A DNA stretch of 64,000 bases from Acidimicrobiales bacterium (GTDB taxonomy: Bacteria > Actinomycetota > Acidimicrobiia > Acidimicrobiales > Aldehydirespiratoraceae): contig JAQWMR010000010.1 in the NCBI GenBank assembly GCA_029246685.1, positions 496,001-560,000 on the forward strand, given 5' to 3'. The notes beneath the pieces were generated by a model. The model saw only the letters and a list, made by a program, of their open reading frames with translations, did no database searches and was not told where the DNA came from. The position numbers and the translations under genes were made by a program. Shown piece after piece: positions 1-64,000 of the stretch. Within the stretch, counting starts at the first letter, position 1, and each line of letters starts with the position of its first letter.

Positions 1-58
1 GCGGGCGATCGTAGGTCGTCCGACCCCTTCTCTCGGTTTGGGCCGTCCCGACCAGCGC

Positions 59-85
59 TTGACTGTCATCGCGCGCGACTATGGT
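59..85 (+). promoter_or_regulatory. Putative sigma-70 promoter for the first small ORF
   Basis: A TTGACT hexamer at 59-64 is followed 15 bases later by TATGGT at 80-85. This would place transcription start near base 92 and leave a leader of about 36 bases before the ATG at 128, with GGAGG at 112-118 as ribosome binding site. The spacing is short for a canonical promoter, so this is a sequence-only suggestion. Confidence 0.35.
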
Positions 86-127
86 GACCAGGAACACCAG
101 TCGTACGTGACCCGGAGGTCGCACAGA

Positions 128-313
128 ATGACCGAAGCCATCGATGGCGCCCAGCTCGACGAAGCTCTCGCGGTGGTTGACCGCGGCCTCAGCGAGATGA
201 TGCGACGCGACCTGGTGGCCACGAGCGAGGTTGCAGATCTACTCCTCGATCTTCGGTCGATTCTGACGTTCGTCCCGGCCGACCCGTCGGCCGAGCCCGC
301 CGGCGTCAACTAG
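128..313 (+). CDS. Small hypothetical acidic protein (61 aa)
   Basis: I do not recognise this family. The reading frame is open further upstream (to base 38), but the ATG at 128 has a clear GGAGG Shine-Dalgarno about 8 bases before it, so I take it as the start. The product is soluble and rich in Asp, Glu, Leu and Ala, with no signal peptide or membrane segment; residues 5-50 are likely two amphipathic helices (for example VVDRGLSEMMRRD and VADLLLDLRSIL). It is convergent with the PAP2 gene and ends 16 bases from it. The helical, leucine-rich pattern could support dimerisation, but no function can be assigned. Confidence 0.6.
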   Translation: MTEAIDGAQLDEALAVVDRGLSEMMRRDLVATSEVADLLLDLRSILTFVPADPSAEPAGVN

Positions 314-329
314 CTGCTGGCGTACACCG

Positions 330-866
330 CTAGGCGAGCACTCGCCGGGCGATCACGCCCAGCGCCACGCCGAGAACCGCGCCTCCGGCCACGTCTGACG
401 CGTGATGGATCCGCACATGGATCCGACTTGTCGCGACCACCGCGGCGACGGCGTACCACGCCGCCCCGCCGGTGTGGCGAGACAACAGTGCAGCGGCGAC
501 CATCGCGGCCGAGGCATGGCCACTCGGGAAGCTGCTGGTGCGGGGCTGGCGGAGCTTGTACGGCCGAGGGACGTCCTGCACCGGCCGACTCCGCTTGAAC
601 ATGGACTTCACGGGGCCGTTCACGAGCGCTGACTCGATGCCGACTGCGGCGCTGATACCGACTGCGAGCTTCGGGTCGTCCTCGATGATCGCCTGCACGA
701 TCCCCGCCATGTGCCAGATCACGGCGAAGTTCCCCAGTTCGGATGCCGTGTAGTACATCCGGTCGACCGGCGTGATACCGCGGAGGCGCTCCCACCAGTC
801 ATCGACGCGATCATCGATGTCGTTCACGCGGCCGGGAAATTCATCCTTGGCGCGTGCGAAATTCAC
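330..866 (-). CDS. PAP2-family membrane phosphatase
   Basis: This is a phosphatidic-acid-phosphatase type 2 (acid phosphatase/vanadium haloperoxidase fold) protein of 178 aa. All three phosphatase signature blocks are visible in order: K-x6-RP as KSMFKRSRP near residue 88, PSGH followed by ASA near residue 115, and SR-x5-H-x3-D as SRIHVRIHHASD near residue 146. The His residues of the last two blocks are the catalytic pair in this family. Hydrophobic stretches between them fit a small polytopic membrane enzyme acting on lipid phosphates or prenyl diphosphates; the exact substrate cannot be read. The GTG start at 866 lies 6 bases after TAAGAT, suggesting a leaderless transcript. Similar small PAP2 proteins serve as undecaprenyl-diphosphate phosphatases or phosphatidylglycerophosphatases. 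Confidence 0.88.
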   Translation of the reverse strand: MNFARAKDEFPGRVNDIDDRVDDWWERLRGITPVDRMYYTASELGNFAVIWHMAGIVQAIIEDDPKLAVGISAAVGIESALVNGPVKSMFKRSRPVQDVPRPYKLRQPRTSSFPSGHASAAMVAAALLSRHTGGAAWYAVAAVVATSRIHVRIHHASDVAGGAVLGVALGVIARRVLA

Positions 867-927
867 CGGTTCATCTTAGTCCGATCGGTCGCGACGCGGA
901 CCTTCGCCGAACAGGACGAAGGGCCCG

Positions 928-1824
928 ATGACATCGCTAACGGACCTTGGTACCGTCGCGTACTCGATGTCACTCACACGAGAAATGCCGTCGACGAAGC
1001 CGTGCCCTCTCTGTGGGTCGGGGACCCGCGAGGACGTCGCGCACCCCGAAGCGCCTCTGCGCCGTTGCGGTTCTTGCGACCACTGTTTCGCTGATCTCGA
1101 GCTGCTGGATCAGCGCGAGACCTATGACGAGTCGTACGGGGACGACGACCATCAGAACTGGTTCGAGAACCCGAACCTCGAGCTGTTCTGGCGCATCAGC
1201 TCGGTCATCGGTGACGACGCCAGGTCGGTGATCGACCTCGGTTGTGGTCGCGCACAGTTCCTCAGCTGCCTTCACTCGCACACGAAGGTCGACGGTGACC
1301 GACGGCTCGTCGGAGTCGAACAGACGACGTTCGTCCCGCCGGACGGTGTCGAGATCGTTCACTCGCCGTTCGATGAATGGTCCACGACAGAGCGGTTCGA
1401 TGCTGTCGTGAGCCTCGCCGTCATCGAGCACGTCGACGACCCCGTCGACTTCCTGCGGCGTGCCTCGGAGCTGGCCGAGCCAGGCGGCCGCGTCGTCATC
1501 ATGACGCTCAACGACCGGAGTCTCCTCTACCTCGCCTCACGCGTGCTCAGGCGGTTCGGCATCACCGGGCCGTTCGATCAGCTTTACTCCCGCCACCACC
1601 TGCATCACTTCAACAAGTCCTCGCTTCTCGCTGCGTTCGCCGCGGTGGATCTCGAGGTCGAGACGCGATGGGATCACAACATCCCGGCCGCTGCCGTGGA
1701 CTTCCCGTCGCAGGGCGCGATCGCCGACGGAGTTCGCCTACTCGGCGTTCGGTCCCTGTTCCTGCTCGGTCGGTTGACCCGCCGGTGCTACCTGCAGACC
1801 GTGGTCGCGCGGGTCGCCGCCTGA
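928..1824 (+). CDS. Class I SAM-dependent methyltransferase with N-terminal Cys pairs
   Basis: The 298-aa product has an N-terminal CPLCG...CGSCDHC cluster (about residues 26-53), typical of the zinc-binding head of some sugar, lipid or hopanoid-type methyltransferases. A Rossmann methyltransferase core follows: motif I VIDLGCGRAQ near residue 103 binds SAM, with an acidic post-motif I (GVEQ) and motif IV region VVSLAVIEHVDDP. A later RRFG...YSRHHLHHF segment is the usual substrate-side region of Methyltransf_23-type proteins. The start at 928 is chosen because ACGAAGGG lies just upstream; an in-frame ATG at 967 is an alternative. It is convergent with the oxidoreductase gene and ends 17 bases before it. 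The substrate is unknown. Confidence 0.8.
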   Translation: MTSLTDLGTVAYSMSLTREMPSTKPCPLCGSGTREDVAHPEAPLRRCGSCDHCFADLELLDQRETYDESYGDDDHQNWFENPNLELFWRISSVIGDDARSVIDLGCGRAQFLSCLHSHTKVDGDRRLVGVEQTTFVPPDGVEIVHSPFDEWSTTERFDAVVSLAVIEHVDDPVDFLRRASELAEPGGRVVIMTLNDRSLLYLASRVLRRFGITGPFDQLYSRHHLHHFNKSSLLAAFAAVDLEVETRWDHNIPAAAVDFPSQGAIADGVRLLGVRSLFLLGRLTRRCYLQTVVARVAA

Positions 1825-1841
1825 AGCTCCGGCGTCGCCGG

Positions 1842-3056
1842 TCAAGGGGTGGGGTAGGCCCCGGGACCGGTGAACATTCCGCGACGCCACCGACGTGGGG
1901 TTGCGATCATCGCCCGCGGATAGTCCTCGAACATCCACCGCGCGAAGTTGCGGCGTGTCCAGCCCGTCGCGCCGGTGAGCTTCAACGCGCCACGGGCGAT
2001 GAGTGGACGGGCGAGGAGCGGGATCAGGACGCGTGCCATCCGATCGTCGGCAACGAGCTCACGGCGGACGGCCCGTTCGTACGTGGACAGTGCATCGCCG
2101 TCGGCCAGGATGGCTTCCGCCGCGAGCCGGCCGGTCAACAGCGCCTGGCCGATGCCTTCACCGGTCATCGGGTCGGTCACCGCGGCGGCGTCACCGACGA
2201 ACATCGTGCGAGGACCGACGAGCGGAACCCGCCCGACCCGCGCCGGAATCGGCCACGCCTTGTGGGGCTCCTCTGGGCGAGCATCGGGGCCCAGCACGTC
2301 GCGGATGTGGGGACGGCTGAGGAGGTCGGGCCACAGCTGTTTCATGTCGCCGACCGCGTGGGCCCCGCCCCGCTGGATGCCGAACCCGATGTTGGCTCGG
2401 CCGTCGGCAAGCGGAAACGACCACGCATAGCCGGGCAGAAGATCCTTCTCGAACCAGACGATGAGCTCGTTGCTGGCCCGCGGGCTGACGTTCTCGTAGT
2501 ACTGGCGAAACGCGTGCCACTCGCCGCGGTACCCCTCGACCTGGAGCCCGAGCGCCTTGCGGGTCGGTGACCACATGCCGTCCGCCGCGATGAGGTGCGT
2601 GGCCCGGACGGAGTTGCGTCCGTCGATGTCGACCACGACATGGTCTTTCGCGGCGGGGTCTTTCGCGGCGGTGACGTTCGTGACGGCGCAGCCTTGCTCG
2701 ATCGTCGCGCCGGCGTCGGTCGCGCGGGCGACGAGGGCGGCGTCGAGATCGGCGCGACGAGCGACCGCGGCGTGATAGCCGGGCCCCTCGGGCAGCGGAT
2801 AGCGGCGCTCCTTTCCGGACGGGGCGCGGATCGCGACTTCGCTGACGAACCGCCACGACTCGACAGTGTCAGCGGCGAGCTCGAGGTGCTCGAGTTCGCG
2901 CAACGCGAGTGCGGTCAGGCCGTCGCCGCAACATTTGTCCCGAGGGAACACCGCGCGGTCGAGGACGAGCACGTCGCGCCCGGCGCGGGCGAGCTCGATG
3001 GCCGCAGCTGCGCCGGCCGGGCCCGCGCCAACGACGACCGTCTCGACGGAGTCCAT
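1842..3056 (-). CDS. FAD-dependent geranylgeranyl reductase family protein
   Basis: The 404-aa protein begins with a dinucleotide-binding motif VVGAGPAGAAAA (residues 8-19) and the family DKCCGDG motif near residue 42 that contacts FAD and substrate. A second FAD block, FVGDAAAVTDPMTGEGIGQAL, begins near residue 285. This is the layout of geranylgeranyl reductase-like enzymes that saturate isoprenoid chains such as menaquinone side chains or polyprenols, with NAD(P)H or reduced ferredoxin as donor. The start codon directly abuts the stop of the upstream WS/DGAT-like gene (3057), so the two are probably co-transcribed and coupled, pointing to a membrane-lipid or storage-lipid role. The isoprenoid substrate is not determinable here. 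Confidence 0.85.
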   Translation of the reverse strand: MDSVETVVVGAGPAGAAAAIELARAGRDVLVLDRAVFPRDKCCGDGLTALALRELEHLELAADTVESWRFVSEVAIRAPSGKERRYPLPEGPGYHAAVARRADLDAALVARATDAGATIEQGCAVTNVTAAKDPAAKDHVVVDIDGRNSVRATHLIAADGMWSPTRKALGLQVEGYRGEWHAFRQYYENVSPRASNELIVWFEKDLLPGYAWSFPLADGRANIGFGIQRGGAHAVGDMKQLWPDLLSRPHIRDVLGPDARPEEPHKAWPIPARVGRVPLVGPRTMFVGDAAAVTDPMTGEGIGQALLTGRLAAEAILADGDALSTYERAVRRELVADDRMARVLIPLLARPLIARGALKLTGATGWTRRNFARWMFEDYPRAMIATPRRWRRGMFTGPGAYPTP

Positions 3057-4439
3057 TCAGCTGCCCTTCACGAGGGCGGTGAAGGACTGTTGGAGACAGT
3101 GTGCAAGGCCGCCAGGGTCGGCGATTGCGGCCGGATCCGAAGAGATTCCGATGTGTGCCGTCCGGCCGTAGCTCATCAGGGTGACGTTCACCGCGGCGCC
3201 GCTCAGTGGCCCGAACGGGATGAGCTCGCGAACGGGCTCGCCGCAGAGGTACAAGAGAACGGGGCTACGCGGAACATTCGACGCAGCCACGTCGTGCGCC
3301 GACGCGGCCGCGGAGAACAGGGCGGCGGTGGTCGCATCGGGGAGCGGGAGCAGTCCCGCGGTGAGGACAGGGACGAGTGAGCGCGCGGGATCGTCACGCA
3401 GGCCGGCGCTGTGGCGAAGGACTTCACGGGCGACGTCGTCAGGCTCGCTGTCGGCTCCGACGTCGAGATCGACTCGGGTGGGTGTCCAGTGGTTCCCCAC
3501 GCCGTCGTCTGCGGAGCGGGTGCTAATGGGGATCGAGACGCGCAACGGCCCGGTAGACGGACTGTCCGCATGATGATCGCTCACGCCGAGGGCCACGGCA
3601 GCGACGAACGCCGTGTTGACGGTGCCGCCGACGCGATGGCCGGCGTCGCGCAGATCATCGAGGTCGAGCGAGAAGAACCGCAGGTCGAGGCCGTCGGAAC
3701 GCTCGCTGGAGACGCCTGCGGCAGCCGGTTTCGGTCGGAACATGCAATAGGCGGAACCGAGCGTCTCGCCGAGGCGGCGGGCCTGTCGTGTCAGGTCGTC
3801 GGGTGATCGGGGAGTGGCTACGGCCCCGAGCCGAGCTCGCGTCGCGTGCAGAACGCGACCGAGCTCGTCCTGGAGCGAGCCGACGACAGTGTCGGGCTCG
3901 GACGCGGCGGTGGGTGCCGGCGGGAGATCGGCCCGGGCGCCGTCCGAGACCTCGTCGAGGTCGAACAGCTCGAGCATCATCTCTACGCCACCGACACCGT
4001 CGCTGACGGCATGGTGCGCCTTCAGAAGCAAGGCCGACCCGCCGTCGTTCAGCCCGGTGATGACCGTGAACTCCCAGAGCGGTCGCGCCCGATCGAACGG
4101 CTGCACGATCAGATCTCGAACGACTCGACCCAGACCGGGATCGGATCCGTCGCTCAGCTGCATCCAGCGCAGATGGTGAGCCAGGCGGAACTCGGGGTGG
4201 ACTGACCATCGGGGCGCGCCGATCCCGCTCGGGTCGTGGACTACGCGTTGGTGTAGGCGATGGATCAGTCGGCTCACGCGTTCGATCCGGGGGCGAAGCT
4301 GCCCTGGATCCACGTGGCCGTCGAATCGGGCCAGCGCCGCGATGGTTGTGCGGTTTCGAGGCTCGTGCTCGACCGCCCAGACGAGCGAGTCGATGTCGCT
4401 CATGCGTTCGTCGGGGCGGGCATTGGACACGCCGGCCAT
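3057..4439 (-). CDS. Wax ester synthase / diacylglycerol acyltransferase family (WS/DGAT)
   Basis: This 460-aa protein has the WS/DGAT catalytic motif HHxxxDG as KAHHAVSDG (about residues 141-149), where the second His is the general base for acyl transfer from acyl-CoA to an alcohol or diacylglycerol. The C-terminal half fits the DUF1298 partner domain (for example SNVPRSP and ALMSYGR-type motifs). The length is normal for the family. Such enzymes make wax esters or triacylglycerol in actinobacteria. The ATG at 4439 overlaps a TAGGAT hexamer (4438-4443), and the in-frame GTG at 4430 lies 7 bases beyond it. By the leaderless pattern seen in this window, 4430 may be the true start; an ATG at 4403 would also give a normal N-terminus. 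Confidence 0.88.
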   Translation of the reverse strand: MAGVSNARPDERMSDIDSLVWAVEHEPRNRTTIAALARFDGHVDPGQLRPRIERVSRLIHRLHQRVVHDPSGIGAPRWSVHPEFRLAHHLRWMQLSDGSDPGLGRVVRDLIVQPFDRARPLWEFTVITGLNDGGSALLLKAHHAVSDGVGGVEMMLELFDLDEVSDGARADLPPAPTAASEPDTVVGSLQDELGRVLHATRARLGAVATPRSPDDLTRQARRLGETLGSAYCMFRPKPAAAGVSSERSDGLDLRFFSLDLDDLRDAGHRVGGTVNTAFVAAVALGVSDHHADSPSTGPLRVSIPISTRSADDGVGNHWTPTRVDLDVGADSEPDDVAREVLRHSAGLRDDPARSLVPVLTAGLLPLPDATTAALFSAAASAHDVAASNVPRSPVLLYLCGEPVRELIPFGPLSGAAVNVTLMSYGRTAHIGISSDPAAIADPGGLAHCLQQSFTALVKGS

Positions 4440-4451
4440 CCTAGGGACGGG

Positions 4452-6128
4452 TCAGGGAACTGACGTCGGGACCGTGGTCGACGTGGTCGTCGTCGTGGTG
4501 GTGGTCGGGCGAGTGGACGCACCGTTGCAGGAGATGCCCTCCGGTCGGTAGCGGGCGGTGACCGTGTCGGTCTCCGTGCGGCCGTCCTCGATCCAGGTCC
4601 TTGTCCGTTCGGTGGTCACTCGGGTACATGACGTGCCCTCGCGGCGAGACGACTGGTCCGTCTGCTCGCCGGTCACGTAGGGCGTGCCGTAGAAGCGCAC
4701 CGTGATCGAGTCGGCATTCGTCGTCGGCCACAGAACGACGGCGTGCGGCGTGGTGTTGTGGATCTGGAGATCCGGCGCCGGGAACGAGACCGTGGCCTCT
4801 CGGCCGTAGGGATAGCGGTCCAGATAGATCGAATGGCTCTGGTACTCGCCGAAGTCGAGACCTGCGAAGAAGGCGGCGTTGAAGACGGTGGTGGCGTACT
4901 GGGAGATCCCTCCGCCGACCGAGCTGGTGAACACGCCGTTGCTGATGACGCCGGCGGATACGAAGCCGTCGGCCCTCGTTCGCCGACCCACGAAGTCGTT
5001 CACCGAGAAGGTCTCTCCGGGCTCGATGATCACACCCCGGGTGATCTCGGAGATCCGTACGATGTTGATGTTTCGCGTCTGATTGGGCTTGTAGAAGGTG
5101 GTGAACTCGCCGACGACCTCGCTGACGCCCAGTGCATGGTGCCACTGGATGCCTCGAGCGTCGTCCGGCTCGATGGGGAAGACGACGACGGCCTGTTCGG
5201 GTCCGACGAGAAGATGCTCGTAGAGCCGCTGCGCGGTGTCGTCTGCGCAGCACTCCGCGCCCTCGATCCCGCCGAGGATGTAGGGCAGGCCATCGAAGCC
5301 GATTACGAACTGCACGCCCTCGATCCCGTCGACGGGCCCGAACGGCAGGGTGTCGGCCAGGGTCTGCTGGACCCGGAGCGGATCGAACCCGAAATCGCCC
5401 GGGGTGGTCGCGCCGGCGACATCCAGCCACTCCCGCAGTGTTGCCGAGTCGATGACGCTTTCGTCGAGGCGACCTCCGCTCCGAACGACGAGCTCGGTGT
5501 CGGTCAGCACATTGGCGGCTGCTGCGAGGCTCGAGTCGCCGATGAGCTCTTCGTTGCCTACCACCGGGACGTCGATCTCGCGACCTGTCGTCGTCGCGTG
5601 GGCGAGGAGCTCTGCGACCAGCGCGTCGATGTCGGCGAGTGGTACGAGCTGTGTGTCGACCGGATCGAACGCGCCGTCGACCAGTTCGATCGTGGACGTC
5701 TCGAACATGATGCCGAGATCGTCGTCCTCGAATTGAGACGCGAGGATCTCGCGATCCACGGACCAGACGGGTTCGACCTCGCGGTCTCGCATCACCGCCG
5801 CCGTCCAGCGCAAGAAGCGGACGGGCCCGCCGCCTCGCGTGTCTTCGGCGGCATCGAGCGTGGCATCGATGTCGAGCGTCAGCCCCCAGGCCGCGAGCGA
5901 CTGGGTGCGGCTGCTGCCCGCAAACGTGAGCGTCACCTCGCCGTGGGACGTCAATCCGGCCAGCCGTTCGGCCGCCGTCGCTCGGTCGGTGTTGCCGATC
6001 GGGATGTCCGCGACGACCACCGCTCGAGGAATGTCCGTCGCCGAGATCACGTCGTCGTAGAAGAACCGTCCGACGATCGCCATAGCGACCACGGCGACGA
6101 TCGCCAGCGTCACACGCATGGCGGGCAA
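4452..6128 (-). CDS. VanW family cell-wall protein with peptidoglycan-binding-like domains
   Basis: The 558-aa product has one N-terminal membrane segment (about residues 5-22) and a large extracytoplasmic region. Residues 45-310 look like two YoaR/PG_binding_4-type domains. They are followed at about 340-470 by a VanW domain with the hallmark NDFVGRRTRADGFVSA and GGGISQYATTVFNAAF stretches. A beta-rich module with paired Cys follows, then a Thr-rich tail ending TTTTTTTSTTVP. VanW proteins are linked by genomics to peptidoglycan and vancomycin-type loci, but their chemistry is unknown. The start lies 8 bases after TAGCCT. This gene is encoded in the same direction as nucS, 18 bases downstream of it. 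Confidence 0.85.
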   Translation of the reverse strand: MPAMRVTLAIVAVVAMAIVGRFFYDDVISATDIPRAVVVADIPIGNTDRATAAERLAGLTSHGEVTLTFAGSSRTQSLAAWGLTLDIDATLDAAEDTRGGGPVRFLRWTAAVMRDREVEPVWSVDREILASQFEDDDLGIMFETSTIELVDGAFDPVDTQLVPLADIDALVAELLAHATTTGREIDVPVVGNEELIGDSSLAAAANVLTDTELVVRSGGRLDESVIDSATLREWLDVAGATTPGDFGFDPLRVQQTLADTLPFGPVDGIEGVQFVIGFDGLPYILGGIEGAECCADDTAQRLYEHLLVGPEQAVVVFPIEPDDARGIQWHHALGVSEVVGEFTTFYKPNQTRNINIVRISEITRGVIIEPGETFSVNDFVGRRTRADGFVSAGVISNGVFTSSVGGGISQYATTVFNAAFFAGLDFGEYQSHSIYLDRYPYGREATVSFPAPDLQIHNTTPHAVVLWPTTNADSITVRFYGTPYVTGEQTDQSSRREGTSCTRVTTERTRTWIEDGRTETDTVTARYRPEGISCNGASTRPTTTTTTTTSTTVPTSVP

Positions 6129-6146
6129 GGCTAGTGCGACGCCGGG

Positions 6147-6812
6147 CTAGAAAAGCTTCAGGTTGGGCGACTCGATGCCGCGCAGCTCGTCGTAGTCGAC
6201 CTCGACCCAATCGATCTCGCGATCGCTGGCGAGCACTTTGGCCTGCGGCTTGATCTCCTGGGCGACGAAGACGCCCCGTACCGGCCGCAGCATCGGATCC
6301 CGGTTGAGAAAGTCCAGGTACCGGGTCAGCTGCTCGACGCCGTCGATCTCGCCTCGCCTCTTCACCTCGATGGCGACGGCGATGCCATCGTCGTCACGGC
6401 ACATGAGATCGACCGGTCCGATGTCCGTCGGGTACTCGCGGCGCACGAGGCGAAGACCGGGCTGAATCGTGGTGGGGTCGTCGGCGAGGAGCTTCTGGAG
6501 GTGTGCCTCGACGCCGTCCTTCTGTAGACCGGGGTCGTTTCCCATCTCGTGGTTGGAGTCGCTGATGACGTCGTGGAACGTGATCGTGAGGACTTCGCCC
6601 TTGGGGCTTGTCACTGTCCACACGCCGGCATCGCGATCCTCCACGAGCCGGTTCGGTGCGTTCATCCAGTTGAGAGGCTTGTAGGCGCCTCCGTCCGCGT
6701 GGACGGCCACGCAGCCATCCGCCTTCACCATGACGAGACGGGTCGCGGCGGGGAGGTGGGCTTGGAGGCGGCCGTCGTAGTCGACGGTGCACTCGGCGAC
6801 GACGAGGCGCAT
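6147..6812 (-). CDS. nucS: Mismatch-specific endonuclease NucS/EndoMS
   Basis: The 221-aa sequence is a close match in motif order to actinobacterial NucS. The N-terminal DNA-binding and dimerisation domain includes [27 protein letters not shown] and AYKPLNWM. The C-terminal RecB-like nuclease domain carries the D-x(n)-E-x-K core in GPVDLM and AIEVKRRG, followed by LTRYL. NucS cuts both strands near G:T, G:G and T:T mismatches and replaces MutS/MutL in most actinobacteria. The C-terminus ends in LKLF, the short tail that docks on the beta sliding clamp in this family. A good SD (GAAAGGA) precedes the ATG, and two 13-bp direct repeats lie just upstream. It is probably the first gene of a short transcript with the VanW gene. 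Confidence 0.95.
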
Positions 6813-6818
6813 GCATTC

Positions 6819-6864
6819 CTTTCGAGTGACGCGGCCTTTCAGCGACTGACTCTTTCGAGTGACG
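6819..6864. repeat. Two 13-bp direct repeats upstream of nucS
   Basis: The sequence CTTTCGAGTGACG occurs at 6819-6831 and again at 6852-6864, exactly 33 bases apart, or about three turns of B-DNA. Both copies lie in the 69-base gap between the UbiB-like gene end and the nucS start. The nucS-proximal copy overlaps the probable nucS Shine-Dalgarno when read on the minus strand. Such phased repeats often bind one regulator on one face of the helix, but no regulator can be named. Confidence 0.6.
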
Positions 6865-6881
6865 TGAAGGTAGCCAGCCGG

Positions 6882-8438
6882 TCAGGCCCGCGCGCGGAGC
6901 CGGTTGCGGATGAGCTCGCGACGGGCTTGGAGGTCGCGGTAGGTCATCGTCTCGACCGTGTCGTCCACGCCGAACGCGGCCCGGACGCCGTCGGGGTCGA
7001 ACTCGTAGATCTCGGGATCCATGCCGACCTGCTGGGCAAGGCTCTCACCGTGGGTCGAGGCGAAGTAGGCGGCGATGTGAGCGATCTCGCTGAAGAGATC
7101 GAGATCGGGCGCGAGCCGGGCGATGGCGCCGTCCAGGAAGACCATGTTCTTCACGAAGAGCATGAGCTCCTTGGGCATCCGTGCGCCGTAGCCGAGGAGG
7201 GCCTTGATGATCCGTTGGAGTTCGCCGACCAGCTCGTCCGCCGTCATCGTGGTCGGGTCCACCGGTTCGCCGAGGATGCCGAGCTCGGCGGCCACCGCAT
7301 CGAGGTCGGTGTCGTCCGGAAGCGCGCCGAGGTCGCGTAGCGCCGCGAGCTGACCCATCGGGTCGTTCATCATTCCGGCGATCAGCATTCGCACGAACGC
7401 GAGCCGGCGCGCCTCGCTCATGCGCCCGGTGATCCCGAAGTCCAGCAGGGCCGTACGCCCATCGGGGAGGACGTAGAGGTTGCCGCCATGTAGGTCGCCA
7501 TGGAAGACGCCGTGGATCAGCGCGCCCTCCATGAAGCCGATCATTCCGGCCCGGACCACAGCGTGGGTGTCGACGCCGTGCTCTTCGTAGGACTCCAGGT
7601 CGTCGAAATTGAATCCGTCGATTCGTTGCATGACGAGGACCCGCCGGGTCACGAGCTCAGGGTGCGGACGCGGCACCACGAACTGATCCTGACCGAGCTC
7701 CACGAACACCCGGGCGACGTCGATCATGTTGTCGGCCTCGACCCGGAAGTCGAGTTCTTCGCTGATCGTGTGGGCGAAGACCTCCACGAGTGCCGGTGGA
7801 TTGGCGAGCGCGGTGATCGGAATGCGACCGACGAGGTAGGGCGCGAGCCAGGCCATCACCTTCAGGTCCTGATGAACGAGTTCGTCGACCGATGGGCGCT
7901 GCACCTTCACGACGACGTCGGTGCCGTCTCGCAGTGTGGCGCCGTGGACCTGGGCGATCGAGGCCGCGGCAATCGGGACCCGATCGAACGACGAGAACAC
8001 CGCCTCGAGCGGCGCGCCGAGATCCTGCTCGACGACCTCCCGGACGATGTGGAACTCCTCGGCCGGCACCTGGTCTCGGCACTTGATGAACTCGGCGACC
8101 AGCTCGCTCGGGAACACTCCCTCACCGCTCGAAATGATCTGGCCCAGCTTGATGTAGGTGGGCCCGAGCGCCTCTGCGGCCTGGCGGAGCCGACATGAGA
8201 CGTCGGCCTTCGACGCGGATCCGCCCTTCCGGCGGCCTGTGAGACTCCACGCGACCAGGGCCCCGCCGATGTGGCGAATCACGGTGACTGCTCGCCGCCC
8301 CGGTGGGCGCCGAGTCGGCTCGATGAGCGTGGGTAGACGTCGATGTGAGGTCCGCCGCAGGCCGGGGACGCCAACACGCCACGACATGTCGTCAGGATCG
8401 ACCAACCAGGGGGACTCGATCACGCCCTCACTATTCAC
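6882..8438 (-). CDS. UbiB/ABC1-type atypical protein kinase-like protein
   Basis: This ABC1/ADCK/UbiB family protein has the family signature LGPTYIKLGQIISS (KxGQ motif), an Ala-rich nucleotide loop AAASIAQVHGA, the lysine block VVVKVQRP, the catalytic-loop-like HGDLHGGNL and the metal-binding DFG (ALLDFGITGRM). The open frame runs upstream to 9005 antisense to cysQ, but that extension is Arg/Pro-rich shadow sequence. The GTG at 8438 (518 aa) sits 6 bases after CATACT and gives a normal family length; GTG 8423 or ATG 8387 are alternatives. Family members support isoprenoid quinone or lipid homeostasis at the membrane by ATPase activity rather than protein phosphorylation. Actinobacteria make menaquinone, so the ubiquinone-specific name is not applied. 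Confidence 0.85.
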   Translation of the reverse strand: MNSEGVIESPWLVDPDDMSWRVGVPGLRRTSHRRLPTLIEPTRRPPGRRAVTVIRHIGGALVAWSLTGRRKGGSASKADVSCRLRQAAEALGPTYIKLGQIISSGEGVFPSELVAEFIKCRDQVPAEEFHIVREVVEQDLGAPLEAVFSSFDRVPIAAASIAQVHGATLRDGTDVVVKVQRPSVDELVHQDLKVMAWLAPYLVGRIPITALANPPALVEVFAHTISEELDFRVEADNMIDVARVFVELGQDQFVVPRPHPELVTRRVLVMQRIDGFNFDDLESYEEHGVDTHAVVRAGMIGFMEGALIHGVFHGDLHGGNLYVLPDGRTALLDFGITGRMSEARRLAFVRMLIAGMMNDPMGQLAALRDLGALPDDTDLDAVAAELGILGEPVDPTTMTADELVGELQRIIKALLGYGARMPKELMLFVKNMVFLDGAIARLAPDLDLFSEIAHIAAYFASTHGESLAQQVGMDPEIYEFDPDGVRAAFGVDDTVETMTYRDLQARRELIRNRLRARA

Positions 8439-8485
8439 CTTGCCAGTATGGGCGCGCCGCTGGGCGCGAGCCCCGTCAGGGATGG

Positions 8486-9262
8486 TCAGCCCTCGAAGGA
8501 TGCGAGCGCCGCGAGCGCCGCCTTGGCGAGCTCGGGGCGGCACACGAGGAGGTCCGGGAGGTACGGGTCCTCCTGGTTGTAGAGCAGCTCGCTGCCGTCG
8601 AGGCGGCTGACATGGCAGCCGGCGGCCGCAGCAACGGCGACAGGCGCACAGGAGTCCCACTCGTACTGGCCGCCGCTGTGGGCATAGATCTCGCACTCGC
8701 CGCGGATGACGGCCATCGTCTTGGCGCCGGCGGATCCCATCTCGACGAGGTCGGCACCGAGCGCCTCGGCCACATGGGTCGCGGCTACGGGTGGGCGGCT
8801 CCGGGAGACGATGATGCGGGGCGGGTTCGCCGGGCTCTCGCTGAGCGCAGCTGGGGCCGCGGTCGAGAGCACCATCTCGAGCGCGGGCAGCGCGACGGCA
8901 CCGGCGATCGGTCGGTTGTTCTCGACGAGGGCGACGTGGACGGCCCAATCCGTGCGCGGCACTTCGGAGAACTCGCGCGTGCCGTCCAGCGGATCCACGA
9001 TCCACGTGCGTTCGGCGGAAACTCGGGCGGTGTCGTCCCTCCCTGTCGAACCGCTGCCCTCCTCACTGAGGATCGCGTCGCCAGGCCGCGCGGCGAACAA
9101 CCGCTCCATCAGCAGCTCATGCGCCTCGCGGTCGCCCTCGGCCTTGAGCACGGCGGGCGGCGTGTCTTCGGCGTGGAGCCGGGCGCGGAGATCGACGAGG
9201 AGTCGACCGGCCTCCTCAGCCAGGTCGGCCGCGAGCTGATGGTCTTCGGGAGTGGCAGGCAT
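8486..9262 (-). CDS. cysQ: 3'(2'),5'-bisphosphate nucleotidase, CysQ-like
   Basis: The 258-aa protein belongs to the inositol-monophosphatase superfamily with the Li+-sensitive metal-binding motifs in order: EEGS near residue 68, WIVDPLDGT (residues 87-95) and the C-terminal YEWDSCAPVAVA (W-D-x-x-A). In CysQ these residues bind Mg2+ ions and hydrolyse PAP to AMP or PAPS to APS, relieving the inhibition of sulfotransfer reactions. It is divergent from cysD, cysN and cysC, 92 bases away, which strongly favours the sulfur role over inositol phosphate hydrolysis. The ATG lies 6 bases after GACACT. A HisN or inositol-phosphatase activity is the alternative. Confidence 0.88.
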   Translation of the reverse strand: MPATPEDHQLAADLAEEAGRLLVDLRARLHAEDTPPAVLKAEGDREAHELLMERLFAARPGDAILSEEGSGSTGRDDTARVSAERTWIVDPLDGTREFSEVPRTDWAVHVALVENNRPIAGAVALPALEMVLSTAAPAALSESPANPPRIIVSRSRPPVAATHVAEALGADLVEMGSAGAKTMAVIRGECEIYAHSGGQYEWDSCAPVAVAAAAGCHVSRLDGSELLYNQEDPYLPDLLVCRPELAKAALAALASFEG

Positions 9263-9354
9263 CTGTTCAGTGTCTCGGTTCTGGCGGTGTCGGGGCGTCG
9301 GCCAGAGGACTCATTTCGGAAAGGCGCCGGACGACCGTAACATTGACCCCGTCT

Positions 9355-10260
9355 ATGGCATATGACCTGACCCACCTACGCCAGCTCGAAGCGGAATCGA
9401 TTTACATCTTCCGTGAAGTGGCTGCCGAGTTCGAAAACCCGTGTCTACTATTCTCCGGCGGCAAGGACAGCATCGTCATGCTCCGGCTCGCCGAGAAGGC
9501 GTTCTGGCCGGCGAAGCTGCCCTTCCCGGTGATGCACGTCGACACGGGCCACAACTTCCCCGAGGTGCTCGAGTTCCGCGACAAGCGGGTGTCCGAGCTG
9601 GGCGCGCGTCTCGTTGTTGCGTCCGTGCAGGATGCGATCGACTCTGGCAAGGTCGTGGAAGAGACCGGATCACGCGCCAGTCGGAACCGGCTGCAGACCA
9701 CTGCGTTGCTCGACGGCATCGCCGAGCATCGCTTCGATGCGCTCTTCGGCGGCGCTCGTCGCGACGAGGAGAAGGCCCGGGCCAAGGAGCGCGTCTTCTC
9801 GTTCCGTGACGAGTTCGGCGCTTGGGACCCGAAGAACCAGCGTCCGGAGCTGTGGAGCCTCTACAACGGCCGCATCAAGCAGGGTGAGCACATCCGCGTG
9901 TTCCCGATCTCGAACTACACCGAGCTCGACATCTGGCAGTACATCAAGGAAGAGGGGATCGAGATCCCCAACGTCTACTTCTCTCATGAGCGTGAGGTGT
10001 TCGAGCGCGACGGCATGCTGCTGTCGACCGGCGACTTCATCACGCTGATGGACGACGAGGAGCCGTTCATGGAGACGGTCCGCTACCGCACGGTCGGTGA
10101 CATGAGCTGCACCGGCGCCGTTGAGTCCTCCGCCGACACGATCGACAAGATCATCGACGAGGTCGCCGTCACCCGGATCACCGAGCGAGGCGCCACACGT
10201 GCCGACGACCGGGTGTCCGAAGCCGCCATGGAAGATCGCAAGAAGGAGGGGTACTTCTAA
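9355..10260 (+). CDS. cysD: Sulfate adenylyltransferase subunit 2
   Basis: CysD is the catalytic ATP sulfurylase subunit, which adenylates sulfate to APS with help from the GTPase CysN. The 301-aa protein has the PP-loop CLLFSGGKDSIVML near residues 28-41, then FPVMHVDTGHNFPE and the family stretch GGARRDEEKARAKERVFSFRD. The end LPD-type tail is replaced by EDRKKEGYF, normal for the family. I choose ATG 9355 (product begins MAYDLTHLRQ) rather than the TTG at 9343, because homologs begin close to this Leu-x-x-Leu-x-x-Leu helix. The stop overlaps the cysN start (TAATG), which indicates translational coupling in a cysDNC operon. Confidence 0.96.
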   Translation: MAYDLTHLRQLEAESIYIFREVAAEFENPCLLFSGGKDSIVMLRLAEKAFWPAKLPFPVMHVDTGHNFPEVLEFRDKRVSELGARLVVASVQDAIDSGKVVEETGSRASRNRLQTTALLDGIAEHRFDALFGGARRDEEKARAKERVFSFRDEFGAWDPKNQRPELWSLYNGRIKQGEHIRVFPISNYTELDIWQYIKEEGIEIPNVYFSHEREVFERDGMLLSTGDFITLMDDEEPFMETVRYRTVGDMSCTGAVESSADTIDKIIDEVAVTRITERGATRADDRVSEAAMEDRKKEGYF

Positions 10261-11516
10261 TGGAGATGCTCCGATTCGCAACAGCGGGCTCCGTCGACGA
10301 CGGCAAGTCCACCCTCATCGGCCGTCTGCTCTACGACACGAAGACGATCTTCGAGGACCAGTTGGAGGCCGTCGAACGGGCGTCCATTCAGATGGGCGCC
10401 GAGTACACGAACCTGGCGCTCCTCACCGACGGTCTACGGGCCGAGCGGGAGCAGGGCATCACGATTGATGTCGCCTACCGCTACTTCGCCACGCCAAAGC
10501 GCAAGTTCATCATCGCCGACACGCCCGGCCACACGCAGTACACCCGCAACATGGTCACCGGTGCCTCCACCGCAGACCTCGCCATCGTGCTGCTCGATGC
10601 CCGAAAGGGTGTGCTCGAGCAATCCAAGCGCCACTCGTTCCTGGCCTCGTTGCTGCGGATCCCGCACCTCGTCCTCGCGGTGAACAAGATGGATCTCGTC
10701 GACTACGACCAGAAGCGGTTCGAAGAGGTCAAGGACGAGTTCCGCGACTTCGCCTCGAAGCTCGACATCGCGGACCTGATGTTCATCCCGGTCTCGGCCC
10801 TGCATGGCGACAACGTCGTGGATCGCTCCGAGAACATGGGCTGGTACGAGGGTCCGTCGCTGTTGCATCACCTCGAAGAGGTCCACATTGCGTCGGACCG
10901 CAACCACATCGACACTCGGTTCCCGGTCCAGTACGTGATCCGGCCGCAGTCCGATGAGTACCACGACTATCGCGGCTACGCAGGCACGATGGCCGGCGGC
11001 GTTCTTCGCCCCGGCGACGATGTCGTCGTGCTCCCGTCCGGGTTCCAGTCGACCGTCAAGTCGATCGAGACGCTCGACGGCCCGCTCGACGAGGCGTTTG
11101 CCCCGATGGCCGTCACCGTGCGGCTCAACGACGAGATCGATATCTCCCGCGGCGACATGATCGTCCGGGCGAACAACCAGCCGGAGGTGTCACAAGACAT
11201 CGACGCGATGGTGTCGTGGATGAACGAGCGTTCGCCGCTAACCACCAGCTCGAAGCTGGTGATCAAGCACACCACTCGCACCACCAAGGCGGTCGTCAAG
11301 GACCTCAGCTACATGCTCGACATCAACTCGTTGCACCGCAACGAGTCGGCCACGGAGCTGAAGCTCAACGAGATCGGCCGGGTGCAGCTCCGTACCCAGA
11401 CGCCGCTCTTCTTCGACGAGTATCGACGCAACCGCGAGACGGGCAGCTTCATCCTCGTCGACGAGGTGTCCAACGTGACCGTCGGCGCCGGCATGATTCT
11501 CGGCGAGTCGACCTAG
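10260..11516 (+). CDS. cysN: Sulfate adenylyltransferase GTPase subunit
   Basis: CysN is the EF-Tu-like GTPase that drives APS formation by CysD. GTPase boxes are visible: G1 GSVDDGKST (residues 10-18), the G2 region EREQGITIDVAYRYF, G3 DTPGH, and G4 NKMD, followed by the translation-factor-like beta-barrel domains to residue 418. The protein stops there, so unlike the CysNC fusions of many actinobacteria the APS kinase is a separate gene three bases downstream. Start and stop are coupled to cysD by a TAATG overlap. Expected location is the cytoplasm in a complex with CysD. Confidence 0.96.
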   Translation: MEMLRFATAGSVDDGKSTLIGRLLYDTKTIFEDQLEAVERASIQMGAEYTNLALLTDGLRAEREQGITIDVAYRYFATPKRKFIIADTPGHTQYTRNMVTGASTADLAIVLLDARKGVLEQSKRHSFLASLLRIPHLVLAVNKMDLVDYDQKRFEEVKDEFRDFASKLDIADLMFIPVSALHGDNVVDRSENMGWYEGPSLLHHLEEVHIASDRNHIDTRFPVQYVIRPQSDEYHDYRGYAGTMAGGVLRPGDDVVVLPSGFQSTVKSIETLDGPLDEAFAPMAVTVRLNDEIDISRGDMIVRANNQPEVSQDIDAMVSWMNERSPLTTSSKLVIKHTTRTTKAVVKDLSYMLDINSLHRNESATELKLNEIGRVQLRTQTPLFFDEYRRNRETGSFILVDEVSNVTVGAGMILGEST

Positions 11517-11519
11517 CCC

Positions 11520-12116
11520 GTGCCGGAGAAGCAGAGCCCGAACGTCGTCTGGCATCCGGGCCATCTCTCGCAGGCCGAGCGCTGGAGCGCGATCGGCCAT
11601 CGGGGCGCGACTGTCTGGTTCACCGGGCTTTCCGGTTCGGGCAAATCCACCGTCGCGACCGCAGTCGAGAAGGCGCTGCTCGAAGCCGGGCGCCCCTGCT
11701 ACGTCCTCGACGGGGACAACGTCCGCATGGGCCTCAACGGCGACCTCGGCTTCTCCGCCGAAGATCGCGACGAGAACGTTCGTCGCGTCGCAGAAGTCGG
11801 GCGGCTCTTCGCTGACGCCGGCGTCGTCGCCCTGATCCCGCTCGTGTCGCCCTACCGCGCCGCCCGCGACAATGCCCGTGCCCTCCACGATGCGGCCGAT
11901 GTGCCCTTCCACGAGGTCTTCGTCGACACGCCCATCGAGCTCTGCGAACAACGCGACCCCAAGGGTCTCTACGCCAAGGCGAGGGCCGGTGAGATCAAGG
12001 GCTTCACCGGCATCGACGACCCCTACGAGGAGCCCGAGGCTCCCGAGCTCGTTCTCGTCCCCGCTGACGGCGACGCCGACGCGATGGCCGCGACGGTCTT
12101 GGAACTGCTCGGCTAG
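11520..12116 (+). CDS. cysC: Adenylyl-sulfate kinase (APS kinase)
   Basis: The 198-aa product carries the P-loop GLSGSGKST (near residue 38) and the APS kinase signature YVLDGDNVRMGLN, then DRDENVRRVAEV and FVDTPIELCEQRDPKGLY. It phosphorylates APS to PAPS. The GTG start at 11520 follows the cysN stop by three bases, so it is the last gene of the cysDNC operon. No APS/PAPS reductase or sulfite reductase is present in this window. The local genes therefore show PAPS synthesis and, through divergent cysQ, recycling; whether PAPS feeds assimilation or sulfotransferases cannot be decided here. Confidence 0.95.
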   Translation: MPEKQSPNVVWHPGHLSQAERWSAIGHRGATVWFTGLSGSGKSTVATAVEKALLEAGRPCYVLDGDNVRMGLNGDLGFSAEDRDENVRRVAEVGRLFADAGVVALIPLVSPYRAARDNARALHDAADVPFHEVFVDTPIELCEQRDPKGLYAKARAGEIKGFTGIDDPYEEPEAPELVLVPADGDADAMAATVLELLG

Positions 12117-12139
12117 TCGGGTGTGGTTGACTCGACGGT

Positions 12140-12598
12140 GTGACCGACGCCGCGCCCCCTCCACCGCCCTCACCTTCGAACAACCCACCTCCCGGCTGGT
12201 ACCCGTCCACCCCTGGCAGCCAGGCGTACTGGGACGGGACCGCATGGACCGGCGATGTCGCTCCGCTCGCCTCCGCCTCGGTGAGCGATGAGAAGACGTG
12301 GGCCGTGCTCACCCACCTCAGCGTCTTCCTGCTCTCCTTCGTGGGCCCGCTCGTGGTGTACCTGATCAAGCGCGACGAGTCACCGTTCCTTCGCGCGCAT
12401 GCCGCCGCGGCGCTCAACCTTCAGATCACGCTCTTCATCGCCGCGATCGTGAGCGTCATCCTCATTCTCGTTATCATCGGGATCTTCATGATCCTCGCGG
12501 TGATCGTCATCGGGATCGTCTACCCGATCGTCGGCGCGGTCGCCGCGGGCCGCGGCGACTACCCTAACCTCCCGGGCGTCATCAGCTTCGTCAGCTGA
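12140..12598 (+). CDS. DUF2510/DUF4870-type small membrane protein
   Basis: The 152-aa protein starts with a Pro-rich cytoplasmic segment (residues 1-20), then a short DUF2510-like motif GWYPSTPG...YWDGTAWTGDV. After this come three hydrophobic segments matching the DUF4870 pattern: TWAVLTHLSVFLLSFVGPLVVYLI, an RDESPFLRAHAAAALNLQ loop, and a very Ile/Val-rich helix pair. It is a polytopic inner-membrane protein of unknown role, found as a single gene in many actinobacteria. GTG 12140 is the first start after the cysC stop, 23 bases downstream, and could be read from the same transcript. Confidence 0.8.
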   Translation: MTDAAPPPPPSPSNNPPPGWYPSTPGSQAYWDGTAWTGDVAPLASASVSDEKTWAVLTHLSVFLLSFVGPLVVYLIKRDESPFLRAHAAAALNLQITLFIAAIVSVILILVIIGIFMILAVIVIGIVYPIVGAVAAGRGDYPNLPGVISFVS

Positions 12599-12619
12599 GC
12601 AGGCTGCTGGGCGGCCGGC

Positions 12620-12709
12620 CTAGTGGCGAGGTCGATTGCGATTGATCAGCCACGCGATCGGCAGCGCGGTTAGCGCCCCGAGAACACTGGCGATGAGAAA
12701 CGGGGCCAT
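12620..12709 (-). CDS. Possible tiny single-span membrane protein, start uncertain
   Basis: The 344-base gap 12599-12942 has no long gene. On the minus strand a frame ending with TAG at 12620-12622 encodes a convincing membrane helix (FLIASVLGALTALPIAWLIN) and a basic tail NRNRPRH. From ATG 12709 it gives 29 aa; from GTG 12733, 37 aa. The frame stays open without a canonical start far upstream. A GTC at 12823 sits 7 bases after TAACGA, which looks like a leaderless start with a changed third base; from there it would be 67 aa with a Cys at ALSCLDED. It may be a decayed small gene. The function is unknown. Confidence 0.25.
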   Translation of the reverse strand: MAPFLIASVLGALTALPIAWLINRNRPRH

Positions 12710-12942
12710 GGCTTGTCCGCTGGCGTACGCCACCCCTTCGCTTGTGTCGACCAGTGGCTCGGCGTTGGGCCAGAGGTCTTCATCGAGACACGAGAGGGCC
12801 GGAACCTCCCGGCCAGAGGCGACGGTGGGGTCGTTAGAGTCGCCGATGGTCGCACGACCGCGCAGCGGCTTGTCAGGCGAGCGATCGACGAGGGCGTTTC
12901 GATCGCGTCCTTGACCCGACTCGCGGAGTGGTGAGCGACGAG

Positions 12943-14638
<1,696 letters not shown>

Positions 14639-14640
<2 letters not shown>

Positions 14641-15409
14641 GGCGCAGGAATCTATCGGCGCAGGCTCAGTGCCTGGCGTTGAGAGCCGCCGGTTCGTTGC
14701 GTTCGTCGGCGTGCGCCGCCTGCTCGCAATCCTCATTCTCTCGGTCGCGGTCGGCCCACTTGCGAGTGCCCCGGCGGGTGCGCAGGCACCGGGAGGGCTC
14801 GCGGCGTGGGTCGAAATCGGTGAGGAGCACGAGCTCACCTGGACGGTTCCGGCGGTGGACGACGACCGAACAGGCGTCGCGTTGCAGATGCCGGTGGGTA
14901 TGACCATCGTGAGCGCGTCGGCCGAACCAGGTGGCGCGTGCGGGCCGTCGGGGACCTACTTCGACTGCGGGTTCGGTATCGGCCCGGGCGGCGAGATCTC
15001 GATCGTCGTCGCGGCGACGCAGCCACTCGTCCTGGCCCCGATCGAGGTGACCGGTTACGCGTACCGCGAGTTTGCGTTCCAGCTCGCCTATGTCGTCTCC
15101 ACGTATGAGCTCGCCGCAGCCGACTGCGCGATCGTTCACGCGGTCGCCGGGTCGTTCGGCATGGATGCGGCCGACCTTCTCGTTCACGCGTCGTCGTTCC
15201 TGGCTCCGTATGCGGCGAACGCGCCGAGGGCGGCAGCTCGCAGCCTGCCGGTGGAGTCTTGTGAGATCGAGTTGGTCTTCCCGGTCGAGCAACGCGCCGA
15301 GATCGAAGGGGCGCTGATCGAACACGGTCTGTCGCCCGATGACTGGGCAACCGCGGTCGGCGAGTGGATCGTCGCGGTGATCCGCGCCCTCGTCGCCGCG
15401 TCAGCCTGA
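14639..15409 (+). CDS. Secreted hypothetical protein
   Basis: This is an unrecognised 256-aa protein with a clear signal peptide: RRLLAILILSVAVGPLASAPAGAQA, cleavage near AQA-PG, followed by a beta-rich domain with one CGPSGTYFDC cysteine pair and a helical C-terminal half containing two more Cys (ADCAI and VESCEI). The ATG at 14639 overlaps the divergent ettA start, so a promoter would have to lie inside ettA. The GTG at 14711 gives a textbook signal peptide beginning VRRLLAI and may be the true start. The end overlaps the convergent NYN gene by 9 bases. It is probably exported to the cell surface or medium. Confidence 0.65.
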
Positions 15410-16582
15410 CGAACGACGGCTCGCCTTTTTCGTTGAGCGCGCCGCCGACTTCTTCGCCGTTCCGGACGCCTTCGACGCCGACTTCTTGGCTGTCCGCCGG
15501 GCCGGAGCCTTCTTCTCCGTGCCAGCTGTCGCCGCAGACTTCTTCGCGGCCGACTTCCGTGGCGCCGACTTACTCGCAGTCTTCTTCGCGGTGGTCTTCT
15601 TGGTCGTGCTCGCTTGCGACTTCTTGGCTGTGCCTGCCTGAGACTTCTTCGCGGTGCGTCCACGTGCCTTCTTGGCGGGGCGACTCGGCGCACCCGGCGC
15701 CGGGGTCAGGCCGGCGTCGACTCCGTAGCGCTCGTCGTCGAACCGGTGGACGATGAAGTCCATGGTCGTTCCGATGTCGACGACGTCACGAGCTTTGGTG
15801 GGGGCGGGATCTCCCAACAGCTGGTTAGGGAGGTAGACGACGATGTCGTCCACGGACCCGTATGCGCCGTGCGAGGAAAACCGGTCGACGGTGGCGGCGA
15901 TCGTGGACCCGACGGGGTAGTCGGAACGGAATCGCTTCCAGCTCTTGGCGTCGTTGCTTCCGTCGTCCGAGGCGGGTGCCGGCGGCGGAGCAGCGTCGGC
16001 CTTCGACCGGCGGCTCGTCCTCGCCGCCTTGGTGGTCTTTGTTGCCTTGGCGGCAGTCTTCTTGGCTGTGCTTGCCCGCGCCTTCTTGGCCGGCTTCGGG
16101 TCGGCAGCGGTCTTCCGGCTGGCTGAGGTCGCGCGACGACTGACCGGACCACGAACGGGGGAGCGGGGGACGTAGACCCATCCCACACCGGGGACCGGTT
16201 TGCCGCCGATGAGCCGTCCTTCGTCGAAGAGCCAATCGAAGGTGCCGTGAAACTCTTGGAACGAATCGTTCGAGAACACGACCGCGCCGGCTCGGTTGGC
16301 GACCTCGAGAATGAACGTGTCGCCGCGGCCGATGACGCCTGCAGGCGGCGTGATCATCTCGTTGTCGTCGATCGCGGTGCGCGCAGCCTTCGTCTCGGAC
16401 TTGGCGACCCGGTGTTCGAACGTTGCGTCGACGATCACGGTGACGTGGGTGAATCCGTACTCGTCGCGGATCGCGGCAACCGCTTCGCGTAGCTGGGCGA
16501 GGCTCGGCTCCTTACGGCCTTCGGTTGCAAGGTTGGATCCGTCGATGACGGCATGGGTTGGGGCAGCGGCGCCTCTCGACAT
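15401..16582 (-). CDS. NYN/PIN-type ribonuclease domain fused to an S1-like domain and histone-H1-like tail
   Basis: The 393-aa protein has three parts. Residues 8-130 match the Zc3h12a-like NYN/PIN nuclease fold: AVIDGSNLA, VTVIVDATF, GRGDTFILEVA and VVFSNDSF supply the expected acidic residues. Residues about 205-290 resemble an RNA-binding S1/OB-type domain (YPVGSTIAATVDRFSSHGAYGSVDDI). Joining and following these are low-complexity Lys/Ala/Thr segments of KKxAAKK and TAKKS repeats like histone H1 or actinobacterial HupB tails, covering about 150-200 and 300-393. It is likely a nucleic-acid-associated RNase. The domain calls are by eye; the start at 16582 is the only good one. It is divergent from a HAD gene. 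Confidence 0.75.
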   Translation of the reverse strand: MSRGAAAPTHAVIDGSNLATEGRKEPSLAQLREAVAAIRDEYGFTHVTVIVDATFEHRVAKSETKAARTAIDDNEMITPPAGVIGRGDTFILEVANRAGAVVFSNDSFQEFHGTFDWLFDEGRLIGGKPVPGVGWVYVPRSPVRGPVSRRATSASRKTAADPKPAKKARASTAKKTAAKATKTTKAARTSRRSKADAAPPPAPASDDGSNDAKSWKRFRSDYPVGSTIAATVDRFSSHGAYGSVDDIVVYLPNQLLGDPAPTKARDVVDIGTTMDFIVHRFDDERYGVDAGLTPAPGAPSRPAKKARGRTAKKSQAGTAKKSQASTTKKTTAKKTASKSAPRKSAAKKSAATAGTEKKAPARRTAKKSASKASGTAKKSAARSTKKASRRSSG

Positions 16583-16605
16583 GCTGGTCAGTCAAGCACG
16601 CGCCC

Positions 16606-16611
16606 TAGGGT
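16606..16611 (+). promoter_or_regulatory. -10 hexamer TAGGGT for the HAD gene (leaderless)
   Basis: TAGGGT is followed by exactly six bases and the GTG start at 16618, so the transcript should begin at or within a base or two of the start codon. No Shine-Dalgarno is present. Confidence 0.6.
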
Positions 16612-16617
16612 GCACCC

Positions 16618-17265
16618 GTGATCACGGCAGTACTGTTCGATTTCGGCGGCGTCATCCTGTCGAGCCCCTTCGACGCGTTCAACGCGTACGAGGCAGAGGC
16701 CGGCCTCGCGAAGGACACCGTCCGCACCATCAACGCGACCAACCCGGACGTCAACGCGTGGGCTCGCTTCGAGCGTGGCGAACTCGACCCCGCCGGCTTT
16801 GTCGGAGTGTTCGAGGAAGAGGCGACTGCACTGGGTCACGAGGTCGACGCCCGGCGGGTGTTGGAGTCGCTGCGGGGCTACGTCCGCCCCGAGATGGTCG
16901 AGGCGCTGCGGCGTTGCGGTGAGCGATTGAAGACCGCTTGCCTCACGAACAACTTCAGGGACTCACTGGTTGATCCAGCACAGGGCGATCCGGAGGAGGG
17001 CACCCGCAGCGATATCGACGGGATCATGGCGATGTTCGACGAGATCGTGGAGTCGAGCGTGGTCGGCGTGCGCAAGCCGGAGCCGCGGTTCTATGAGATC
17101 GCGTGTGAACGGTTGGGCGTGGCGCCCGAGGATTGCGTGTTTCTCGACGACCTCGGGATCAATCTCAAGCCGGCGAAGGCCATGGGGATGACCACGATCA
17201 AGGTCGTAGACCCGGCGGTGGCGCTCGCTGAGCTCGAAGAGGTCGTCGGGTTCCCAGTGGGATGA
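16618..17265 (+). CDS. HAD-superfamily hydrolase
   Basis: This 215-aa HAD phosphatase-like protein has motif I at the N-terminus (VLFDFGGVI; the second acid is replaced by Gly, as in the epoxide-hydrolase/ACAD10-like HAD branch), motif II LTNN (residues 102-105), the motif III Lys in GVRKPEP and motif IV FLDDLG. Proteins with DFGGV at motif I lack the second Asp and may be weak phosphatases, haloacid-type hydrolases or have other chemistry. The helical cap lies between motifs I and II. The GTG start is leaderless by position. It is monocistronic, between the NYN and satD genes. Confidence 0.85.
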   Translation: MITAVLFDFGGVILSSPFDAFNAYEAEAGLAKDTVRTINATNPDVNAWARFERGELDPAGFVGVFEEEATALGHEVDARRVLESLRGYVRPEMVEALRRCGERLKTACLTNNFRDSLVDPAQGDPEEGTRSDIDGIMAMFDEIVESSVVGVRKPEPRFYEIACERLGVAPEDCVFLDDLGINLKPAKAMGMTTIKVVDPAVALAELEEVVGFPVG

Positions 17266-17270
17266 TGGTA

Positions 17271-17340
17271 TTCGTCAGTTGTAACTTAACTGACGAAAAT
17301 CGATATCTACTCTTGTGATGACGTAAATCGTCAGTATAGT
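17271..17340 (+). promoter_or_regulatory. Nested palindromes and -10 of the satD-like gene
   Basis: An AT-rich island holds a perfect 10-bp inverted repeat, TTCGTCAGTT (17271-17280) and AACTGACGAA (17288-17297), and a second palindrome TGACG-N5-CGTCA (17319-17333). The same CGTCAGT half-site recurs at 17329-17335 and runs into TATAGT (17335-17340), the likely -10, with GTG 17348 seven bases further on. The two palindrome centres are 42 bp apart, four helical turns. This is the layout of a cooperative operator overlapping a promoter. The downstream protein has its own HTH and could be the autoregulator. Confidence 0.65.
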
Positions 17341-17347
17341 GGTCATC

Positions 17348-18052
17348 GTGCCACTCGCTGAGTCGACCCCTCCGGGATACGCCGCCGTCCTGATCGACGT
17401 CGTCCGTTCGCGCTCGCATCCTGATCGGGGCGCGCTGGAGCACGACATCGCTGTCGCACTTGCCGCCGTCAACGGACGGGTGCATTGCCTCGATCCGCTC
17501 ACGGCGACGGTGGGCGACGAAGTCCAAGGCATCTACCCGACGCTGCGCGACGCCGTGCGCGCGGTCGTGGAGGTCCGGCTCGAGCTCGTCGGCAATGTCG
17601 ACCTTCGCGCCGGCATCGGATGGGGCGACATCGTCGTCTACGACCCGGATCGAGCGCCTTTCGGCCAGGACGGCCCCGCCTGGTGGTCGGCGCGCGCCGC
17701 GCTTGACCGGGTGGCGGCATCCACCCCCCGGCGGGGCTACGCCGCGCACATGGGCGTGGACATCGCCGTGCCCGCCGACCAGCCCACCGAGCGCGGCGGC
17801 CTCCCGGATCCGTTGCCCATCGACGTGCAGCCGCTCGTTGTCGTGGTCGGGTTACTGGCGCTGTTCGATCGTGCCATCGCCTCGCTCGACCGAGTGGAGG
17901 CGCGGATCGTGCTCGGTGATCTGCACGGCGCCACCACCGACGCTCTGGCCGAGGAGATCGGCCTCACCCCGAGCGCGATCTCGCAGCGGCGAACTCGCAA
18001 CCGGTTGCGCGAAGTTGTCGCGGCAGTGCGAGCGTTGGACACTGCAGCATAA
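17348..18052 (+). CDS. SatD-family protein with C-terminal HTH
   Basis: The 234-aa product has an N-terminal SatD-like domain: YAAVLIDVVRSR, TVGDEVQGIYPTLRDAV, DLRAGIGWGD and the diagnostic DGPAWWSARAAL segment. The last 60 residues form a sigma-region-4/LuxR-like helix-turn-helix (ALAEEIGLTPSAISQRRTRNRL). SatD family members are widespread but poorly characterised. The GTG at 17348 is preferred over the GTG at 17339 because the latter lies inside the TATAGT -10. The stop (TAA, 18050-18052) touches the open frame of the next, membrane-protein gene. Presence of an HTH and of nested palindromes upstream suggests autoregulation; this is inference. Confidence 0.75.
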   Translation: MPLAESTPPGYAAVLIDVVRSRSHPDRGALEHDIAVALAAVNGRVHCLDPLTATVGDEVQGIYPTLRDAVRAVVEVRLELVGNVDLRAGIGWGDIVVYDPDRAPFGQDGPAWWSARAALDRVAASTPRRGYAAHMGVDIAVPADQPTERGGLPDPLPIDVQPLVVVVGLLALFDRAIASLDRVEARIVLGDLHGATTDALAEEIGLTPSAISQRRTRNRLREVVAAVRALDTAA

Positions 18053-18114
18053 CCTCGCTCGCGATCGTCCTTCTCTCTGTCGGCATCGGCGATCTGACGC
18101 ACGGGCTCGCCGGC

Positions 18115-18765
18115 ATGCCTGCCAACCGGGCGCGGGCCTTGCTGGCCTCTTCCGCGAGCATCGCCACCGCGATCATCGGCGTGCTCGCGAACGACGGCTC
18201 GGGCAGCGACGCCGTGCTCACGATCGTCGTCGTCGCCATCGTTGCCTCGTCCTGGCAGCTGGTCCGGATCGGATTCGAGTCCGCGCAGATCCACTTGGCG
18301 ACGATCGGCGCCGGTCTCATTGCCGCGGCCGGAATGTCCACCGTCTACTTCCAGACCGACAACGGCCTGTGGGGCGACTTCCTGGCCGAGTCAAGAATCG
18401 AGCTGATCCGCGACACCAAGGCCGCGACGATGCTCTACATCGTTGCCATCGGGGTGGTGATGGTGGCTACCGCGAACGCGGTCGTGCGCGTGGTTCTCGA
18501 TGTGGTGATCGACGGCGATCCCCCGACCACACGGATCCGCGGCGGCCGGGTGATCGGGCCGCTCGAGCGTCTCCTCATCATCGGTTTCGTCGTTGCCGGC
18601 CAGCCGATGACCGCCGCGCTGGTCGTCACGGCCAAGTCACTCCTGCGCTACCCGGAGCTGCGCAGCCACGACGACGTCGACATGCACGCGGTCACCGAAT
18701 ACGTCCTCATCGGCTCACTGATGAGTTGGGCCATCGCACTCGCCGCCACTATCCCGCTGCTCTGA
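18115..18765 (+). CDS. DUF3307-like multi-span membrane protein
   Basis: The 216-aa protein (from the first canonical start, ATG 18115) is almost all membrane helices. Its C-terminus, GRVIGPLERLLIIGFVVAGQ then AKSLLRYPELRS and EYVLIGSLMSWAIAL, matches from memory the conserved end of DUF3307 proteins, which accompany SatD genes elsewhere. Upstream in frame, bases 18049-18114 encode another plausible membrane segment (ITSLAIVLLSVGIGDL) with no ATG, GTG or TTG. The SatD stop region reads ATAA where an overlapping ATGA start/stop would be expected. The true start may therefore be a non-standard AUA at 18049, or the N-terminus has been lost. The role is unknown. Confidence 0.7.
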   Translation: MPANRARALLASSASIATAIIGVLANDGSGSDAVLTIVVVAIVASSWQLVRIGFESAQIHLATIGAGLIAAAGMSTVYFQTDNGLWGDFLAESRIELIRDTKAATMLYIVAIGVVMVATANAVVRVVLDVVIDGDPPTTRIRGGRVIGPLERLLIIGFVVAGQPMTAALVVTAKSLLRYPELRSHDDVDMHAVTEYVLIGSLMSWAIALAATIPLL

Positions 18766-18771
18766 GGCCCG

Positions 18772-21700
18772 TTAAACCGACAGCGCCATGTCGAGCAGTT
18801 CAGCGTGCTCCTGGGCGTGCACCTTCGCGCTGCCGCATGCCGGGCTACCCGACTCGAACCGGCTGACCCGCCGGATCGTGTGCGACTTCTCGTGGCGCTC
18901 GTAGAGCCGTCCCTTGATCGCGTTCCACGGGCCCATGTTCTCGGGCTCCTCCTGGAGCCAGACGATCTCGTCTGCGTTCGGATAGCGGGCCAGCTCGGCA
19001 GCCACGGCGTCGAACGGCCACGGATAGAGCTGCTCCACTCGAGCGATCGCGACCGGCGCGCCCCGCTTGTCCCGTTCGGTCTCGGCGTCGATGGCGACCT
19101 TGCCGCTGCAGAGGACCAGCCGTTTCACGGACTCGGGATCGAGTTCTGATCGGTCGGGGAGTAGCTCTTCGAACGTGCCGGACAGCAGGTCGGACAGTGG
19201 CGAGCGGCTCGGCTTGGCCCGCAAGAGCGACTTCGGAGTGAAGACGATCAACGGCGTCCTCACCTGCTGCATCATCTGCCGGCGCAACAGATGGAAGAAC
19301 TGGGCCGCCGTCGTGGCGTTGCAGATCTGGAGGTTGTCCTCGGCGGCCAGCAGTAGGAACCGTTCGATGCGGGCGGAGGAATGCTCCGGTCCCTGGCCCT
19401 CGAAGCCATGGGGGAGCAGCAGGACGAGCCCGGAGTCCTGCTGCCACTTGTCCTTCGCCGCCACGAGGAACTGATCGATGATGATCTGCGCCCCGTTGGC
19501 GAAGTCGCCGAACTGCGCCTCCCAGACGACCATCGCGTCGGGCATGGCGATCGAGTAGCCGTACTCGAAGCCGAGCGCGGCATATTCGCTGAGGAGCGAG
19601 TCGTAGATCCACAGGTTGGTCTCGCCGGTGGCGAGTTCGGCCAGCGGCACGTGTTCGGTGCCCATCTCGAAGTCCACGAGCGTGGAGTGGCGGTGACTGA
19701 AGGTGCCGCGGCGAGAGTCCTGGCCGGCGAGACGAATCGAGGTGCCTTCGAGAAGGAGCGAGCCGATCGCCATGGCCTCGCCGAGCGCCCAGTCGATCAC
19801 GCCCGACTCGAACATCTCGTCGCGCTTCGCGAACTGCTGCGCGAGCTTCGGGTGCATCGTGAAGCCCTCGGGTGTGGAGGACAGCGCTTCGTAGATTCGA
19901 TCGACCATCGCGTGGTCGATCGAGGTGCGGACGTGGGGAAGTACGCCGATCGGTTGGATGGGCGGCTGCGCCATCGCGTCGGGGTCTTCTGGTGTCTCGC
20001 GCGTGCTGTCGAGAGCAGCCTGCAATCGGGACTTGAAGTCCGCGAGGGCGTCCTCTTCCTCTTCTGGCGTCAGGTCGCCGCGCTTCACGAGCGAGGTCGT
20101 GTACTGCGCTCGCACCGAGGGTCGCGCGTCGATCCGGCGGTACATCTCCGGCAGCGTGTAGCTCGGGTCGTCGCCCTCGTTGTGGCCGTGGCGCCGGTAA
20201 CAGATCATGTCGATCACGACGTCTTTGTTGAACTGCTGGCGATACGCGAACGCGAGCCGCGCCACGCGCACACACGCCTCGGGATCGTCGCCGTTCACGT
20301 GGAAGATCGGCGCCTGGATCATCTTCGCCACGTCCGTCGAGTACTCCGACGATCGGGCCACATCCGGCGTGCTCGTGAAGCCGACCTGGTTGTTGATGAT
20401 CACATGGACGGTTCCGCCCACGCGATAGCCGCGGATCTGCGAGAGGTTGAGCGTCTCCGCAACGACGCCCTGGCCGGCGAACGCCGCGTCGCCGTGGAGG
20501 AGCAGCGGCAGCACCGGATAGGCGCCGTAGTCAGCGCCCTCCTCGATCAGGTCCATGCGAGCACGGACCATGCCGACGACCACTGGATCGACCGCTTCGA
20601 GATGCGACGGGTTGGCGGCGAGCTCCACCGGGATCGAGTTGCCCATGCGGCTCTCGAAGAGCCCCGTCTGGCCCAGGTGGTACTTCACATCGCCCGACCC
20701 CTGCGTCATCTCACTTATCGAGCCGCCCTCGAACTCATCGAAGAGTTCGCCGTAGGTCTTGCCGACGATGTTGACGAGCACGTTCAGACGACCGCGGTGC
20801 GCCATGCCCATGATCACCTCGGCGAGGCCGGCGTCGGCCGCCGCGCCGATGACCGCGTCGAGCAGCGGGATCGTGCTCTCTGCGCCTTCGATGCCGAACC
20901 GTTTCTGGCCGACGTACTTCGTGCCGAGGAACGTCTCCAATGCCTCCGCCGCGTTCAGTCGGCTGAGGACGTGGCGTTGTTCCTCCGGGTCGACTGCCCG
21001 GTTCGCACTCTCGAGCTGCTCCTGCATCCAGCGCTTCTCGACCGGATCCTGGATGTGCATGTACTCGACACCGACCGTGCGGCAGTACGCATCGCGCAAG
21101 ACACCGAGCAAGTCGCCGAGCGCCATCTTGGAGGTCCCGCCCACCTGCGCGTAGATGCCTGTGTCGGTGCCGGTGAGGAACTCGCGGTCGAGGTCCCAGA
21201 TGGTCAGGCCGTAGGTCGCCGGATCCAGCTCCGCGTGCATCTTCGGTTCCTTCACCTGCAGCGGATCCAAATCCGCGATCAGGTGACCACGCACGCGGTG
21301 CATGTTGATCAGCTGGTTGACCTTCGCCTGCTTCTCCAGCAGCGACGTCTCCCGATCGACCGGGTTGACGTCGCGCCGCCACTTCACTGCCTCGTAGGGC
21401 ACGTCGAGCGCCCGGAAGAGATCGACGTAGAAGTCGTCCTCGCCGAGGAGTAGTTCGTGCACCTTCTTCAAGAACATCCCGGACTCGGCGCCCTGGATGA
21501 CCCGATGGTCATAGGTCGAGGTCAGCGTGATGACCTTCGAGACGCCGAGGTCCGCCAAGGTCGCCGGATCGGCCGCCTCGTACTCCGTCGGGAACGCGAT
21601 CGAGCCGACGCCCACGATCAAGCCCTGGCCCGGCATGAGCCGGGGCACGGACTGGAGGGTGCCGATCGTGCCCGGGTTCGTGAGGCTCACCGTGGTGCCC

Positions 21701-22551
21701 GCGAAGTCGTCCGGGCTCAAGTTGTTGTCCCGGACCTTGCGGATCAGCGCCTCGTAGCGATCCATGAACTCCTTGAAGTCGAGGGTGTCGGCGTCTCTGA
21801 CGCACGGAACCATCAGCGTTCGACTCCCGTCGGGCTTCTTCAGATCGACGGCGATGCCGAGCCCGACATGGGCGTTGCGAACGAGACGCGGCTTCCCATC
21901 CGCGTCAGTGTCGTACGTGTTGTTCATCGCCGGCATCTCGTCTGAGATCGCGCGGACCACCGCGTAGCCGATGATGTGCGTGAAGCTCACCTTGCCCGTC
22001 TGCTTGCGGGTCAGGTGGCCGTTGATGATCTTGCGGTTGACTTCGAGCAACTTTGCCGGGACCTGCCGAAACGACGTCGCCGTGGGCACGTCCAACGACG
22101 CCTCCATGTTGGCGACGATGCGCGCGCCGGCGCCCCGGATCGGTTCGCCGGGCAGAGGCTCTACTTTACCGGCATTCGCCGGGACCGCGGCAGCTGGTGC
22201 TCCCTGCGGCGCCTCGACCGGCGCCGCAGGCGCGGCCACCGGTTCAGCCGCCGCCGGCGGTGCAGGCGCAGCGCTTGCCGTCGGCGCGGGGTTCTGCACT
22301 GGGGCGGGGGACCAGTCGGCGATGGGGGCGACGATGGGCTTGCTGACCTCGTTGCTCGCGACGTCGATCGGTTCGGGCGGGGCAGCGTCAGCTGGTGCGG
22401 AGTCGGGTGGCGGCGCGGCGTCGTTGCCGCTCTCGAAGATCGCTCGCCAGGACGAGTCGACCGACGACGGGTCGGCCTCCCACTGCGAACGCATCTCGTC
22501 GACGAGCCAGGCGTTGGGGCTGAGCGAGGAAGGGTCTTCGGTGGTAGCCAC
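18772..22551 (-). CDS. kgd: Multifunctional 2-oxoglutarate metabolism enzyme Kgd (fused E2-like and E1)
   Basis: The 1259-aa protein has the actinobacterial fused layout. Residues 1-40 are the E1 N-terminal helix (SPNAWLVDEMRSQWEADPSSVD), followed by an Ala/Pro-rich linker to about 130. An E2 acyltransferase domain (about 130-370) has STYDHRVIQGAESG but no lipoyl domain. The thiamine-diphosphate-dependent E1 has GMAHRGRLNVLVN, GDAAFAGQGVVAET and RRHGHNEGDDPS. It catalyses 2-oxoglutarate decarboxylation and, with lipoyl-E2 and E3 encoded elsewhere, the oxidative step to succinyl-CoA in the TCA cycle. The GTG start lies 7 bases after TACACT. It is divergent from xthA. Length and domain order match the mycobacterial/corynebacterial enzyme. 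Confidence 0.96.
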   Translation of the reverse strand: MATTEDPSSLSPNAWLVDEMRSQWEADPSSVDSSWRAIFESGNDAAPPPDSAPADAAPPEPIDVASNEVSKPIVAPIADWSPAPVQNPAPTASAAPAPPAAAEPVAAPAAPVEAPQGAPAAAVPANAGKVEPLPGEPIRGAGARIVANMEASLDVPTATSFRQVPAKLLEVNRKIINGHLTRKQTGKVSFTHIIGYAVVRAISDEMPAMNNTYDTDADGKPRLVRNAHVGLGIAVDLKKPDGSRTLMVPCVRDADTLDFKEFMDRYEALIRKVRDNNLSPDDFAGTTVSLTNPGTIGTLQSVPRLMPGQGLIVGVGSIAFPTEYEAADPATLADLGVSKVITLTSTYDHRVIQGAESGMFLKKVHELLLGEDDFYVDLFRALDVPYEAVKWRRDVNPVDRETSLLEKQAKVNQLINMHRVRGHLIADLDPLQVKEPKMHAELDPATYGLTIWDLDREFLTGTDTGIYAQVGGTSKMALGDLLGVLRDAYCRTVGVEYMHIQDPVEKRWMQEQLESANRAVDPEEQRHVLSRLNAAEALETFLGTKYVGQKRFGIEGAESTIPLLDAVIGAAADAGLAEVIMGMAHRGRLNVLVNIVGKTYGELFDEFEGGSISEMTQGSGDVKYHLGQTGLFESRMGNSIPVELAANPSHLEAVDPVVVGMVRARMDLIEEGADYGAYPVLPLLLHGDAAFAGQGVVAETLNLSQIRGYRVGGTVHVIINNQVGFTSTPDVARSSEYSTDVAKMIQAPIFHVNGDDPEACVRVARLAFAYRQQFNKDVVIDMICYRRHGHNEGDDPSYTLPEMYRRIDARPSVRAQYTTSLVKRGDLTPEEEEDALADFKSRLQAALDSTRETPEDPDAMAQPPIQPIGVLPHVRTSIDHAMVDRIYEALSSTPEGFTMHPKLAQQFAKRDEMFESGVIDWALGEAMAIGSLLLEGTSIRLAGQDSRRGTFSHRHSTLVDFEMGTEHVPLAELATGETNLWIYDSLLSEYAALGFEYGYSIAMPDAMVVWEAQFGDFANGAQIIIDQFLVAAKDKWQQDSGLVLLLPHGFEGQGPEHSSARIERFLLLAAEDNLQICNATTAAQFFHLLRRQMMQQVRTPLIVFTPKSLLRAKPSRSPLSDLLSGTFEELLPDRSELDPESVKRLVLCSGKVAIDAETERDKRGAPVAIARVEQLYPWPFDAVAAELARYPNADEIVWLQEEPENMGPWNAIKGRLYERHEKSHTIRRVSRFESGSPACGSAKVHAQEHAELLDMALSV

Positions 22552-22558
22552 GATCGCG

Positions 22559-22622
22559 AGTGTACGGCCTGCTCAGGACCATGTCGGGTGAGCCGAATCC
22601 TGGCTGCCGCGGGGGATAGGGT
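22559..22622. promoter_or_regulatory. Back-to-back leaderless promoters of kgd and xthA
   Basis: On the minus strand TACACT (22559-22564) is 7 bases before the kgd GTG. On the plus strand TAGGGT (22617-22622) is 6 bases before the xthA GTG at 22629. Neither start has a Shine-Dalgarno. Both genes are therefore predicted to begin translation at or next to the 5' end of the mRNA. Confidence 0.6.
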
Positions 22623-22628
22623 GCCGCG

Positions 22629-23411
22629 GTGCGGATCGTCACCTGGAACGTCAACTCGCTCAACGCGCGGCTCGGTCGCGTCGAGCGATGGCTCGAGACA
22701 TTCGAGCCGGATGTGCTGTGTCTGCAGGAGACCAAGCTCGCCGACGATGCGTTTCCGGCGCTCACGTTCGAGGCGCTCGGCTACGAGTCGTTCCACCACG
22801 GACAAGGCCAGTGGAACGGCGTCGCAATCCTCAGTCGGGTCGGGATCGAGAATCCGATCGCCGGTTTCGGTGACGGCGAGGAACCCGATGAGGACGCTCG
22901 GATCGCGTGGGCGACATGCGGCGGTGTGCGCGTCGCCACCTCCTACGTCCCGAATGGGCGGTCACTCGACCACGACCACTACCAGTACAAGCTGCGCTGG
23001 CTCGATCGCCTCGTCGGCGATCTGGACGGCCAGTGCAAACCGAGCGACGACATCGTCGTGTGCGGCGACTTCAACATCGCCCCTGAGGACCGCGACGTCT
23101 ACGACCCGAAGAAGTTCGAGACCGAGACGCACACGAGCGACGCTGAGCGCGAGAAGATCGCCGCCCTCGAAGACTGGGGACTGGTCGACGTCTTCCGGGA
23201 GCAGCACGACGAAGACCGCCTCTACTCCTGGTGGGACTACCGCGGGGGCAACTTCCACAAGAAGATGGGCATGCGGATCGACCTCCTGATGACCTCGCGC
23301 AGCGTGGCCGACACGGTCGATGTCGCGCTTGTCGACCGCAACGAACGCAAGGGTCCGAAAGACGACCCGCCGAGTGACCACGCCCCGGTCCTGATCGACG
23401 GAGCCCGCTGA
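22629..23411 (+). CDS. xthA: Exodeoxyribonuclease III / AP endonuclease
   Basis: The 260-aa protein is an exonuclease-III type member of the EEP superfamily. Motifs run in order: IVTWNVNSLNAR at the N-terminus, CLQETKL (metal-binding Glu), Tyr-rich YVPNGR, VCGDFNIAP, YSWWDYRG and the terminal PSDHAPV with the catalytic Asp-His pair. It cuts 5' to abasic sites and removes 3' blocking groups in base excision repair. The GTG start is leaderless by position (TAGGGT plus 6 bases). Four bases separate it from the antiporter gene, so the two may be co-transcribed. Confidence 0.93.
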   Translation: MRIVTWNVNSLNARLGRVERWLETFEPDVLCLQETKLADDAFPALTFEALGYESFHHGQGQWNGVAILSRVGIENPIAGFGDGEEPDEDARIAWATCGGVRVATSYVPNGRSLDHDHYQYKLRWLDRLVGDLDGQCKPSDDIVVCGDFNIAPEDRDVYDPKKFETETHTSDAEREKIAALEDWGLVDVFREQHDEDRLYSWWDYRGGNFHKKMGMRIDLLMTSRSVADTVDVALVDRNERKGPKDDPPSDHAPVLIDGAR

Positions 23412-23415
23412 GCGG

Positions 23416-25563
23416 ATGCTGATACCCCTCGACGAACACCAACTTCTCGTCTTCTGGACGCAGCTTCTCGTCCTCGTCACGATGGCGAGGCTGTGCGGTG
23501 AGCTGATGCGGCGGATCAATCTGCCGTCGGTCATCGGCCAGCTCGCGGCAGGCGTAATCCTCGGCCCGTCGATCTTCGGACGCGTCTGGGAGGACGGGTT
23601 CCACTGGTTCCTGCCGGACTACGAGATCAGCTCCGGGGCGTTGCTGGCGGTGAGCTGGCTGGGTGTCGCGCTCTTGCTGGTCACCGCCGGGTTCGAGACG
23701 GACCTCGCCCTGATTCGTCGGTTGGGGAAAGCCGCCGCGCTCGTCACCGGGTTCAGCCTCGTCGTGCCGCTCGTCGGCGGTCTCGCCGTCGGCCTGTTGC
23801 TGCCGGACTCGTTCATCGGCGCAGAGAGCAATCGGACGGTCTTCGCGCTCTTCGTGGCGGCGGCCTTGTCAGTGTCTGCGCTCGCCGTGATCGCGAAGAT
23901 CCTGTCGGAGCTCGGCTTGATGCGCCGTGACTTCGGCCAGATCACCGTGGCGGCGGGCATGGCGAACGACGTCGTCGGCTGGGTGATGCTCGCGATCTTC
24001 GCCGGCTTTGCCGCCTCCGGGGAGGTGTCGGTCACCGCCGTTCTGAAGACCGTGATCGGCCTGGCCATGTTCCTCGCGATCGCCATGACGATCGGCCAAC
24101 GAGTCGTGGATCAGGCGCTTCGGTGGGTGCGGCGAGACGGCGCCAACATCCCCGGCGCGATGACCGTCGTCGTCATGACGATGCTCGTCTACGGCGTAGC
24201 AACCCAAGCGCTCGGCATCGAGGCGGTGCTCGGCGCGTTCGTGGCGGGCGTCGTGCTGCATCGCTCGCGGTTCCAGCAGCCCGAGGTGCTCCACCACGTC
24301 GAGTCGCTCACCACCACATTCCTCGCGCCGGTCTTCTTCGCCACTGCGGGTCTGCGGGTGGACCTCGGCCTGCTCGGCGAGGACGACGCCCTCGTCTGGG
24401 CGCTGATCGTCATCGCGGTGGCGATCGTCTTCAAGTTCGCCGGCGCGTTCATCGGCGCACGTCTGGCCGGGCAGAGCGGCCGGGCTGCGACGGCGCTGGG
24501 CGCGGGGCTGAACGCTCGCGGCGCGCTCGAGATCGTGATCGCCTCGGTCGGGCTGTCGCTCGGCGTCTTCAACGAGACGGCCTACACCGTCATCGTCATC
24601 GTCCCACTCGTCACGTCGATCTTCGCCGCCGTCAGCCTCCGCATCGTGGTGCGTGACTGGCGAGGGAGCGAGGCGGAACAAGAACGCCTCGACCGCGAGG
24701 AGGCGCTCAGCCGCAACCTGGTCGTGAAGTCTTCACGGATCCTTCTGCCGTCCCAGGGCGAGCCCGCCTCGATCGCAGCTGCACAGCTCGTGCAGTTCGC
24801 GTGGCCCACTGAAGCGCCGGTGACGGTCGCGTCGGTCCGCAGCGACGGCGAATGGCCCGATGTGTCCGTCGTGGAAGCGGTGCTCGACGAGCGCGAGGTC
24901 GACCATCGTCAGCTCAAAGGGGACGACGTCGCGGGGTCAATCGTCTCCGAGTCGCTGCTCGGCTACGGCGTGATCGCCGTCGGTGTCGCCGCCCGGCACG
25001 AGGGTCAGCTCTACTCGCCGATGGTGGACGAGTTGCTGCTCAACGCCACGCTCCCGCTTGTGATCGTGCGGCGCGCCCGTGGTCTCGACCGGCCGCTTCC
25101 CGCCGCGTTCAGCCGCGTCATCGTCCCCGTCACCGGCACCCGGTCGAGTCGGTCCGCTCAGGAAGTCGCGTTCTCCATCTCGTCGACGCTCGGCACCGAG
25201 GTCGTGCTCACTCACGTCCTGAATCGCACGTCGCCGTTGCCCCGAATCTTCGGCCGCCGCGTGCGCGACGACGACCCGGCCGTCCTGGTCGCCAACCAGC
25301 TGGTGGAAACGGCCTCGACCTTCGCGGGCGAGTCGGGCATCGAACCGCGGAGCCTCCTGAAGGAATCCGACACCGCCGGGACAGCGCTCGTCGATGCTGC
25401 TCGCTCCGAGACAGCCGACCTCGTCGTTCTCGGCGCGCAGCTTCGCAACGTGGACGGCCGGCCGTTCCTCGGCCACACCGTCGAGACGGTGCTCGAGCAG
25501 AGCGACGCAACCGTGGTGGTCGTTGCCCATCCGCGGCGGAGCGTCAACGGCGACGCGCACTGA
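23416..25563 (+). CDS. Kef-type cation:proton antiporter with two C-terminal USP domains
   Basis: The 715-aa protein has a CPA2-like Na+/H+ exchanger domain (about residues 10-410) of roughly 12 hydrophobic segments with typical stretches GQLAAGVILGPSIFG, ALSVSALAVIAKIL and GLNARGALEIVIA. The cytoplasmic tail holds two universal-stress-protein folds, about 435-550 and 565-710. The second keeps an ATP-binding-like GAQLRNVDGRPFLGHTVETVL loop, and the first is more degenerate. Such tails probably sense nucleotide or stress and gate transport. No TrkA-N/RCK domain is present. It likely exchanges K+ or Na+ for H+ at the membrane; ion choice is not readable. It follows xthA by four bases. Confidence 0.88.
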   Translation: MLIPLDEHQLLVFWTQLLVLVTMARLCGELMRRINLPSVIGQLAAGVILGPSIFGRVWEDGFHWFLPDYEISSGALLAVSWLGVALLLVTAGFETDLALIRRLGKAAALVTGFSLVVPLVGGLAVGLLLPDSFIGAESNRTVFALFVAAALSVSALAVIAKILSELGLMRRDFGQITVAAGMANDVVGWVMLAIFAGFAASGEVSVTAVLKTVIGLAMFLAIAMTIGQRVVDQALRWVRRDGANIPGAMTVVVMTMLVYGVATQALGIEAVLGAFVAGVVLHRSRFQQPEVLHHVESLTTTFLAPVFFATAGLRVDLGLLGEDDALVWALIVIAVAIVFKFAGAFIGARLAGQSGRAATALGAGLNARGALEIVIASVGLSLGVFNETAYTVIVIVPLVTSIFAAVSLRIVVRDWRGSEAEQERLDREEALSRNLVVKSSRILLPSQGEPASIAAAQLVQFAWPTEAPVTVASVRSDGEWPDVSVVEAVLDEREVDHRQLKGDDVAGSIVSESLLGYGVIAVGVAARHEGQLYSPMVDELLLNATLPLVIVRRARGLDRPLPAAFSRVIVPVTGTRSSRSAQEVAFSISSTLGTEVVLTHVLNRTSPLPRIFGRRVRDDDPAVLVANQLVETASTFAGESGIEPRSLLKESDTAGTALVDAARSETADLVVLGAQLRNVDGRPFLGHTVETVLEQSDATVVVVAHPRRSVNGDAH

Positions 25564-25591
25564 ACCGCTTTCAGTGACCCTCGCTGCCACC

Positions 25592-25597
25592 TAGGGT
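25592..25597 (+). promoter_or_regulatory. -10 hexamer TAGGGT before the ECF sigma remnant
   Basis: TAGGGT is followed by six bases and the ATG at 25604, the same leaderless spacing as at intact genes. It is presumably the promoter that now serves the remnant and the translationally overlapped lipoprotein gene behind it. Confidence 0.55.
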
Positions 25598-25603
25598 GTG
25601 CGC

Positions 25604-25726
25604 ATGGGCGGGTCCGACGCGGCGACGGATGCGGAGATCATCGATCGCTCGCGGACCGACCCGAACGCGTTCACCGAACTCTTTCGCCGTCACGCTGGTA
25701 AATCCCTGAAAGGCTTGAAGCCATGA
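25604..25726 (+). pseudogene. N-terminal remnant of an ECF sigma factor gene
   Basis: Forty codons read like the start of an ECF-type RNA polymerase sigma factor: DAEIIDRSRTDPNAFTELFRRH is the typical entry into region 2. After the Ala-Gly following that His the similarity stops abruptly and the frame ends within ten codons (KSLKGLKP, TGA). Region 2 core, region 4 and any anti-sigma gene are missing. The intact leaderless promoter and the ATGA overlap with the next gene suggest that a deletion fused the sigma promoter and leader to a lipoprotein gene. It could now act as a short leader peptide. A functional 40-aa protein is unlikely. Confidence 0.6.
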
Positions 25727-26382
25727 AATCGATCCTCCGTCTCCTTGCTGTTCTCTTGGCTGTTGTTCTCGTCGCCGCGGCGTGCAGTGACGACACATCT
25801 GACGCTGACCCGGGAGATCCGCCGGTCGACGACAACGGGTCCACGGACGACCCCCCGGCTGACGATCCGCCAGCGGATGACCCTCCGGCCGACGACCCGC
25901 CTGCGGATGATCCGCCCGCGGATGATCCTCCGGCCGATGATCCTCCGGCCGATGATCCGCCCGCCGATGACCCGCCGGACGAGCCCGCAGCGCTCGACGA
26001 TTCCGGTGATCAGGTGATGGTGGACTGGGGAGCCGTCACGCCGGTCTTCACCCCCGATGCCGGCGGCGACGATCACTTCTTCCACGTCCACTCGAGCAAC
26101 GCGGTCCACGACTTCTATCTGTCATTCGAGTTCTACACCGTGTGGGGCGGCGCGTGGACCGGCGGCACGGGCACGTTCCCTATCGGATGCAACGACCCCA
26201 CGAACGACACGGGGATCTGCGTGAACTACGTGACTGCGAACGGCGACAATCTCGGCGCCGACTTCGGGGCGTCCGGCACTGTCACGATCAACCAGCTCGA
26301 CGCCGACGGCTACGAGATTCTCGTGGGCGGTTTGACGTTCACCGACGGCACGACGTTCGCCGACTTCACAATGGTCGGCTAG
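25723..26382 (+). CDS. Lipoprotein with DDPPA tandem repeats
   Basis: The 219-aa protein starts with a lipoprotein signal (ILRLLAVLLAVVLVAAAC, lipobox AAAC), so it should be anchored by a diacylglyceryl-Cys outside the membrane. A spacer follows with eight tandem DDPPA units and a final DDPPD, coded by 15-base repeats with third-position variation. The C-terminal domain (about 90-219) is beta-rich with two Cys (FPIGC and GICVNY) and aromatic residues; I do not recognise it. The acidic, Pro-rich spacer probably lifts this domain through the cell wall. The start overlaps the stop of the sigma remnant (ATGA). The end overlaps the convergent uvrD2-like gene by four bases. Confidence 0.8.
   Translation: MKSILRLLAVLLAVVLVAAACSDDTSDADPGDPPVDDNGSTDDPPADDPPADDPPADDPPADDPPADDPPADDPPADDPPADDPPDEPAALDDSGDQVMVDWGAVTPVFTPDAGGDDHFFHVHSSNAVHDFYLSFEFYTVWGGAWTGGTGTFPIGCNDPTNDTGICVNYVTANGDNLGADFGASGTVTINQLDADGYEILVGGLTFTDGTTFADFTMVG
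25846..25980 (+). repeat. Nine 15-bp tandem repeats inside the lipoprotein gene
   Basis: Nine consecutive 15-base units encode DDPPA eight times and DDPPD once. Units differ mainly at codon third positions (GAC/GAT, CCC/CCG/CCT), which shows selection on the protein spacer rather than very recent slippage. Units six and seven are identical, so some recent expansion is possible. Copy number may vary between strains. Confidence 0.9.
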
Positions 26383-28301
26383 TCCAGCGGGGCGCTGATC
26401 TCGAGGAGGCGCGGGCCGAATCGGCGCGCCTTGCCGGCGCCGACGCCGGGGACGGCGGCGAGCTCATCGAGCGTCGACGGGCGTTGTTCAGCGATGCGCT
26501 GCATCGCCTCGTCCGAAAGGACGGCGGTCGGTGCGACCTTGGCCTGGTTGGCTGCTTGGGCTCGCCACTCGGCGAGTGAGTCGCTGACAGGGGTGACCAG
26601 GTCGGTCAAGTCGATGTCGGGTCTGTGGTCGGTGATGTGGCTGCGGAGGACGTCGACGTCGGGTTCGATCGTGGTCCCATCGTCGTCGGTGAGGAAGGCG
26701 CCGAGCCACGGCGACGGGGCCCGCTTGTGGACCGTTGAGCCGATCGTTCGTGCGCTCGACCACGTGACGTGCAGCTCCCGCTCCGCCCTCGTCGCGGCCA
26801 CGTAGAGGAGCCGCTGTTCCTCGGCCCGGGCGGCAACGGTTCGGGCGAACGCCACGGGGACCAAGCCGTCCTCGAGGCCGACGAGGTGCACGATCGGCCA
26901 CTCGAGGCCCTTGGCCGCGTGGAACGTGGAGAGCTCCACTGCGTCGCCGGCCGCGCCGATCCGATCGTCGAAGCGCAGGGCCGAGACGAACTCGTCGACG
27001 GTGGCATCGGGTTCGAGCACGAGGTGGTCGCGGCCGAGCTGGAAGAACGCCTCAACCATGGCGGCCCGCTCCGGGTCGAGTTGCGGCCCGTCGTGGTCGG
27101 CCTCGTCGGCCATCGCCCCGGACAGAGATCCGCCTCCGGGCCATCGCTCGACGAGATCCATGATCTCGGGTCGCCGCAGCAGCGCTCCCTCGCCTCGGCT
27201 CCGGGTCGGAATCCCGGCTGCCTCGAGGGCGGCGCGGATCGCCGGCAGCTGGCCGTTGGTGCGGGCGAGAACGGCCTGGTGGAACCATGGGGCTCCGGGT
27301 TTCCGGCGAGCTCGGACGGCGCGAGCGACCGTGACCGGCTCGTCGTCGAGATCCGTCGTCGTGACCGTTGGCGGGTCGCCGCGGAACCGTGCGGCCGGCT
27401 GCGGCTCCTCGTCCAGGACCCGGCCTGCTGCGGCGAGCACCTCCGGTGTCGACCGGAAGTTCGTGCGCAGGTGGACTACCGCGACGCCTGGAAGATGCTC
27501 GTGGATGTCGTTGATGAACCGAGGATCGGCACCATTCCATCCGTAGATGGCCTGATCCGGATCACCGACGACGACGAGCGTCGACTCCGGACCACGCATC
27601 GCTTCCAGCACGGCGAACTGGAGCGGGTTGACGTCCTGGAACTCGTCGACGAAGAGGTGGCGACTGCGCCAGCGTTGGGCGTCGGCGAAGGACGTCTCGC
27701 GCTGCATGGTTGCGTGGCAGAGCGCGAGCACGTCGTCGAAGTCGATGAGGCGACGTTCTCGTTTGGCGTCCTGGTAGTCGGCATAGGCCTTCGATACGAA
27801 CGCGGCGCTCTTCGGGGGGCGGCGCCGGGCTGCATCCGATGCATCGCCGTAGGCCTCGGGAGTGACGAGCCGGGCCCGGGCCCAACCGATCTCCGCGTCC
27901 AGGTCGGCCACCGCGGCTCGGTCGAGCTTCGGATGGGCGCGGGCGAGGAAGGCCATACGGCGATCCAGGAGTGTGGGGTGACTGCGCCCGGTGTGGTCCC
28001 AGAAGCGGCGCAGAATGGCGAGCGCGGCGGCGTGGAACGTGCCCGCGGCCACCTCTTCGCGTAATCCCAGCTTTCGCGTGCGGGCGCGGAGTTCAGCAGC
28101 GGCGCGACGTGTGAACGTGAGCGCCAGAACTCGACGGGGGTCGATCCCGCCTTCGGTCGAGTGCCAGGCGATGCGACGGGTGAGTACTCGGGTCTTGCCC
28201 GATCCCGCGCCGGCGACGATGCACAAGGGATTCGCCGCGGTGGTGACGGCGTCGCGTTGTTCGTCGGTCAGCCCCTCGAGGAGGGCGTCGGCTTCGGGCA
28301 C
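26379..28301 (-). CDS. uvrD2: UvrD/Rep-type DNA helicase with HRDC domain (UvrD2-like)
   Basis: This is a 640-aa superfamily 1A helicase. Q-motif region LTDEQRDAVTT, Walker A AGAGSGKT, motif Ia ALTFTRRAA, motif II VDEFQDVNPLQ, motif III VVGDPDQAIYGWNGA, motif IV LRTNFRST and motif V/VI (STFHAAKGLEW, LLYVAATRAERELHV) are all present. The last 70 residues form an HRDC-like domain (LSDEAMQRIAEQRPSTLDELAAVPGVG). This matches mycobacterial-type UvrD2, but the four-Cys motif found before HRDC in that enzyme is absent here. It unwinds DNA 3' to 5' in repair. The GTG start is 6 bases after TAGGGT, and it is divergent from the metallopeptidase gene. Confidence 0.9.
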   Translation of the reverse strand: MPEADALLEGLTDEQRDAVTTAANPLCIVAGAGSGKTRVLTRRIAWHSTEGGIDPRRVLALTFTRRAAAELRARTRKLGLREEVAAGTFHAAALAILRRFWDHTGRSHPTLLDRRMAFLARAHPKLDRAAVADLDAEIGWARARLVTPEAYGDASDAARRRPPKSAAFVSKAYADYQDAKRERRLIDFDDVLALCHATMQRETSFADAQRWRSRHLFVDEFQDVNPLQFAVLEAMRGPESTLVVVGDPDQAIYGWNGADPRFINDIHEHLPGVAVVHLRTNFRSTPEVLAAAGRVLDEEPQPAARFRGDPPTVTTTDLDDEPVTVARAVRARRKPGAPWFHQAVLARTNGQLPAIRAALEAAGIPTRSRGEGALLRRPEIMDLVERWPGGGSLSGAMADEADHDGPQLDPERAAMVEAFFQLGRDHLVLEPDATVDEFVSALRFDDRIGAAGDAVELSTFHAAKGLEWPIVHLVGLEDGLVPVAFARTVAARAEEQRLLYVAATRAERELHVTWSSARTIGSTVHKRAPSPWLGAFLTDDDGTTIEPDVDVLRSHITDHRPDIDLTDLVTPVSDSLAEWRAQAANQAKVAPTAVLSDEAMQRIAEQRPSTLDELAAVPGVGAGKARRFGPRLLEISAPLD

Positions 28302-28307
28302 GGCCTG

Positions 28308-28332
28308 ACCCTACCGACTCGATCGCTAGGGT
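28308..28332. promoter_or_regulatory. Divergent leaderless promoters, uvrD2 and metallopeptidase
   Basis: Two copies of TAGGGT lie back to back: one on the minus strand (28308-28313), 6 bases before the uvrD2 GTG, and one on the plus strand (28327-28332), 7 bases before the GTG at 28340. The genes are separated by only 38 bases. Confidence 0.6.
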
Positions 28333-28339
28333 CTCCGAG

Positions 28340-28684
28340 GTGGAGCCGGTGAGTGTCGCCAAGTTCGAACGCCTCGTCGGCGAGGCGCTCGACGCGTTGC
28401 CAGAAGAGCTCGGTGCGCTCATGGAGAACGTGGCGATCGTGGCCGAGGACCGCCACGCCACCGAGGACCTGCTCGGGCTCTACGAAGGCATCCCGCTGAC
28501 GGAGCGCGACGACTACGGCGGGCTCGTCATGCCGGACGTCATCTCGCTCTACCGGCTCCCGCTGTGCGAGATGTGCCGAGACGAGGGCGAACTCGTCGAG
28601 GAGATCGCCGTGACTGTCGTCCACGAGATCGCCCACCACTTCGGAATCGACGACGAGTCCCTCCACGCCTGGGGATGGGGCTAG
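28340..28684 (+). CDS. Small zincin-like metallopeptidase (DUF1025/minimal MMP type)
   Basis: The 114-aa product has HExxH as VHEIAHHFGID near residues 93-103, with the third zinc ligand provided by the downstream His/Asp. The region before it, YEGIPLTERDDY...PDVISLYRLPL, is characteristic of the metallopeptidase family PF06262 (DUF1025), small cytoplasmic proteins of the minimal-zincin fold. Substrates are unknown. GTG 28340 is the leaderless start. A PH-domain gene follows 14 bases downstream with its own TAACCT element. Confidence 0.87.
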   Translation: MEPVSVAKFERLVGEALDALPEELGALMENVAIVAEDRHATEDLLGLYEGIPLTERDDYGGLVMPDVISLYRLPLCEMCRDEGELVEEIAVTVVHEIAHHFGIDDESLHAWGWG

Positions 28685-28698
28685 CTAACCTGCCAGCC

Positions 28699-29331
28699 AT
28701 GCCGTTCCCGCCTCGTCTGTTGACCGACGATGAAGACCTCGTCCTCGATCTCCGGCCGCACTGGTGGTACCTCGCACCGTCCGGCGCGCTGCTTGCCGTG
28801 GCGGTGCTGTTCGGGCTCGTCGCGCTGATCAAGGACTGGGCGAACTGGTTGTCGGTTCCGGTCGGGATCTGGGTCCTTCTTGCGCTCGGCTGGTTCGCCA
28901 TCACCTACATGCGCTGGACGACGACGAACTTCGTGGTGACCAGCGAGCGGGTGATCTCCCGCACCGGTGTGGTCTCCAAACAGGGCATCGAGATTCCGCT
29001 CGACCGCATCAACACGGTCTTCTTCCACCAGTCGTTGTTCGAGCGGATCATCGGTGCCGGCGATCTCGGGATCGAGTCAGCAGGTGAGGGCGGCCGCCAG
29101 ACGTTCACCGACATCCGAAGGCCGAACCTGGTGCAGAACGAGATCTACCGGCAGGTCGAAGGGCTCGAGAACCGCAAGCTGGACCGGCTCGGACAAGCGG
29201 CCTCGGGCGGCGCGTCCGCGCCGGACTCCATCCCCGAGCAGATCGAGAAGCTCGACCAGCTCCGTCGTCAGGGAGTCGTCACCGACGAGGAGTTCGAGCG
29301 CAAGAAGCGCGAACTCCTCGATCGCATGTGA
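28699..29331 (+). CDS. Membrane PH-domain (bPH2/YdbT-like) protein with SHOCT tail
   Basis: The 210-aa protein has two adjacent membrane segments (about residues 27-45 and 52-72), then a bacterial PH domain (about 75-150; TTNFVVTSERVISRTGV and IPLDRINTVFFHQSLFERIIG). It ends with a SHOCT motif (IEKLDQLRRQGVVTDEEFERKKRELL), a short oligomerisation module found at C-termini. The frame is open upstream through the metallopeptidase gene, but ATG 28699 fits the family N-terminus and lies 7 bases after TAACCT. Its stop overlaps the ATG of the next gene (TGATG), indicating coupling. The role is not defined; membrane stress or lipid domain organisation is possible. Confidence 0.85.
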   Translation: MPFPPRLLTDDEDLVLDLRPHWWYLAPSGALLAVAVLFGLVALIKDWANWLSVPVGIWVLLALGWFAITYMRWTTTNFVVTSERVISRTGVVSKQGIEIPLDRINTVFFHQSLFERIIGAGDLGIESAGEGGRQTFTDIRRPNLVQNEIYRQVEGLENRKLDRLGQAASGGASAPDSIPEQIEKLDQLRRQGVVTDEEFERKKRELLDRM

Positions 29332-29756
29332 TGGCGATCGTCGATCGCTCGTTCGCCGAGCTGACCGCCGGCGAGTTCCATGACTTGGTTCGACTGCGGG
29401 TCGACGTGTTCGTCGTCGAGCAGGCGTGCGCCTACCAGGAGCTCGACGGACGCGACACCGAGCCGGCCACCCGGCACGTGTGGCTGAACGACGAGCTGGG
29501 AGTCTCCGCGTACCTGCGGGTGTTGGGCGACGGTGACACTCGTCGGATCGGGCGGGTGGTCACCCGCGCCGACGCCCGGGGCGATGGGCTGGCCGGTGAC
29601 CTGGTCGATCACGTCGTCGCGGCTACGACCGGACCCTGGGTGCTCGACGCACAGTCGCATCTCCAGGCCTGGTACGAGGCCCGTGGCTTCGTCGTGACCG
29701 GCCCCGAGTTCATCGAGGACGGCATCCCCCACGTCCCCATGCGCCGCGAGCCCTGA
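29331..29756 (+). CDS. GNAT acetyltransferase, ElaA-type
   Basis: The 141-aa product follows the ElaA branch of GNAT proteins: an N-terminal LVRLRVDVFVVEQACAYQELDGRD stretch, central beta strand AYLRVL, the acetyl-CoA loop as RIGRVVTRADARGDGLAGDLV, then LDAQSHLQAWYEARGFV and a C-terminal DGIPHVPM. All are standard for the family. Substrates of ElaA proteins are not established. ATG 29331 overlaps the stop of the PH-domain gene; a GTG one codon earlier (29328) is possible. It is convergent with the thiamine ATPase gene, 23 bases away. Confidence 0.88.
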   Translation: MAIVDRSFAELTAGEFHDLVRLRVDVFVVEQACAYQELDGRDTEPATRHVWLNDELGVSAYLRVLGDGDTRRIGRVVTRADARGDGLAGDLVDHVVAATTGPWVLDAQSHLQAWYEARGFVVTGPEFIEDGIPHVPMRREP

Positions 29757-29779
29757 CCCCGCTGCACTTTTGGCGACGG

Positions 29780-30724
29780 CTAGTCGGGTTCGATCGGGGC
29801 GACTCGCGTGGGGTCGATGCGGACCGAGATCGTCTCGCCCGGCATCGACGGCTGGTCGAGGTTGAAGGCGAGGAGCCCGAGGTCGGTTAGAATCGCCACA
29901 TCATGGTGGTCGCCGCGGAACCGGCTCGACTCGACCACGCCCCGCAGCTGACCGGCGGGATCCATCGTCGCAGCGTCTCGTCGAATCACGCGGCGGTCCC
30001 TGCCGGCGCCGACGACGTTCGTGTGGCCGAGAAACCGGGCGACCGCTTCGGTGCGAGGGTCGGCGTACAGCTGGTGGGGCGTGTCGATTCGTAGGAGGTG
30101 CCCTGCGTCCATGACGGCGATTCGGTCGGCAAGTGCGAACGCCTCCTCGTGGTCGTGGGTGACGTGGACGGCGGCCGCGCCTGCGGCGTCGAGCACGCCG
30201 GGGAGATCGTCGACGAGGCGGTCCCGCAACGACCGGTCCAGCGCCGCCAACGGTTCGTCGAGCAGCACCAGTCGGGGCGCCGGCGCGAGCGCCCGGGCCA
30301 GCGCGACTCGCTGCGCCTCGCCACCGGAGAGTGTTGCTGGGTCACGATCGACGAACCCGGCGAGCCCGACGAGATCAAGCAGCTCGCTGACGCGGTCACG
30401 GCGGCGATGGACGGGCCAGCGCTGCATCCGCATGCCGAAGTCCACGTTCTCGCCCACGGTTCGGTGCGGGAACAGCGTCGGATCCTGGAAGACCATGCCG
30501 ACGCCGCGCTCGTGTGGCGGGATCGTTGTGGCATCAGCGCCATCGAACGTCAGTGCACCGTCGTCGAACGGCTGGAGACCGGCGATCACTCGCAGGAGCG
30601 TGGACTTGCCGCAGCCGCTGGGACCGAGGACGACGACGGTTTCGCGCTCGCCGATGTCGAGCGACACCGAGTCGAGGGCGGTGGTGACGCCGAAGTACAC
30701 CGTGGCGTCCTGCAGGGACCACAT
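29780..30724 (-). CDS. thiQ: Thiamine-type ABC transporter ATPase
   Basis: The 314-aa ATPase has Walker A GPSGCGKS (residues 34-41), Q-loop VFQDPTLFPH, signature LSGGEAQRVALARAL, Walker B LVLLDEPLAALD and the switch His in HVTHDHEE. After residue 230 comes a TOBE-like regulatory domain (TNVVGAGRDRRV and ISVRIDPTRV), longer than in E. coli ThiQ and resembling iron/thiamine importers of the PotA/FbpC type. It is the third gene of a thiB-thiP-thiQ operon under a TPP riboswitch. It starts directly after the permease stop, so it should power uptake of thiamine, its phosphate or a related precursor. Confidence 0.9.
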   Translation of the reverse strand: MWSLQDATVYFGVTTALDSVSLDIGERETVVVLGPSGCGKSTLLRVIAGLQPFDDGALTFDGADATTIPPHERGVGMVFQDPTLFPHRTVGENVDFGMRMQRWPVHRRRDRVSELLDLVGLAGFVDRDPATLSGGEAQRVALARALAPAPRLVLLDEPLAALDRSLRDRLVDDLPGVLDAAGAAAVHVTHDHEEAFALADRIAVMDAGHLLRIDTPHQLYADPRTEAVARFLGHTNVVGAGRDRRVIRRDAATMDPAGQLRGVVESSRFRGDHHDVAILTDLGLLAFNLDQPSMPGETISVRIDPTRVAPIEPD

Positions 30725-32344
30725 CTAGAACGTGCCTTCCTCGGTCGACCGGGAAGATTCGATCACGATGACAGCAACCGCGACCAGGCCCATCATCACG
30801 ACAGCGAGGGCCATCGCCTGGCCTCGGAGCACGTCGCCGGGCGTCGCTAGGAGGCGGAACAGCGCTCGGGGCGCGGTGAGGGTCTCGGGTCGGCGGGGGA
30901 TGAAGGACGTGGCTCCGAACTCGCCCACGGACACGGCAAACGCGAACGCGGTGCCGACGACGAGGCCACGATGGGCAATGGGCAGATCGATCTCGCGGCG
31001 CACTCTCCCCGGACTCGCGCCGAGGGTGGCCGCCGCTTCTCGAAGAGCCGGATCGATGCGGCGCAGGACCGGCACCATCGTCCGAACGACGAACGGGATG
31101 CCCACCAGGCTGTGTGCGACCGGCACGATCCACCACGAGGTCCGAAAGTCCAGCGGTGGTTCGTCGAGGGCGATCAGGATGCCGAACCCGATCGTCACCG
31201 CGCTGGTGCCCAGCGGGATGGTGAGGCCGAGATCGAAGATGTGACGAAGCCATCGTCGCCCGTGCACGACCACCAGGGCGGCGAGCGTGCCGACCACCAC
31301 GGCGATCACCATGGCGATCGACGCGTACACGATCGTGTTGCGGATGGCCGTGGTTGCGGGCGCGGGAAGCTGCGTCACCCGAGTGCCGAGGGCGCGGTAG
31401 TGATCGAGGCCATAGCCCGAACCCGTGGCGAAGGAGCGCTCCACCACGATGCCGATCGGGAGCCCGAGCAGGACGCCGACGCCGGCGCCGTTCAGCAGCC
31501 GCGCTCGGACACTGCTCGGCGGAGCCGGATGGGAGCGTTTCGATGTGAGCGGCCGGCGTCGCTCGAGGAAGGTGGTGAGCGCGACGAGCAGGAGGACCGC
31601 CACGAGCTGAATGACGGCAACCGCGGCAGCTGCGGTGAAGTCGGTCCGGGTGACCGCGTAGCGATGGATCTCCGTCTCGATCGTCGCTTGGCGGGGCCCA
31701 CCGAGCACGAGGATCACACCGAACGACGTGAAGGAGAAGAGGTAGACGATCGCCGCAGCCGACGCGATGGCCGGGCGGAGGCGGGGGAGTGTCACCTCGG
31801 TGAAGACCCGCCATCGTGGGGCCCCGAGCACTTGCGCCTGCTCCTCGAGACGATGATCGAGCCCAGCCCAGTACGAGCCGACGGTGCGCACGACGATGGC
31901 GTAGTTGAAGAAGACGTGAGCCAGCAGGATCGCCCAGACCGTGTGGCGCAGCCGAACGGTCCCGTCATCGAGCCCGAAGCGGGTGAACAGCTCGGCGAAC
32001 GCGCCGGCGACGAGAACGGTCGGCATCACGAACGGGATGGTGACGAGTGCCCGCAGCCAGCGCCGCACCCGTGGTGTGGCCCGGGCGACGACGGCCGCAC
32101 CGGGGAGCGCGATGGCCACCGTCAAAAACGTTGAGACGGCCGCCTGCCGGATGGTGAACCAGATCGCGTCGCGGGTGCGGCTCGTGTTCCACACGTCCGC
32201 AAGTGGCGCGAGACCTTCACCGCCCAGCCCGCGCCACACGACGGTGACCACGGGATAGGCGAAGAAGAGCGCGACAAAGGCAGCGGGGACGATCGCCGCC
32301 GCGGCGATCAGCCGAGAACGATCTCGACCCACCGGTCGGTCCAC
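30725..32344 (-). CDS. thiP: Thiamine-type ABC transporter permease (fused double permease)
   Basis: The 539-aa protein has about twelve membrane helices in two homologous halves, each with an EAA-type cytoplasmic loop: LEEQAQVLGAPRWRVFTEVTLPRLRPA (first half) and LREAAATLGASPGRVRREIDLPIAHRG (second half). This double layout is that of ThiP and FbpB. The GTG at 32344 lies inside the end of the substrate-binding-protein gene (37-base overlap), and GTG 32332 is an alternative. Overlap with its neighbours implies tight translational coupling. It forms the membrane channel that couples to ThiQ. Confidence 0.9.
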   Translation of the reverse strand: MDRPVGRDRSRLIAAAAIVPAAFVALFFAYPVVTVVWRGLGGEGLAPLADVWNTSRTRDAIWFTIRQAAVSTFLTVAIALPGAAVVARATPRVRRWLRALVTIPFVMPTVLVAGAFAELFTRFGLDDGTVRLRHTVWAILLAHVFFNYAIVVRTVGSYWAGLDHRLEEQAQVLGAPRWRVFTEVTLPRLRPAIASAAAIVYLFSFTSFGVILVLGGPRQATIETEIHRYAVTRTDFTAAAAVAVIQLVAVLLLVALTTFLERRRPLTSKRSHPAPPSSVRARLLNGAGVGVLLGLPIGIVVERSFATGSGYGLDHYRALGTRVTQLPAPATTAIRNTIVYASIAMVIAVVVGTLAALVVVHGRRWLRHIFDLGLTIPLGTSAVTIGFGILIALDEPPLDFRTSWWIVPVAHSLVGIPFVVRTMVPVLRRIDPALREAAATLGASPGRVRREIDLPIAHRGLVVGTAFAFAVSVGEFGATSFIPRRPETLTAPRALFRLLATPGDVLRGQAMALAVVMMGLVAVAVIVIESSRSTEEGTF

Positions 32345-33393
32345 GCGTCACGGTTGGCCTCGATCTCGGCCGGATCGAGGATGTGGGGGTCGTCGCTCAG
32401 TAGCGCATGGTCGACGAACTCCTGGGGCAGCGTCGCGTCGTCCGACACCGGGAAGACGAACATGCTCAATGGCACGTCGTCCTGGAATGCGGGCGTGAGC
32501 AGGAAGTCGATCACGGCGGCTGCCGCCTCGGGATGGTCTGTCCCCGCGAGCACCCCGGCGAACTCGATCTGGCGGAAGCAGGAGTCGAGCAGCACGCCCG
32601 TCGGCGGGGTGTCGACCGGCGGGTCGGCGAAGATCACTTCGGCGGGCGGGCTCGACGCGTAGCTGACCACCAGTGAGCGGTCGCCGCCGCCGGCCTTGAA
32701 CTCGCCGTAGTAGGCGTCTTCCCAGCCGGCCGTGACGCTGACGTCGTTGGCCCTCAGGTCGGTCCAGAACTGCTCCCAGTCGTCGGTTCCCGCGATCGTG
32801 GCGAGGAGGAACGCAAGGCCCGGCGACGAGGTCTCGGGGCTCTGGACCACGAGGTCACCCGCGAAGCGCGGGTCGGTCAGGTCCTCGATCGTCTCGGGGG
32901 CGGGCACTCCCTCGGGTAGTGCATCGATCCAGTAGTTGACGCACACGTCGCCGAACACGATCGGGGTGACGCGATGCTCGGCGTCGAGTTCGAAGTGGTC
33001 GGGGACGACGTCGAGGCTCGGCGACTCGTATGCCTCGAAGATCTCGCCGTCGAGGGCTCGCTGTAGGAACGTGTTGTCGACGCCGTACATCACGTCGCCG
33101 AGTGGGTTTCCCGCGGTGAGGATGGCCTCGCTGACCATCTGGCCGGTATCGCCGGCATTGAGGACCACGACGGTGATGCCGGTGTCCGAGGCGAAGTCGT
33201 CGAGGATGCTCTGTTTCATCGCGAACGAGTCGTGGGTCAGCAGCGTGATGTTGACCGGTTCCGGCGACGGCTCGAGGTCGTCGGCAGTGGTCGTCGTGGT
33301 CGACTCATCGCTCGACTCGGTGTCGTCGCTGCACGCGGCGGCAACGAGCCCGAGGCTCAAGACGAGAGCGATCAGGTGGGTAGCGTGCTTCAT
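32308..33393 (-). CDS. thiB: Thiamine-type substrate-binding lipoprotein
   Basis: The 361-aa protein has a lipoprotein signal (HLIALVLSLGLVAAAC), a Ser/Thr-rich linker, and a periplasmic-binding-protein fold matching the ThiB/TbpA group: VNITLLTHDSFAMKQSIL, NAGDTGQMVSEAIL, GDVMYGVDNTFLQRAL, SPETSSPGLAFLLA and GWEDAYYGEF. In this organism without an outer membrane it would be tethered to the cell surface, capture the ligand and deliver it to ThiP. A TPP riboswitch in its leader confirms a thiamine-related ligand (thiamine, TMP/TPP or a pyrimidine precursor). It is first in the operon. Confidence 0.92.
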   Translation of the reverse strand: MKHATHLIALVLSLGLVAAACSDDTESSDESTTTTTADDLEPSPEPVNITLLTHDSFAMKQSILDDFASDTGITVVVLNAGDTGQMVSEAILTAGNPLGDVMYGVDNTFLQRALDGEIFEAYESPSLDVVPDHFELDAEHRVTPIVFGDVCVNYWIDALPEGVPAPETIEDLTDPRFAGDLVVQSPETSSPGLAFLLATIAGTDDWEQFWTDLRANDVSVTAGWEDAYYGEFKAGGGDRSLVVSYASSPPAEVIFADPPVDTPPTGVLLDSCFRQIEFAGVLAGTDHPEAAAAVIDFLLTPAFQDDVPLSMFVFPVSDDATLPQEFVDHALLSDDPHILDPAEIEANRDAWTDRWVEIVLG

Positions 33394-33397
33394 GCTT

Positions 33398-33487
33398 CCT
33401 CCGCTGGCATTACCCAGATCAGGTTCAGGCGGGTCGCCGACGCATGAAGTCGACCTCTCAGCCCGGCTGTCCCGAGCTCCCCGGATT
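33398..33487 (-). promoter_or_regulatory. TPP riboswitch (THI element)
   Basis: Read on the minus strand, the leader contains the conserved CTGAGA (33455-33460) of the pyrimidine-sensing helix and, further on, the near-invariant CCTGATCTGGGTAATGCCAG block and the closing GCGGAGGA just before the thiB ATG at 33393. These are the two signature cores of the TPP riboswitch. The element ends only a few bases before the start codon, with P1 closing over the Shine-Dalgarno GGAGG. Regulation by sequestering the ribosome binding site when TPP is bound is therefore likely; no separate terminator hairpin is seen. Confidence 0.95.
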
Positions 33488-33535
33488 CGGTTGTCGGTTC
33501 ACTCTATGCCGCCGCGACAGCCGTAGCCTCCCGGA

Positions 33536-34375
33536 ATGACCGCCCTGCTCGCGCTCGCCTCCGCGCTCATCATCGGCGGTTCGGACTTCAGCGGCGGGGT
33601 GGCGACCAAGGGCGACAGCACGTTCCGGGTGACCGCGGTGGCGCAGATCTCCGGCGGTCTCGTCGCCATCGTGCTCGTGTTGGTTGTCGGGTGGGACCAC
33701 GTGCGCACGGCTGATCTCGTCGGTGGCGCGATTGCGGGCGCCTCGGGCACGTTCTCGTTCATCTGCTTCTACCGGGCCTTGTCGACCGGGGTGATGAGCA
33801 TCGTCGCGCCGACGACCGCGGTGGTCGGGGCGACGATCCCCGCCCTTGTCGGCATTGCTCGAGGAGACGACCTCGGTGGCTACACGATCGTCGGCCTGGT
33901 GGTCGCCGTGTTCGCAATCGTGCTCGTGACTCGAGAGCCCACGGTCGACGCGGCCGCGTCCACACCACGTTCGGCGATCCTGCTCGCTGTCGTCGCAGGG
34001 GTCGGATTCTCGGTCTTCTTCATCGCGTTGGAAGCCACCGAGACCGAGTCCGGCATGTGGCCGCTCGTGGTAGCCCGCGTGGTCTCGGTCCCGGTCGTCT
34101 GCCTGATCGCCTGGCGGATCACCGGCCGGGTGGTGCCCGCGAACCGTCGCAGTCTGACGCTCGCCATCTACACCGGGCTGACGGAGATGCTCGCCAACGC
34201 CCTGCTGCTCGTCGCCCTTCGGCGCGACGAGCTGGCCATCGCCTCGGTCTTCGGTTCGCTGTACCCCGTCAGCACGGTGCTGCTCGCCTGGCTGATCCTC
34301 CGCGAACGCCTGACCCGCATGCAGCTGATTGGCGTCGCGTCGGCCCTCAGCGCCGTCGCCCTGGTCGCCATCTGA
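33536..34375 (+). CDS. EamA/DMT-superfamily transporter
   Basis: The 279-aa protein has ten hydrophobic segments in two EamA repeats: an N-terminal half with FICFYRALSTGVMSIVAPTTAVVGATIPAL, and a C-terminal half with RRDELAIASVFGSLYPVSTVLLAWLILRERL. This is the pattern of drug/metabolite exporters and nucleotide-sugar or amino-acid exporters of the DMT superfamily; the substrate is unknown. ATG 33536 is six bases after TAGCCT (33524-33529). It is divergent from the thi operon; its stop codon overlaps the first base of a 12-bp palindrome. Confidence 0.88.
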   Translation: MTALLALASALIIGGSDFSGGVATKGDSTFRVTAVAQISGGLVAIVLVLVVGWDHVRTADLVGGAIAGASGTFSFICFYRALSTGVMSIVAPTTAVVGATIPALVGIARGDDLGGYTIVGLVVAVFAIVLVTREPTVDAAASTPRSAILLAVVAGVGFSVFFIALEATETESGMWPLVVARVVSVPVVCLIAWRITGRVVPANRRSLTLAIYTGLTEMLANALLLVALRRDELAIASVFGSLYPVSTVLLAWLILRERLTRMQLIGVASALSAVALVAI

Positions 34376-34407
34376 GTTGACACAAGGGTCAGGCTCTTGT
34401 GTCAACT
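34375..34407. terminator. Bidirectional palindromic terminator
   Basis: Arms AGTTGACACAAG (34375-34386) and CTTGTGTCAACT (34396-34407) are perfectly complementary over 12 bp, with a 9-base loop GGTCAGGCT. It lies between convergent genes: the EamA stop ends in the first base, and the ferric-reductase-like stop (34389-34391) is inside the loop. There is no long T-run, so it may work as a strong hairpin or with Rho. Confidence 0.7.
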
Positions 34408-34949
34408 AGGATTGGCCGGCGGCCGTAGCGGACCCGCAGGGCGAGGATGACGACGATCTCGGCCGTGAGGACGAGGCCGACGACGATCACGATCGGGTTA
34501 TTCACGTCGGTGCCCATCAGCCAGCCGTGGAGACCGGCGAGCACGAGCAGCGGCGCACTGAGCATGTGCAGGTAGCGCCACAGCCGTGGGTCGAGTCGGC
34601 GACGCAGCCACGACGATCCTTGGATGAGAACGAGTAGCCAGAACGAGATCACCCCGAGGCGCACCGCCAGAGTGTCGGCGTCGCTCACGAACGGGATGAG
34701 GATCTCCGCGATCGTGTAGTCGACGAAGTCGTCCACGTAGATCGCTGCGACGTGCACGACCGTCAGGAGGATCGTGAGGTTGCCGAGGTGGCGGTGGAGG
34801 TCGAGTAGCCACGCGGGCGAGGGTCGCCGCTCGAGCAGGCGGCTGGTGAGGAGGAGTCCCCAGATTGTCGCGACGGCGAGCAGCGCCCAGCTCACCAGGC
34901 CGGTGGTGCGGGTGACGTACCAGGTGAACTCGTCGGTCACAGCGCCCAT
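34389..34949 (-). CDS. Ferric-reductase-like transmembrane heme protein
   Basis: The 186-aa protein has six predicted helices and matches the Ferric_reduct/MsrQ-type transmembrane domain. Paired His residues for two b-hemes are visible: LDLHRHLGNLTILLTVVHV in one pair of helices and RYLHMLSAPLLVLAGLHGW in the next. It would carry electrons across the membrane. It is the last gene of a three-gene operon after apbE and a small anchored protein; ATG 34949 overlaps the end of apbE by 13 bases. The association with ApbE points to electron delivery to a covalently flavinylated extracytoplasmic partner. Confidence 0.87.
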   Translation of the reverse strand: MGAVTDEFTWYVTRTTGLVSWALLAVATIWGLLLTSRLLERRPSPAWLLDLHRHLGNLTILLTVVHVAAIYVDDFVDYTIAEILIPFVSDADTLAVRLGVISFWLLVLIQGSSWLRRRLDPRLWRYLHMLSAPLLVLAGLHGWLMGTDVNNPIVIVVGLVLTAEIVVILALRVRYGRRPILVDTRA

Positions 34950-35857
34950 TCTCGACGAGCCGGCTCGGCGAGCCAGCCATCATCGAGAAGGAACCGCTCG
35001 GGGGTGCCGATCGTCGTGAGCTCGCCGCCGCGTTCGACGAGCCACGCCGTCGCGCCGGCCCGCTCGAGGATCGTGCGAGCAGCATGGACTGGGGCGATGC
35101 TCGCGGCGGTGGCGAGCATCTCCGCCCCGGCGGCGCTCGCGGCGATCACGACGGCGACGCGGGGATCGGCCGCGGGCCGACCGGTCGTCGGGTCGATCAG
35201 ATGAAGGCGTCCGTCTTCCGCACGTCGCTTCGTGGGTCCGGACACCGCGACGCCGCCGTCGCGCATGCCGACCAGGATCGGCGCGTCCGCGAACTCGGCG
35301 CCCGGTGGCTCGATCTCCACAACGGCGCGGGTACGGCTCCGCACCCGGAGGTCACCGCCGACCGCCACGCCGGCGTGGAGTGCGCCCGTGTCGGCAAGCA
35401 GCGTCGCGCCGAGATCGGCCGCCCATCCCTTGGCGATTCCCCCGAGGTCGATCGACGTCCCCGCTGGGACGTGGACGAGGCCGGTGTCGCCGTCGACGGA
35501 CGCAGGACCGCCGGGCACCGGATCGATCTCGTCGGCCCAGCCGGCCGCGTGGTCGTGGCGGTAGCCGGCGGCCGCGATCGCCTGGCCGAGGGTGGGGTCG
35601 TACCACCCGTCGGTGAGGGTGCGGCCTGCGAGCGCGACCTCGATGATCCGGTCCGTGGACGGTCGAGCAACGGCCGGGCCGTCGGCGGTATTGATACGGC
35701 TCAGCTTGCTGTCGTCGCGAAAACGGGACCAGCGTCGGTCGAGTGTGGCGACGACGGTGAGCGCGGTCTGTACCGCGATGTCGGACGCGTCGGTGGTGAC
35801 CGCGACCTCGGCCCCCATCGCCGGGCGGGTGATGGTGCGGACCGCGTCAGCTCGCAC
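34937..35857 (-). CDS. apbE: FAD:protein FMN transferase ApbE
   Basis: The 306-aa product carries the ApbE motifs in order: an early GAEVAV, SRFRDDSKLSRIN (residues 41-53), DLGGIAKGWAAD, the GGDLRV strand, HLIDPTTGRPA and a C-terminal MLATAASIA region. ApbE moves FMN from FAD onto a Ser/Thr of target proteins outside the cytoplasm, in a Mg2+-dependent reaction. No export signal is obvious at the predicted start; it may be a cytoplasmic form or start differently. It overlaps both neighbours (small anchored protein upstream, ferric-reductase-like protein downstream), which suggests that all three make one redox module. Confidence 0.92.
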   Translation of the reverse strand: MRADAVRTITRPAMGAEVAVTTDASDIAVQTALTVVATLDRRWSRFRDDSKLSRINTADGPAVARPSTDRIIEVALAGRTLTDGWYDPTLGQAIAAAGYRHDHAAGWADEIDPVPGGPASVDGDTGLVHVPAGTSIDLGGIAKGWAADLGATLLADTGALHAGVAVGGDLRVRSRTRAVVEIEPPGAEFADAPILVGMRDGGVAVSGPTKRRAEDGRLHLIDPTTGRPAADPRVAVVIAASAAGAEMLATAASIAPVHAARTILERAGATAWLVERGGELTTIGTPERFLLDDGWLAEPARREWAL

Positions 35858-36131
35858 CGGCTCGTCCGATCCGGGGTGGGGGAGGGATCGGCGTGACGTC
35901 GCCGGGGTCGGCGGCGGCCATCATCTCTGCGGCCGCGACTTCGGCTCGCCACGCGGCGGTGGCGCCGATCGCAGCGCCCGAGACCTCGTCGAGCTCCTGT
36001 TCCGCAGCTTCTGCCATCGCGCCCACGGAGCCGACGGCCACGGCCGCCGTCACGCCGGAAGCGACCCACCGGCCGACGCGCGCAGGGCGGCGCAGGCGGC
36101 GTGAGGTCGGCTCCATATGGCCATTGTTCAC
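35847..36131 (-). CDS. Small membrane-anchored protein, likely ApbE partner
   Basis: The 94-aa protein has a basic N-terminus (RRLRRPARVGR), one membrane anchor (residues 22-38) and an extracytoplasmic tail containing LDEVSGAAIGATAAWRAEVAAAE. This resembles the DxxSGAT-xx-[ST]-xxW flavinylation site of FMN_bind proteins, but the Thr of SGAT is Ala here, and a second GAT follows four residues later. Together with apbE and the ferric-reductase-like gene it is probably a minimal flavin-carrying or docking subunit; this is inference. It starts with GTG 36131 and ends overlapping apbE. The C-terminus is Pro-rich. Confidence 0.6.
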   Translation of the reverse strand: MNNGHMEPTSRRLRRPARVGRWVASGVTAAVAVGSVGAMAEAAEQELDEVSGAAIGATAAWRAEVAAAEMMAAADPGDVTPIPPPPRIGRAGAS

Positions 36132-36163
36132 GTCCGATCATGAAGAAACTGTGATGGGAGGGC

Positions 36164-37003
36164 ATGCTTTCGGTCATGCCCCGCGCTGCGAACGGATCAA
36201 TCGAACTCGAGTACGAGACCTTCGGATTTCCCGATGACCCGACGATCATTTGCCTGCCCGGTCTCGGCAACCAGTTGCTGCTCTTCGACGTGGAGTTCTG
36301 CGAGGCGTTCGTCGACCGCGGCTTCCACGTCATCCGCATGGACAACCGCGACGCCGGTCTGTCCTCCCTCTCCGGCGCGGACGACGAATACACGCTGGCC
36401 GACATGGCGAACGACGTCATAGCCGTGCTCGACGACGCAGGGGTCGATGATGCCGTCGTGCTCGGCGTCTCCCTCGGCGGCATGATCGCCCAGGCCACTG
36501 CGATTGGGCACCCTGAGCGGGTGCGTGCGCTCGTGTCGATCATGTCCACGACCGGCGAGGACGGCGTGGGCACGCCGAGCAAGGAGGCGATGGTCGCCTT
36601 GGTTGCCGAGCCGGCCGACACCATCGACGGTCAGGTCGAGCAGGACCTCGCCGCTCGCGGCATCTGGTCGAATCCCGAGTGGTTCGACCCGGAGCAGATG
36701 GAGGCCTACTTCCGGTCCTGTTACGAGCGCTCATGGGTGCCGGGTGGGTCCGGTCGTCAGTTCCAGGCGGTGGTGCGCAGCGGCGACCGCGCCACCGGCC
36801 TTGCCGCGCTGTCCATGCCGGCTCTGATCGTGCACGGCGAGAACGACACGCTCATCCATCCCTCGGGGGGCGAGCGGACCGCCGAGTTGACCCCGGACTC
36901 CGAACTGCTCGTCATGGACGGCATGAGCCACGACTTCGTCTACCAAGCGTGGCCGCCGATCATCGAAGCCGTGACCGCGCTCACTGCCCGCACCTTCACC
37001 TGA
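36164..37003 (+). CDS. Alpha/beta-fold hydrolase
   Basis: This 279-aa alpha/beta hydrolase has the oxyanion region CLPGLGNQ (residues 31-38), MDNRDAGLS, the nucleophile elbow GVSLGGM (Ser near residue 103), an acid near residue 227 in IVHGENDTLI and a late His in DGMSHDFVYQ. The layout is close to the pimeloyl-ester/aclacinomycin-esterase-like group acting on small esters or lactones; the substrate is not known. GGGAGG lies close before ATG 36164, with ATG 36176 as an alternative that has better spacing. It is divergent from the ApbE cluster. Confidence 0.85.
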   Translation: MLSVMPRAANGSIELEYETFGFPDDPTIICLPGLGNQLLLFDVEFCEAFVDRGFHVIRMDNRDAGLSSLSGADDEYTLADMANDVIAVLDDAGVDDAVVLGVSLGGMIAQATAIGHPERVRALVSIMSTTGEDGVGTPSKEAMVALVAEPADTIDGQVEQDLAARGIWSNPEWFDPEQMEAYFRSCYERSWVPGGSGRQFQAVVRSGDRATGLAALSMPALIVHGENDTLIHPSGGERTAELTPDSELLVMDGMSHDFVYQAWPPIIEAVTALTARTFT

Positions 37004-37075
37004 CCGCCTTTCTTCGTTGTCAGCGCCTGCCGGTAGGGTCCTTGGTCGTTCGCTGGACCACTCGGAGGAGTGCAG

Positions 37076-38218
37076 ATGGGGCCGCTGGCTGGAGTGAAGA
37101 TCGTCGAAATCGCAGGGATCGGGCCGGGCCCGTTCTGCGCCATGATGCTGGCCGACATGGGGGCCGAGGTCATCCGTGTCGACCGGGCCGGATCGGTGCG
37201 AGGCGGCGATCCGGACGTGCCGCCGGGCGACATCATGAACCGCGGCCGCCGCTCGATCGGCGTGGACCTGAAGTCCCCCGAGGGCGTCGAGACCGTGCTC
37301 CGTCTCGTCGAGCAGTCCGACGGCTTGATCGAAGGCTTCCGCCCCGGCGTGGCTGAGCGCCTGGGCATCGGCCCGGACGACTGCCTCGCCCGCAACCCGG
37401 CCATCGCCTTCGGACGCATGACGGGCTGGGGCCAGGAAGGGCCCTACGCATCGGCCGCCGGTCACGACATCAACTACATCGCCCTGGCCGGCGCGCTGGA
37501 TCCGATCGGTCGCCAGGGCGAGGGCCCGGTTCCGCCGCTCAACCTCGTGGGCGACTTCGGCGGCGGAGGCATGTACCTCGCCTTCGGCATGGTCTGCGCG
37601 ATTCTCGAAGCCCGCGGGAGCGGGCAAGGCCAGGTAGTCGACGCGGCGATGGTCGACGGCGCAGCGTCGCTCATGACGTTCTTCCACGGGTTCCGTGCCA
37701 TGGGCATCTGGAACGACGAGCGCGGCACCAACATGCTCGACACCGGCGCCCACTACTACGACACCTACGAGTGCAGCGACGGGCTCTACGTCTCGATTGG
37801 GTCCATCGAGCCGCAGTTCTACGCCGAGCTGCGCGAGAAGCTCGGCCTCGACGATCCCAAGTGGGACGAGCAGATGAGCCGGTCGCGTTGGCCCGAGTTC
37901 AAAGCGGAGCTCACGGCGATCTTCAAGACGAAGAGCCGCGACGAGTGGTGCGAGATCATGGAGCACACCGACATCTGCTTCGCGCCGGTGCTCTCGATGG
38001 CCGAGGCCCCGGAGCACCCGCACAACAAGGAGCGGGGCACGTTCACCCACGTGGCCGGCGTCGTCCAGCCGCGGCCGGCGCCGCGTTTCAGCCGCACCGA
38101 CAGCTCGATCCAGCGGCCGCCGCCGCACGCCGGCCAGCACACTGACGAGGTACTCGCGGACTTCGGGTTCTCATCCGACGACCTCGCCGAGCTGCGCGAG
38201 TCCGGAACCATCGCCTAG
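37076..38218 (+). CDS. Alpha-methylacyl-CoA racemase-like CoA-transferase family III protein
   Basis: The 380-aa CaiB/BaiF-type protein opens with LAGVKIVEIAGIGPGPF and AEVIRVDR. It contains the racemase active-site pair in GHDINYIALAGAL (His near 126) and GDFGGGGMY (Asp near 156). These two residues act in proton exchange at the alpha carbon in Mcr/AMACR enzymes, so racemase is favoured over CoA transferase, which uses a different Asp. It would invert 2-methylacyl-CoA stereochemistry for breakdown of branched or sterol side chains. GGAGG at 37064-37068 fixes ATG 37076. The next gene starts on the base after its stop. Confidence 0.88.
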   Translation: MGPLAGVKIVEIAGIGPGPFCAMMLADMGAEVIRVDRAGSVRGGDPDVPPGDIMNRGRRSIGVDLKSPEGVETVLRLVEQSDGLIEGFRPGVAERLGIGPDDCLARNPAIAFGRMTGWGQEGPYASAAGHDINYIALAGALDPIGRQGEGPVPPLNLVGDFGGGGMYLAFGMVCAILEARGSGQGQVVDAAMVDGAASLMTFFHGFRAMGIWNDERGTNMLDTGAHYYDTYECSDGLYVSIGSIEPQFYAELREKLGLDDPKWDEQMSRSRWPEFKAELTAIFKTKSRDEWCEIMEHTDICFAPVLSMAEAPEHPHNKERGTFTHVAGVVQPRPAPRFSRTDSSIQRPPPHAGQHTDEVLADFGFSSDDLAELRESGTIA

Positions 38219-39031
38219 ATGGGCACAGCGGTCTTCTTCCACGCTCACCCGGACGACGAGGCGATCGCCACCGGCGGGGTCATGGCGCAATCCGCTGCGG
38301 CCGGCCACCGCGTGGTCCTCGTCTGCGCGACCGACGGAGCCGTCGGTGAACCGGCAGAGGGATCGGTGCCCGAAGGATCCACGCTCGGCGCCGTCCGTCT
38401 CGCAGAGCTGCAGGAAGCCGGCGCCATCCTCGGCGCCGCTCGCGTCGAGTGGCTCGGCTACGGCGACTCCGGCATGAAGGACGAGCCGAGCAACGACGAT
38501 CCGGACTGCTTCTGGCAGGCGGACGTGGAGACTGCGGCCGAGCGTCTCGCCGCGATTCTGCGCGACGAGAAGGCGGACTTCATCACCGTCTACGACTCAC
38601 ACGGCGGCTACGGCCACCCGGACCACATCCAGGTCCACCGCGTCGGCCATCGCGCGGCCGAACTGGCCGGCACGTCTCGGGTCTACGAGTCCACGATGAA
38701 CCGCGACCGCATGCGTGCACTCGCTGACTTCGCGTTCGAAGGCGCCGATGACGCCCCGGAGCTCGCCGAGCAGCGCGAAGAGATGCGCGAGACCGAGATG
38801 GGCACGCCGGCTGAGCAGATCACCCACGAGATCGATGTCAGCGCGCTCGTGAACGAGAAACGGCGGGCCATGGCGGCCCACCGTTCCCAGATCTCGGAAG
38901 AATCGTTCTTCCTGACGATGCCCGATGAGGCATTCGAGGCCGCGTTCGGCGCTGAGTACTTCATCGAGATCGGCGCGCGCCGCGCCGGCGAGTCGTTCGA
39001 ACAGGATCTGTTCGCCGGTCTCGGCGGCTGA
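38219..39031 (+). CDS. PIG-L family deacetylase
   Basis: The 270-aa protein belongs to the LmbE/PIG-L family with the zinc motif HPDDE at AHPDDEAIATGG (residues 10-14) and the third ligand region SHGGYGHPDHIQVHR near residue 130. Actinobacterial members include MshB and Mca of the mycothiol system and other GlcNAc-type deacetylases. The motif set here fits an Mca/MshB-like metal-dependent amide hydrolase, but subtype cannot be settled by eye. It begins immediately after the racemase-like gene stop (TAGATG), so both are probably in one transcript. Confidence 0.85.
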   Translation: MGTAVFFHAHPDDEAIATGGVMAQSAAAGHRVVLVCATDGAVGEPAEGSVPEGSTLGAVRLAELQEAGAILGAARVEWLGYGDSGMKDEPSNDDPDCFWQADVETAAERLAAILRDEKADFITVYDSHGGYGHPDHIQVHRVGHRAAELAGTSRVYESTMNRDRMRALADFAFEGADDAPELAEQREEMRETEMGTPAEQITHEIDVSALVNEKRRAMAAHRSQISEESFFLTMPDEAFEAAFGAEYFIEIGARRAGESFEQDLFAGLGG

Positions 39032-39043
39032 CCCGCGCCGCGC

Positions 39044-39373
39044 TCACATGTCGATGGCTTCGGCGACCTCGACGTTGCCGTCGTTGGCGAGGGCGGGGCA
39101 GCCCTTCGCCATGTCGACCGCCGCGTCGATGTTGTCGGCCTGCACGATGCCGTAGCCGGTGAGCGGGTTGCTTCCGCCACCGTCGGACACGGAGCCGTGG
39201 CTGCCGATCGTCTTGGCGAACGTAATCGGGTTGCCGCCGTTGAGAAGGTTCTCGCCGAGCGACGCGAACCAGCTCTGCCAGGCGTTCATCATCTCGGCCA
39301 TGGCTTCTTCGCCCTCTGGCATGTGGCCGGGACCGCCACCGTTGGTGTGATAGGCGAGCCCGTACTTGGGCAT
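39044..39373 (-). CDS. YCII-related domain protein
   Basis: The 109-aa protein matches the YCII/DGPF-type dimeric ferredoxin-like fold: an opening MPKYGLAYHTNGGG strand, an EMMNAWQSWFASLGENLLNGGNP helix, then TGYGIVQADNIDAAVDMAKGCP and the C-terminal VEVAEAIDM strand. Family members are small cytoplasmic proteins; some handle chlorinated lactones or act beside sigma factors, but most have no known function. A GGAG-type SD precedes the ATG. It is divergent from the ABM-domain gene, with a 137-base gap that holds a CGTTCGT/ACGAACG inverted repeat. Confidence 0.82.
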   Translation of the reverse strand: MPKYGLAYHTNGGGPGHMPEGEEAMAEMMNAWQSWFASLGENLLNGGNPITFAKTIGSHGSVSDGGGSNPLTGYGIVQADNIDAAVDMAKGCPALANDGNVEVAEAIDM

Positions 39374-39510
39374 GCCATTCCTCCGAGTTGATTGGGGGTA
39401 TTGGTTGGGGTTCTCGTTCGTACGACGAACGTTGTTCGGTGTTCTCGACAGGTTCGTGGAGATTTCGCGCGATTTCTCGTGAACCGGCGGATTCGGGCGA
39501 GACTCTCCTC

Positions 39511-39840
39511 ATGAGTCAGGTCATCAAGATCAACGCAATCACCGTTCCCGGCGATCGCGGGGACGAGGTCGCCCGCCGCTTCGCCGAACGGGCCGGAGCT
39601 GTCGACAGCATGGACGGATTCGAGGGATTCGAACTCATGCGACCGACCGACGACCGCGAGACATGGCTGGTCATCACCCGCTGGCGCGATGAGGAGTCCT
39701 TCCTCGGATGGACCCGCTCGGAGCAGTTCCGTGACGGCCACAAAGAGGCGCTCGCGGCGGGCAACGACGCTCCGGCGCCGCTGCCGATCAGCGCCGAGCT
39801 CTGGAGCTACGAAGTGGAAGTCGGTCGCGAGGGCACGTGA
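39511..39840 (+). CDS. Antibiotic-biosynthesis-monooxygenase-like (ABM) domain protein
   Basis: The 109-aa product has the dimeric alpha/beta barrel ABM fold: VIKINAITVPGDRGDEVARRFAERAG, GFEGFELMRPTDD, the strand WLVITRWRDEESFLGW and GHKEAL. This spacing resembles heme-degrading IsdG/HmoB-type enzymes as well as general ABM proteins; the catalytic Asn/His/Trp of IsdG cannot be firmly assigned. The frame is open upstream to 39388, but ATG 39511 gives the standard N-terminus. It shares four bases (GTGA) with the next gene, indicating coupling. Confidence 0.78.
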   Translation: MSQVIKINAITVPGDRGDEVARRFAERAGAVDSMDGFEGFELMRPTDDRETWLVITRWRDEESFLGWTRSEQFRDGHKEALAAGNDAPAPLPISAELWSYEVEVGREGT

Positions 39841-40187
39841 TCCGCGACCTTCACAGCGTCGTCAGCTGGATCTTCATCCTTGCCAACGGCCTTGTCGGCC
39901 TCTGGGCTCTCGCTGCTCATCAATGGCCGAAGTATCGCCACCGGGCCGGCTGGATCGCGGTGATCGTCGCTGAGGTCGTCGTCCTCGCGCAGGTCGTGAT
40001 CGGGGTGATCCTGCAGGTCAACGAGGAGATCGACGGTGACCGCCATCAGCTCTACGGCTTCTCGGCGTTCGCCAGCGTCGGCATCATCTACGCGTACCGC
40101 AACGAGATAAAGGACAAGCCCCACCTTCTCTATGGCCTCGGCAGCCTGTGGCTGATGGGCCTCGGTATCCGCGCCGCCGTTCTGTAA
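39837..40187 (+). CDS. Small four-helix membrane protein
   Basis: The 116-aa protein has four hydrophobic segments with short loops: ILANGLVGLWALAAHQW, IAVIVAEVVVLAQVVIGVILQV, a histidine-containing HQLYGFSAFASVGIIYAY, and LYGLGSLWLMGLGIRA. Several His residues lie near membrane edges, so heme binding is conceivable but not shown. The GTG start overlaps the stop of the ABM gene, suggesting they work together. I recognise no named family with confidence. Confidence 0.75.
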   Translation: MIRDLHSVVSWIFILANGLVGLWALAAHQWPKYRHRAGWIAVIVAEVVVLAQVVIGVILQVNEEIDGDRHQLYGFSAFASVGIIYAYRNEIKDKPHLLYGLGSLWLMGLGIRAAVL

Positions 40188-40211
40188 CGCGGGGTCAGAC
40201 CCCCGTTACAG
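40182..40211. terminator. Palindromic terminator between convergent genes
   Basis: Arms CTGTAACG+GGGGTC (40182-40196, with one bulged C at 40190) and GACCCC+CGTTACAG (40198-40211) form a 14-bp stem with a tiny loop. The stop codon of the four-helix protein (40185-40187) is inside the stem. No T-run follows. It resembles the hairpin at 34375-34407 in position and in its GGTCAG core. Confidence 0.65.
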
Positions 40212-40234
40212 GTTGACCGGGCTGCTCAACATCG

Positions 40235-40471
40235 TCAGACGTTGACGATCGGGCAGAGCAGTGTGCGCTCCACGCCGGCGATCGATTGCACGGCGTGGAC
40301 GACGACCTGGCCGAGGACGTCCATCGTCTCGGCCTCGGCGCGGGCGATCACGTCGTAGGGGCCCATGGCCACCTCGGCGGACAGGATCGAGTCCAACGCT
40401 CCGGTCTCTTTCGCGACGTCGACGGCAGTCCCGACGTCCGCCTGGATGAGGATGTATGCAGCAACGCTCAT
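40235..40471 (-). CDS. Stand-alone Lrp/AsnC ligand-binding domain (RAM) protein
   Basis: The 78-aa protein is a complete RAM/AsnC effector domain without a DNA-binding half: AYILIQADVGTAVDVAKETGAL, then VAMGPYDVIARAEAETMDVLGQVVVHAVQSIAGVERTLLCPIV. Such stand-alone proteins oligomerise and bind amino acids or other small ligands; targets are unknown. The frame stays open upstream, but ATG 40471 gives the standard start. It is divergent from pckA, with a 160-base gap containing a GC-rich hairpin (40515-40537). Confidence 0.85.
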   Translation of the reverse strand: MSVAAYILIQADVGTAVDVAKETGALDSILSAEVAMGPYDVIARAEAETMDVLGQVVVHAVQSIAGVERTLLCPIVNV

Positions 40472-40514
40472 GTGAACGACGTTATGCGCGACGGGCTCTG
40501 TTGTCGCCCGCCCG

Positions 40515-40537
40515 CCCGCCCGTGTCGTGCGGGCGGG
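40515..40537. other. GC-rich hairpin in the pckA upstream region
   Basis: CCCGCCCG (40515-40522) pairs with CGGGCGGG (40530-40537) across a 7-base loop, in a CCCG-repeat tract between the divergent RAM-protein and pckA genes. It is about 95 bases before the pckA ATG and could be part of a promoter or leader structure; TAAGTT at 40549-40554 is the nearest -10 candidate downstream of it. Confidence 0.35.
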
Positions 40538-40631
40538 GGTGCCCTCGCTAAGTTGGGTGTCTGATCTTGAGGCGCTCACATCCGGCCGTGGCGCGCCGAC
40601 CGGAATCGAGATCGCATCCCCTGGAGAAATC

Positions 40632-42296
40632 ATGAGCAGCGCAGCGGAAGCGGCAGCACAACTCGAGAGCGCGTTCGGCCTCACCGGCGTCGAACTTCGC
40701 TACGGCCTCAGCCAGGACGAGCTCTTCCAGCAGGCGATTGCCAACGACCGTGGGCGAGTTGAGCTCGACGGCCCGGAAGACGCCCAGAAGGCGTTCCCGA
40801 CAGCGCTCGGCACCGGCGGTCCGCTCGTCTACTACTCGGACCCCACCTGCACCGGCCGCCCGGTCCAGGACACCTTCTGTGTGAACCGTGCCTCCGTCAC
40901 CGATTCGGTGTGGTGGAAGAACGGCTTCGCCAAGTTCGATCCGGACAAGTTCGACGCGCTGCTTCCGCGGGTCATCGACCACCTCAACGAGCAGGGCCGC
41001 CATCTCTACGTCGCCGATGTGTTCTGCGGCTGGGACACCCAGTTCGCCGAGCCCTACCGGTTCGTCGGCGAGTACGCGACCCACGCCTACTTCTGCAACA
41101 TCATGTTCCCCAAGAACGTGCGCGACGACAGCGACCGCGCCGAGGCCGGGTGGACGCTGATCAACGTCCCGTCCTTCGAGTGTGATCCGGAACGTGACGG
41201 CACCATCTCGAAGCGCGGCGTGATCATCGACATCGAGAACCGCGTCGGCCTCGTGCTCGGCAAGGCCGACTACTGCGGCGTGAACAAGAAGACCATGTTC
41301 ACGATCATGAATTACGTCCTGCCGGCCAAGGGCCAGCTGTCGATGCACTGCTCCGCCAATGTCGGCGAGCGGGGCGACACCGCGATTCTCTTCGGGCTCT
41401 CCGGCACCGGCAAGACCACGCTGTCCGCCGACCCCGATCGTGAGCTCATCGGCGACGACGAGCACGTCTGGACGGATCGAGGCATCTCGAATTTCGAGGA
41501 CGGTTGCTACGCCAAGCTGATCGATCTCGACAAGAAGGCCGAGCCCGTCATCGCGGCGGCGATGTCCATGAAGGGCACGCTGATCGAGAACGTGCCGGCA
41601 CTTCCCGGCAAGGCCATCGAGGCGACGGACCCACAGGAGTTCGATCTCACCGACGGCACGATCACCGAGAACACCCGGTTCGCCTATCCGCTGACCACGA
41701 ACCCCAATGTGCGCGAGGGCGCGTCCGGCCCGCATCCCGAGACCATCGTGCTGCTCACTGCCGACGCCTTCGGCGTTCTGCCGCCCGTCTCGATCCTCAA
41801 CTCGGACGAGACGATGTACCACTTCGTGATGGGCTTCACCTCGAAGCTCGCCGGTACCGAAGTCGGCGTGACCGAGCCCGAGCCGTCGTTCTCGTCGTGC
41901 TTCGGCGCCGCGTTCATGTCGCAGAAGGCATCGGTCTACGCCGAGCTTCTCGCCAAGCGCATGAGCGAGAACGAAACCCGCTGCATCCTGCTCAACACGG
42001 GTTGGAGCGGCGGGCCCTACGGCAAGGGCGAGCGCATGTCGCTCAAGGCCACTCGGGCACTGCTCAACGCCGCACTCGAGGGCGAGTTCGACAACGCCGA
42101 GCTTCAGGTCGAGCCCACGCTCGGTGTGAAGATGCCAGTTTCGTGCGACGGCGTCGACGACGAGATCCTCAACCCCCGCGAGACCTGGGACGACCCCGAG
42201 GCGTACGACGAGGCCGCCGCAAAGCTGCGCGACATGTTCCGCGCCAACTACGAGAAGCAGGGCTACGCCAACCTCGGCATCCAAGCCGCCATGTAA
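40632..42296 (+). CDS. pckA: Phosphoenolpyruvate carboxykinase (ATP-type)
   Basis: The 554-aa protein has the ATP-dependent PEPCK signatures: the PEPCK kinase-1a P-loop GLSGTGKTTLSADPDRELIGDD, GVIIDIENRVGLVLGKADYCGVNKKTMF (oxaloacetate/metal region) and TWSGGPYGKGERMS-like LNTGWSGGPYGKGERMSL. It converts oxaloacetate to PEP for gluconeogenesis. Most actinobacteria use the GTP type, so an ATP-type enzyme is notable. A GGAG SD sits nine bases before ATG 40632; the frame is open upstream but without homologous sequence. A hairpin terminator follows the stop, overlapping the left end of the inverted-repeat element. Confidence 0.94.
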   Translation: MSSAAEAAAQLESAFGLTGVELRYGLSQDELFQQAIANDRGRVELDGPEDAQKAFPTALGTGGPLVYYSDPTCTGRPVQDTFCVNRASVTDSVWWKNGFAKFDPDKFDALLPRVIDHLNEQGRHLYVADVFCGWDTQFAEPYRFVGEYATHAYFCNIMFPKNVRDDSDRAEAGWTLINVPSFECDPERDGTISKRGVIIDIENRVGLVLGKADYCGVNKKTMFTIMNYVLPAKGQLSMHCSANVGERGDTAILFGLSGTGKTTLSADPDRELIGDDEHVWTDRGISNFEDGCYAKLIDLDKKAEPVIAAAMSMKGTLIENVPALPGKAIEATDPQEFDLTDGTITENTRFAYPLTTNPNVREGASGPHPETIVLLTADAFGVLPPVSILNSDETMYHFVMGFTSKLAGTEVGVTEPEPSFSSCFGAAFMSQKASVYAELLAKRMSENETRCILLNTGWSGGPYGKGERMSLKATRALLNAALEGEFDNAELQVEPTLGVKMPVSCDGVDDEILNPRETWDDPEAYDEAAAKLRDMFRANYEKQGYANLGIQAAM

Positions 42297-42299
42297 CCC

Positions 42300-42319
42300 G
42301 CCCCCCTCGGGGGCTTCTT
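42300..42319 (+). terminator. pckA intrinsic terminator
   Basis: GCCCCC (42300-42305), loop CTC and GGGGGC (42309-42314), followed by TTCTT, form a rho-independent type terminator four bases after the pckA stop. Its 3' half is also the outer end of the left inverted repeat of the 42310-43367 element. Confidence 0.75.
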
Positions 42320-42361
42320 AACCAAGTTACGCGGCCTATCCACGCGTTGGTCGACGCAGAT
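42310..42361 (+). repeat. Left terminal inverted repeat
   Basis: The outer 25 bases (42310-42334), beginning GGGGCTTCTTAACCAAG and ending TTACGCGG, are the exact reverse complement of 43343-43367. The following 27 bases (42335-42361) match the complement of 43316-43342 at 21 positions. The outer end doubles as the 3' arm and T-rich tail of the pckA terminator. Confidence 0.85.
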
Positions 42362-42404
42362 GAAACGACGTGGGCTGTCACACCCCCGCGATTGACTCTT
42401 GGCC

Positions 42405-43286
42405 ATGCGAGAGATCTCTGATCTTGCTCAGAAGGCTGCGAGTCAATACGGCCTTCTCCGATCAACGGACCTCACCGAACTGGGAGTGACCCGCCAGCAG
42501 AAGGCCACGCTCGTGAATCGGGGAGTTCTCTGTCGCGAGCGGCGTGGGCTCTTCGTCCTCGCTGGAACGGCGAAAACGTGGGAGTTCCAGCTCATGCGAG
42601 AATGTCTCGGCGCAGCCGGTCGCGGCGTTGTGAGCCACCGGAGCGCCATGCGGCTGTGGGATCTCCGCCCTTGGGAGACCTCGGTCGAGGTGACCGTCCG
42701 GGGATTTGCCGCGCCGACGGTGGATGGCGCAGTCGTTCACCGCTCTTACGATCTCCTGGAAGGTGATGTTCGACACGTAGCTGGGCTTCGAGTGACCTCC
42801 CCGGTTCGCGCCTTGGTCGATGCTGGCGCATACTTCCGCGACTGGGAGGTCGAGAGGGCGTTCGATGCGGCCATCAGAACTGGCCTCGTGTCGAGCGACG
42901 AGATCTGGAGCTACCGAGTCAAGGTGGGCCGGAATGGGAGATCGGGCGTCACCGCCGTCGATCGCGTTCTTGGTGAGACGCCGACAGACATCGATGTGGC
43001 GGAGTCACCGATGGAGATCGAACTCATGCGGCTGCTTGATCGATACGGCCTTCCTACCCCGGTGCCGCAGTACCCGGTTCAGGCGTCTGGCGAGTCGTTT
43101 CGGGTCGATTTCGCCTACCCGGACGAGCGCCTCCTGCTTGAGTGCGACGGGTACCGCGAACACATCGCGCCGGGGCAGTTCGAGCGAGACCGTCGACGAC
43201 AGAATCTGCTCGTTCTCGACGGGTGGACTGTGCTGAGGTTCGCGAAAACGGATGTTCGTCAACGCCCGGCATGGCTGGCGTCCTAG
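42405..43286 (+). CDS. AbiEi-type wHTH protein with DUF559/Vsr-like nuclease domain
   Basis: The 293-aa protein has an N-terminal winged-helix of the AbiEi antitoxin type (QYGLLRSTDLTELGVTRQQ, then RGVLCRERRGLFVLAG) and a middle region with HRSAMRLWDLRPW and VTSPVRALVDAG. The C-terminal 100 residues resemble the PD-(D/E)XK/Vsr-like DUF559 nuclease domain: an early Glu in SPMEIELMRLL, the core acids VDFAYP and LLECDG, then QFERDRRRQNLLVLDGW and VLRF. No toxin partner gene is adjacent, unlike abiE operons. Start ATG 42405 is preferred over TTG 42399. It is the only gene within the inverted-repeat element. A role as DNA endonuclease or regulator is inferred from the family only. Confidence 0.82.
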   Translation: MREISDLAQKAASQYGLLRSTDLTELGVTRQQKATLVNRGVLCRERRGLFVLAGTAKTWEFQLMRECLGAAGRGVVSHRSAMRLWDLRPWETSVEVTVRGFAAPTVDGAVVHRSYDLLEGDVRHVAGLRVTSPVRALVDAGAYFRDWEVERAFDAAIRTGLVSSDEIWSYRVKVGRNGRSGVTAVDRVLGETPTDIDVAESPMEIELMRLLDRYGLPTPVPQYPVQASGESFRVDFAYPDERLLLECDGYREHIAPGQFERDRRRQNLLVLDGWTVLRFAKTDVRQRPAWLAS

Positions 43287-43315
43287 CTTCGGCGAGCGCT
43301 CGCAAGCGCGACGGG

Positions 43316-43367
43316 ATCCGCGTCGAGAAACGCATGAATAGCCCGCGTAACTTGGTTAAGAAGCCCC
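43316..43367 (-). repeat. Right terminal inverted repeat
   Basis: This is the mirror of the left repeat: 43343-43367 is an exact 25-base inverted copy and 43316-43342 matches at 21 of 27 positions. The outer end is followed by GGGAGGGGG, which with the CCCC arm gives a terminator-like hairpin plus CTTCTT for the cold-shock-like gene on the minus strand. Confidence 0.85.
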
Positions 43368-43376
43368 GGGAGGGGG

Positions 43377-43598
43377 TTAGAGGTCGGGGGTGCGCATGTC
43401 GACTTCGGAACCGAGGCGGAGCTGGGTGGCTCGGCCCGAATCGTCGAGGTCGAATTGCACGCGCTGACCTTGGCGCAACATGCGGAAGATGGAGCCGTCG
43501 AGGGCGTTGTCGGCGAGGTCGACGTCGGCCAGATCGGCTTCGTTGATCAGCACACCGTCGCCAGTGCTCGGGTCATAGCTCTTGATCACTCCCTGCAT
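43377..43598 (-). CDS. Cold-shock-domain-like small protein
   Basis: The 73-aa protein follows the OB-fold cold-shock pattern: MQGVIKSYDPSTGDGVLINE, then ALDGSIFRMLRQGQRVQFDLDDSGRATQLRLG. Canonical CSD residues of the RNP1/RNP2 motifs (KGFGFI, VFVHF) are not preserved: the first is replaced by STGDGVL and the aromatic RNP2 is lost. It is thus a divergent member that may bind RNA weakly or not at all. ATG 43598 lies six bases after TACGCT on the minus strand. It is divergent from the DAK2 kinase gene and ends next to the inverted-repeat element. Confidence 0.78.
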   Translation of the reverse strand: MQGVIKSYDPSTGDGVLINEADLADVDLADNALDGSIFRMLRQGQRVQFDLDDSGRATQLRLGSEVDMRTPDL

Positions 43599-43659
43599 GG
43601 CCGCAGCGTATCCGCACGGACGTCACGCGAGCGACGTGGGGCCGGTACGATCCGCTCCC

Positions 43660-45312
43660 GTGCCGATTGACTCTCTCGACGCCGCCGCCCTGCGCGCCAT
43701 CGTCGTCGCATTCCGCGACGCGCTGGGCGATCACCGCGAGTCGATCAACAACCTGAACGTCTATCCGGTGCCCGACGGCGACACCGGGACGAACATGTCG
43801 CTGACCCTGGTATCGGTCGTCGAAGAGCTCGATGGTCTCGGTGAGGACGCTGATGTCGAGGCGGTCTGCGACGCCGTCGCCCACGGCTCCCTGATGGGGG
43901 CGCGCGGCAACAGCGGCGTGATCATGTCGCAGATCCTCCGGGGCTTCGCCGGTGTCGTGAAGACGAAGGCGACCATCGACGGCGCCGCGTTCGCGGAAGC
44001 CTGGGCCGCCGCGGCGGAGGGCGCCTACGGCGCCGTCGGCAATCCGGTCGAGGGGACGATCCTCACGGTCGTGCGTGAGTCGTCGGACGCTGCCGTCACG
44101 GCCGCGGCCGAGGGCAAGGACCTGGTCGGCGTGCTCGATGCGGCGCGCGTCGAGGGCGGCGAGTCGCTCGAGCGCACGCCCACGCTGTTGAAGGTTCTCG
44201 CCGACGCCGGCGTCGTCGACGCCGGAGGTGCCGGGCTCCTTCTCTTCCTCGACGCTGCGCTGCACGTCACCGACGACCGAGCGATGCCCGAGCCGACGGA
44301 GGTGGTGCCGCCCGCCGAACAGGCTCGCCCCGAGGGAGACGATCACGAACCGTCGATCGCAGACCTCCGCTACGAGGTCATGTTCCTCCTCGATGCGCCG
44401 GACAACACGATCGAAGGATTCAAGAGCGCGTGGGCTGAGGTCGGCGACTCGATCGTGGTCGTCGGCGGCGACGGGATGTTCAACTGCCACATTCACTGCG
44501 ACGACATCGGCGCGGCGATCGAGTGCGGCATCGACGTCGGTCGTCCCCACAAGATCCGTGTAACGGACCTGCTCGAGGAACTCGCCGAGCTCGAAGAGCA
44601 GGCGTGGGTCGCCGCGGAGATCGGCCAGCCTGCGGAGACGCCCGCCGGCGACCCCGTTCCCACCGCGGTAGTGGCCGTCGGCTTGGGGCCGGGTGTTGTC
44701 GCGATCCTGCGGTCGATGGGCGTCCACGCCGTCGTCGCGGGGGGCCAATCGATGAACCCCTCCACGGCGGAGCTTGTGGCCGCGGTCGAGTCCGTACCGG
44801 CGCCCGAAGTGGTGATCCTGCCCAACAACAAGAACATCATCCCGGTCGCCGAGCAGGTCGACGCGCAGTCGAGTCGCACCGTCCGGGTCGTCCCCACCAA
44901 GGGCATCGCCGAGGGCCTCGCGTGCCTGATGGCGTACGACCCCCAGTCCACAGCCGAGGCCAACGCCGCCAACATGACCGGCGCGGCGGCGGCCGTCGTC
45001 GCCGGCGAGGTCACCCAGTCCGTGCGCGAGTCCACGAGCGATGCCGGTCCGATCGTCACCGGCGACTGGCTCGGCATCTGCCGTGACGGCATCACCGCGG
45101 TGCAGCCGACCATGGTCGACGCGGCCACCGGCCTCCTCGCCTCGATCCTCGACGACGACCACGAACTCCTCACCGTCATCGCCGGAGAAGACGCCACCGA
45201 CGAGGCCACGGCGGCGATCGAGGCCTGGATCGGCGAACACCATCCGGACGTCGAGGTCGAAGTCCACGATGGCGGCCAGCCTCTCTACCCGTACTACTTC
45301 GGGCTGGAGTAG
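43660..45312 (+). CDS. DAK2-domain protein, FakA-like fatty acid kinase
   Basis: The 550-aa protein has an N-terminal Dak2/DhaL ATP-binding domain (about residues 5-200; NLNVYPVPDGDTGTNMS with the metal-binding Asp residues, GARGNSGVI, GNPVEGTILTV). A middle/C-terminal half is of the YloV/FakA type (about 225-550). FakA phosphorylates fatty acids presented by a FakB partner, giving acyl-phosphate for phospholipid synthesis; no FakB (DegV) is in this window, but plsX, which also makes acyl-phosphate, is nearby. The GTG start is 8 bases after TACGAT. recG follows five bases after its stop, a conserved arrangement. Confidence 0.88.
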   Translation: MPIDSLDAAALRAIVVAFRDALGDHRESINNLNVYPVPDGDTGTNMSLTLVSVVEELDGLGEDADVEAVCDAVAHGSLMGARGNSGVIMSQILRGFAGVVKTKATIDGAAFAEAWAAAAEGAYGAVGNPVEGTILTVVRESSDAAVTAAAEGKDLVGVLDAARVEGGESLERTPTLLKVLADAGVVDAGGAGLLLFLDAALHVTDDRAMPEPTEVVPPAEQARPEGDDHEPSIADLRYEVMFLLDAPDNTIEGFKSAWAEVGDSIVVVGGDGMFNCHIHCDDIGAAIECGIDVGRPHKIRVTDLLEELAELEEQAWVAAEIGQPAETPAGDPVPTAVVAVGLGPGVVAILRSMGVHAVVAGGQSMNPSTAELVAAVESVPAPEVVILPNNKNIIPVAEQVDAQSSRTVRVVPTKGIAEGLACLMAYDPQSTAEANAANMTGAAAAVVAGEVTQSVRESTSDAGPIVTGDWLGICRDGITAVQPTMVDAATGLLASILDDDHELLTVIAGEDATDEATAAIEAWIGEHHPDVEVEVHDGGQPLYPYYFGLE

Positions 45313-45317
45313 CGCCG

Positions 45318-47456
45318 GTGCCGGAGGGCGATCCGCCTCTCTCGTTCCGGGATCTCGCCGGGCGACCGGTGGCCGATCTCAAGGGCGTGGGCGACAAGCG
45401 CGCGTCGAGCCTGGCGGCTGCCGAGATCCACACGATTCTCGACCTGCTCCAGCACTATCCCCGCCGCTATCTCGATCGCACCCGCCAGGCTCGGATCGGC
45501 GAGCTCGTTCCCGGTGATGAGGCCACGGTCCTCGCTGAGGTACGAAGCGCGTCGACGCGTCAGCTGAAGGGGCGACGCACGCTGACGAACATCGTCATCG
45601 GCGATGGCACCGGCAAGGTCACCCTGGCATTCTTTAACCAGCGCTGGCGGGAGAAGCAGCTGAAGCCCGGCATGGAGGTGCTCGTCCACGGCAAGTACGA
45701 CGTGTACCGGGGCACCCCACAGATGAGCAGTCCTGTGGTCGATTTGATGGGCGACCAGACCGGCCGGATCATCCCGGTGTATCCGCAGTCGGAGAAGGCG
45801 GGTCTGATGACGGCGGATCTCGGCCGCTTCGTGGCCGAGGCGCTTCGCCGTTGTGTGCCCCGAGGCATCGTGGAGCCGGTGCCGGCGGAGGTGCTCGATC
45901 GCTTCGACTTCTTCACCCGCGAGGCGGCGCTCCAGGGCATCCACGCTCCGGAAACGATGCACGAAAAGGACGAGGCAAGAAGGCGACTCGTGTTCGACGA
46001 GCTGCTTCGTGTGCAGCTCGAGCTGGTCCGCCGCAAGCGCAGGATCGAACGAGAGACGGCCGGCATCGTGCACACCCTCGAGGGAGAGCTCGTCGAGCGG
46101 TTCCACGAGCGCCTGCCGTTTCCGCTGACGGACGCGCAGGATCGCACGATCGCGGAGATCGGTGCTGATCTCGCGCTGGCCCGCCCGATGCATCGGCTCC
46201 TGCAGGGCGACGTCGGCGCCGGTAAGACTCTCGTCGCTGTATCGGCGCTGCTCGCCGCGGTCCAGGGCGGCCATCAGGGCGCATTCATGGCGCCCACGGA
46301 GGTGCTGGCTGAGCAGCATTACCTCGGCGTGACGGCCATGCTCGGCGACCTCTCGGTGCCTGACCCCACCACCCTCATGGGGGACCGCCCGTTGCGCGTC
46401 GAGTTGCTGACCAATCGAGTCGGTGCAGCTGACCGACGCAAGATCCTCGCTGACCTCGTCGGCGGCAAGGTCGACCTGCTCATCGGCACACACGCCCTCA
46501 TCCAGGACAAGGTCGAGTACGCGTCGCTCGGCGTCGTCGTGATCGACGAACAGCACCGCTTCGGCGTGGAGCAGCGCGCTGCGCTGCGCGACAAGGGCGA
46601 CGCGTCGGCCGCACCCGACGTCCTGGTCATGACCGCCACGCCGATTCCACGCACTGCGGCGATGACGGTCTATGGGGATCTCGACGTGAGCGTGCTCGAC
46701 GAACTCCCGCCCGGCCGCACACCGATCATCACCTCAGCGGCCCAGACGCCGTTGGAGGAGGAGGGGGTGTGGGTGGCGGTGCGCGAGGAGGTCGCGGCGG
46801 GCCGCCTGGCGTACGTGGTGTGTCCGCTCATCGACGAGTCGGAAGCGCTCGATGTCCGTTCGGTCACAGAGACGTTCGAGGAGCTGGCGGGCGGACACCT
46901 CCACGACCTTTCGATTGCGCTCCTCCACGGCCAGATGCACTCGACCGAGAAGCAAGAAGTCATGGAGCGGTTCCGCGCCGGCGACATCCAGGTCCTCGTC
47001 GCCACGACCGTGATCGAGGTCGGTGTCGACGTGCCGAATGCGACCGTGATGGTCGTGCTGGACGCGGACCGGTTCGGCATCGCCCAGCTGCATCAGCTGC
47101 GCGGCCGGGTCGGCCGAGCCGAGCATGCGAGTCGCTGCTTCCTCGTCGGCGAGCCGACGACCAGCGACGGCGAGACTCGCATCGAGGCGCTCGTTGCGAG
47201 CACGGACGGGTTCGAACTCGCGGAGGTGGACCTCGAACTTCGCGGCGAAGGCACGATCATGGGGGAGCGCCAGAAGGGCCGCAACGATCTCAAGCTCGCA
47301 TCGCTGCGGCGAGACAAGGAGTGGGTGGCGACAGCGCGTGAGGTTGCCATTTCGATCATCGACCGCGATCCGGAACTCGAGGCGAACGACGCCCTCGCCG
47401 ACGAGATCGCGCTGCTCCTCGGCGACGACGAAGCCGAGTTCCTGATGAAGAGCTAG
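45318..47456 (+). CDS. recG: ATP-dependent DNA helicase RecG
   Basis: The 712-aa protein has an N-terminal wedge/OB domain (LKGVGDKRASSLAAA, then HYPRRYLDRTR) for branched DNA, and superfamily 2 helicase motifs: Walker A LQGDVGAGKT, AFMAPTEVLAEQH, LIGTHALIQ, DEQH box VVIDEQHRFGVEQR, VMTATPIPRTAAM, then VATTVIEVGVDVPNAT and the QLHQLRGRVGRAEHAS motif VI. RecG drives fork reversal and Holliday-junction migration. The GTG start follows the DAK2 gene stop by five bases, making a likely operon. Its stop overlaps the antisense zinc-ribbon gene by four bases. Confidence 0.96.
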   Translation: MPEGDPPLSFRDLAGRPVADLKGVGDKRASSLAAAEIHTILDLLQHYPRRYLDRTRQARIGELVPGDEATVLAEVRSASTRQLKGRRTLTNIVIGDGTGKVTLAFFNQRWREKQLKPGMEVLVHGKYDVYRGTPQMSSPVVDLMGDQTGRIIPVYPQSEKAGLMTADLGRFVAEALRRCVPRGIVEPVPAEVLDRFDFFTREAALQGIHAPETMHEKDEARRRLVFDELLRVQLELVRRKRRIERETAGIVHTLEGELVERFHERLPFPLTDAQDRTIAEIGADLALARPMHRLLQGDVGAGKTLVAVSALLAAVQGGHQGAFMAPTEVLAEQHYLGVTAMLGDLSVPDPTTLMGDRPLRVELLTNRVGAADRRKILADLVGGKVDLLIGTHALIQDKVEYASLGVVVIDEQHRFGVEQRAALRDKGDASAAPDVLVMTATPIPRTAAMTVYGDLDVSVLDELPPGRTPIITSAAQTPLEEEGVWVAVREEVAAGRLAYVVCPLIDESEALDVRSVTETFEELAGGHLHDLSIALLHGQMHSTEKQEVMERFRAGDIQVLVATTVIEVGVDVPNATVMVVLDADRFGIAQLHQLRGRVGRAEHASRCFLVGEPTTSDGETRIEALVASTDGFELAEVDLELRGEGTIMGERQKGRNDLKLASLRRDKEWVATAREVAISIIDRDPELEANDALADEIALLLGDDEAEFLMKS

Positions 47457-47632
47457 TCCGGGCGCTCGAGGCTCACGTCATCGGCGGTCAGCTCGATGTC
47501 CCAGCGGTCGAGGCAGTCACGGCAGCGGTAGGCGACGATGTCGCCCGCCTCGAAACCCTCGTCCGGCTCGTAGGTGATTCGACCGCATTCGCCGCCGCAA
47601 TCGACGCAGGTGATGCGCTCGGGGACGGTCAC
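47453..47632 (-). CDS. Small zinc-ribbon protein
   Basis: The 59-aa protein contains CVDCGGEC (residues 9-16) and CRDC (residues 37-40), a typical zinc ribbon with two Cys knuckles, and an acidic tail DIELTADDVSLERPD. It lies on the minus strand, wedged between recG and rsmD, overlapping the recG end by four bases. The frame continues upstream to 47974, but that part is antisense to rsmD and looks like shadow sequence; GTG 47632 gives a compact domain. It probably mediates protein or nucleic-acid contacts. Confidence 0.7.
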   Translation of the reverse strand: MTVPERITCVDCGGECGRITYEPDEGFEAGDIVAYRCRDCLDRWDIELTADDVSLERPD

Positions 47633-47681
47633 GCGGTGACAGTACCGCGTGAACTGGTGTTGCCCCCGCCAGACTGACCGC

Positions 47682-48212
47682 ATGCGCGTCGTCTCGGGAA
47701 CCGTTGGTGGTCGCCGTCTGGTCGTCCCGGACGGAGAGAACACGCGCCCCAGCGGTGATCGGGTCCGCGAGTCCGTGTTCAACTCGCTCTTCTCGCTCGG
47801 TGCGATCGACGGATCCCGGGTGCTCGACGCGTTCGCCGGGTCTGGTGCGCTCGGCATCGAAGCGCTCTCACGGGGCGCCGAGCACTGCACCTTCGTGGAG
47901 ACGGACCGGGCCGCGATCGCGGCGCTTCGCGAGAACATCGAGACGCTCGGACTCGACGACGAAGCGGCGGTCACGATCGGTGATGGTGCCGGCGTCGTCG
48001 CCCGGCTTGCCGGGCAGGTGGACCTCGTCCTCCTCGATCCGCCCTACGCCTTCGACGAGTGGGCATCACTGCTCGAGCCGATCGTCGACGCAACGGTGGT
48101 CATCGAGTCCGACCGGTCGATCGAGCTCCCTGCGGGGTGGGAGACACACCGAGAGCGTCAGTACGGGAGTACCGTGGTGACCCTGGCCGAGGCGCCGTCC
48201 GCCTCGGCATAG
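47682..48212 (+). CDS. rsmD: 16S rRNA (guanine966-N2)-methyltransferase RsmD
   Basis: The 176-aa protein has the RsmD order of motifs: MRVVSGTVGGRRLVVP, RPSGDRVRESVFNSL, the SAM motif VLDAFAGSGALGIEALSRGA, and catalytic (D)PPY in LVLLDPPYAFDEW. It methylates G966 of 16S rRNA during small-subunit maturation. ATG 47682 gives the family start; the frame is open 33 bases earlier. coaD follows within 25 bases, the usual bacterial pair. Confidence 0.94.
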   Translation: MRVVSGTVGGRRLVVPDGENTRPSGDRVRESVFNSLFSLGAIDGSRVLDAFAGSGALGIEALSRGAEHCTFVETDRAAIAALRENIETLGLDDEAAVTIGDGAGVVARLAGQVDLVLLDPPYAFDEWASLLEPIVDATVVIESDRSIELPAGWETHRERQYGSTVVTLAEAPSASA

Positions 48213-48236
48213 CGAGTGAGTGGAGACCTCAGCACC

Positions 48237-48710
48237 GTGACGCGTGTCCTGTACCCCGGATCGTTTGACCCCGTTCACAACGGTCACATCGAAATAATCG
48301 AAACCGCGGCGTCGCTCTTCGATGAGGTGATCGTGGCCGCGATGGTCAACACCACGAAGGACGGTGTGTTCCAGCTGGACGACCGCGAAGAGATGCTCAC
48401 CGTGTCCGTCGCCCACCTCTCCAACGTGCGGGTGAAGATGTTCAGCGGCCTCGTCGTGGATCTCGCACAGGAAGAAGACGCAGACTTCATCGTCAAGGGG
48501 CTCCGCGCGGTCAGCGATTTCGAGAACGAGCTGCAGATGGCACAGATGAACAACGCTGCCTCGGGGATCCACACGCTCTTCATCCCCTCTGCGTCTCGCA
48601 GTTCCTTCCTTGCTTCCAAGTTCATCCGGGACTTCGCTCGCTGGGGTGGCGACATCTCGGCGATGGTGCCTGAGCCGGTCGCGATCAAGCTGAAGGAACA
48701 GTTCGGGTGA
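48237..48710 (+). CDS. coaD: Phosphopantetheine adenylyltransferase
   Basis: This is a nucleotidyltransferase of 157 aa with the HxGH motif in YPGSFDPVHNGHIEII, then VKGLRAVSDFENELQMAQMN and the C-terminal SSFLASKFIRDFARWGGDIS. It adenylates 4'-phosphopantetheine to dephospho-CoA, the penultimate step of CoA synthesis. GTG 48237 (protein starts VTRVLYPGS) matches homologs; GTG 48216 would add seven residues. The stop overlaps the next start (GTGA), so it is coupled with the coiled-coil gene. Confidence 0.95.
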   Translation: MTRVLYPGSFDPVHNGHIEIIETAASLFDEVIVAAMVNTTKDGVFQLDDREEMLTVSVAHLSNVRVKMFSGLVVDLAQEEDADFIVKGLRAVSDFENELQMAQMNNAASGIHTLFIPSASRSSFLASKFIRDFARWGGDISAMVPEPVAIKLKEQFG

Positions 48711-49282
48711 CGGACGCTCAGGAGCCCACCGAGGACCCGGTCGAGGGTGCGCCCAGTTATCGCGCGCCGCAGACGGAATCGCTCCTGCGTCAGGCGATCG
48801 AGATCGTGGACGAGGCGCGGCCGATGCCGCTGTCAGCGTCGTCGATGATCAACAAGGACGAGCTGCTCGCCGTGCTCAACGCGGCCGCCCAGGCGCTTCC
48901 GGAAGAGCTGCGGTCGGCCCGCTGGCTGCTGAAAGAACGAGACGACTTCCTCGCCCGCGTTCAGCGGGAGGGCGACGAGCTGATCGCTCGGGCTCGCACC
49001 CGCGCCGAGCAGATGGTGCAGCGCACCGAACTCGTGAAGTCGGCGGAGGAACGAGCCCGACGGGTCGTGTCCGACGCCGAGCTGAGCGCCAAGAACCTGC
49101 GGCTCGAGACCGAGGACTGGTGTGATCAGAAGCTCGGCGGCATGGAGGTCGTCCTCGAGCGGACGTTGAAGACGGTCGCGTCCGGTCGGGCGAAGCTCCA
49201 GGGCGCCGTCGAGGAGCGAGAGATCGCCGCGGACGCGGAGCCATTGCTGCCCGACGACGCGGTGTTCAACCAGGAGGACTAG
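48707..49282 (+). CDS. DivIVA/ATP-synthase-b-like coiled-coil protein
   Basis: The 191-aa protein has an extended N-terminus (PTEDPVEGAPSYRAPQTESLLRQ) and then a long alpha-helical region from about residue 48 to 155 rich in Glu, Arg, Ala and heptad-like Leu/Val (for example LLKERDDFLARVQREGDELIARARTRAEQMVQ). It lacks membrane segments. Such proteins are annotated variably as DivIVA-like or ATP-synthase-b-like and occur between coaD and yceD in some actinobacteria. A scaffolding role at the septum or membrane is possible but not shown. It is translationally coupled to coaD and, through TAGTG, to yceD. Confidence 0.75.
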   Translation: MTDAQEPTEDPVEGAPSYRAPQTESLLRQAIEIVDEARPMPLSASSMINKDELLAVLNAAAQALPEELRSARWLLKERDDFLARVQREGDELIARARTRAEQMVQRTELVKSAEERARRVVSDAELSAKNLRLETEDWCDQKLGGMEVVLERTLKTVASGRAKLQGAVEEREIAADAEPLLPDDAVFNQED

Positions 49283-49815
49283 TGGAGGACGCCCATCGGA
49301 TCACGCCGGTCATCCAGCTGGTCGTCGACACTGTCGAGATCCGCCGCCGCGCGGGGACCCGACGACCCTTCGTCGTAGCAAGTTGCCTGCCGGACCTCGA
49401 GGCCGGTGAGTTCTCGATCGTCGACGGCCGGCTCGACATCGACCTCGTCATCGAAGCCGTCACCGAGGGCGTGAGAGCGACCGGCACCGCGACGGGCCAC
49501 TGGACCGGCCCGTGTCGCCGCTGTCTCGAACCGATCGTTGCCGAGCTCGAGGTCGAGGTGCACGAGATCTTCGAGCGGAACCCGACGGAAGGGGAGACGT
49601 GGCCGATCGAGGATGAACGCATCGACTTGGTGCCCGTCTTGCGCGAGGCAGCCTTGCTCGGCCTGCCCCTCGTCCCGCTCTGCCGGGAGGACTGCCCGGG
49701 ACCGGAACCGGAGCGGTTCCCCACCAGCGTCGGAGTCGATGTCGACCTCTCTGAGGACGCGCCGCCGCCGGACCCTCGGTGGGCCGCTCTGGACGAATTC
49801 AGGTTCGACGAGTAG
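49282..49815 (+). CDS. yceD: YceD/DUF177 family protein
   Basis: The 177-aa product is a YceD (DUF177) protein: GHWTGPCRRCLEPI with Cys-x-x-Cys, an acidic middle VLREAALLGLPLVPLC and REDCPG with the second Cys pair. In bacteria yceD lies just before rpmF and is needed for normal accumulation of 23S rRNA; plant homologs act similarly. The GTG at 49282 shares one base with the upstream stop (TAGTG). It is followed, after 106 bases with a TAACCT -10 candidate, by rpmF. Confidence 0.9.
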   Translation: MEDAHRITPVIQLVVDTVEIRRRAGTRRPFVVASCLPDLEAGEFSIVDGRLDIDLVIEAVTEGVRATGTATGHWTGPCRRCLEPIVAELEVEVHEIFERNPTEGETWPIEDERIDLVPVLREAALLGLPLVPLCREDCPGPEPERFPTSVGVDVDLSEDAPPPDPRWAALDEFRFDE

Positions 49816-49921
49816 CCGAGCGCCTCACGGATTGCCGATTCGAGGGTGGCGCCGCCGCGGGGCGTCGATAACCTTCGGTGTTCGAGTAGCCCGGTATCGG
49901 GCCCCGTCAAGCAGGAACGCC

Positions 49922-50101
49922 ATGGCTGTCCCGAAGAAGAAGATGTCGAAGTCGAAGAGCCGGAGCCGCAAGGCATCGGCGTGGCGCGTGGGCGCCTCGG
50001 CTCGTAGCGCCTGCGATCGTTGCGGCTCCACCAAGCGCCCACATCGCGCGTGTGGCAACTGCGGTTGGTACGCCGGCCGTCAGGCCATCGAGGTCGACTG
50101 A
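49922..50101 (+). CDS. rpmF: 50S ribosomal protein L32
   Basis: The 59-aa protein begins MAVPKKKMSKSKSRSRKAS, the diagnostic L32 N-terminus, and carries a Zn ribbon (CDRCGSTKRPH...CGNCGWYAG). It is the C+ (zinc-binding) type of L32, with four Cys at 31, 34, 44 and 47. The leader of about 45 bases after TAACCT contains a small hairpin GCCCG/CGGGC (49889-49902) just upstream of the SD AGGA, which could serve autogenous control. The plsX ATG lies four bases after the stop, the conserved rpmF-plsX order. Confidence 0.96.
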   Translation: MAVPKKKMSKSKSRSRKASAWRVGASARSACDRCGSTKRPHRACGNCGWYAGRQAIEVD

Positions 50102-50105
50102 GTCG

Positions 50106-51092
50106 ATGCTGCCCATCGCGGTCGACGCCATGGGCGGCGACCATGCGCCGGCAGAAATCGTTGCCGGAGCCCGCTGTGCGGCGGAGGAGTTCGACATTCC
50201 CGTCGTGCTCGTTGGTCGGCCCGCTGACCTGGCTGACACCGGTGATCTGGAGATCATCGAGGCGAGTGAAGTGATCGCGATGGACGCCGAGCCTGGCTCG
50301 AGCGTCCGCAAGATGAAGGACTCGTCGCTGGTTCGCGCCGCCGAGGCCGTTCGTGACGGCCAGGCGTCCGCCATGGTCTCGGCCGGCAACACCGGCGCCA
50401 CGATGGCGTCGGCGCTCTTGCGGATGGGTCGGATCAAGGGCGTCAGTCGTCCGGCGATCGCGACGCCCATCCCCGCACCGGGGACCACCCCCACCACCCT
50501 GCTCGATGCGGGCGCCAACGCGGAGTGCAAGCCGGAGTGGCTGGTCGAGTTCGCGCAGATGGGTGCCGTGTACGCCCGCGATCGATTCGGGATTGAGCAG
50601 CCCCGCGTTGGTCTGCTTTCGATCGGCGAGGAAGCCGGCAAGGGTAGCCCCTTCGTCAAGGAGTGCTTCGGGCTGCTCGAGGACCCGCGGTGGGCCTCGG
50701 CCGCCGGCGCCAACTGGATCGGCAACGTCGAAGGCCGCGATGTGATGACCGACGAGGTGGACGTGATCGTCACCGACGGCTTCACCGGCAACGTCACCCT
50801 CAAGACGCTCGAAGGTGCGATGAAGGCGCTCATCGGGCGCCTGCTCGTCGGGATCGACACGGATGACGACACCCGAGCGGCTGGTGCCGCACTCGGCGGC
50901 GTCCTCGGCGAGATGATGACCGAACTCCATCCCGATTCGGTCGGAGGCGCACTTCTGCTGGGCGTCAAGGGTGTGTGCGTGATCTCGCACGGATCCAGCT
51001 CGTCGGATGCGATGACCAGCGCGATTCGTGTCGCCGCGGAGATGGTCGAGGTCGAGATGGTGAATCACCTGACGACCGCCGTGCAGCGTTGA
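50106..51092 (+). CDS. plsX: Phosphate acyltransferase PlsX
   Basis: The 328-aa protein starts MLPIAVDAMGGDHAP, the classic PlsX N-terminus, followed by EVIAMDAEPGSSVRKMKDSS, SAGNTGATMASALL, LLDAGANAECK, and DVIVTDGFTGNVTLKTLEG. PlsX makes acyl-phosphate from acyl-ACP for glycerolipid synthesis. The ATG at 50106 is four bases after the rpmF stop. The gene ends before a stem-loop and is followed by acpP with its own promoter. Confidence 0.96.
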   Translation: MLPIAVDAMGGDHAPAEIVAGARCAAEEFDIPVVLVGRPADLADTGDLEIIEASEVIAMDAEPGSSVRKMKDSSLVRAAEAVRDGQASAMVSAGNTGATMASALLRMGRIKGVSRPAIATPIPAPGTTPTTLLDAGANAECKPEWLVEFAQMGAVYARDRFGIEQPRVGLLSIGEEAGKGSPFVKECFGLLEDPRWASAAGANWIGNVEGRDVMTDEVDVIVTDGFTGNVTLKTLEGAMKALIGRLLVGIDTDDDTRAAGAALGGVLGEMMTELHPDSVGGALLLGVKGVCVISHGSSSSDAMTSAIRVAAEMVEVEMVNHLTTAVQR

Positions 51093-51106
51093 ACAGCCAG
51101 CCGAAC

Positions 51107-51126
51107 GACTGAAATCAGTCTTCTTT
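51107..51126 (+). terminator. plsX terminator
   Basis: GACTGA, loop AA and TCAGTC (51107-51120), followed by TTCTTT, form a short intrinsic-type terminator 15 bases after the plsX stop. ATTCAGTCTTC at 51134-51144 repeats the second arm and its tail. Confidence 0.6.
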
Positions 51127-51170
51127 GAGTGGTATTCAGTCTTCACAAGCGCACAAGCTTTCCTGCCCGG

Positions 51171-51231
51171 TAGGGTCGCCCCGTGCCATGCGCATCCCCG
51201 CCGGATGCCAAGGTTCTGAGCTTCCAAGGAG
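51171..51231 (+). promoter_or_regulatory. acpP promoter and 54-base leader
   Basis: TAGGGT at 51171-51176 is six bases before GTG 51183, the leaderless spacing. But a strong AAGGAG (51226-51231) precedes the in-frame GTG 51237. Either the ACP begins at 51183 with an 18-residue extension, or 51183 is the transcription start and 51237 the start codon, leaving a 54-base leader. Confidence 0.55.
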
Positions 51232-51236
51232 ATGAA

Positions 51237-51527
51237 GTGCCCGCAGAAACGCACGTGGAACAGGGTCCTGTCAGTCGCGATGAGGTTCTCACCATCGTCA
51301 AGGACCAGCTCGCCGACATTCTCGAGATCGAGCCGTCGAGCATCAACGAGGGCGACGCATTCGCGGACGACCTCGATGCCGACTCGCTTGCCCTCATCGA
51401 GCTCGTGGAAGCCCTCGAAGAGGAGCTCGCCGAGCGAGCCTCCGGATTCCGTATCGACGACGAGGACCTCGAGGACCTCCGGACGGTGCGAGACGCCGTC
51501 GACTACGTCGTCGCCAAGTTGGGTTGA
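51237..51527 (+). CDS. acpP: Acyl carrier protein
   Basis: The product (96 aa from GTG 51237) has the ACP four-helix signature: [25 protein letters not shown], then [21 protein letters not shown], where the DSL Ser carries 4'-phosphopantetheine. The C-terminal half [21 protein letters not shown] is normal. I choose GTG 51237 because AAGGAG lies five bases upstream; an in-frame GTG at 51183 would extend it. The plsX-acpP-rnc order is the usual fatty acid/phospholipid neighbourhood. Confidence 0.93.
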
Positions 51528-51531
51528 GGTT

Positions 51532-52242
51532 CTGGCCTCAACGTCCACCGCTGTCTCGCTCGAAGAGCGCCTTGGGTACAGCTTCCGTGACCCCGAGCTG
51601 CTCGCGACCGCTCTCTCGCATCGCTCGTGGTGCTCCGAGCACGCGGGCGAGCAATCGAATGAGCGGCTCGAGTTTCTCGGCGACGCCGTGCTCGGCGTCG
51701 TCGTCACCGATCATCTCTACACGACCTTCCCCGACCATCCCGAGGGCCAACTCGCCAAGACTCGGGCGGCAGTCGTGAGCGCCGCTGCGCTCGCTGATGT
51801 CGGGCGCGCGCTCGAGCTCGGCGCCCACATTCGGCTCGGCAAGGGCGAGGCCTCGTCCGGAGGAGGCGACAAGTCATCGATCCTCTCCGACGCGGTCGAG
51901 GCGGTGATCGGCGCGATGTATCTCGACGGCGGACTGGAGACGGCCCGCCGTTTCGTGCTGGGCCAACTCGGTGACCCCATTGCCGAAGCGGCCACAGTGC
52001 CGGGACGCCGTGACTACAAGACCCGCCTGCAAGAGCTGGCGGCGTCCGCGGGTGAAGGCCCGCCGGTGTACGAGATCAGCGAGAGCGGTCCCGATCACCT
52101 CAAACGATTCGAAGCCGCCGTGACGATCGGTGGAGAGATCCGAGGGACCGGCGACGGTTCCTCGAAGAAGGAAGCCGAGCAACGCGCCGCGCGTGCCGCC
52201 TATGACGCGCACTCGGCCCAGGATGGAGCATCCGATGTTTGA
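51532..52242 (+). CDS. rnc: Ribonuclease III
   Basis: The protein has the RNase III catalytic domain with the signature [13 protein letters not shown] and the second acidic patch [16 protein letters not shown], then a dsRNA-binding domain ([14 protein letters not shown] and [17 protein letters not shown]). It processes rRNA precursors and double-stranded RNA. The frame has no ATG, GTG or TTG between the acpP stop and the homologous N-terminus. The CTG at 51532, four bases after GAGG (51525-51528), is the best start (236 aa); otherwise a non-standard start or coupling to acpP is needed. Its end overlaps the Fpg-like gene start by eight bases. Confidence 0.92.
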
Positions 52243-53068
52243 AATCCCTGAAGTCGAGACGGTTCGCCGTGACCTCGACCGCGACCTGGTCGGGAAGAAG
52301 GTGAAAGATGCGGAAGCGATGAGCATGAAGACGCTCGGTCGCTACAAGAACCGTAAGGCGTTCACCTCGCAGCTGGAAGGCATGAAGATCACCGGTGTCG
52401 AGCGAAAGGGCCTCTACATCACGATCGTTCTGGACGGCGACTCCACGCTGGTGGTCGATCTCGGGTCCACCGGTTCGCTGCGGCGCCACGCCAACAAAGA
52501 TGCGGTCGACGGCGACACCGAAATCGTGATCACGTTCACCCAGCACGGACAGCTTCGCCTCCTGGACTCGAAGAGTTCGGCGCAGGCATTCGTGGTCGAC
52601 ACCGACGCGCTGGCGGACGAACTGCCCGAGCTCGACGGCTACGGCCTGGACCCGGTGGACGAGCCGGTCTCGTGGACGGCCTTCGGCCGCACGCTGCTGC
52701 AGCATCAGACGAAGCTCAAGACCTTGATCACGGACTCGTCGTTCGTCATCGGGATCGGCGACATCTACGCCGACGAGATCCTCTTCCACGCCGGCCTTCG
52801 CCACGACCGCTTGAGCGACTCGCTGTCGAGCCAGGAGATCCGCCGCCTGCACCGCGCTGTCGTCGGCACCCTCCACGACGCCATCAAGTACCGCGGGACG
52901 TCCGTCGACGATCGTCTCTTCATCGGCCCGTTCGGCCAGCCCGGCGAGTACGGCGAGCACCTCGAGGTGTGGGGCAAGCACGGCGACCTCAGCGGCCGGA
53001 GTCGACTGCCGATCCAGCGCGTGAAGTTCGGCGGCAGTTGGACGTACTACTGCGACACCCAGGTGTAG
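52235..53068 (+). CDS. Fpg/Nei-family DNA glycosylase-like protein lacking Pro2 and the zinc finger
   Basis: The 277-aa protein aligns with formamidopyrimidine-DNA glycosylase: [27 protein letters not shown] with the conserved Lys, a GSTGSLR strand, and the helix-two-turn-helix ([17 protein letters not shown]). Yet residue 2 is Phe (EIPEVE register), where Fpg needs Pro2 as its nucleophile. The C-terminal Cys4 zinc finger is reduced to a single Cys ([15 protein letters not shown]; the first CxxC is GKHG). It may still bind damaged DNA, or use another nucleophile such as the conserved Lys. Start ATG 52235 is fixed by the EVETVRR motif. It is followed by a strong palindromic terminator and smc. 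Confidence 0.85.
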
Positions 53069-53118
53069 GTTCTGTGAGCTTGAAGCGACTGTATGGGTCG
53101 TCTCAAGCTCACAGAACC
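53068..53118. terminator. Long perfect palindromic terminator after the Fpg-like gene
   Basis: Arms of 16 bp (53068-53083, starting GGTTCTGTGAGC, and 53103-53118) are perfectly complementary. The 19-base loop contains a further CGAC/GTCG pairing, so the full hairpin is longer. It begins in the last base of the Fpg-like stop codon. CCCCTTTGTTTG follows, a weak T-rich tail. Confidence 0.75.
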
Positions 53119-53184
53119 CCTTTGTTTGAGCTAATCCACAGGGTTTCCACAGGCAGGGGACTACACAGATGTAATTCGGGTTGC

Positions 53185-53190
53185 TACCGT
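53185..53190 (+). promoter_or_regulatory. -10 hexamer TACCGT for smc
   Basis: TACCGT ends eight bases before the smc ATG at 53199 and no Shine-Dalgarno is present, fitting a leaderless or near-leaderless transcript. Confidence 0.5.
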
Positions 53191-53198
53191 CATCCCTG

Positions 53199-56100
53199 AT
53201 GCATCTGAAGAACCTCACGTTGAAGGGCTTCAAGTCCTTTGCCGACACGACCTCGATCGATCTCGAGCCCGGCGTTACTGTCGTCGTCGGCCCCAATGGT
53301 TCGGGCAAATCCAACGTCGTCGACGCGATCGCATGGGTCCTCGGCGCTCAGGCTCCCACGTCGGTCCGGTCCGGCAAGATGGACGACGTCATCTTCGCCG
53401 GTACCACCGGTAAGGCCGCGCTCGGACGCGCCGAGGTGTCGCTCACGATCGACAACAACTCCGGCATGCTCCCCGTCGAGTTCAACGAGGTGAAGATCAC
53501 CCGCACGCTGTTCCGCTCCGGCGACAGCGAATACGCCATCAACGGCGTGCCGTGCCGCCTCCTCGACATCACGGAGTTGCTGAGCGACGGCGGCGTTGGC
53601 CGCCAGCAGCACGTCATCGTGTCACAGGGCCAGATCGACGCCGTGCTCAACGCCCGCCCCGAAGATCGTCGCTCGATCATCGAGGAAGCGGCCGGCGTCC
53701 TGAAGTATCGCAAGCGCAAGGACCGCGCCGAGCGCCGACTCACCTCGAGCGATACCGACCTCACCCGCGTGAAGGACCTCATGCGGGAGGTCCGTCGCCA
53801 GCTGCGTCCCCTCGAGAAGCAGGCGGAGGCAGCACGCCGCCACGGTGATCTCGTCGGCGAACTCACCGCGCTGCGCATACATCTGGCCGGCCGCGAGATC
53901 GACGATCTTCGGGTGAAGCTGACGACAGTCAGCGAGCTCCGGTCCACCCGCGGCGAACGCGAAGCCACCAACAAGGCCGAGCTCGAGCGTCTCAGCGCCG
54001 AGGTGTCATCCGACGAACGTCGTCTTGCGGATCACGGTGGCGACGATCTCGGCGACACCCTGGTGCGCTTGGAGTCCATGCGTGAGCGAGCGCGGGGCCT
54101 GTCGGCGGTCATCGCCGAACGGCGACGCGGCGTGGACCGCGAACGGGCGGCGTTCACGGACCGAGGCGTCATCGCCAACCTCGAAGCCGAAGCGGCACGG
54201 TCACGCGAGGACCTCGAGCGAGTTGAGGCCGAGCTGGCCGAGCTGGCGCCCGACGTCAAGCGGCTGGAGACAGCCGAGCGTGAGCTGGCCACCGACCGCG
54301 ATCGGTTCCAGGTCGAGTGGGGCGAAGGCGTCCCGGTACCGAGCGGACAGGCCGCTGAGGTCCGCGGTGAGCTCGGTGCGCTTCGAGCGTCGATCGAGCG
54401 CGGAAGTGGCGAGGTCGCCCGTCTCCAGACGCGGCTCACGGAGCTCGAAGAGCGTCGAACGGATCTGGACCGCGACGCAACCGAACGGCGCAGCGAGCTG
54501 TCGGCTCTACATGATGAAGAAGAGCCGCTCGTGTCAGCTCACGAAGCGGCCGATTTGTCCCGGCTTGCCGCTGAGGACGAGTTGGCGACCGCGCAGGCCA
54601 CACAAGCTGACGCCGAGGCCGACCACCATCGTTGGTCGGCTCGGGCTGAAGCTCTGGCGCTTGCGTTGGACGATGCCCGCGCCGCAGCAGGCGCGGCTGC
54701 GCTCACAGACGTCGACGGCGTGCTGGGCACGGTGCTCGATCTCGTGGCGGTTGATGCCGGCTGGGAGCAGGCGTTCGAGTCGGCCATCGGCGAGGCGCTT
54801 GGTGCGGTGGTCGTGCGCGACCCGCAAGCAGCCCGTGACGCTCTCGACTTCCTCAGTGCAGGCGACTCCACGGGGGAGGTGCTGGCCCTCGGAGGCGCGG
54901 CTCGGGCGAGTGACCCTGGAGGGGACTCCATCCGTGCTCGCGTCCGAGGGACCCAGCCCGGTGTCGATGCGCTGCTCGACGCACTGATCGGCCACGTCGG
55001 TGTGGTCGATGGCGATTGGCGGGCGGCAGCAGATGCGGTCGTCGCCGATTCGACGCGGACTGTCGTCACCCGCGAGGGCGACCGATTCGGTCCGGACGGC
55101 TGGCGGCTCGGCGCGAGTGCCTCGGGCGCGACGGGCGCGGCGCTGGCCGAGGCAGAGGAGCGGGCTGCGGCGACGCAGGCTGCGTGCGAGTCGTGCGACC
55201 GAATGGTGGCGCAGGCGCGCGAAGCCTTGGCCGCCCGGCAGGCAGCGGCCGCGGATCTCGCCGAACGGCTCGATGGCATCGACGGTGGCCTCACCGCCGC
55301 CGCCGACGCGCTGCAGCGGATCGAAGCCGATCGCCGTGACGTCAGCACCGAGGTCGATGCGCTGCAAGGTCGCTTCGACGAGCTGGCAGCGCGCGTCGAT
55401 CGTGAGACTGGCCGCGTGGAGGAGCTCGAGACGAGCCTGCCCACGCTCGAGGCCGACGAGACGGAGTCGCTCGAGAAGGGGCGCCGCCTCGCTGCCGATC
55501 GGTCCGACATCGAAGAACGGGCAAGCGCGGTCGGGTCCCTTCGCACCGACATCAAGACCCGCGCCGCCGGCCTCGGGGAGCGCCAGACGTTCCTGTCCAC
55601 GCGGCTCGCAGAGATCTATGCTCGGCTCGAGCGCGACGCAGAAGAGCGCGCGGCGGCGGGCGAACAGCGCGAGACGCTGGACCGAAAGGCTGCGGTACTC
55701 AAGCAGCTCGCGGCGTCGGTCGCCACGCGGTCCTCGGTGGTCGACGGCCGACTGGAAGACGTGCGCGAGAAGCGACGTCAGCAGTCCGAGGCCGCCCAGC
55801 AGATCACCCGGCGTCTCGACGATCTCCGTCGGGCGCGATCCGAGGCCGAGAAGCAGCTGGAGAACATCCGCGTGCAGTCCGCTCGGGCCGATGTCGAGGA
55901 AGCCGAGCTGCGCACCAAGCTCCAGGGGGCGGTCGAGCGGCTGCGAGCCGAGCACGACCTTGCCCCGGATGTCGCCGTGTCGGCACCCTGCCCGCCGCTC
56001 GACGAAGGGGTCGAGTCCGCCAGCCGCGCCGCCCAACTCGAGTCAGAGCTGGAGATCATGGGGCCGGTCAACCCGCTGGCGCTCGAGGAGTACCAGTCGC

Positions 56101-56672
56101 TTCAAGAGCGCCACACATTCCTGCAAGGACAGCTGGACGACATCCGCGGCACTCGCCGCGAGTTGTCGAAGGTGATCACCTCGATCGATGAGGAGATCGT
56201 CACCGTCTTCGCATCTGCATTCGCTGATGTGGCTGTGAACTTCGAGCAGCTGTTCGAGACGCTGTTCCCCGGTGGGCAGGGCTCGCTTGCCCTCACGGAC
56301 CCGACCGACCTGCTCAACACCGGTATCGAGATCAGTGCCCGTCCGTCGGGCAAGAACGTGCGCAAGCTCTCGCTGCTCAGCGGTGGTGAACGCACGCTCA
56401 CCGCACTGGCGTTCCTCTTCGCAGTCTTCCGCAGCCGGCCGTCGCCCTTCTACGTGATGGACGAGGTCGAGGCCGCGCTGGACGATGTCAACCTTCACCG
56501 CTTCCTCGCACTCGTCGACGAGTTCCGGGCCGACGCCCAGATGCTCCTGGTCAGCCACCAGAAGCGCACGATGGAAGCGGCCGATTGCCTCTACGGCGTG
56601 TCGATGAAGCCAGGTGGATCCAGCCGGGTCGTCAGTGAGAAGGTGTCCTCGGCGTCTGTCGAGGTCGTCTGA
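53199..56672 (+). CDS. smc: Chromosome segregation protein SMC
   Basis: The 1157-aa protein starts MHLKNLTLKGFKSFAD with Walker A GPNGSGKSN (residues 33-41) and the QGQID signature before the first coiled coil. Coiled coil 1 runs about 170-490, the hinge about 500-650 (TDVDGVLGTVLDLVAVD, GWEQAFESAIGEALGAVVV), and coiled coil 2 about 660-1000. The C-terminal ABC half has LSLLSGGERTLTALAFL and Walker B PFYVMDEVEAALDD. SMC dimers with ScpA/B (not in this window) extrude DNA loops and compact the chromosome. ATG 53199 is preferred over TTG 53181. The family length is normal. Confidence 0.97.
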   Translation: MHLKNLTLKGFKSFADTTSIDLEPGVTVVVGPNGSGKSNVVDAIAWVLGAQAPTSVRSGKMDDVIFAGTTGKAALGRAEVSLTIDNNSGMLPVEFNEVKITRTLFRSGDSEYAINGVPCRLLDITELLSDGGVGRQQHVIVSQGQIDAVLNARPEDRRSIIEEAAGVLKYRKRKDRAERRLTSSDTDLTRVKDLMREVRRQLRPLEKQAEAARRHGDLVGELTALRIHLAGREIDDLRVKLTTVSELRSTRGEREATNKAELERLSAEVSSDERRLADHGGDDLGDTLVRLESMRERARGLSAVIAERRRGVDRERAAFTDRGVIANLEAEAARSREDLERVEAELAELAPDVKRLETAERELATDRDRFQVEWGEGVPVPSGQAAEVRGELGALRASIERGSGEVARLQTRLTELEERRTDLDRDATERRSELSALHDEEEPLVSAHEAADLSRLAAEDELATAQATQADAEADHHRWSARAEALALALDDARAAAGAAALTDVDGVLGTVLDLVAVDAGWEQAFESAIGEALGAVVVRDPQAARDALDFLSAGDSTGEVLALGGAARASDPGGDSIRARVRGTQPGVDALLDALIGHVGVVDGDWRAAADAVVADSTRTVVTREGDRFGPDGWRLGASASGATGAALAEAEERAAATQAACESCDRMVAQAREALAARQAAAADLAERLDGIDGGLTAAADALQRIEADRRDVSTEVDALQGRFDELAARVDRETGRVEELETSLPTLEADETESLEKGRRLAADRSDIEERASAVGSLRTDIKTRAAGLGERQTFLSTRLAEIYARLERDAEERAAAGEQRETLDRKAAVLKQLAASVATRSSVVDGRLEDVREKRRQQSEAAQQITRRLDDLRRARSEAEKQLENIRVQSARADVEEAELRTKLQGAVERLRAEHDLAPDVAVSAPCPPLDEGVESASRAAQLESELEIMGPVNPLALEEYQSLQERHTFLQGQLDDIRGTRRELSKVITSIDEEIVTVFASAFADVAVNFEQLFETLFPGGQGSLALTDPTDLLNTGIEISARPSGKNVRKLSLLSGGERTLTALAFLFAVFRSRPSPFYVMDEVEAALDDVNLHRFLALVDEFRADAQMLLVSHQKRTMEAADCLYGVSMKPGGSSRVVSEKVSSASVEVV

Positions 56673-56702
56673 CCGGCCGCTCCTCTCCAGCAAAGGCACA
56701 CC

Positions 56703-57545
56703 ATGCACTTCGGCGTGACGATCTTCCCCGCGGCGGATGCCATGCATCCGGCCGACCTTGGCAAAGCGCTCGAGGAGCGGGGGTTCGAGTCGTTCTGGGT
56801 AGCTGAGCACACGCACATTCCGGCAAGCCGCAAGAGCCCGTGGCCCGGCGGCGCCGAGCTGCCGCAGATGTACTACGAGACGATGGACCCGTTCGTCGCG
56901 CTGACGGCAGCGGCGTCGGCGACCACGTCGTTGAAGGTCGCGACGGGCATCTGTCTCGTGCCGCAGCATCATCCGATCACGCTTGCGAAGCAGGTGGCGT
57001 CGATCGACCAGATCTCCGGAGGCCGGTTCCTGTTCGGCGTTGGCGGAGGCTGGAATGCGGAGGAGATGGAGAACCACGGCGGCGACTTTTCGCAGCGGTG
57101 GAAGCAGCAGCGCGAGAGCGTCGAGGCAATGAAGGCGATCTGGGCCGACGACCCTGCCGAGTACCACGGCGACCTGATCGACTTCGATCCGATCTTCTCG
57201 AAGCCGAAGCCTGTCCAGACGCCGCACCCGCCGATCCATGTCGGCGGCGCGGCGCCCTACGGGCCGCGCCGAGCGGCCCGTTACGGCAACGGATGGATGC
57301 CGATCAACGGCCGGGGCTCGATGCTCGATGAGCTCGGCATCCTCGCCGCCGAGTGCGAGAAGAACGGACGCGATTCGAGCGAGATCGAGCTGTCGCTCTA
57401 CGCCGCGCCGCCGGATCCGGCCGAGGTCGAGCGTCACGAAGCCGCCGGCGTCTCCCGCTTCGTCTTCGGACTCCCCCCTGCGGGCGCTGATGTGCTGCTG
57501 CCCATCCTCGACGAGTACGCCAAGGTCATCGCCGCGACGGCTTAG
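56703..57545 (+). CDS. LLM-class F420-dependent-type oxidoreductase
   Basis: The 280-aa protein has the luciferase-like TIM-barrel features: MHFGVTIFPAADAMHP, GFESFWVAEHTHIP, LKVATGICLVPQHHPITLAKQVASIDQISGGRFLFGVGGGWN and HVGGAAPYGPRRAARYGNGWMP. In actinobacteria this subgroup mostly uses F420 in place of FMN; the substrate is unknown. It has a separate start 30 bases after smc, where ftsY often lies in other genomes, so it is an accessory insertion in this conserved neighbourhood. The end overlaps the convergent cyclase gene by four bases. Confidence 0.88.
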   Translation: MHFGVTIFPAADAMHPADLGKALEERGFESFWVAEHTHIPASRKSPWPGGAELPQMYYETMDPFVALTAAASATTSLKVATGICLVPQHHPITLAKQVASIDQISGGRFLFGVGGGWNAEEMENHGGDFSQRWKQQRESVEAMKAIWADDPAEYHGDLIDFDPIFSKPKPVQTPHPPIHVGGAAPYGPRRAARYGNGWMPINGRGSMLDELGILAAECEKNGRDSSEIELSLYAAPPDPAEVERHEAAGVSRFVFGLPPAGADVLLPILDEYAKVIAATA

Positions 57546-58075
57546 CCCAGCCGCTGGAGCCAGATCGGGTCGGTGACGCCCTTGACGTTCACGGGGCCGA
57601 CCGGCTGAAGGACGAGCGACGTGTCGATCGTGGGGCCGCACGCCTCGAGCACCGGCTCGGAGACGAGAAGCTCGCCGGGACCGGCGAGCGCGGAGACCCG
57701 CGCTGCGACGTTGACGGTCTGACCGACGAGATCGTCGCCCCGAGGGACGCACTCGCCGTAGTGCAGGCCCATGCGCATGGCGAGCGGGAAGCCGCTGCGG
57801 CGGGCGTCGTCGGCGGCGCGGGCGAAATTCGCGGCGCCGGTGAGTCCGTCGATGGCCGTCGGGAACCAGAGCATCAGGCCGTCGCCGAGTTCCTTCACGA
57901 CTCGTGCGCCGTCTCGACTCTCGATGACGCCGTGTGCGAGGGCCACCTGTCGGTCGAGCACTTCAACCGCGGCCTGATCGCCGACGAGGTCGTTGTACTC
58001 CGTGAACCCGACGAGGTCGGTGAAGAGCACACACCCGGTGGTGACCTCGACCGCGGCGTCGGGCGGGGCGGTCAC
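57542..58075 (-). CDS. Class III adenylate/guanylate cyclase domain protein
   Basis: The 177-aa protein is a stand-alone class III cyclase catalytic domain: VLFTDLVGFTEYNDLVG (metal-binding Asp), KELGDGLMLWFPTA (second Asp), AMRMGLHYGECVPRGDDLVGQTVNVAARVSALAGPGELLVS. Metal-binding residues appear kept; the base-selecting Lys/Asp pair is not certain. GTG 58075 overlaps the stop of the upstream DUF4097-like gene (GTGA), so expression is coupled. It lacks sensor or membrane segments and may be cytosolic. Whether it makes cAMP cannot be told. Confidence 0.85.
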   Translation of the reverse strand: MTAPPDAAVEVTTGCVLFTDLVGFTEYNDLVGDQAAVEVLDRQVALAHGVIESRDGARVVKELGDGLMLWFPTAIDGLTGAANFARAADDARRSGFPLAMRMGLHYGECVPRGDDLVGQTVNVAARVSALAGPGELLVSEPVLEACGPTIDTSLVLQPVGPVNVKGVTDPIWLQRLG

Positions 58076-58721
58076 GACTCCACCTGAATCCGGCCACTGA
58101 TCGACGTTGCACGAACGGTGCAGTCACAGCCGGCAGGAGCGGGGGAATCGTCGTCCTTGCCGGTGAGCCGGTGCACGGCCGTTCCAGCTGGGAGGGTGAC
58201 ACTGATCCTGCCGGAGACGGTGTCGGCGTCGACGTCATGGGCGCCGGCCATCTCGATCTCGATCCGGCTACTGATGCAATGGGCCCGGACGGGGCCGTCC
58301 ACGTTCTCCAGCGTGATCCGTCCGCTGTTGGTGGACGCGTCGGCGCCGGCGCTCGCGCCGATCTCCACTCGGGTGCTCTCCGCTCGCACCCGGCACACGC
58401 CGGTGGCTCGCAGGACCGTGACGCGGCCGGACTGGGAACGGGCGTCGACCGTTGTGCCCGACTCGACTTCGATTCGGCCGGACTTCGTATTCGCGGCCAC
58501 AGCGCCGGCCGGCCCCTCGACAGTGATGCGCCCGGACTCGGTCCCGATGCCGACATCCGTCCCCGCGGGGACGCAAACGGTGACCCGTCCGCTCGTGGTC
58601 GTGACCGTCGTTGTGTCGGCGCCTCGTCCACCCGCGCATCGCCAGCCACGACGATGTCGTTGCGGTCTTCGGCGATCACGCGCACGCGACCGCTGGATGT
58701 CGATATTCGCACGGCGGTCAC
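58072..58721 (-). pseudogene. DUF4097-like beta-repeat protein gene with a frameshift
   Basis: Two frames carry one continuous repeat pattern. From GTG 58721 the protein reads VRISTSSGRVRVIAEDRNDIVVAGDARVDEA, and from just after base 58618 the pattern TTTVTTTSGRVTV, GIGTESGRITVEG, NTKSGRIEVES and SISGRIQVES continues in another frame to the stop at 58072. A GC dinucleotide in GGCGCC (58618-58623) looks inserted; removing it restores D-E-A-D-T-T-T. The repeated TxSGRIxVE units are the DUF4097 beta-helix type seen in surface or membrane-associated proteins. It may be a real frameshift, a phase-variable site or an assembly error. The last part alone (58072-58500) can also be read as a 142-aa protein. 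Confidence 0.7.
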
Positions 58722-58802
58722 GGGGGCGACCGTACGAAACCCGTCCGCGTCAGGGCAAGGGAATGTGCCATCTGTCGCAATGGTGCTCGGCGGGCGGGCG
58801 GC

Positions 58803-60806
58803 TCACCGAAGCTGGGCAGCGGCCTCGGACGCAGTGGCGTTCGTGATCGTTCCGGCTTCCATTGACGCCGCGAGATCGGCCAGGAACACGTCGAACGCAG
58901 CGAGGAACGCGCGGTCGGCGTGCCCGTCGGTCATCATCGCGGGGAGCGCCATGACGATGCCCCAGGTCGAGCCGGTATCCGCCGCGTCGATTGCGGCGCG
59001 GAGCTGGAGTGCCCACAAGGCGAAGTCGTCGGTGCCCACATTGTCGAACGGGGTTTCCACTTCTGCGAGTGCCCTGGTGTCGCGATCCGAGTGGGTGACG
59101 ACCGCAAGGGCGCCGCTCGGATCGGCTGTACACAGGTCGGTGGGATCAGCGAGCCAGGAGTGGAGCAGTGCGTTGGCGTCGGCTTCCATCGTCTCGCCCC
59201 CGTAGGAGGAGCACACCTGGCTCCGCGGGTTGTCGGACAGGCCGAGTCCGGCGAGGACGGTCGTCAGCCCGTGGGCGTCGACCTCTTCGAGCCATGCGGT
59301 GGCACCGGCCGAGGACGACGGATCCGAAGCGATGCTGAACGAGATACCGGAGGCTGTCGCCGGGACGACTCCGCAGTCATCGACGAGTGCGTCGTAGGTC
59401 TGTGCGACGTATTCGACGCCGTGGGTGTGCATCCCGATCTCGTGCCCGGCACCCTGCAGCAAGTCGATGAGGGATAGACCCTCATCGGTGCTGCACAGGG
59501 CGCTCGCGACGCCGTAGCTCATCTGGAAGTTGGCGGATATGCCGTAGTCGTCGAGCAGACCGGCCGTGGCCCCGAGGAGGTCCACCGTCGCGGCGAGGAG
59601 GTCCGCGTCGATTGTCGTCATCATCGTGTCGGTGTACGGCTCCCAGTCGCGATCGAGATGGGTGTGGACGGAGATGACCGTCGTGAGCGCCGCCTCGGTC
59701 GATGCCGGCTCCGGGTCCGCCTCGGCGGGTTCTGCCGGGACGAACTCAACGGTCCCGTCAACCACGGCGCCGATCTCGTCGACTCCGATCCAGATCGCAT
59801 CGCCGCTGGCGACGGCGTCGACGAACGTCTCGACCACTGCTGTCCCCATCCCGGCCTCGGGGATCGCTCCGATGCTCCAGCTGTAGACGAGGGCGGTGGT
59901 CTCTCCTGGCTCGCGAGCTTCGAGGTATTCGTCGAGGGTTGCGGAGGCGATCTCGAGGTCGGCAGCGGTCGCCACGCACCGATCCGCTTCGTTCGGAAGT
60001 GAGCGGTCGAGACACGGAAGCGAATGGCCCGACTCGCTGCTGATCACGAGGAGTCCGTCGGCGGCCTCGGACACCATCCAGTCGGCGCTCGAGTCGGCGT
60101 AGAACGGGTGGTAGCGACGATCGTCATCGAGCGGCGGGGCGCCGTGGCAGGACGCCGGGTCGGTGCAGTCGAAGACCCACTGGTCGGCAGGAGCGACGAG
60201 AGTGGGATCCATCGACGTGGCGCAGTAGGCGACTCCGCCGTTGGTGGTTGTGAATCCGGCGGCGAGCGCGGCTTCGACCCACGGCCCCATCGAGCAGATG
60301 CCGGAGACGTGCGTAGTGTCGATGCCCAGTGCGGCGAGTGCCTCTCGCTTCCCCGTGAGCGCCTCGGTAAGACCGACCAGTGACGTATCGCCGCGCCCGC
60401 CGACGTCGGCGTGCACGGCGATGGAGTGCCCCAGCGCCTGGAGATCCGTCAGGGTGTCGTCGTCCCACTGCTCGACAGCATCCATAAACACGTCAGACAG
60501 CTCGAAGGTGAGGACACCGCCTCCGGCCGCGACTTCCTGAGCCAACAGGAGGAGACCGTCGCGGTGGATCTCGAACATGTCGTGGTTGGTGGCTTCCTGT
60601 TGCCAGCCCTCGACGTGGATCGAGATCCCGATCAGGAGCGGGTCGACCTTCGTGTCCTCGGATGTCGGCTCGCTAGTCGCCGGCTCGAACTGGCTCTGCT
60701 CGACGGCGGGGTCGCCGGCACAGGCCGTCGCGATGAGGGCGAAGGCGACGCATCTGGCAATGAGGATCTGGCGGAGCGGGCCACGATTGAAGGGGTCGTC
60801 GGTCAT
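58803..60806 (-). CDS. Lipoprotein with two tandem deacetylase/glycoside-hydrolase-like domains
   Basis: The 667-aa protein starts with a signal (ILIARCVAFALIATAC, lipobox ATAC) and a Ser/Thr-rich linker. It then contains two related alpha/beta-barrel-like halves. Half 1 (about 58-350) has LLIGISIHVEGWQQE, then LGHSIAVHADVGG and HVSGICSMGPW. Half 2 (about 375-640) has ISVHTHLDRDWEP, then AGHEIGMHTHGVEY and the SGISFSIASD equivalent. The SIH/SVH and VH/MHTH pairs resemble polysaccharide-deacetylase (NodB) or GH57-like metal/substrate motifs in duplicate, but I cannot fix the family. It would be lipid-anchored outside the cell. It is encoded in the same direction as the DUF4097-like and cyclase genes. 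Confidence 0.7.
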   Translation of the reverse strand: MTDDPFNRGPLRQILIARCVAFALIATACAGDPAVEQSQFEPATSEPTSEDTKVDPLLIGISIHVEGWQQEATNHDMFEIHRDGLLLLAQEVAAGGGVLTFELSDVFMDAVEQWDDDTLTDLQALGHSIAVHADVGGRGDTSLVGLTEALTGKREALAALGIDTTHVSGICSMGPWVEAALAAGFTTTNGGVAYCATSMDPTLVAPADQWVFDCTDPASCHGAPPLDDDRRYHPFYADSSADWMVSEAADGLLVISSESGHSLPCLDRSLPNEADRCVATAADLEIASATLDEYLEAREPGETTALVYSWSIGAIPEAGMGTAVVETFVDAVASGDAIWIGVDEIGAVVDGTVEFVPAEPAEADPEPASTEAALTTVISVHTHLDRDWEPYTDTMMTTIDADLLAATVDLLGATAGLLDDYGISANFQMSYGVASALCSTDEGLSLIDLLQGAGHEIGMHTHGVEYVAQTYDALVDDCGVVPATASGISFSIASDPSSSAGATAWLEEVDAHGLTTVLAGLGLSDNPRSQVCSSYGGETMEADANALLHSWLADPTDLCTADPSGALAVVTHSDRDTRALAEVETPFDNVGTDDFALWALQLRAAIDAADTGSTWGIVMALPAMMTDGHADRAFLAAFDVFLADLAASMEAGTITNATASEAAAQLR

Positions 60807-60850
60807 GACTCCACGGTGGATCGGCCAGGTAAGCGGACCGTGAGGATCCG

Positions 60851-60898
60851 CCTTCTCTCGATTTTCGGGTCGTTCGGCCTATTCACAGCGAGAGAAGG
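60851..60898 (-). terminator. Inverted repeat downstream of the phosphotransferase gene
   Basis: CCTTCTCTCG (60851-60860) and CGAGAGAAGG (60889-60898) are perfect 10-bp arms around a 28-base loop, starting ten bases after the end of the minus-strand phosphotransferase gene (60908). No T-run is evident, so it is a moderate terminator candidate; it could also be an operator for the lipoprotein gene downstream. Confidence 0.5.
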
Positions 60899-60907
60899 TC
60901 GGGCGAC

Positions 60908-62056
60908 TCAGAAGGGCGAGGGCGTGGGGTTCTCGATCTCGAGATAGGTGGCGAGCGACTGGGTGACCATGTTGGCGACCGACATGTTGATCTCGGCCGG
61001 GACCAGGCCATTGTCGACCATGCGGTCGCCGAGGCCGATGAAGATCGCACAGAAGCGCATCGTGCCGAAGACCTCCCAGTAGTGGGCGTCGCGGACCTCG
61101 CGTCCGGACTCCCGCTCATAGATGTCGACCATCTCTTCGCGGGTGGGGAAGCCCTCCATGCGCGCGGCGCCGACTTCGTCGAACGACATGCGGTCGAACA
61201 TCAACCACCAGCCGACGTCGGCTTCGGTGGGGGAGAGTGCGCACGCTTCCCAGTCGACGACAGCAGCCGGCTCGTAGTCCTGCCAGAGGACGTTGCCGAG
61301 ACGGGAGTCGCCCCAGCTCAGGCCAATCCGTTCGTCGTTCGGGTCGTTCTCGGAGAGCCATTCGAAGGCCGCATCGAGAACCGGATGCGGGCGGCCGTCG
61401 AGCTCGGCGAGCGTGGACGCCCGATAGAGGTCGAGCTGCACCTTCGTGGACGGCTCGCCGCTGCCGCTCGTGTCGAGCCAGTCGAGGTCGGCCGTGCGCC
61501 AGTCGATGTTGTGGATCTGGCCCATCGCCCGCAGGCCGGTGGTGAGCATGCGGGTGCGGTCCGCCGGCGTGGCTTCGTCGACGAGGAATCCCTCCTCTGA
61601 GTAGCGAGGGGTGTCCGCCGGCACTCGGCCCTCGGTGTAGGCCATCACGAAGAACGGCTGGCCGAGCAGCGACCCATCGGCCTCATAGCCGAGCAACTCC
61701 GGGACTGGCGCGTCGCAGTTGGCGCCGACGGTCTCCATCGCTCGGTATTGCACCTCGACCGACACACCGCATTGGTCGGTCTGCGCGGGAAAGAGCGCGC
61801 CCGATGTCGGCTCGATGCGCACGACGTACTTCTCAGCTCGTGACTCGCCGGCCTCGTTCCAGATCAGGTCGACGAAGACGGTCTCGTTGGAGAACCCGGT
61901 CGAGACCGGGATGTCGATCTCGGCCACGGAGATGTCGCTGCGTTCGGGGTACCGACTGTTAAACCACCGCTCGAATACGGGGGCGTAGTGGCTCCGATCC
62001 GTGTGGAACTTGGGTGCACCGCTGAGGTCGTCTTCGGGTTCGTTGGCATCGGTCAC
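60908..62056 (-). CDS. APH-type phosphotransferase family protein
   Basis: The 382-aa protein is of the aminoglycoside-phosphotransferase/ACAD10-11 kinase-like fold. The N-lobe has STGFSNETVFVDLIW and KYVVRIEP (ATP-binding Lys); the catalytic loop is LSWGDSRLGNVLWQ (usual HGDxxxxN with His replaced by Trp) and the metal-binding DWE is AVVDWEACALSP. Related actinobacterial proteins act on acyl-CoA-linked hydroxy acids (ACAD10/11) rather than antibiotics. GTG 62056 lies six bases after TATCTT on the minus strand and is preferred over GTG 62074. It is a single gene, divergent from the SDR. Confidence 0.85.
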   Translation of the reverse strand: MTDANEPEDDLSGAPKFHTDRSHYAPVFERWFNSRYPERSDISVAEIDIPVSTGFSNETVFVDLIWNEAGESRAEKYVVRIEPTSGALFPAQTDQCGVSVEVQYRAMETVGANCDAPVPELLGYEADGSLLGQPFFVMAYTEGRVPADTPRYSEEGFLVDEATPADRTRMLTTGLRAMGQIHNIDWRTADLDWLDTSGSGEPSTKVQLDLYRASTLAELDGRPHPVLDAAFEWLSENDPNDERIGLSWGDSRLGNVLWQDYEPAAVVDWEACALSPTEADVGWWLMFDRMSFDEVGAARMEGFPTREEMVDIYERESGREVRDAHYWEVFGTMRFCAIFIGLGDRMVDNGLVPAEINMSVANMVTQSLATYLEIENPTPSPF

Positions 62057-62294
62057 GAACGCAAGATAGAGCACGAAGGAAAGGGTGTTCGAATCCCGTT
62101 AGAGGGTCTAACCTCCGCCGAATGTCACCGAGCGTTCCGGAGCGTGCCCAGGTCGACGTCGCCCACGAGCGAGCGAACGAGATTCTCGGCTCCTACCGAC
62201 CGTCGCACATTCCGGCCGATCGCAACGCTGCTGCCCGCGACCGGTGGCCCATCGCCTTCGATTGAGGGTGTCCGCGCTGCACTAGCGTCGCGAC

Positions 62295-63230
62295 ATGGCG
62301 AAGTGGAGCGAGTCAGATATTCCGGACCAGAGCGGACGCGTCGCACTCATCACCGGAGCCAACAGCGGGCTCGGCTACGAGACCGCCCGCGCGTTGGCGC
62401 AGAACGGAGCCAGGGTGGTGATGGCCTGCCGCAACCCGGAGAAGGCCGCGGGCGCGGAGGCGCAGATCAACGAGACGAACCCGTCCGGATCCGTCGAGGT
62501 GCTGCTCACCGACATGGCCGACCTCGATTCGATCGCCGGGTCCGTCGCCCAGTTCACCGCCGAGCACGACACGCTCGATCTTCTGATCAACAACGCCGGC
62601 ATCATGGCAACGCCGCTGGGTCAGACCGCACAAGGATTCGAGCAGCAACTCGGCGTCAACCATCTCGGACACTTCGCCCTCACCGCACCACTCCTTCCCC
62701 TGCTGTTCGCGGCAGGTGACGGAAGCCGGGTCGTCAGCGTCAGCAGCAACGCCCACAAGTTCGGCACCATGAACTTTGACGACCTGATGAGCACGAAGAA
62801 GTACAGCCCCTGGGGCGCCTATGGACAGAGCAAGCTCGCGAATCTCCTGTTCACCAGCGAACTCCAGCGCCGCCTGGACGCCGGCGGTCACGCGACGATC
62901 GCCGTCACCGCTCATCCCGGCGGGTCGCGAACCGAACTCGGCAAGGAGAGTGCCGGCGGCACTCTCAGCACGATGTTCAGCGTGATGCGCCCGTTGATGA
63001 ACGCCACGATGTCGCAGTCCGCCGCGATGGGCGCGCTGCCGCAGCTCTACGCCGCTGTCGCACTCGACGTGCAGGGCGACGACTACTACGGACCCGAGGG
63101 GCTGGGCGAACTCCGTGGCCACCCCGAGAAGGTGGGTCGGACCAGCAAGGCAAAGTCCGTCGAGGATGCCGGCCGTCTGTGGGATGTGTCGGGTGAGCTG
63201 ACCGGCATCACATACAACGCGCTCGGGTAG
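62295..63230 (+). CDS. Short-chain dehydrogenase/reductase
   Basis: The 311-aa SDR has the nucleotide loop TGANSGLG (residues 20-27), ACRNPEKA after beta-2 (favours NADP), NNAG (residues about 103-106), and the catalytic Ser-Tyr-Lys set as VVSVSSNAH and YGQSKLANLL. Overall it follows the retinol-dehydrogenase/WWOX-like type, common in actinobacteria and acting on lipophilic alcohols. ATG 62295 is exactly six bases after TAGCGT (62283-62288), a leaderless start. Confidence 0.92.
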   Translation: MAKWSESDIPDQSGRVALITGANSGLGYETARALAQNGARVVMACRNPEKAAGAEAQINETNPSGSVEVLLTDMADLDSIAGSVAQFTAEHDTLDLLINNAGIMATPLGQTAQGFEQQLGVNHLGHFALTAPLLPLLFAAGDGSRVVSVSSNAHKFGTMNFDDLMSTKKYSPWGAYGQSKLANLLFTSELQRRLDAGGHATIAVTAHPGGSRTELGKESAGGTLSTMFSVMRPLMNATMSQSAAMGALPQLYAAVALDVQGDDYYGPEGLGELRGHPEKVGRTSKAKSVEDAGRLWDVSGELTGITYNALG

Positions 63231-63275
63231 GCCGCGTTCGGCCACGACGGCGTTTCGACCACGCGGCGTGGCGCG

Positions 63276-63281
63276 TACGGT
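63276..63281 (+). promoter_or_regulatory. -10 hexamer TACGGT for the small lipoprotein gene
   Basis: TACGGT is followed by six bases and the ATG at 63288 with no Shine-Dalgarno, matching the leaderless pattern of the upstream SDR gene. Confidence 0.55.
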
Positions 63282-63287
63282 GCCCGC

Positions 63288-63626
63288 ATGCGTTGGGGAG
63301 TGGCGGTCGTGGTGGTGGGCACGTTGCTTGCCGTCGGCTGCGCCGAGGAGACTGCCAACTTCTGCGACGCAGCCGGTGACGTGCTTCCGTCGCTGGACGC
63401 CGACGACAGCATTGCCCGCTGGGAGACGGTCGCTTCCGCAGCAACGGGTGACGTCGCCGATGCGGCAAACGCGCTTGCGGTCATCGCTCGTCAGGTCGAG
63501 TCGCTCGGGCCGGACGCGGCGTTCTCCGATCAGGCCGCCGTCGCTCTGCGACCCGCGGTCGCAAGGGACTCGGCGGTTGTCACCGAGGCCTACCGGAGCA
63601 CGTGTTCGCACGGCGCGTCCACGTAG
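63288..63626 (+). CDS. Small lipoprotein
   Basis: The 112-aa protein has a lipoprotein signal (GVAVVVVGTLLAVGC, lipobox AVGC, Cys18) and a mature part of mostly alpha-helical, Ala-rich sequence with two further Cys (NFCDAAG near the start and RSTCSHG near the end) that could form one disulfide. I do not recognise the family; similar short helical lipoproteins with a Cys pair are frequent in actinobacteria. ATG 63288 is leaderless by position. It is anchored outside the membrane. Confidence 0.75.
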   Translation: MRWGVAVVVVGTLLAVGCAEETANFCDAAGDVLPSLDADDSIARWETVASAATGDVADAANALAVIARQVESLGPDAAFSDQAAVALRPAVARDSAVVTEAYRSTCSHGAST

Positions 63627-63691
63627 GGCATGATGGGGGCTCCATTTCACTGTCTCTGAGACACTGCCACCGGCACGAAAGGTGACGCACA

Positions 63692-63883
63692 ATGAAGATC
63701 GTGGTCGACTTTGACCTCTGCGAGAGCAACGCAATCTGCATGCAGATCGCGCCCGATCTGTTTGAGGTCCGCGACGACGACTTCCTCTACGTGCTCAACG
63801 AAGAGCCTGGTGAGGACCGCCGCGAGGCCCTCGAGGAGTGCGTGCAGCGCTGCCCGAAGCAGGCCATCACCATCGCGGAGTGA
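63692..63883 (+). CDS. [3Fe-4S]-type ferredoxin
   Basis: The 63-aa protein fits the actinobacterial single-cluster ferredoxin: VVDFDLCESNAICMQIAPDLFEV (Cys10 and Cys16) and CVQRCPKQAI (Cys at 50 and 54), with the cluster-binding CP. C-x5-C plus CP favours a [3Fe-4S] cluster with a fourth nonligand Cys. AAAGGTG precedes ATG 63692. Such ferredoxins supply electrons to cytochromes P450 or Rieske oxygenases. The next gene, a reductase, overlaps its stop (GTGA), so they form a redox pair. Confidence 0.93.
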   Translation: MKIVVDFDLCESNAICMQIAPDLFEVRDDDFLYVLNEEPGEDRREALEECVQRCPKQAITIAE

Positions 63884-64000
63884 CCCGAAGCTCCATCACG
63901 ATCGTCGGCGCATCACTCGCCGGCCTTCGCGCGGCGGAATCACTCCGCCGCCAAGAGTTCGACGGCCCGATCACGCTGATCGGGGACGAGCCCCACGCGC
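63880..64000 (+). CDS. FAD-dependent ferredoxin reductase (partial, cut by window end)
   Basis: Only the first 40 codons are present: SSITIVGASLAGLRAAESLRRQEFDG then ITLIGDEPHA. This is the N-terminal FAD-binding Rossmann motif of NAD(P)H:ferredoxin/rubredoxin/putidaredoxin reductases (GxSLAGLRAAE form). The GTG at 63880 overlaps the ferredoxin stop. It should reduce the adjacent ferredoxin. The remaining domains lie beyond the window. Confidence 0.85.
   Translation, partial: MTRSSITIVGASLAGLRAAESLRRQEFDGPITLIGDEPHA

Follow-up and report, generated by a model that had tools for sequence, protein, structure and literature searches.

The window analysed in this study is a stretch of 64,000 nucleotides from a genome of 3.8 Mb in 20 contigs (G000). 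Within it, a single gene lies between the two arms of an inverted repeat, and pckA and a cold-shock-like gene converge around this unit. The features of the locus are given below with coordinates and strand.

40527–42296, plus strand: pckA (ATP-type PEP carboxykinase), the left neighbour at a conserved junction, with its stop at 42296.
42301–42361, plus strand: left arm of the inverted repeat, with one whole unit inside (42314–42361) consisting of head CTTCTTAACC, stem and tail GACGCAGAT.
42376–42397, plus strand: promoter-like motif TGTCACAC-N8-TTGACT, 7 nt 5' of the ATG, leaderless.
42405–43286, plus strand: gene of a predicted AbiEi-fold + Vsr/EDxHD/DUF559 nuclease of 293 aa, with ATG at 42405 and stop at 43286.
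43316–43376, minus strand: right arm of the inverted repeat, with one whole unit inside (43316–43363) in inverted orientation.
43377–43598, minus strand: small cold-shock-domain-like gene (csp), the convergent right neighbour at the conserved junction, with its stop at 43377.

The 25-nt exact inverted copies at 42310–42334 and 43343–43367, which the original prediction had described, were confirmed in the window sequence, and we found that the full inverted repeat (42301–42361 and 43316–43376) is 61 nt long with 85% complementarity, and no other in the region comes near its length. The 20-mer CTTCTTAACCAAGTTACGCG occurred at two places only, both of them the arms, and shuffles with up to 3 mismatches allowed gave 0.00. 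The presence of one gene with AbiEi and nuclease parts between two convergent genes was also confirmed; in the Pfam scan, the CSD match of the csp neighbour reached 20.8 bits, under the cut-off of 27. Each arm holds a complete 48-nt unit of a dispersed repeat family and is thus not an ordinary transposon end. The two window copies are partly decayed, with head and left stem arm intact and the right arm degraded, and their folding was no better than that of shuffles. A C/G-rich palindromic extension adjoins the left copy, the intrinsic-terminator check found no T-tract terminator at either window repeat, and an Rfam search returned a sub-threshold chance match only.

The Pfam scan of the protein showed an AbiEi_4-like match at the N-terminus (22.5 bits, under the cut-off of 25) and a DUF559 match at the C-terminus (29.5 bits, over the cut-off of 20.6), where MTES_1575 was also matched; PADLOC AbiEi profiles matched residues 5–168 (E 2e-25). 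In the AlphaFold2 model of the window protein (mean pLDDT 88.6), residues 1–191 matched the AbiEi antitoxin 6Y8Q (Z 13.1, rmsd 3.4, 179 aligned) and residues 201–293 matched the catalytic domain of I-Bth0305I (Z 11.1, rmsd 2.0, 84 aligned), the next fold matches of the latter being NGO0050 (Z 10.0) and Vsr (Z 9.2). These predictions suggest that the protein is a fusion of an AbiEi-fold DNA-binding/antitoxin part (1–191) to a Vsr/EDxHD/DUF559 nuclease domain (about 201–293). Over 62 homologues, D235 (62/62), E246 (61/62), H253 (60/62) and D262 (58/62) were near-invariant, as was R265, and the nuclease domain therefore looks active. Candidate EDxHD positions, not aligned residue by residue to I-Bth0305I, are E204 (in 49/62), D235, H253, and then D262 or D283; catalytic residues are retained across paralogues. 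The Pfam scan found AbiEi and DUF559/MTES_1575 only, with no Y1 HUH tyrosine transposase domain (PF01797) in the protein, and no AbiEii (DUF1814 nucleotidyltransferase) toxin gene is adjacent, the neighbours being pckA and the cold-shock-like gene. A single-protein scan of genome contigs found one relative, 57% identical, in an Acidimicrobiia MAG, which places G000 near Acidimicrobiia.

The repeat unit is REP-like and 48 nt long; between head CTTCTTAACC and tail (A)ACGCRGAT lies a 29-nt hairpin, whose stem has at most 13 bp. The original prediction had called for a search for the repeats elsewhere in the genome, and when G000 was searched with the whole unit, the arm was indeed found without the gene at 5 further sites, one of which is an inverted pair of copies with a short gap between them. 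Good folding was seen for copies elsewhere in the genome and for those of relatives (z about −2 to −4.7). An alignment of 27 copies showed that the repeat ends are constant (CTTCTTAACC and mostly CGCRGAT) and that the GTAG/CGTC tag is absent from them; since copies were found by the head or by BLAST, the way they were selected accounts for part of this uniformity of head and tail. Full symmetry, CTTCTTAACC...GGTTAAGAAG, is seen in several G002 copies (L161–L163), which look as though head and tail had been made equal. At L222 (G004:C1:2702934-2703698), a repeat tail is followed by a short tandem (GGCGCGGATCGCGGGTTT) array, which is absent from the sister genome G005.

Most of the dispersed copies stand at the 3' ends of genes, in the gap of a convergent pair (25/29 by a simple ORF test, which overcounts in GC-rich DNA). 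The head's TAA doubles as a stop codon at site L009, where the repeat is present in G000 and cleanly absent from G002, G004 and G005. Site L010 is occupied in three species, by a different repeat family in each, and has no repeat in three further species. Such presence and absence at single sites between close relatives amounts to gain or loss of whole units of ~60 nt. The majority of repeat sites are common to the sister genomes G004 and G005, which indicates that turnover or movement is slow or past. A repeat-free orthologous site was found, with flanks too diverged for a target-site duplication to be read. The G003 locus L216 (G003:C4:175605-177484), orthologous to the repeat site L004, has an extra ~1.2 kb between the flanks, whose longest open frame has 419 codons with W-C-W-G-type repeats.

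To relate the repeats to the gene, we counted the head pattern CTTCTTAACCNAG, independently of the stem sequence, in 61 genomes. The results showed 43 matches, 9 in G000, 8 in G002, 13 in G004 and 13 in G005, which are the four genomes where a gene of this clade stands at the pckA–csp junction; there were 0 matches in the other 57 genomes, three of the same genus among them, and the reversed-pattern control gave 7 scattered matches in the 61. When 13 DUF559-gene repeats were searched in 7 genomes of the genus, with two RAYT REPs searched alongside, each was dispersed only where its own gene or an ortholog was present, in modest copy numbers (about 3 to 17 places, which are lower bounds). Across genomes, protein identity correlated with repeat similarity (Mantel r 0.45, 0/2000 permutations), a correlation driven by pairs with >50% protein identity. 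The gene–repeat link is a strong one. RAYT (Y1_Tnp) genes with their own inverted REPs flanking them occur in G000 at L019 (G000:C18:72418-75744; REP of the GTGTCAGACACC type, at least 14 copies in the genome) and at L020 (G000:C12:142184-145417; REP of the GGGTCAGACCC type), where the gene looks truncated.

Homologues are present in 40/61 related genomes. The sole paralogue in G000 (L022) lies between different, unrelated inverted hairpin repeats of 66 nt (89%). The survey of DUF559 paralogs that had been proposed covered the 106 homologous genes with both flanks readable among the related genomes, and showed the same layout around most of them, each with matching repeats of its own: in 74/106 the repeats of the two flanks matched each other better than the 99% level of the controls (controls 1%), and about 30% of homologues had no flanking repeat by this test. 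A flank-repeat score of at least 20 was reached by 67/106 homologues, as against 3/2120 mismatched-flank controls and 0/19 pckA genes. The layout occurs in 31/37 genomes, where genomes of one genus are non-independent samples; 54/72 of the flanking repeats are hairpins (z<−2), and they lie ~50–100 nt from the gene ends. In a phylum-wide sample, the protein was found in 128/298 genomes and flanking repeats at 21/28 tested loci. In the Tsukamurella tyrosinosolvens plasmid record NZ_LR134454.1, inverted 42-nt hairpins (93%) enclose a DUF559 gene and recur at 6 intergenic places in three records of the species. No comparable flanking repeats were found at DUF222-HNH genes with the same promoter. 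At L139 601-1907 (G004) and L157 602-1925 (G005), a cytochrome P450 gene, encoding 399 aa in G004, lies between two R2 hairpin copies in inverted orientation. The recurrence of the same layout with different hairpins across actinobacteria suggests an undescribed enzyme family that spreads or maintains its own small repeats.

The 13-bp helix was then analysed in 27 distinct copies from the four genomes. Paired cells made up 85.5%, compared with 66.0 after shuffling, double changes numbered 66 compared with 28.1, and the covariation score was 0.492 compared with 0.171 (0/500 shuffles); sliding the partner by 1–3 columns gave scores of 0.08–0.18. This pattern of substitutions indicates that the stem is kept by compensatory change. 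Three dispersed G000 sites are orthologous to G004 repeat sites, and together with both gene flanks they provide 5 orthologous pairs. Stem identity at these pairs was 0.33, the same as at non-orthologous pairs (0.33), whereas within genomes it was 0.74 in G000 and 0.94 in G004; all copies of a genome have thus changed together, and the copies within a genome evolve in concert. Gene conversion, or loss followed by re-insertion, would be able to produce such concerted change; re-insertion after loss could occur at hot spots. Alternatively, the copies could be binding sites that co-evolve with a changing DNA-binding protein.

The promoter-like motif is also shared among homologues. We found that TGTCACAC-N8-TNNNNT sits 6–8 nt 5' of the start codon in many of them: the strict TGTCACAC was present in 28/111 homologues and 2/2081 control windows, and a looser form in 47/109 homologues and 57/1965 controls. 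G000 contains 14 TGTCACAC-N8-TNNNNT sites (L192–L205; 1 for the reversed control), which precede recA, radA, rmuC, two DUF222-HNH genes, a RAYT gene and the window gene, among others, the genes being named from reading their translations. Further sites stand before a ComF-like gene, a gyrB/parE-like gene and a helicase. We take the motif to resemble the RecA-independent (RecA-NDp/PafBC) DNA-damage promoter of mycobacteria. The 14 sites probably mark a DNA-damage regulon to which several selfish-looking nuclease genes belong. An account of the role of PafBC is given in PMC6789036.

We consider it probable that the locus is a REP/RAYT-like unit built on an unrelated nuclease, in which a vertically inherited gene is bracketed by its own inverted REP-like hairpins. 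In this explanation, inheritance keeps the gene at one position, and the hairpins are the part that moves or is homogenised. By this mechanism, the AbiEi-like part would recognise the repeat, in line with the binding of known AbiEi proteins to inverted repeats of 23 bp (PMC7319586), and the Vsr/EDxHD domain would nick or cut within or beside it. This may happen when DNA damage switches on the promoter and single-stranded DNA allows hairpins to extrude. With another repeat unit as its template, repair would then place new copies between convergent genes and would also overwrite old variants, giving both spread and homogenisation. We infer this cut-and-copy reaction, in which the nuclease would do for its hairpins what the RAYT transposase does for REPs, with an unrelated enzyme.

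An alternative is that the AbiEi-like part is an autoregulator that binds the flanking repeats, that the dispersed copies are extra binding sites (a regulon, a DNA organiser or decoys), and that the nuclease does not move them, the stems changing in step with the specificity of the protein. AbiEi and Rv2827c do bind inverted repeats in their own promoters (PMC7319586), and a distance of ~50–100 nt from the gene ends would suit such sites. We nevertheless regard this reading as unlikely: the dispersed copies lie mostly at 3' ends between convergent genes and not in promoters, there are repeats on the downstream side of the gene as well, paralogues retain the catalytic residues, and whole ~60-nt units have been gained or lost at single sites between close relatives.

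That a RAYT (Y1 tyrosine transposase) or another transposase moves the hairpins in trans, with the AbiEi-DUF559 gene as a passenger, seems to us very unlikely. The two RAYT genes of G000, flanked by their own REPs, and the promoter type that RAYT and DUF559 genes have in common are in its favour, but the RAYT REPs are unrelated in sequence to the hairpins, and each repeat tracks its DUF559 gene, not a RAYT. It is the genomes G006, where 17 copies of its own repeat, R10, occur with no RAYT detected, and G003, where three RAYTs occur with no head match, that make movement in trans unlikely; in G002 (82% complete), 8 head matches likewise occur with no RAYT detected.

The original prediction had proposed a minimal one-gene mobile element spread by its nuclease, and the junction bears on this directly. 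The gene occupies the pckA–csp junction in G000, G002, G004, G005 and G006, that is, in 5/7 examined genomes of the genus, and is not within an intron, intein or interrupted host gene, lying between two intact genes. In G009, G011, G012, G014, G019 and G021, of the same family and other genera, pckA and csp are directly convergent with gene and hairpin absent; the empty junctions that had been looked for were thus found, with both neighbour genes intact and no half-palindrome. Neither a target-site duplication nor the exact chemistry of insertion could be read. In G015 and G020 the neighbouring pckA block is inverted and the gene is likewise beside csp. The asnC-pckA block is inverted relative to csp with the nuclease gene at one breakpoint in G020 (L178) and G015 (L182), and is also inverted, without the gene there, in G008, G013 and G017. 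The proposal held as far as the unit is compact, its nuclease is tied to the repeats, and it is absent from the junction in other genera; whole-unit movement found no support. Absence from six family genomes beside presence in five of one genus, and the many paralogues per genome in other families, would fit a transposon or homing unit whose gene and ends move together, but the window clade has one gene copy per genome, syntenic in the genus, no target duplication was seen, the gene had no match in phages, and on plasmids the DUF559 matches were only distant and for the most part incomplete. It is the 48-nt hairpin that is dispersed, not the gene, and we give movement of the whole unit very little credence.

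The other origin that had been put forward, insertion of a gene in the centre of an old palindromic terminator, was rejected: a whole unit stands on each side, single copies and an inverted pair occur elsewhere, gene-free junctions have no half-palindrome, and there is no T-tract. That ordinary terminators of bidirectional transcription, or insulators, stand around the gene by chance is hardly credible. Hairpins between convergent genes and the C/G-rich extension at the left copy might suggest it; against it stand the missing T-tract, the strict dependence on the gene clade, the conserved unpaired head and tail, and the pattern in 0/19 pckA genes.

REP-type repeats are known to depend on a single class of enzymes, the HUH tyrosine transposases; for other families of palindromes no enzyme is known. 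The wider proposal, that AbiEi-EDxHD nucleases are a second, independently evolved enzyme class running REP-like repeats, namely damage-inducible nucleases that recognise hairpins, spread and homogenise their own dispersed copies by break and copy, are widespread in actinobacteria and had so far been linked to no repeats, has in our view an even chance of being right. If it is, it would explain the abundance of solitary AbiEi-DUF559 genes in actinobacteria, would give AbiEi-DUF559 proteins a testable substrate, and would provide a natural case of dispersed hairpins overwritten in concert with their enzyme. Reading the unit as hairpins with their nuclease would also link such repeat systems to the DNA-damage response. 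In the open-access literature searched, we found no prior report of repeats tied to AbiEi-DUF559 genes, and nothing relevant that links AbiEi with DUF559, or DUF559 with palindromic or inverted repeats.

The REP-like unit with its own nuclease can be compared with several known systems. With the REP/REPIN-RAYT 'REPtrons' and 'TIRtrons' (PMC3733652, PMC8049555, PMC3116915) it shares a vertically inherited gene of a DNA-cutting enzyme between inverted palindromic repeats. In REP-RAYT systems, a nuclease gene that is present in single copy and inherited vertically goes together with palindromes scattered over the genome (PMC8049555, PMC3733652). Here too the repeats depend on the presence of the gene and are found, as single copies or inverted pairs, for the most part at 3' ends where genes converge. 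The enzyme differs, being an AbiEi-Vsr/EDxHD fusion with no HUH tyrosine domain, and the repeats carry no GTAG/CGTC tag and have a greater length, 48 nt including a head and a tail of ~10 nt; because of the missing HUH domain and tag, the unit is not a RAYT/REPtron member. With the AbiE type IV toxin-antitoxin system and its AbiEi / Rv2827c proteins (6Y8Q, 1ZEL; PMC7319586) the predicted fold of residues 1–191 is common, and AbiEi binds inverted repeats, whereas here no AbiEii/DUF1814 toxin is adjacent, a nuclease domain is added, and the repeats stand on both sides and are dispersed. I-Bth0305I and the Vsr mismatch endonuclease (3R3P, 1CW0; PMC3943268) share the fold of the catalytic domain, whereas the window gene involves no intron, intein or interrupted gene, has another DNA-binding part and comes with dispersed hairpins. 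The CGTC-tagged REPs without a known transposase (PMC3733652) are likewise palindromic intergenic repeats with no RAYT around; they differ in tag and taxa, and such orphan families might have a similar nuclease.
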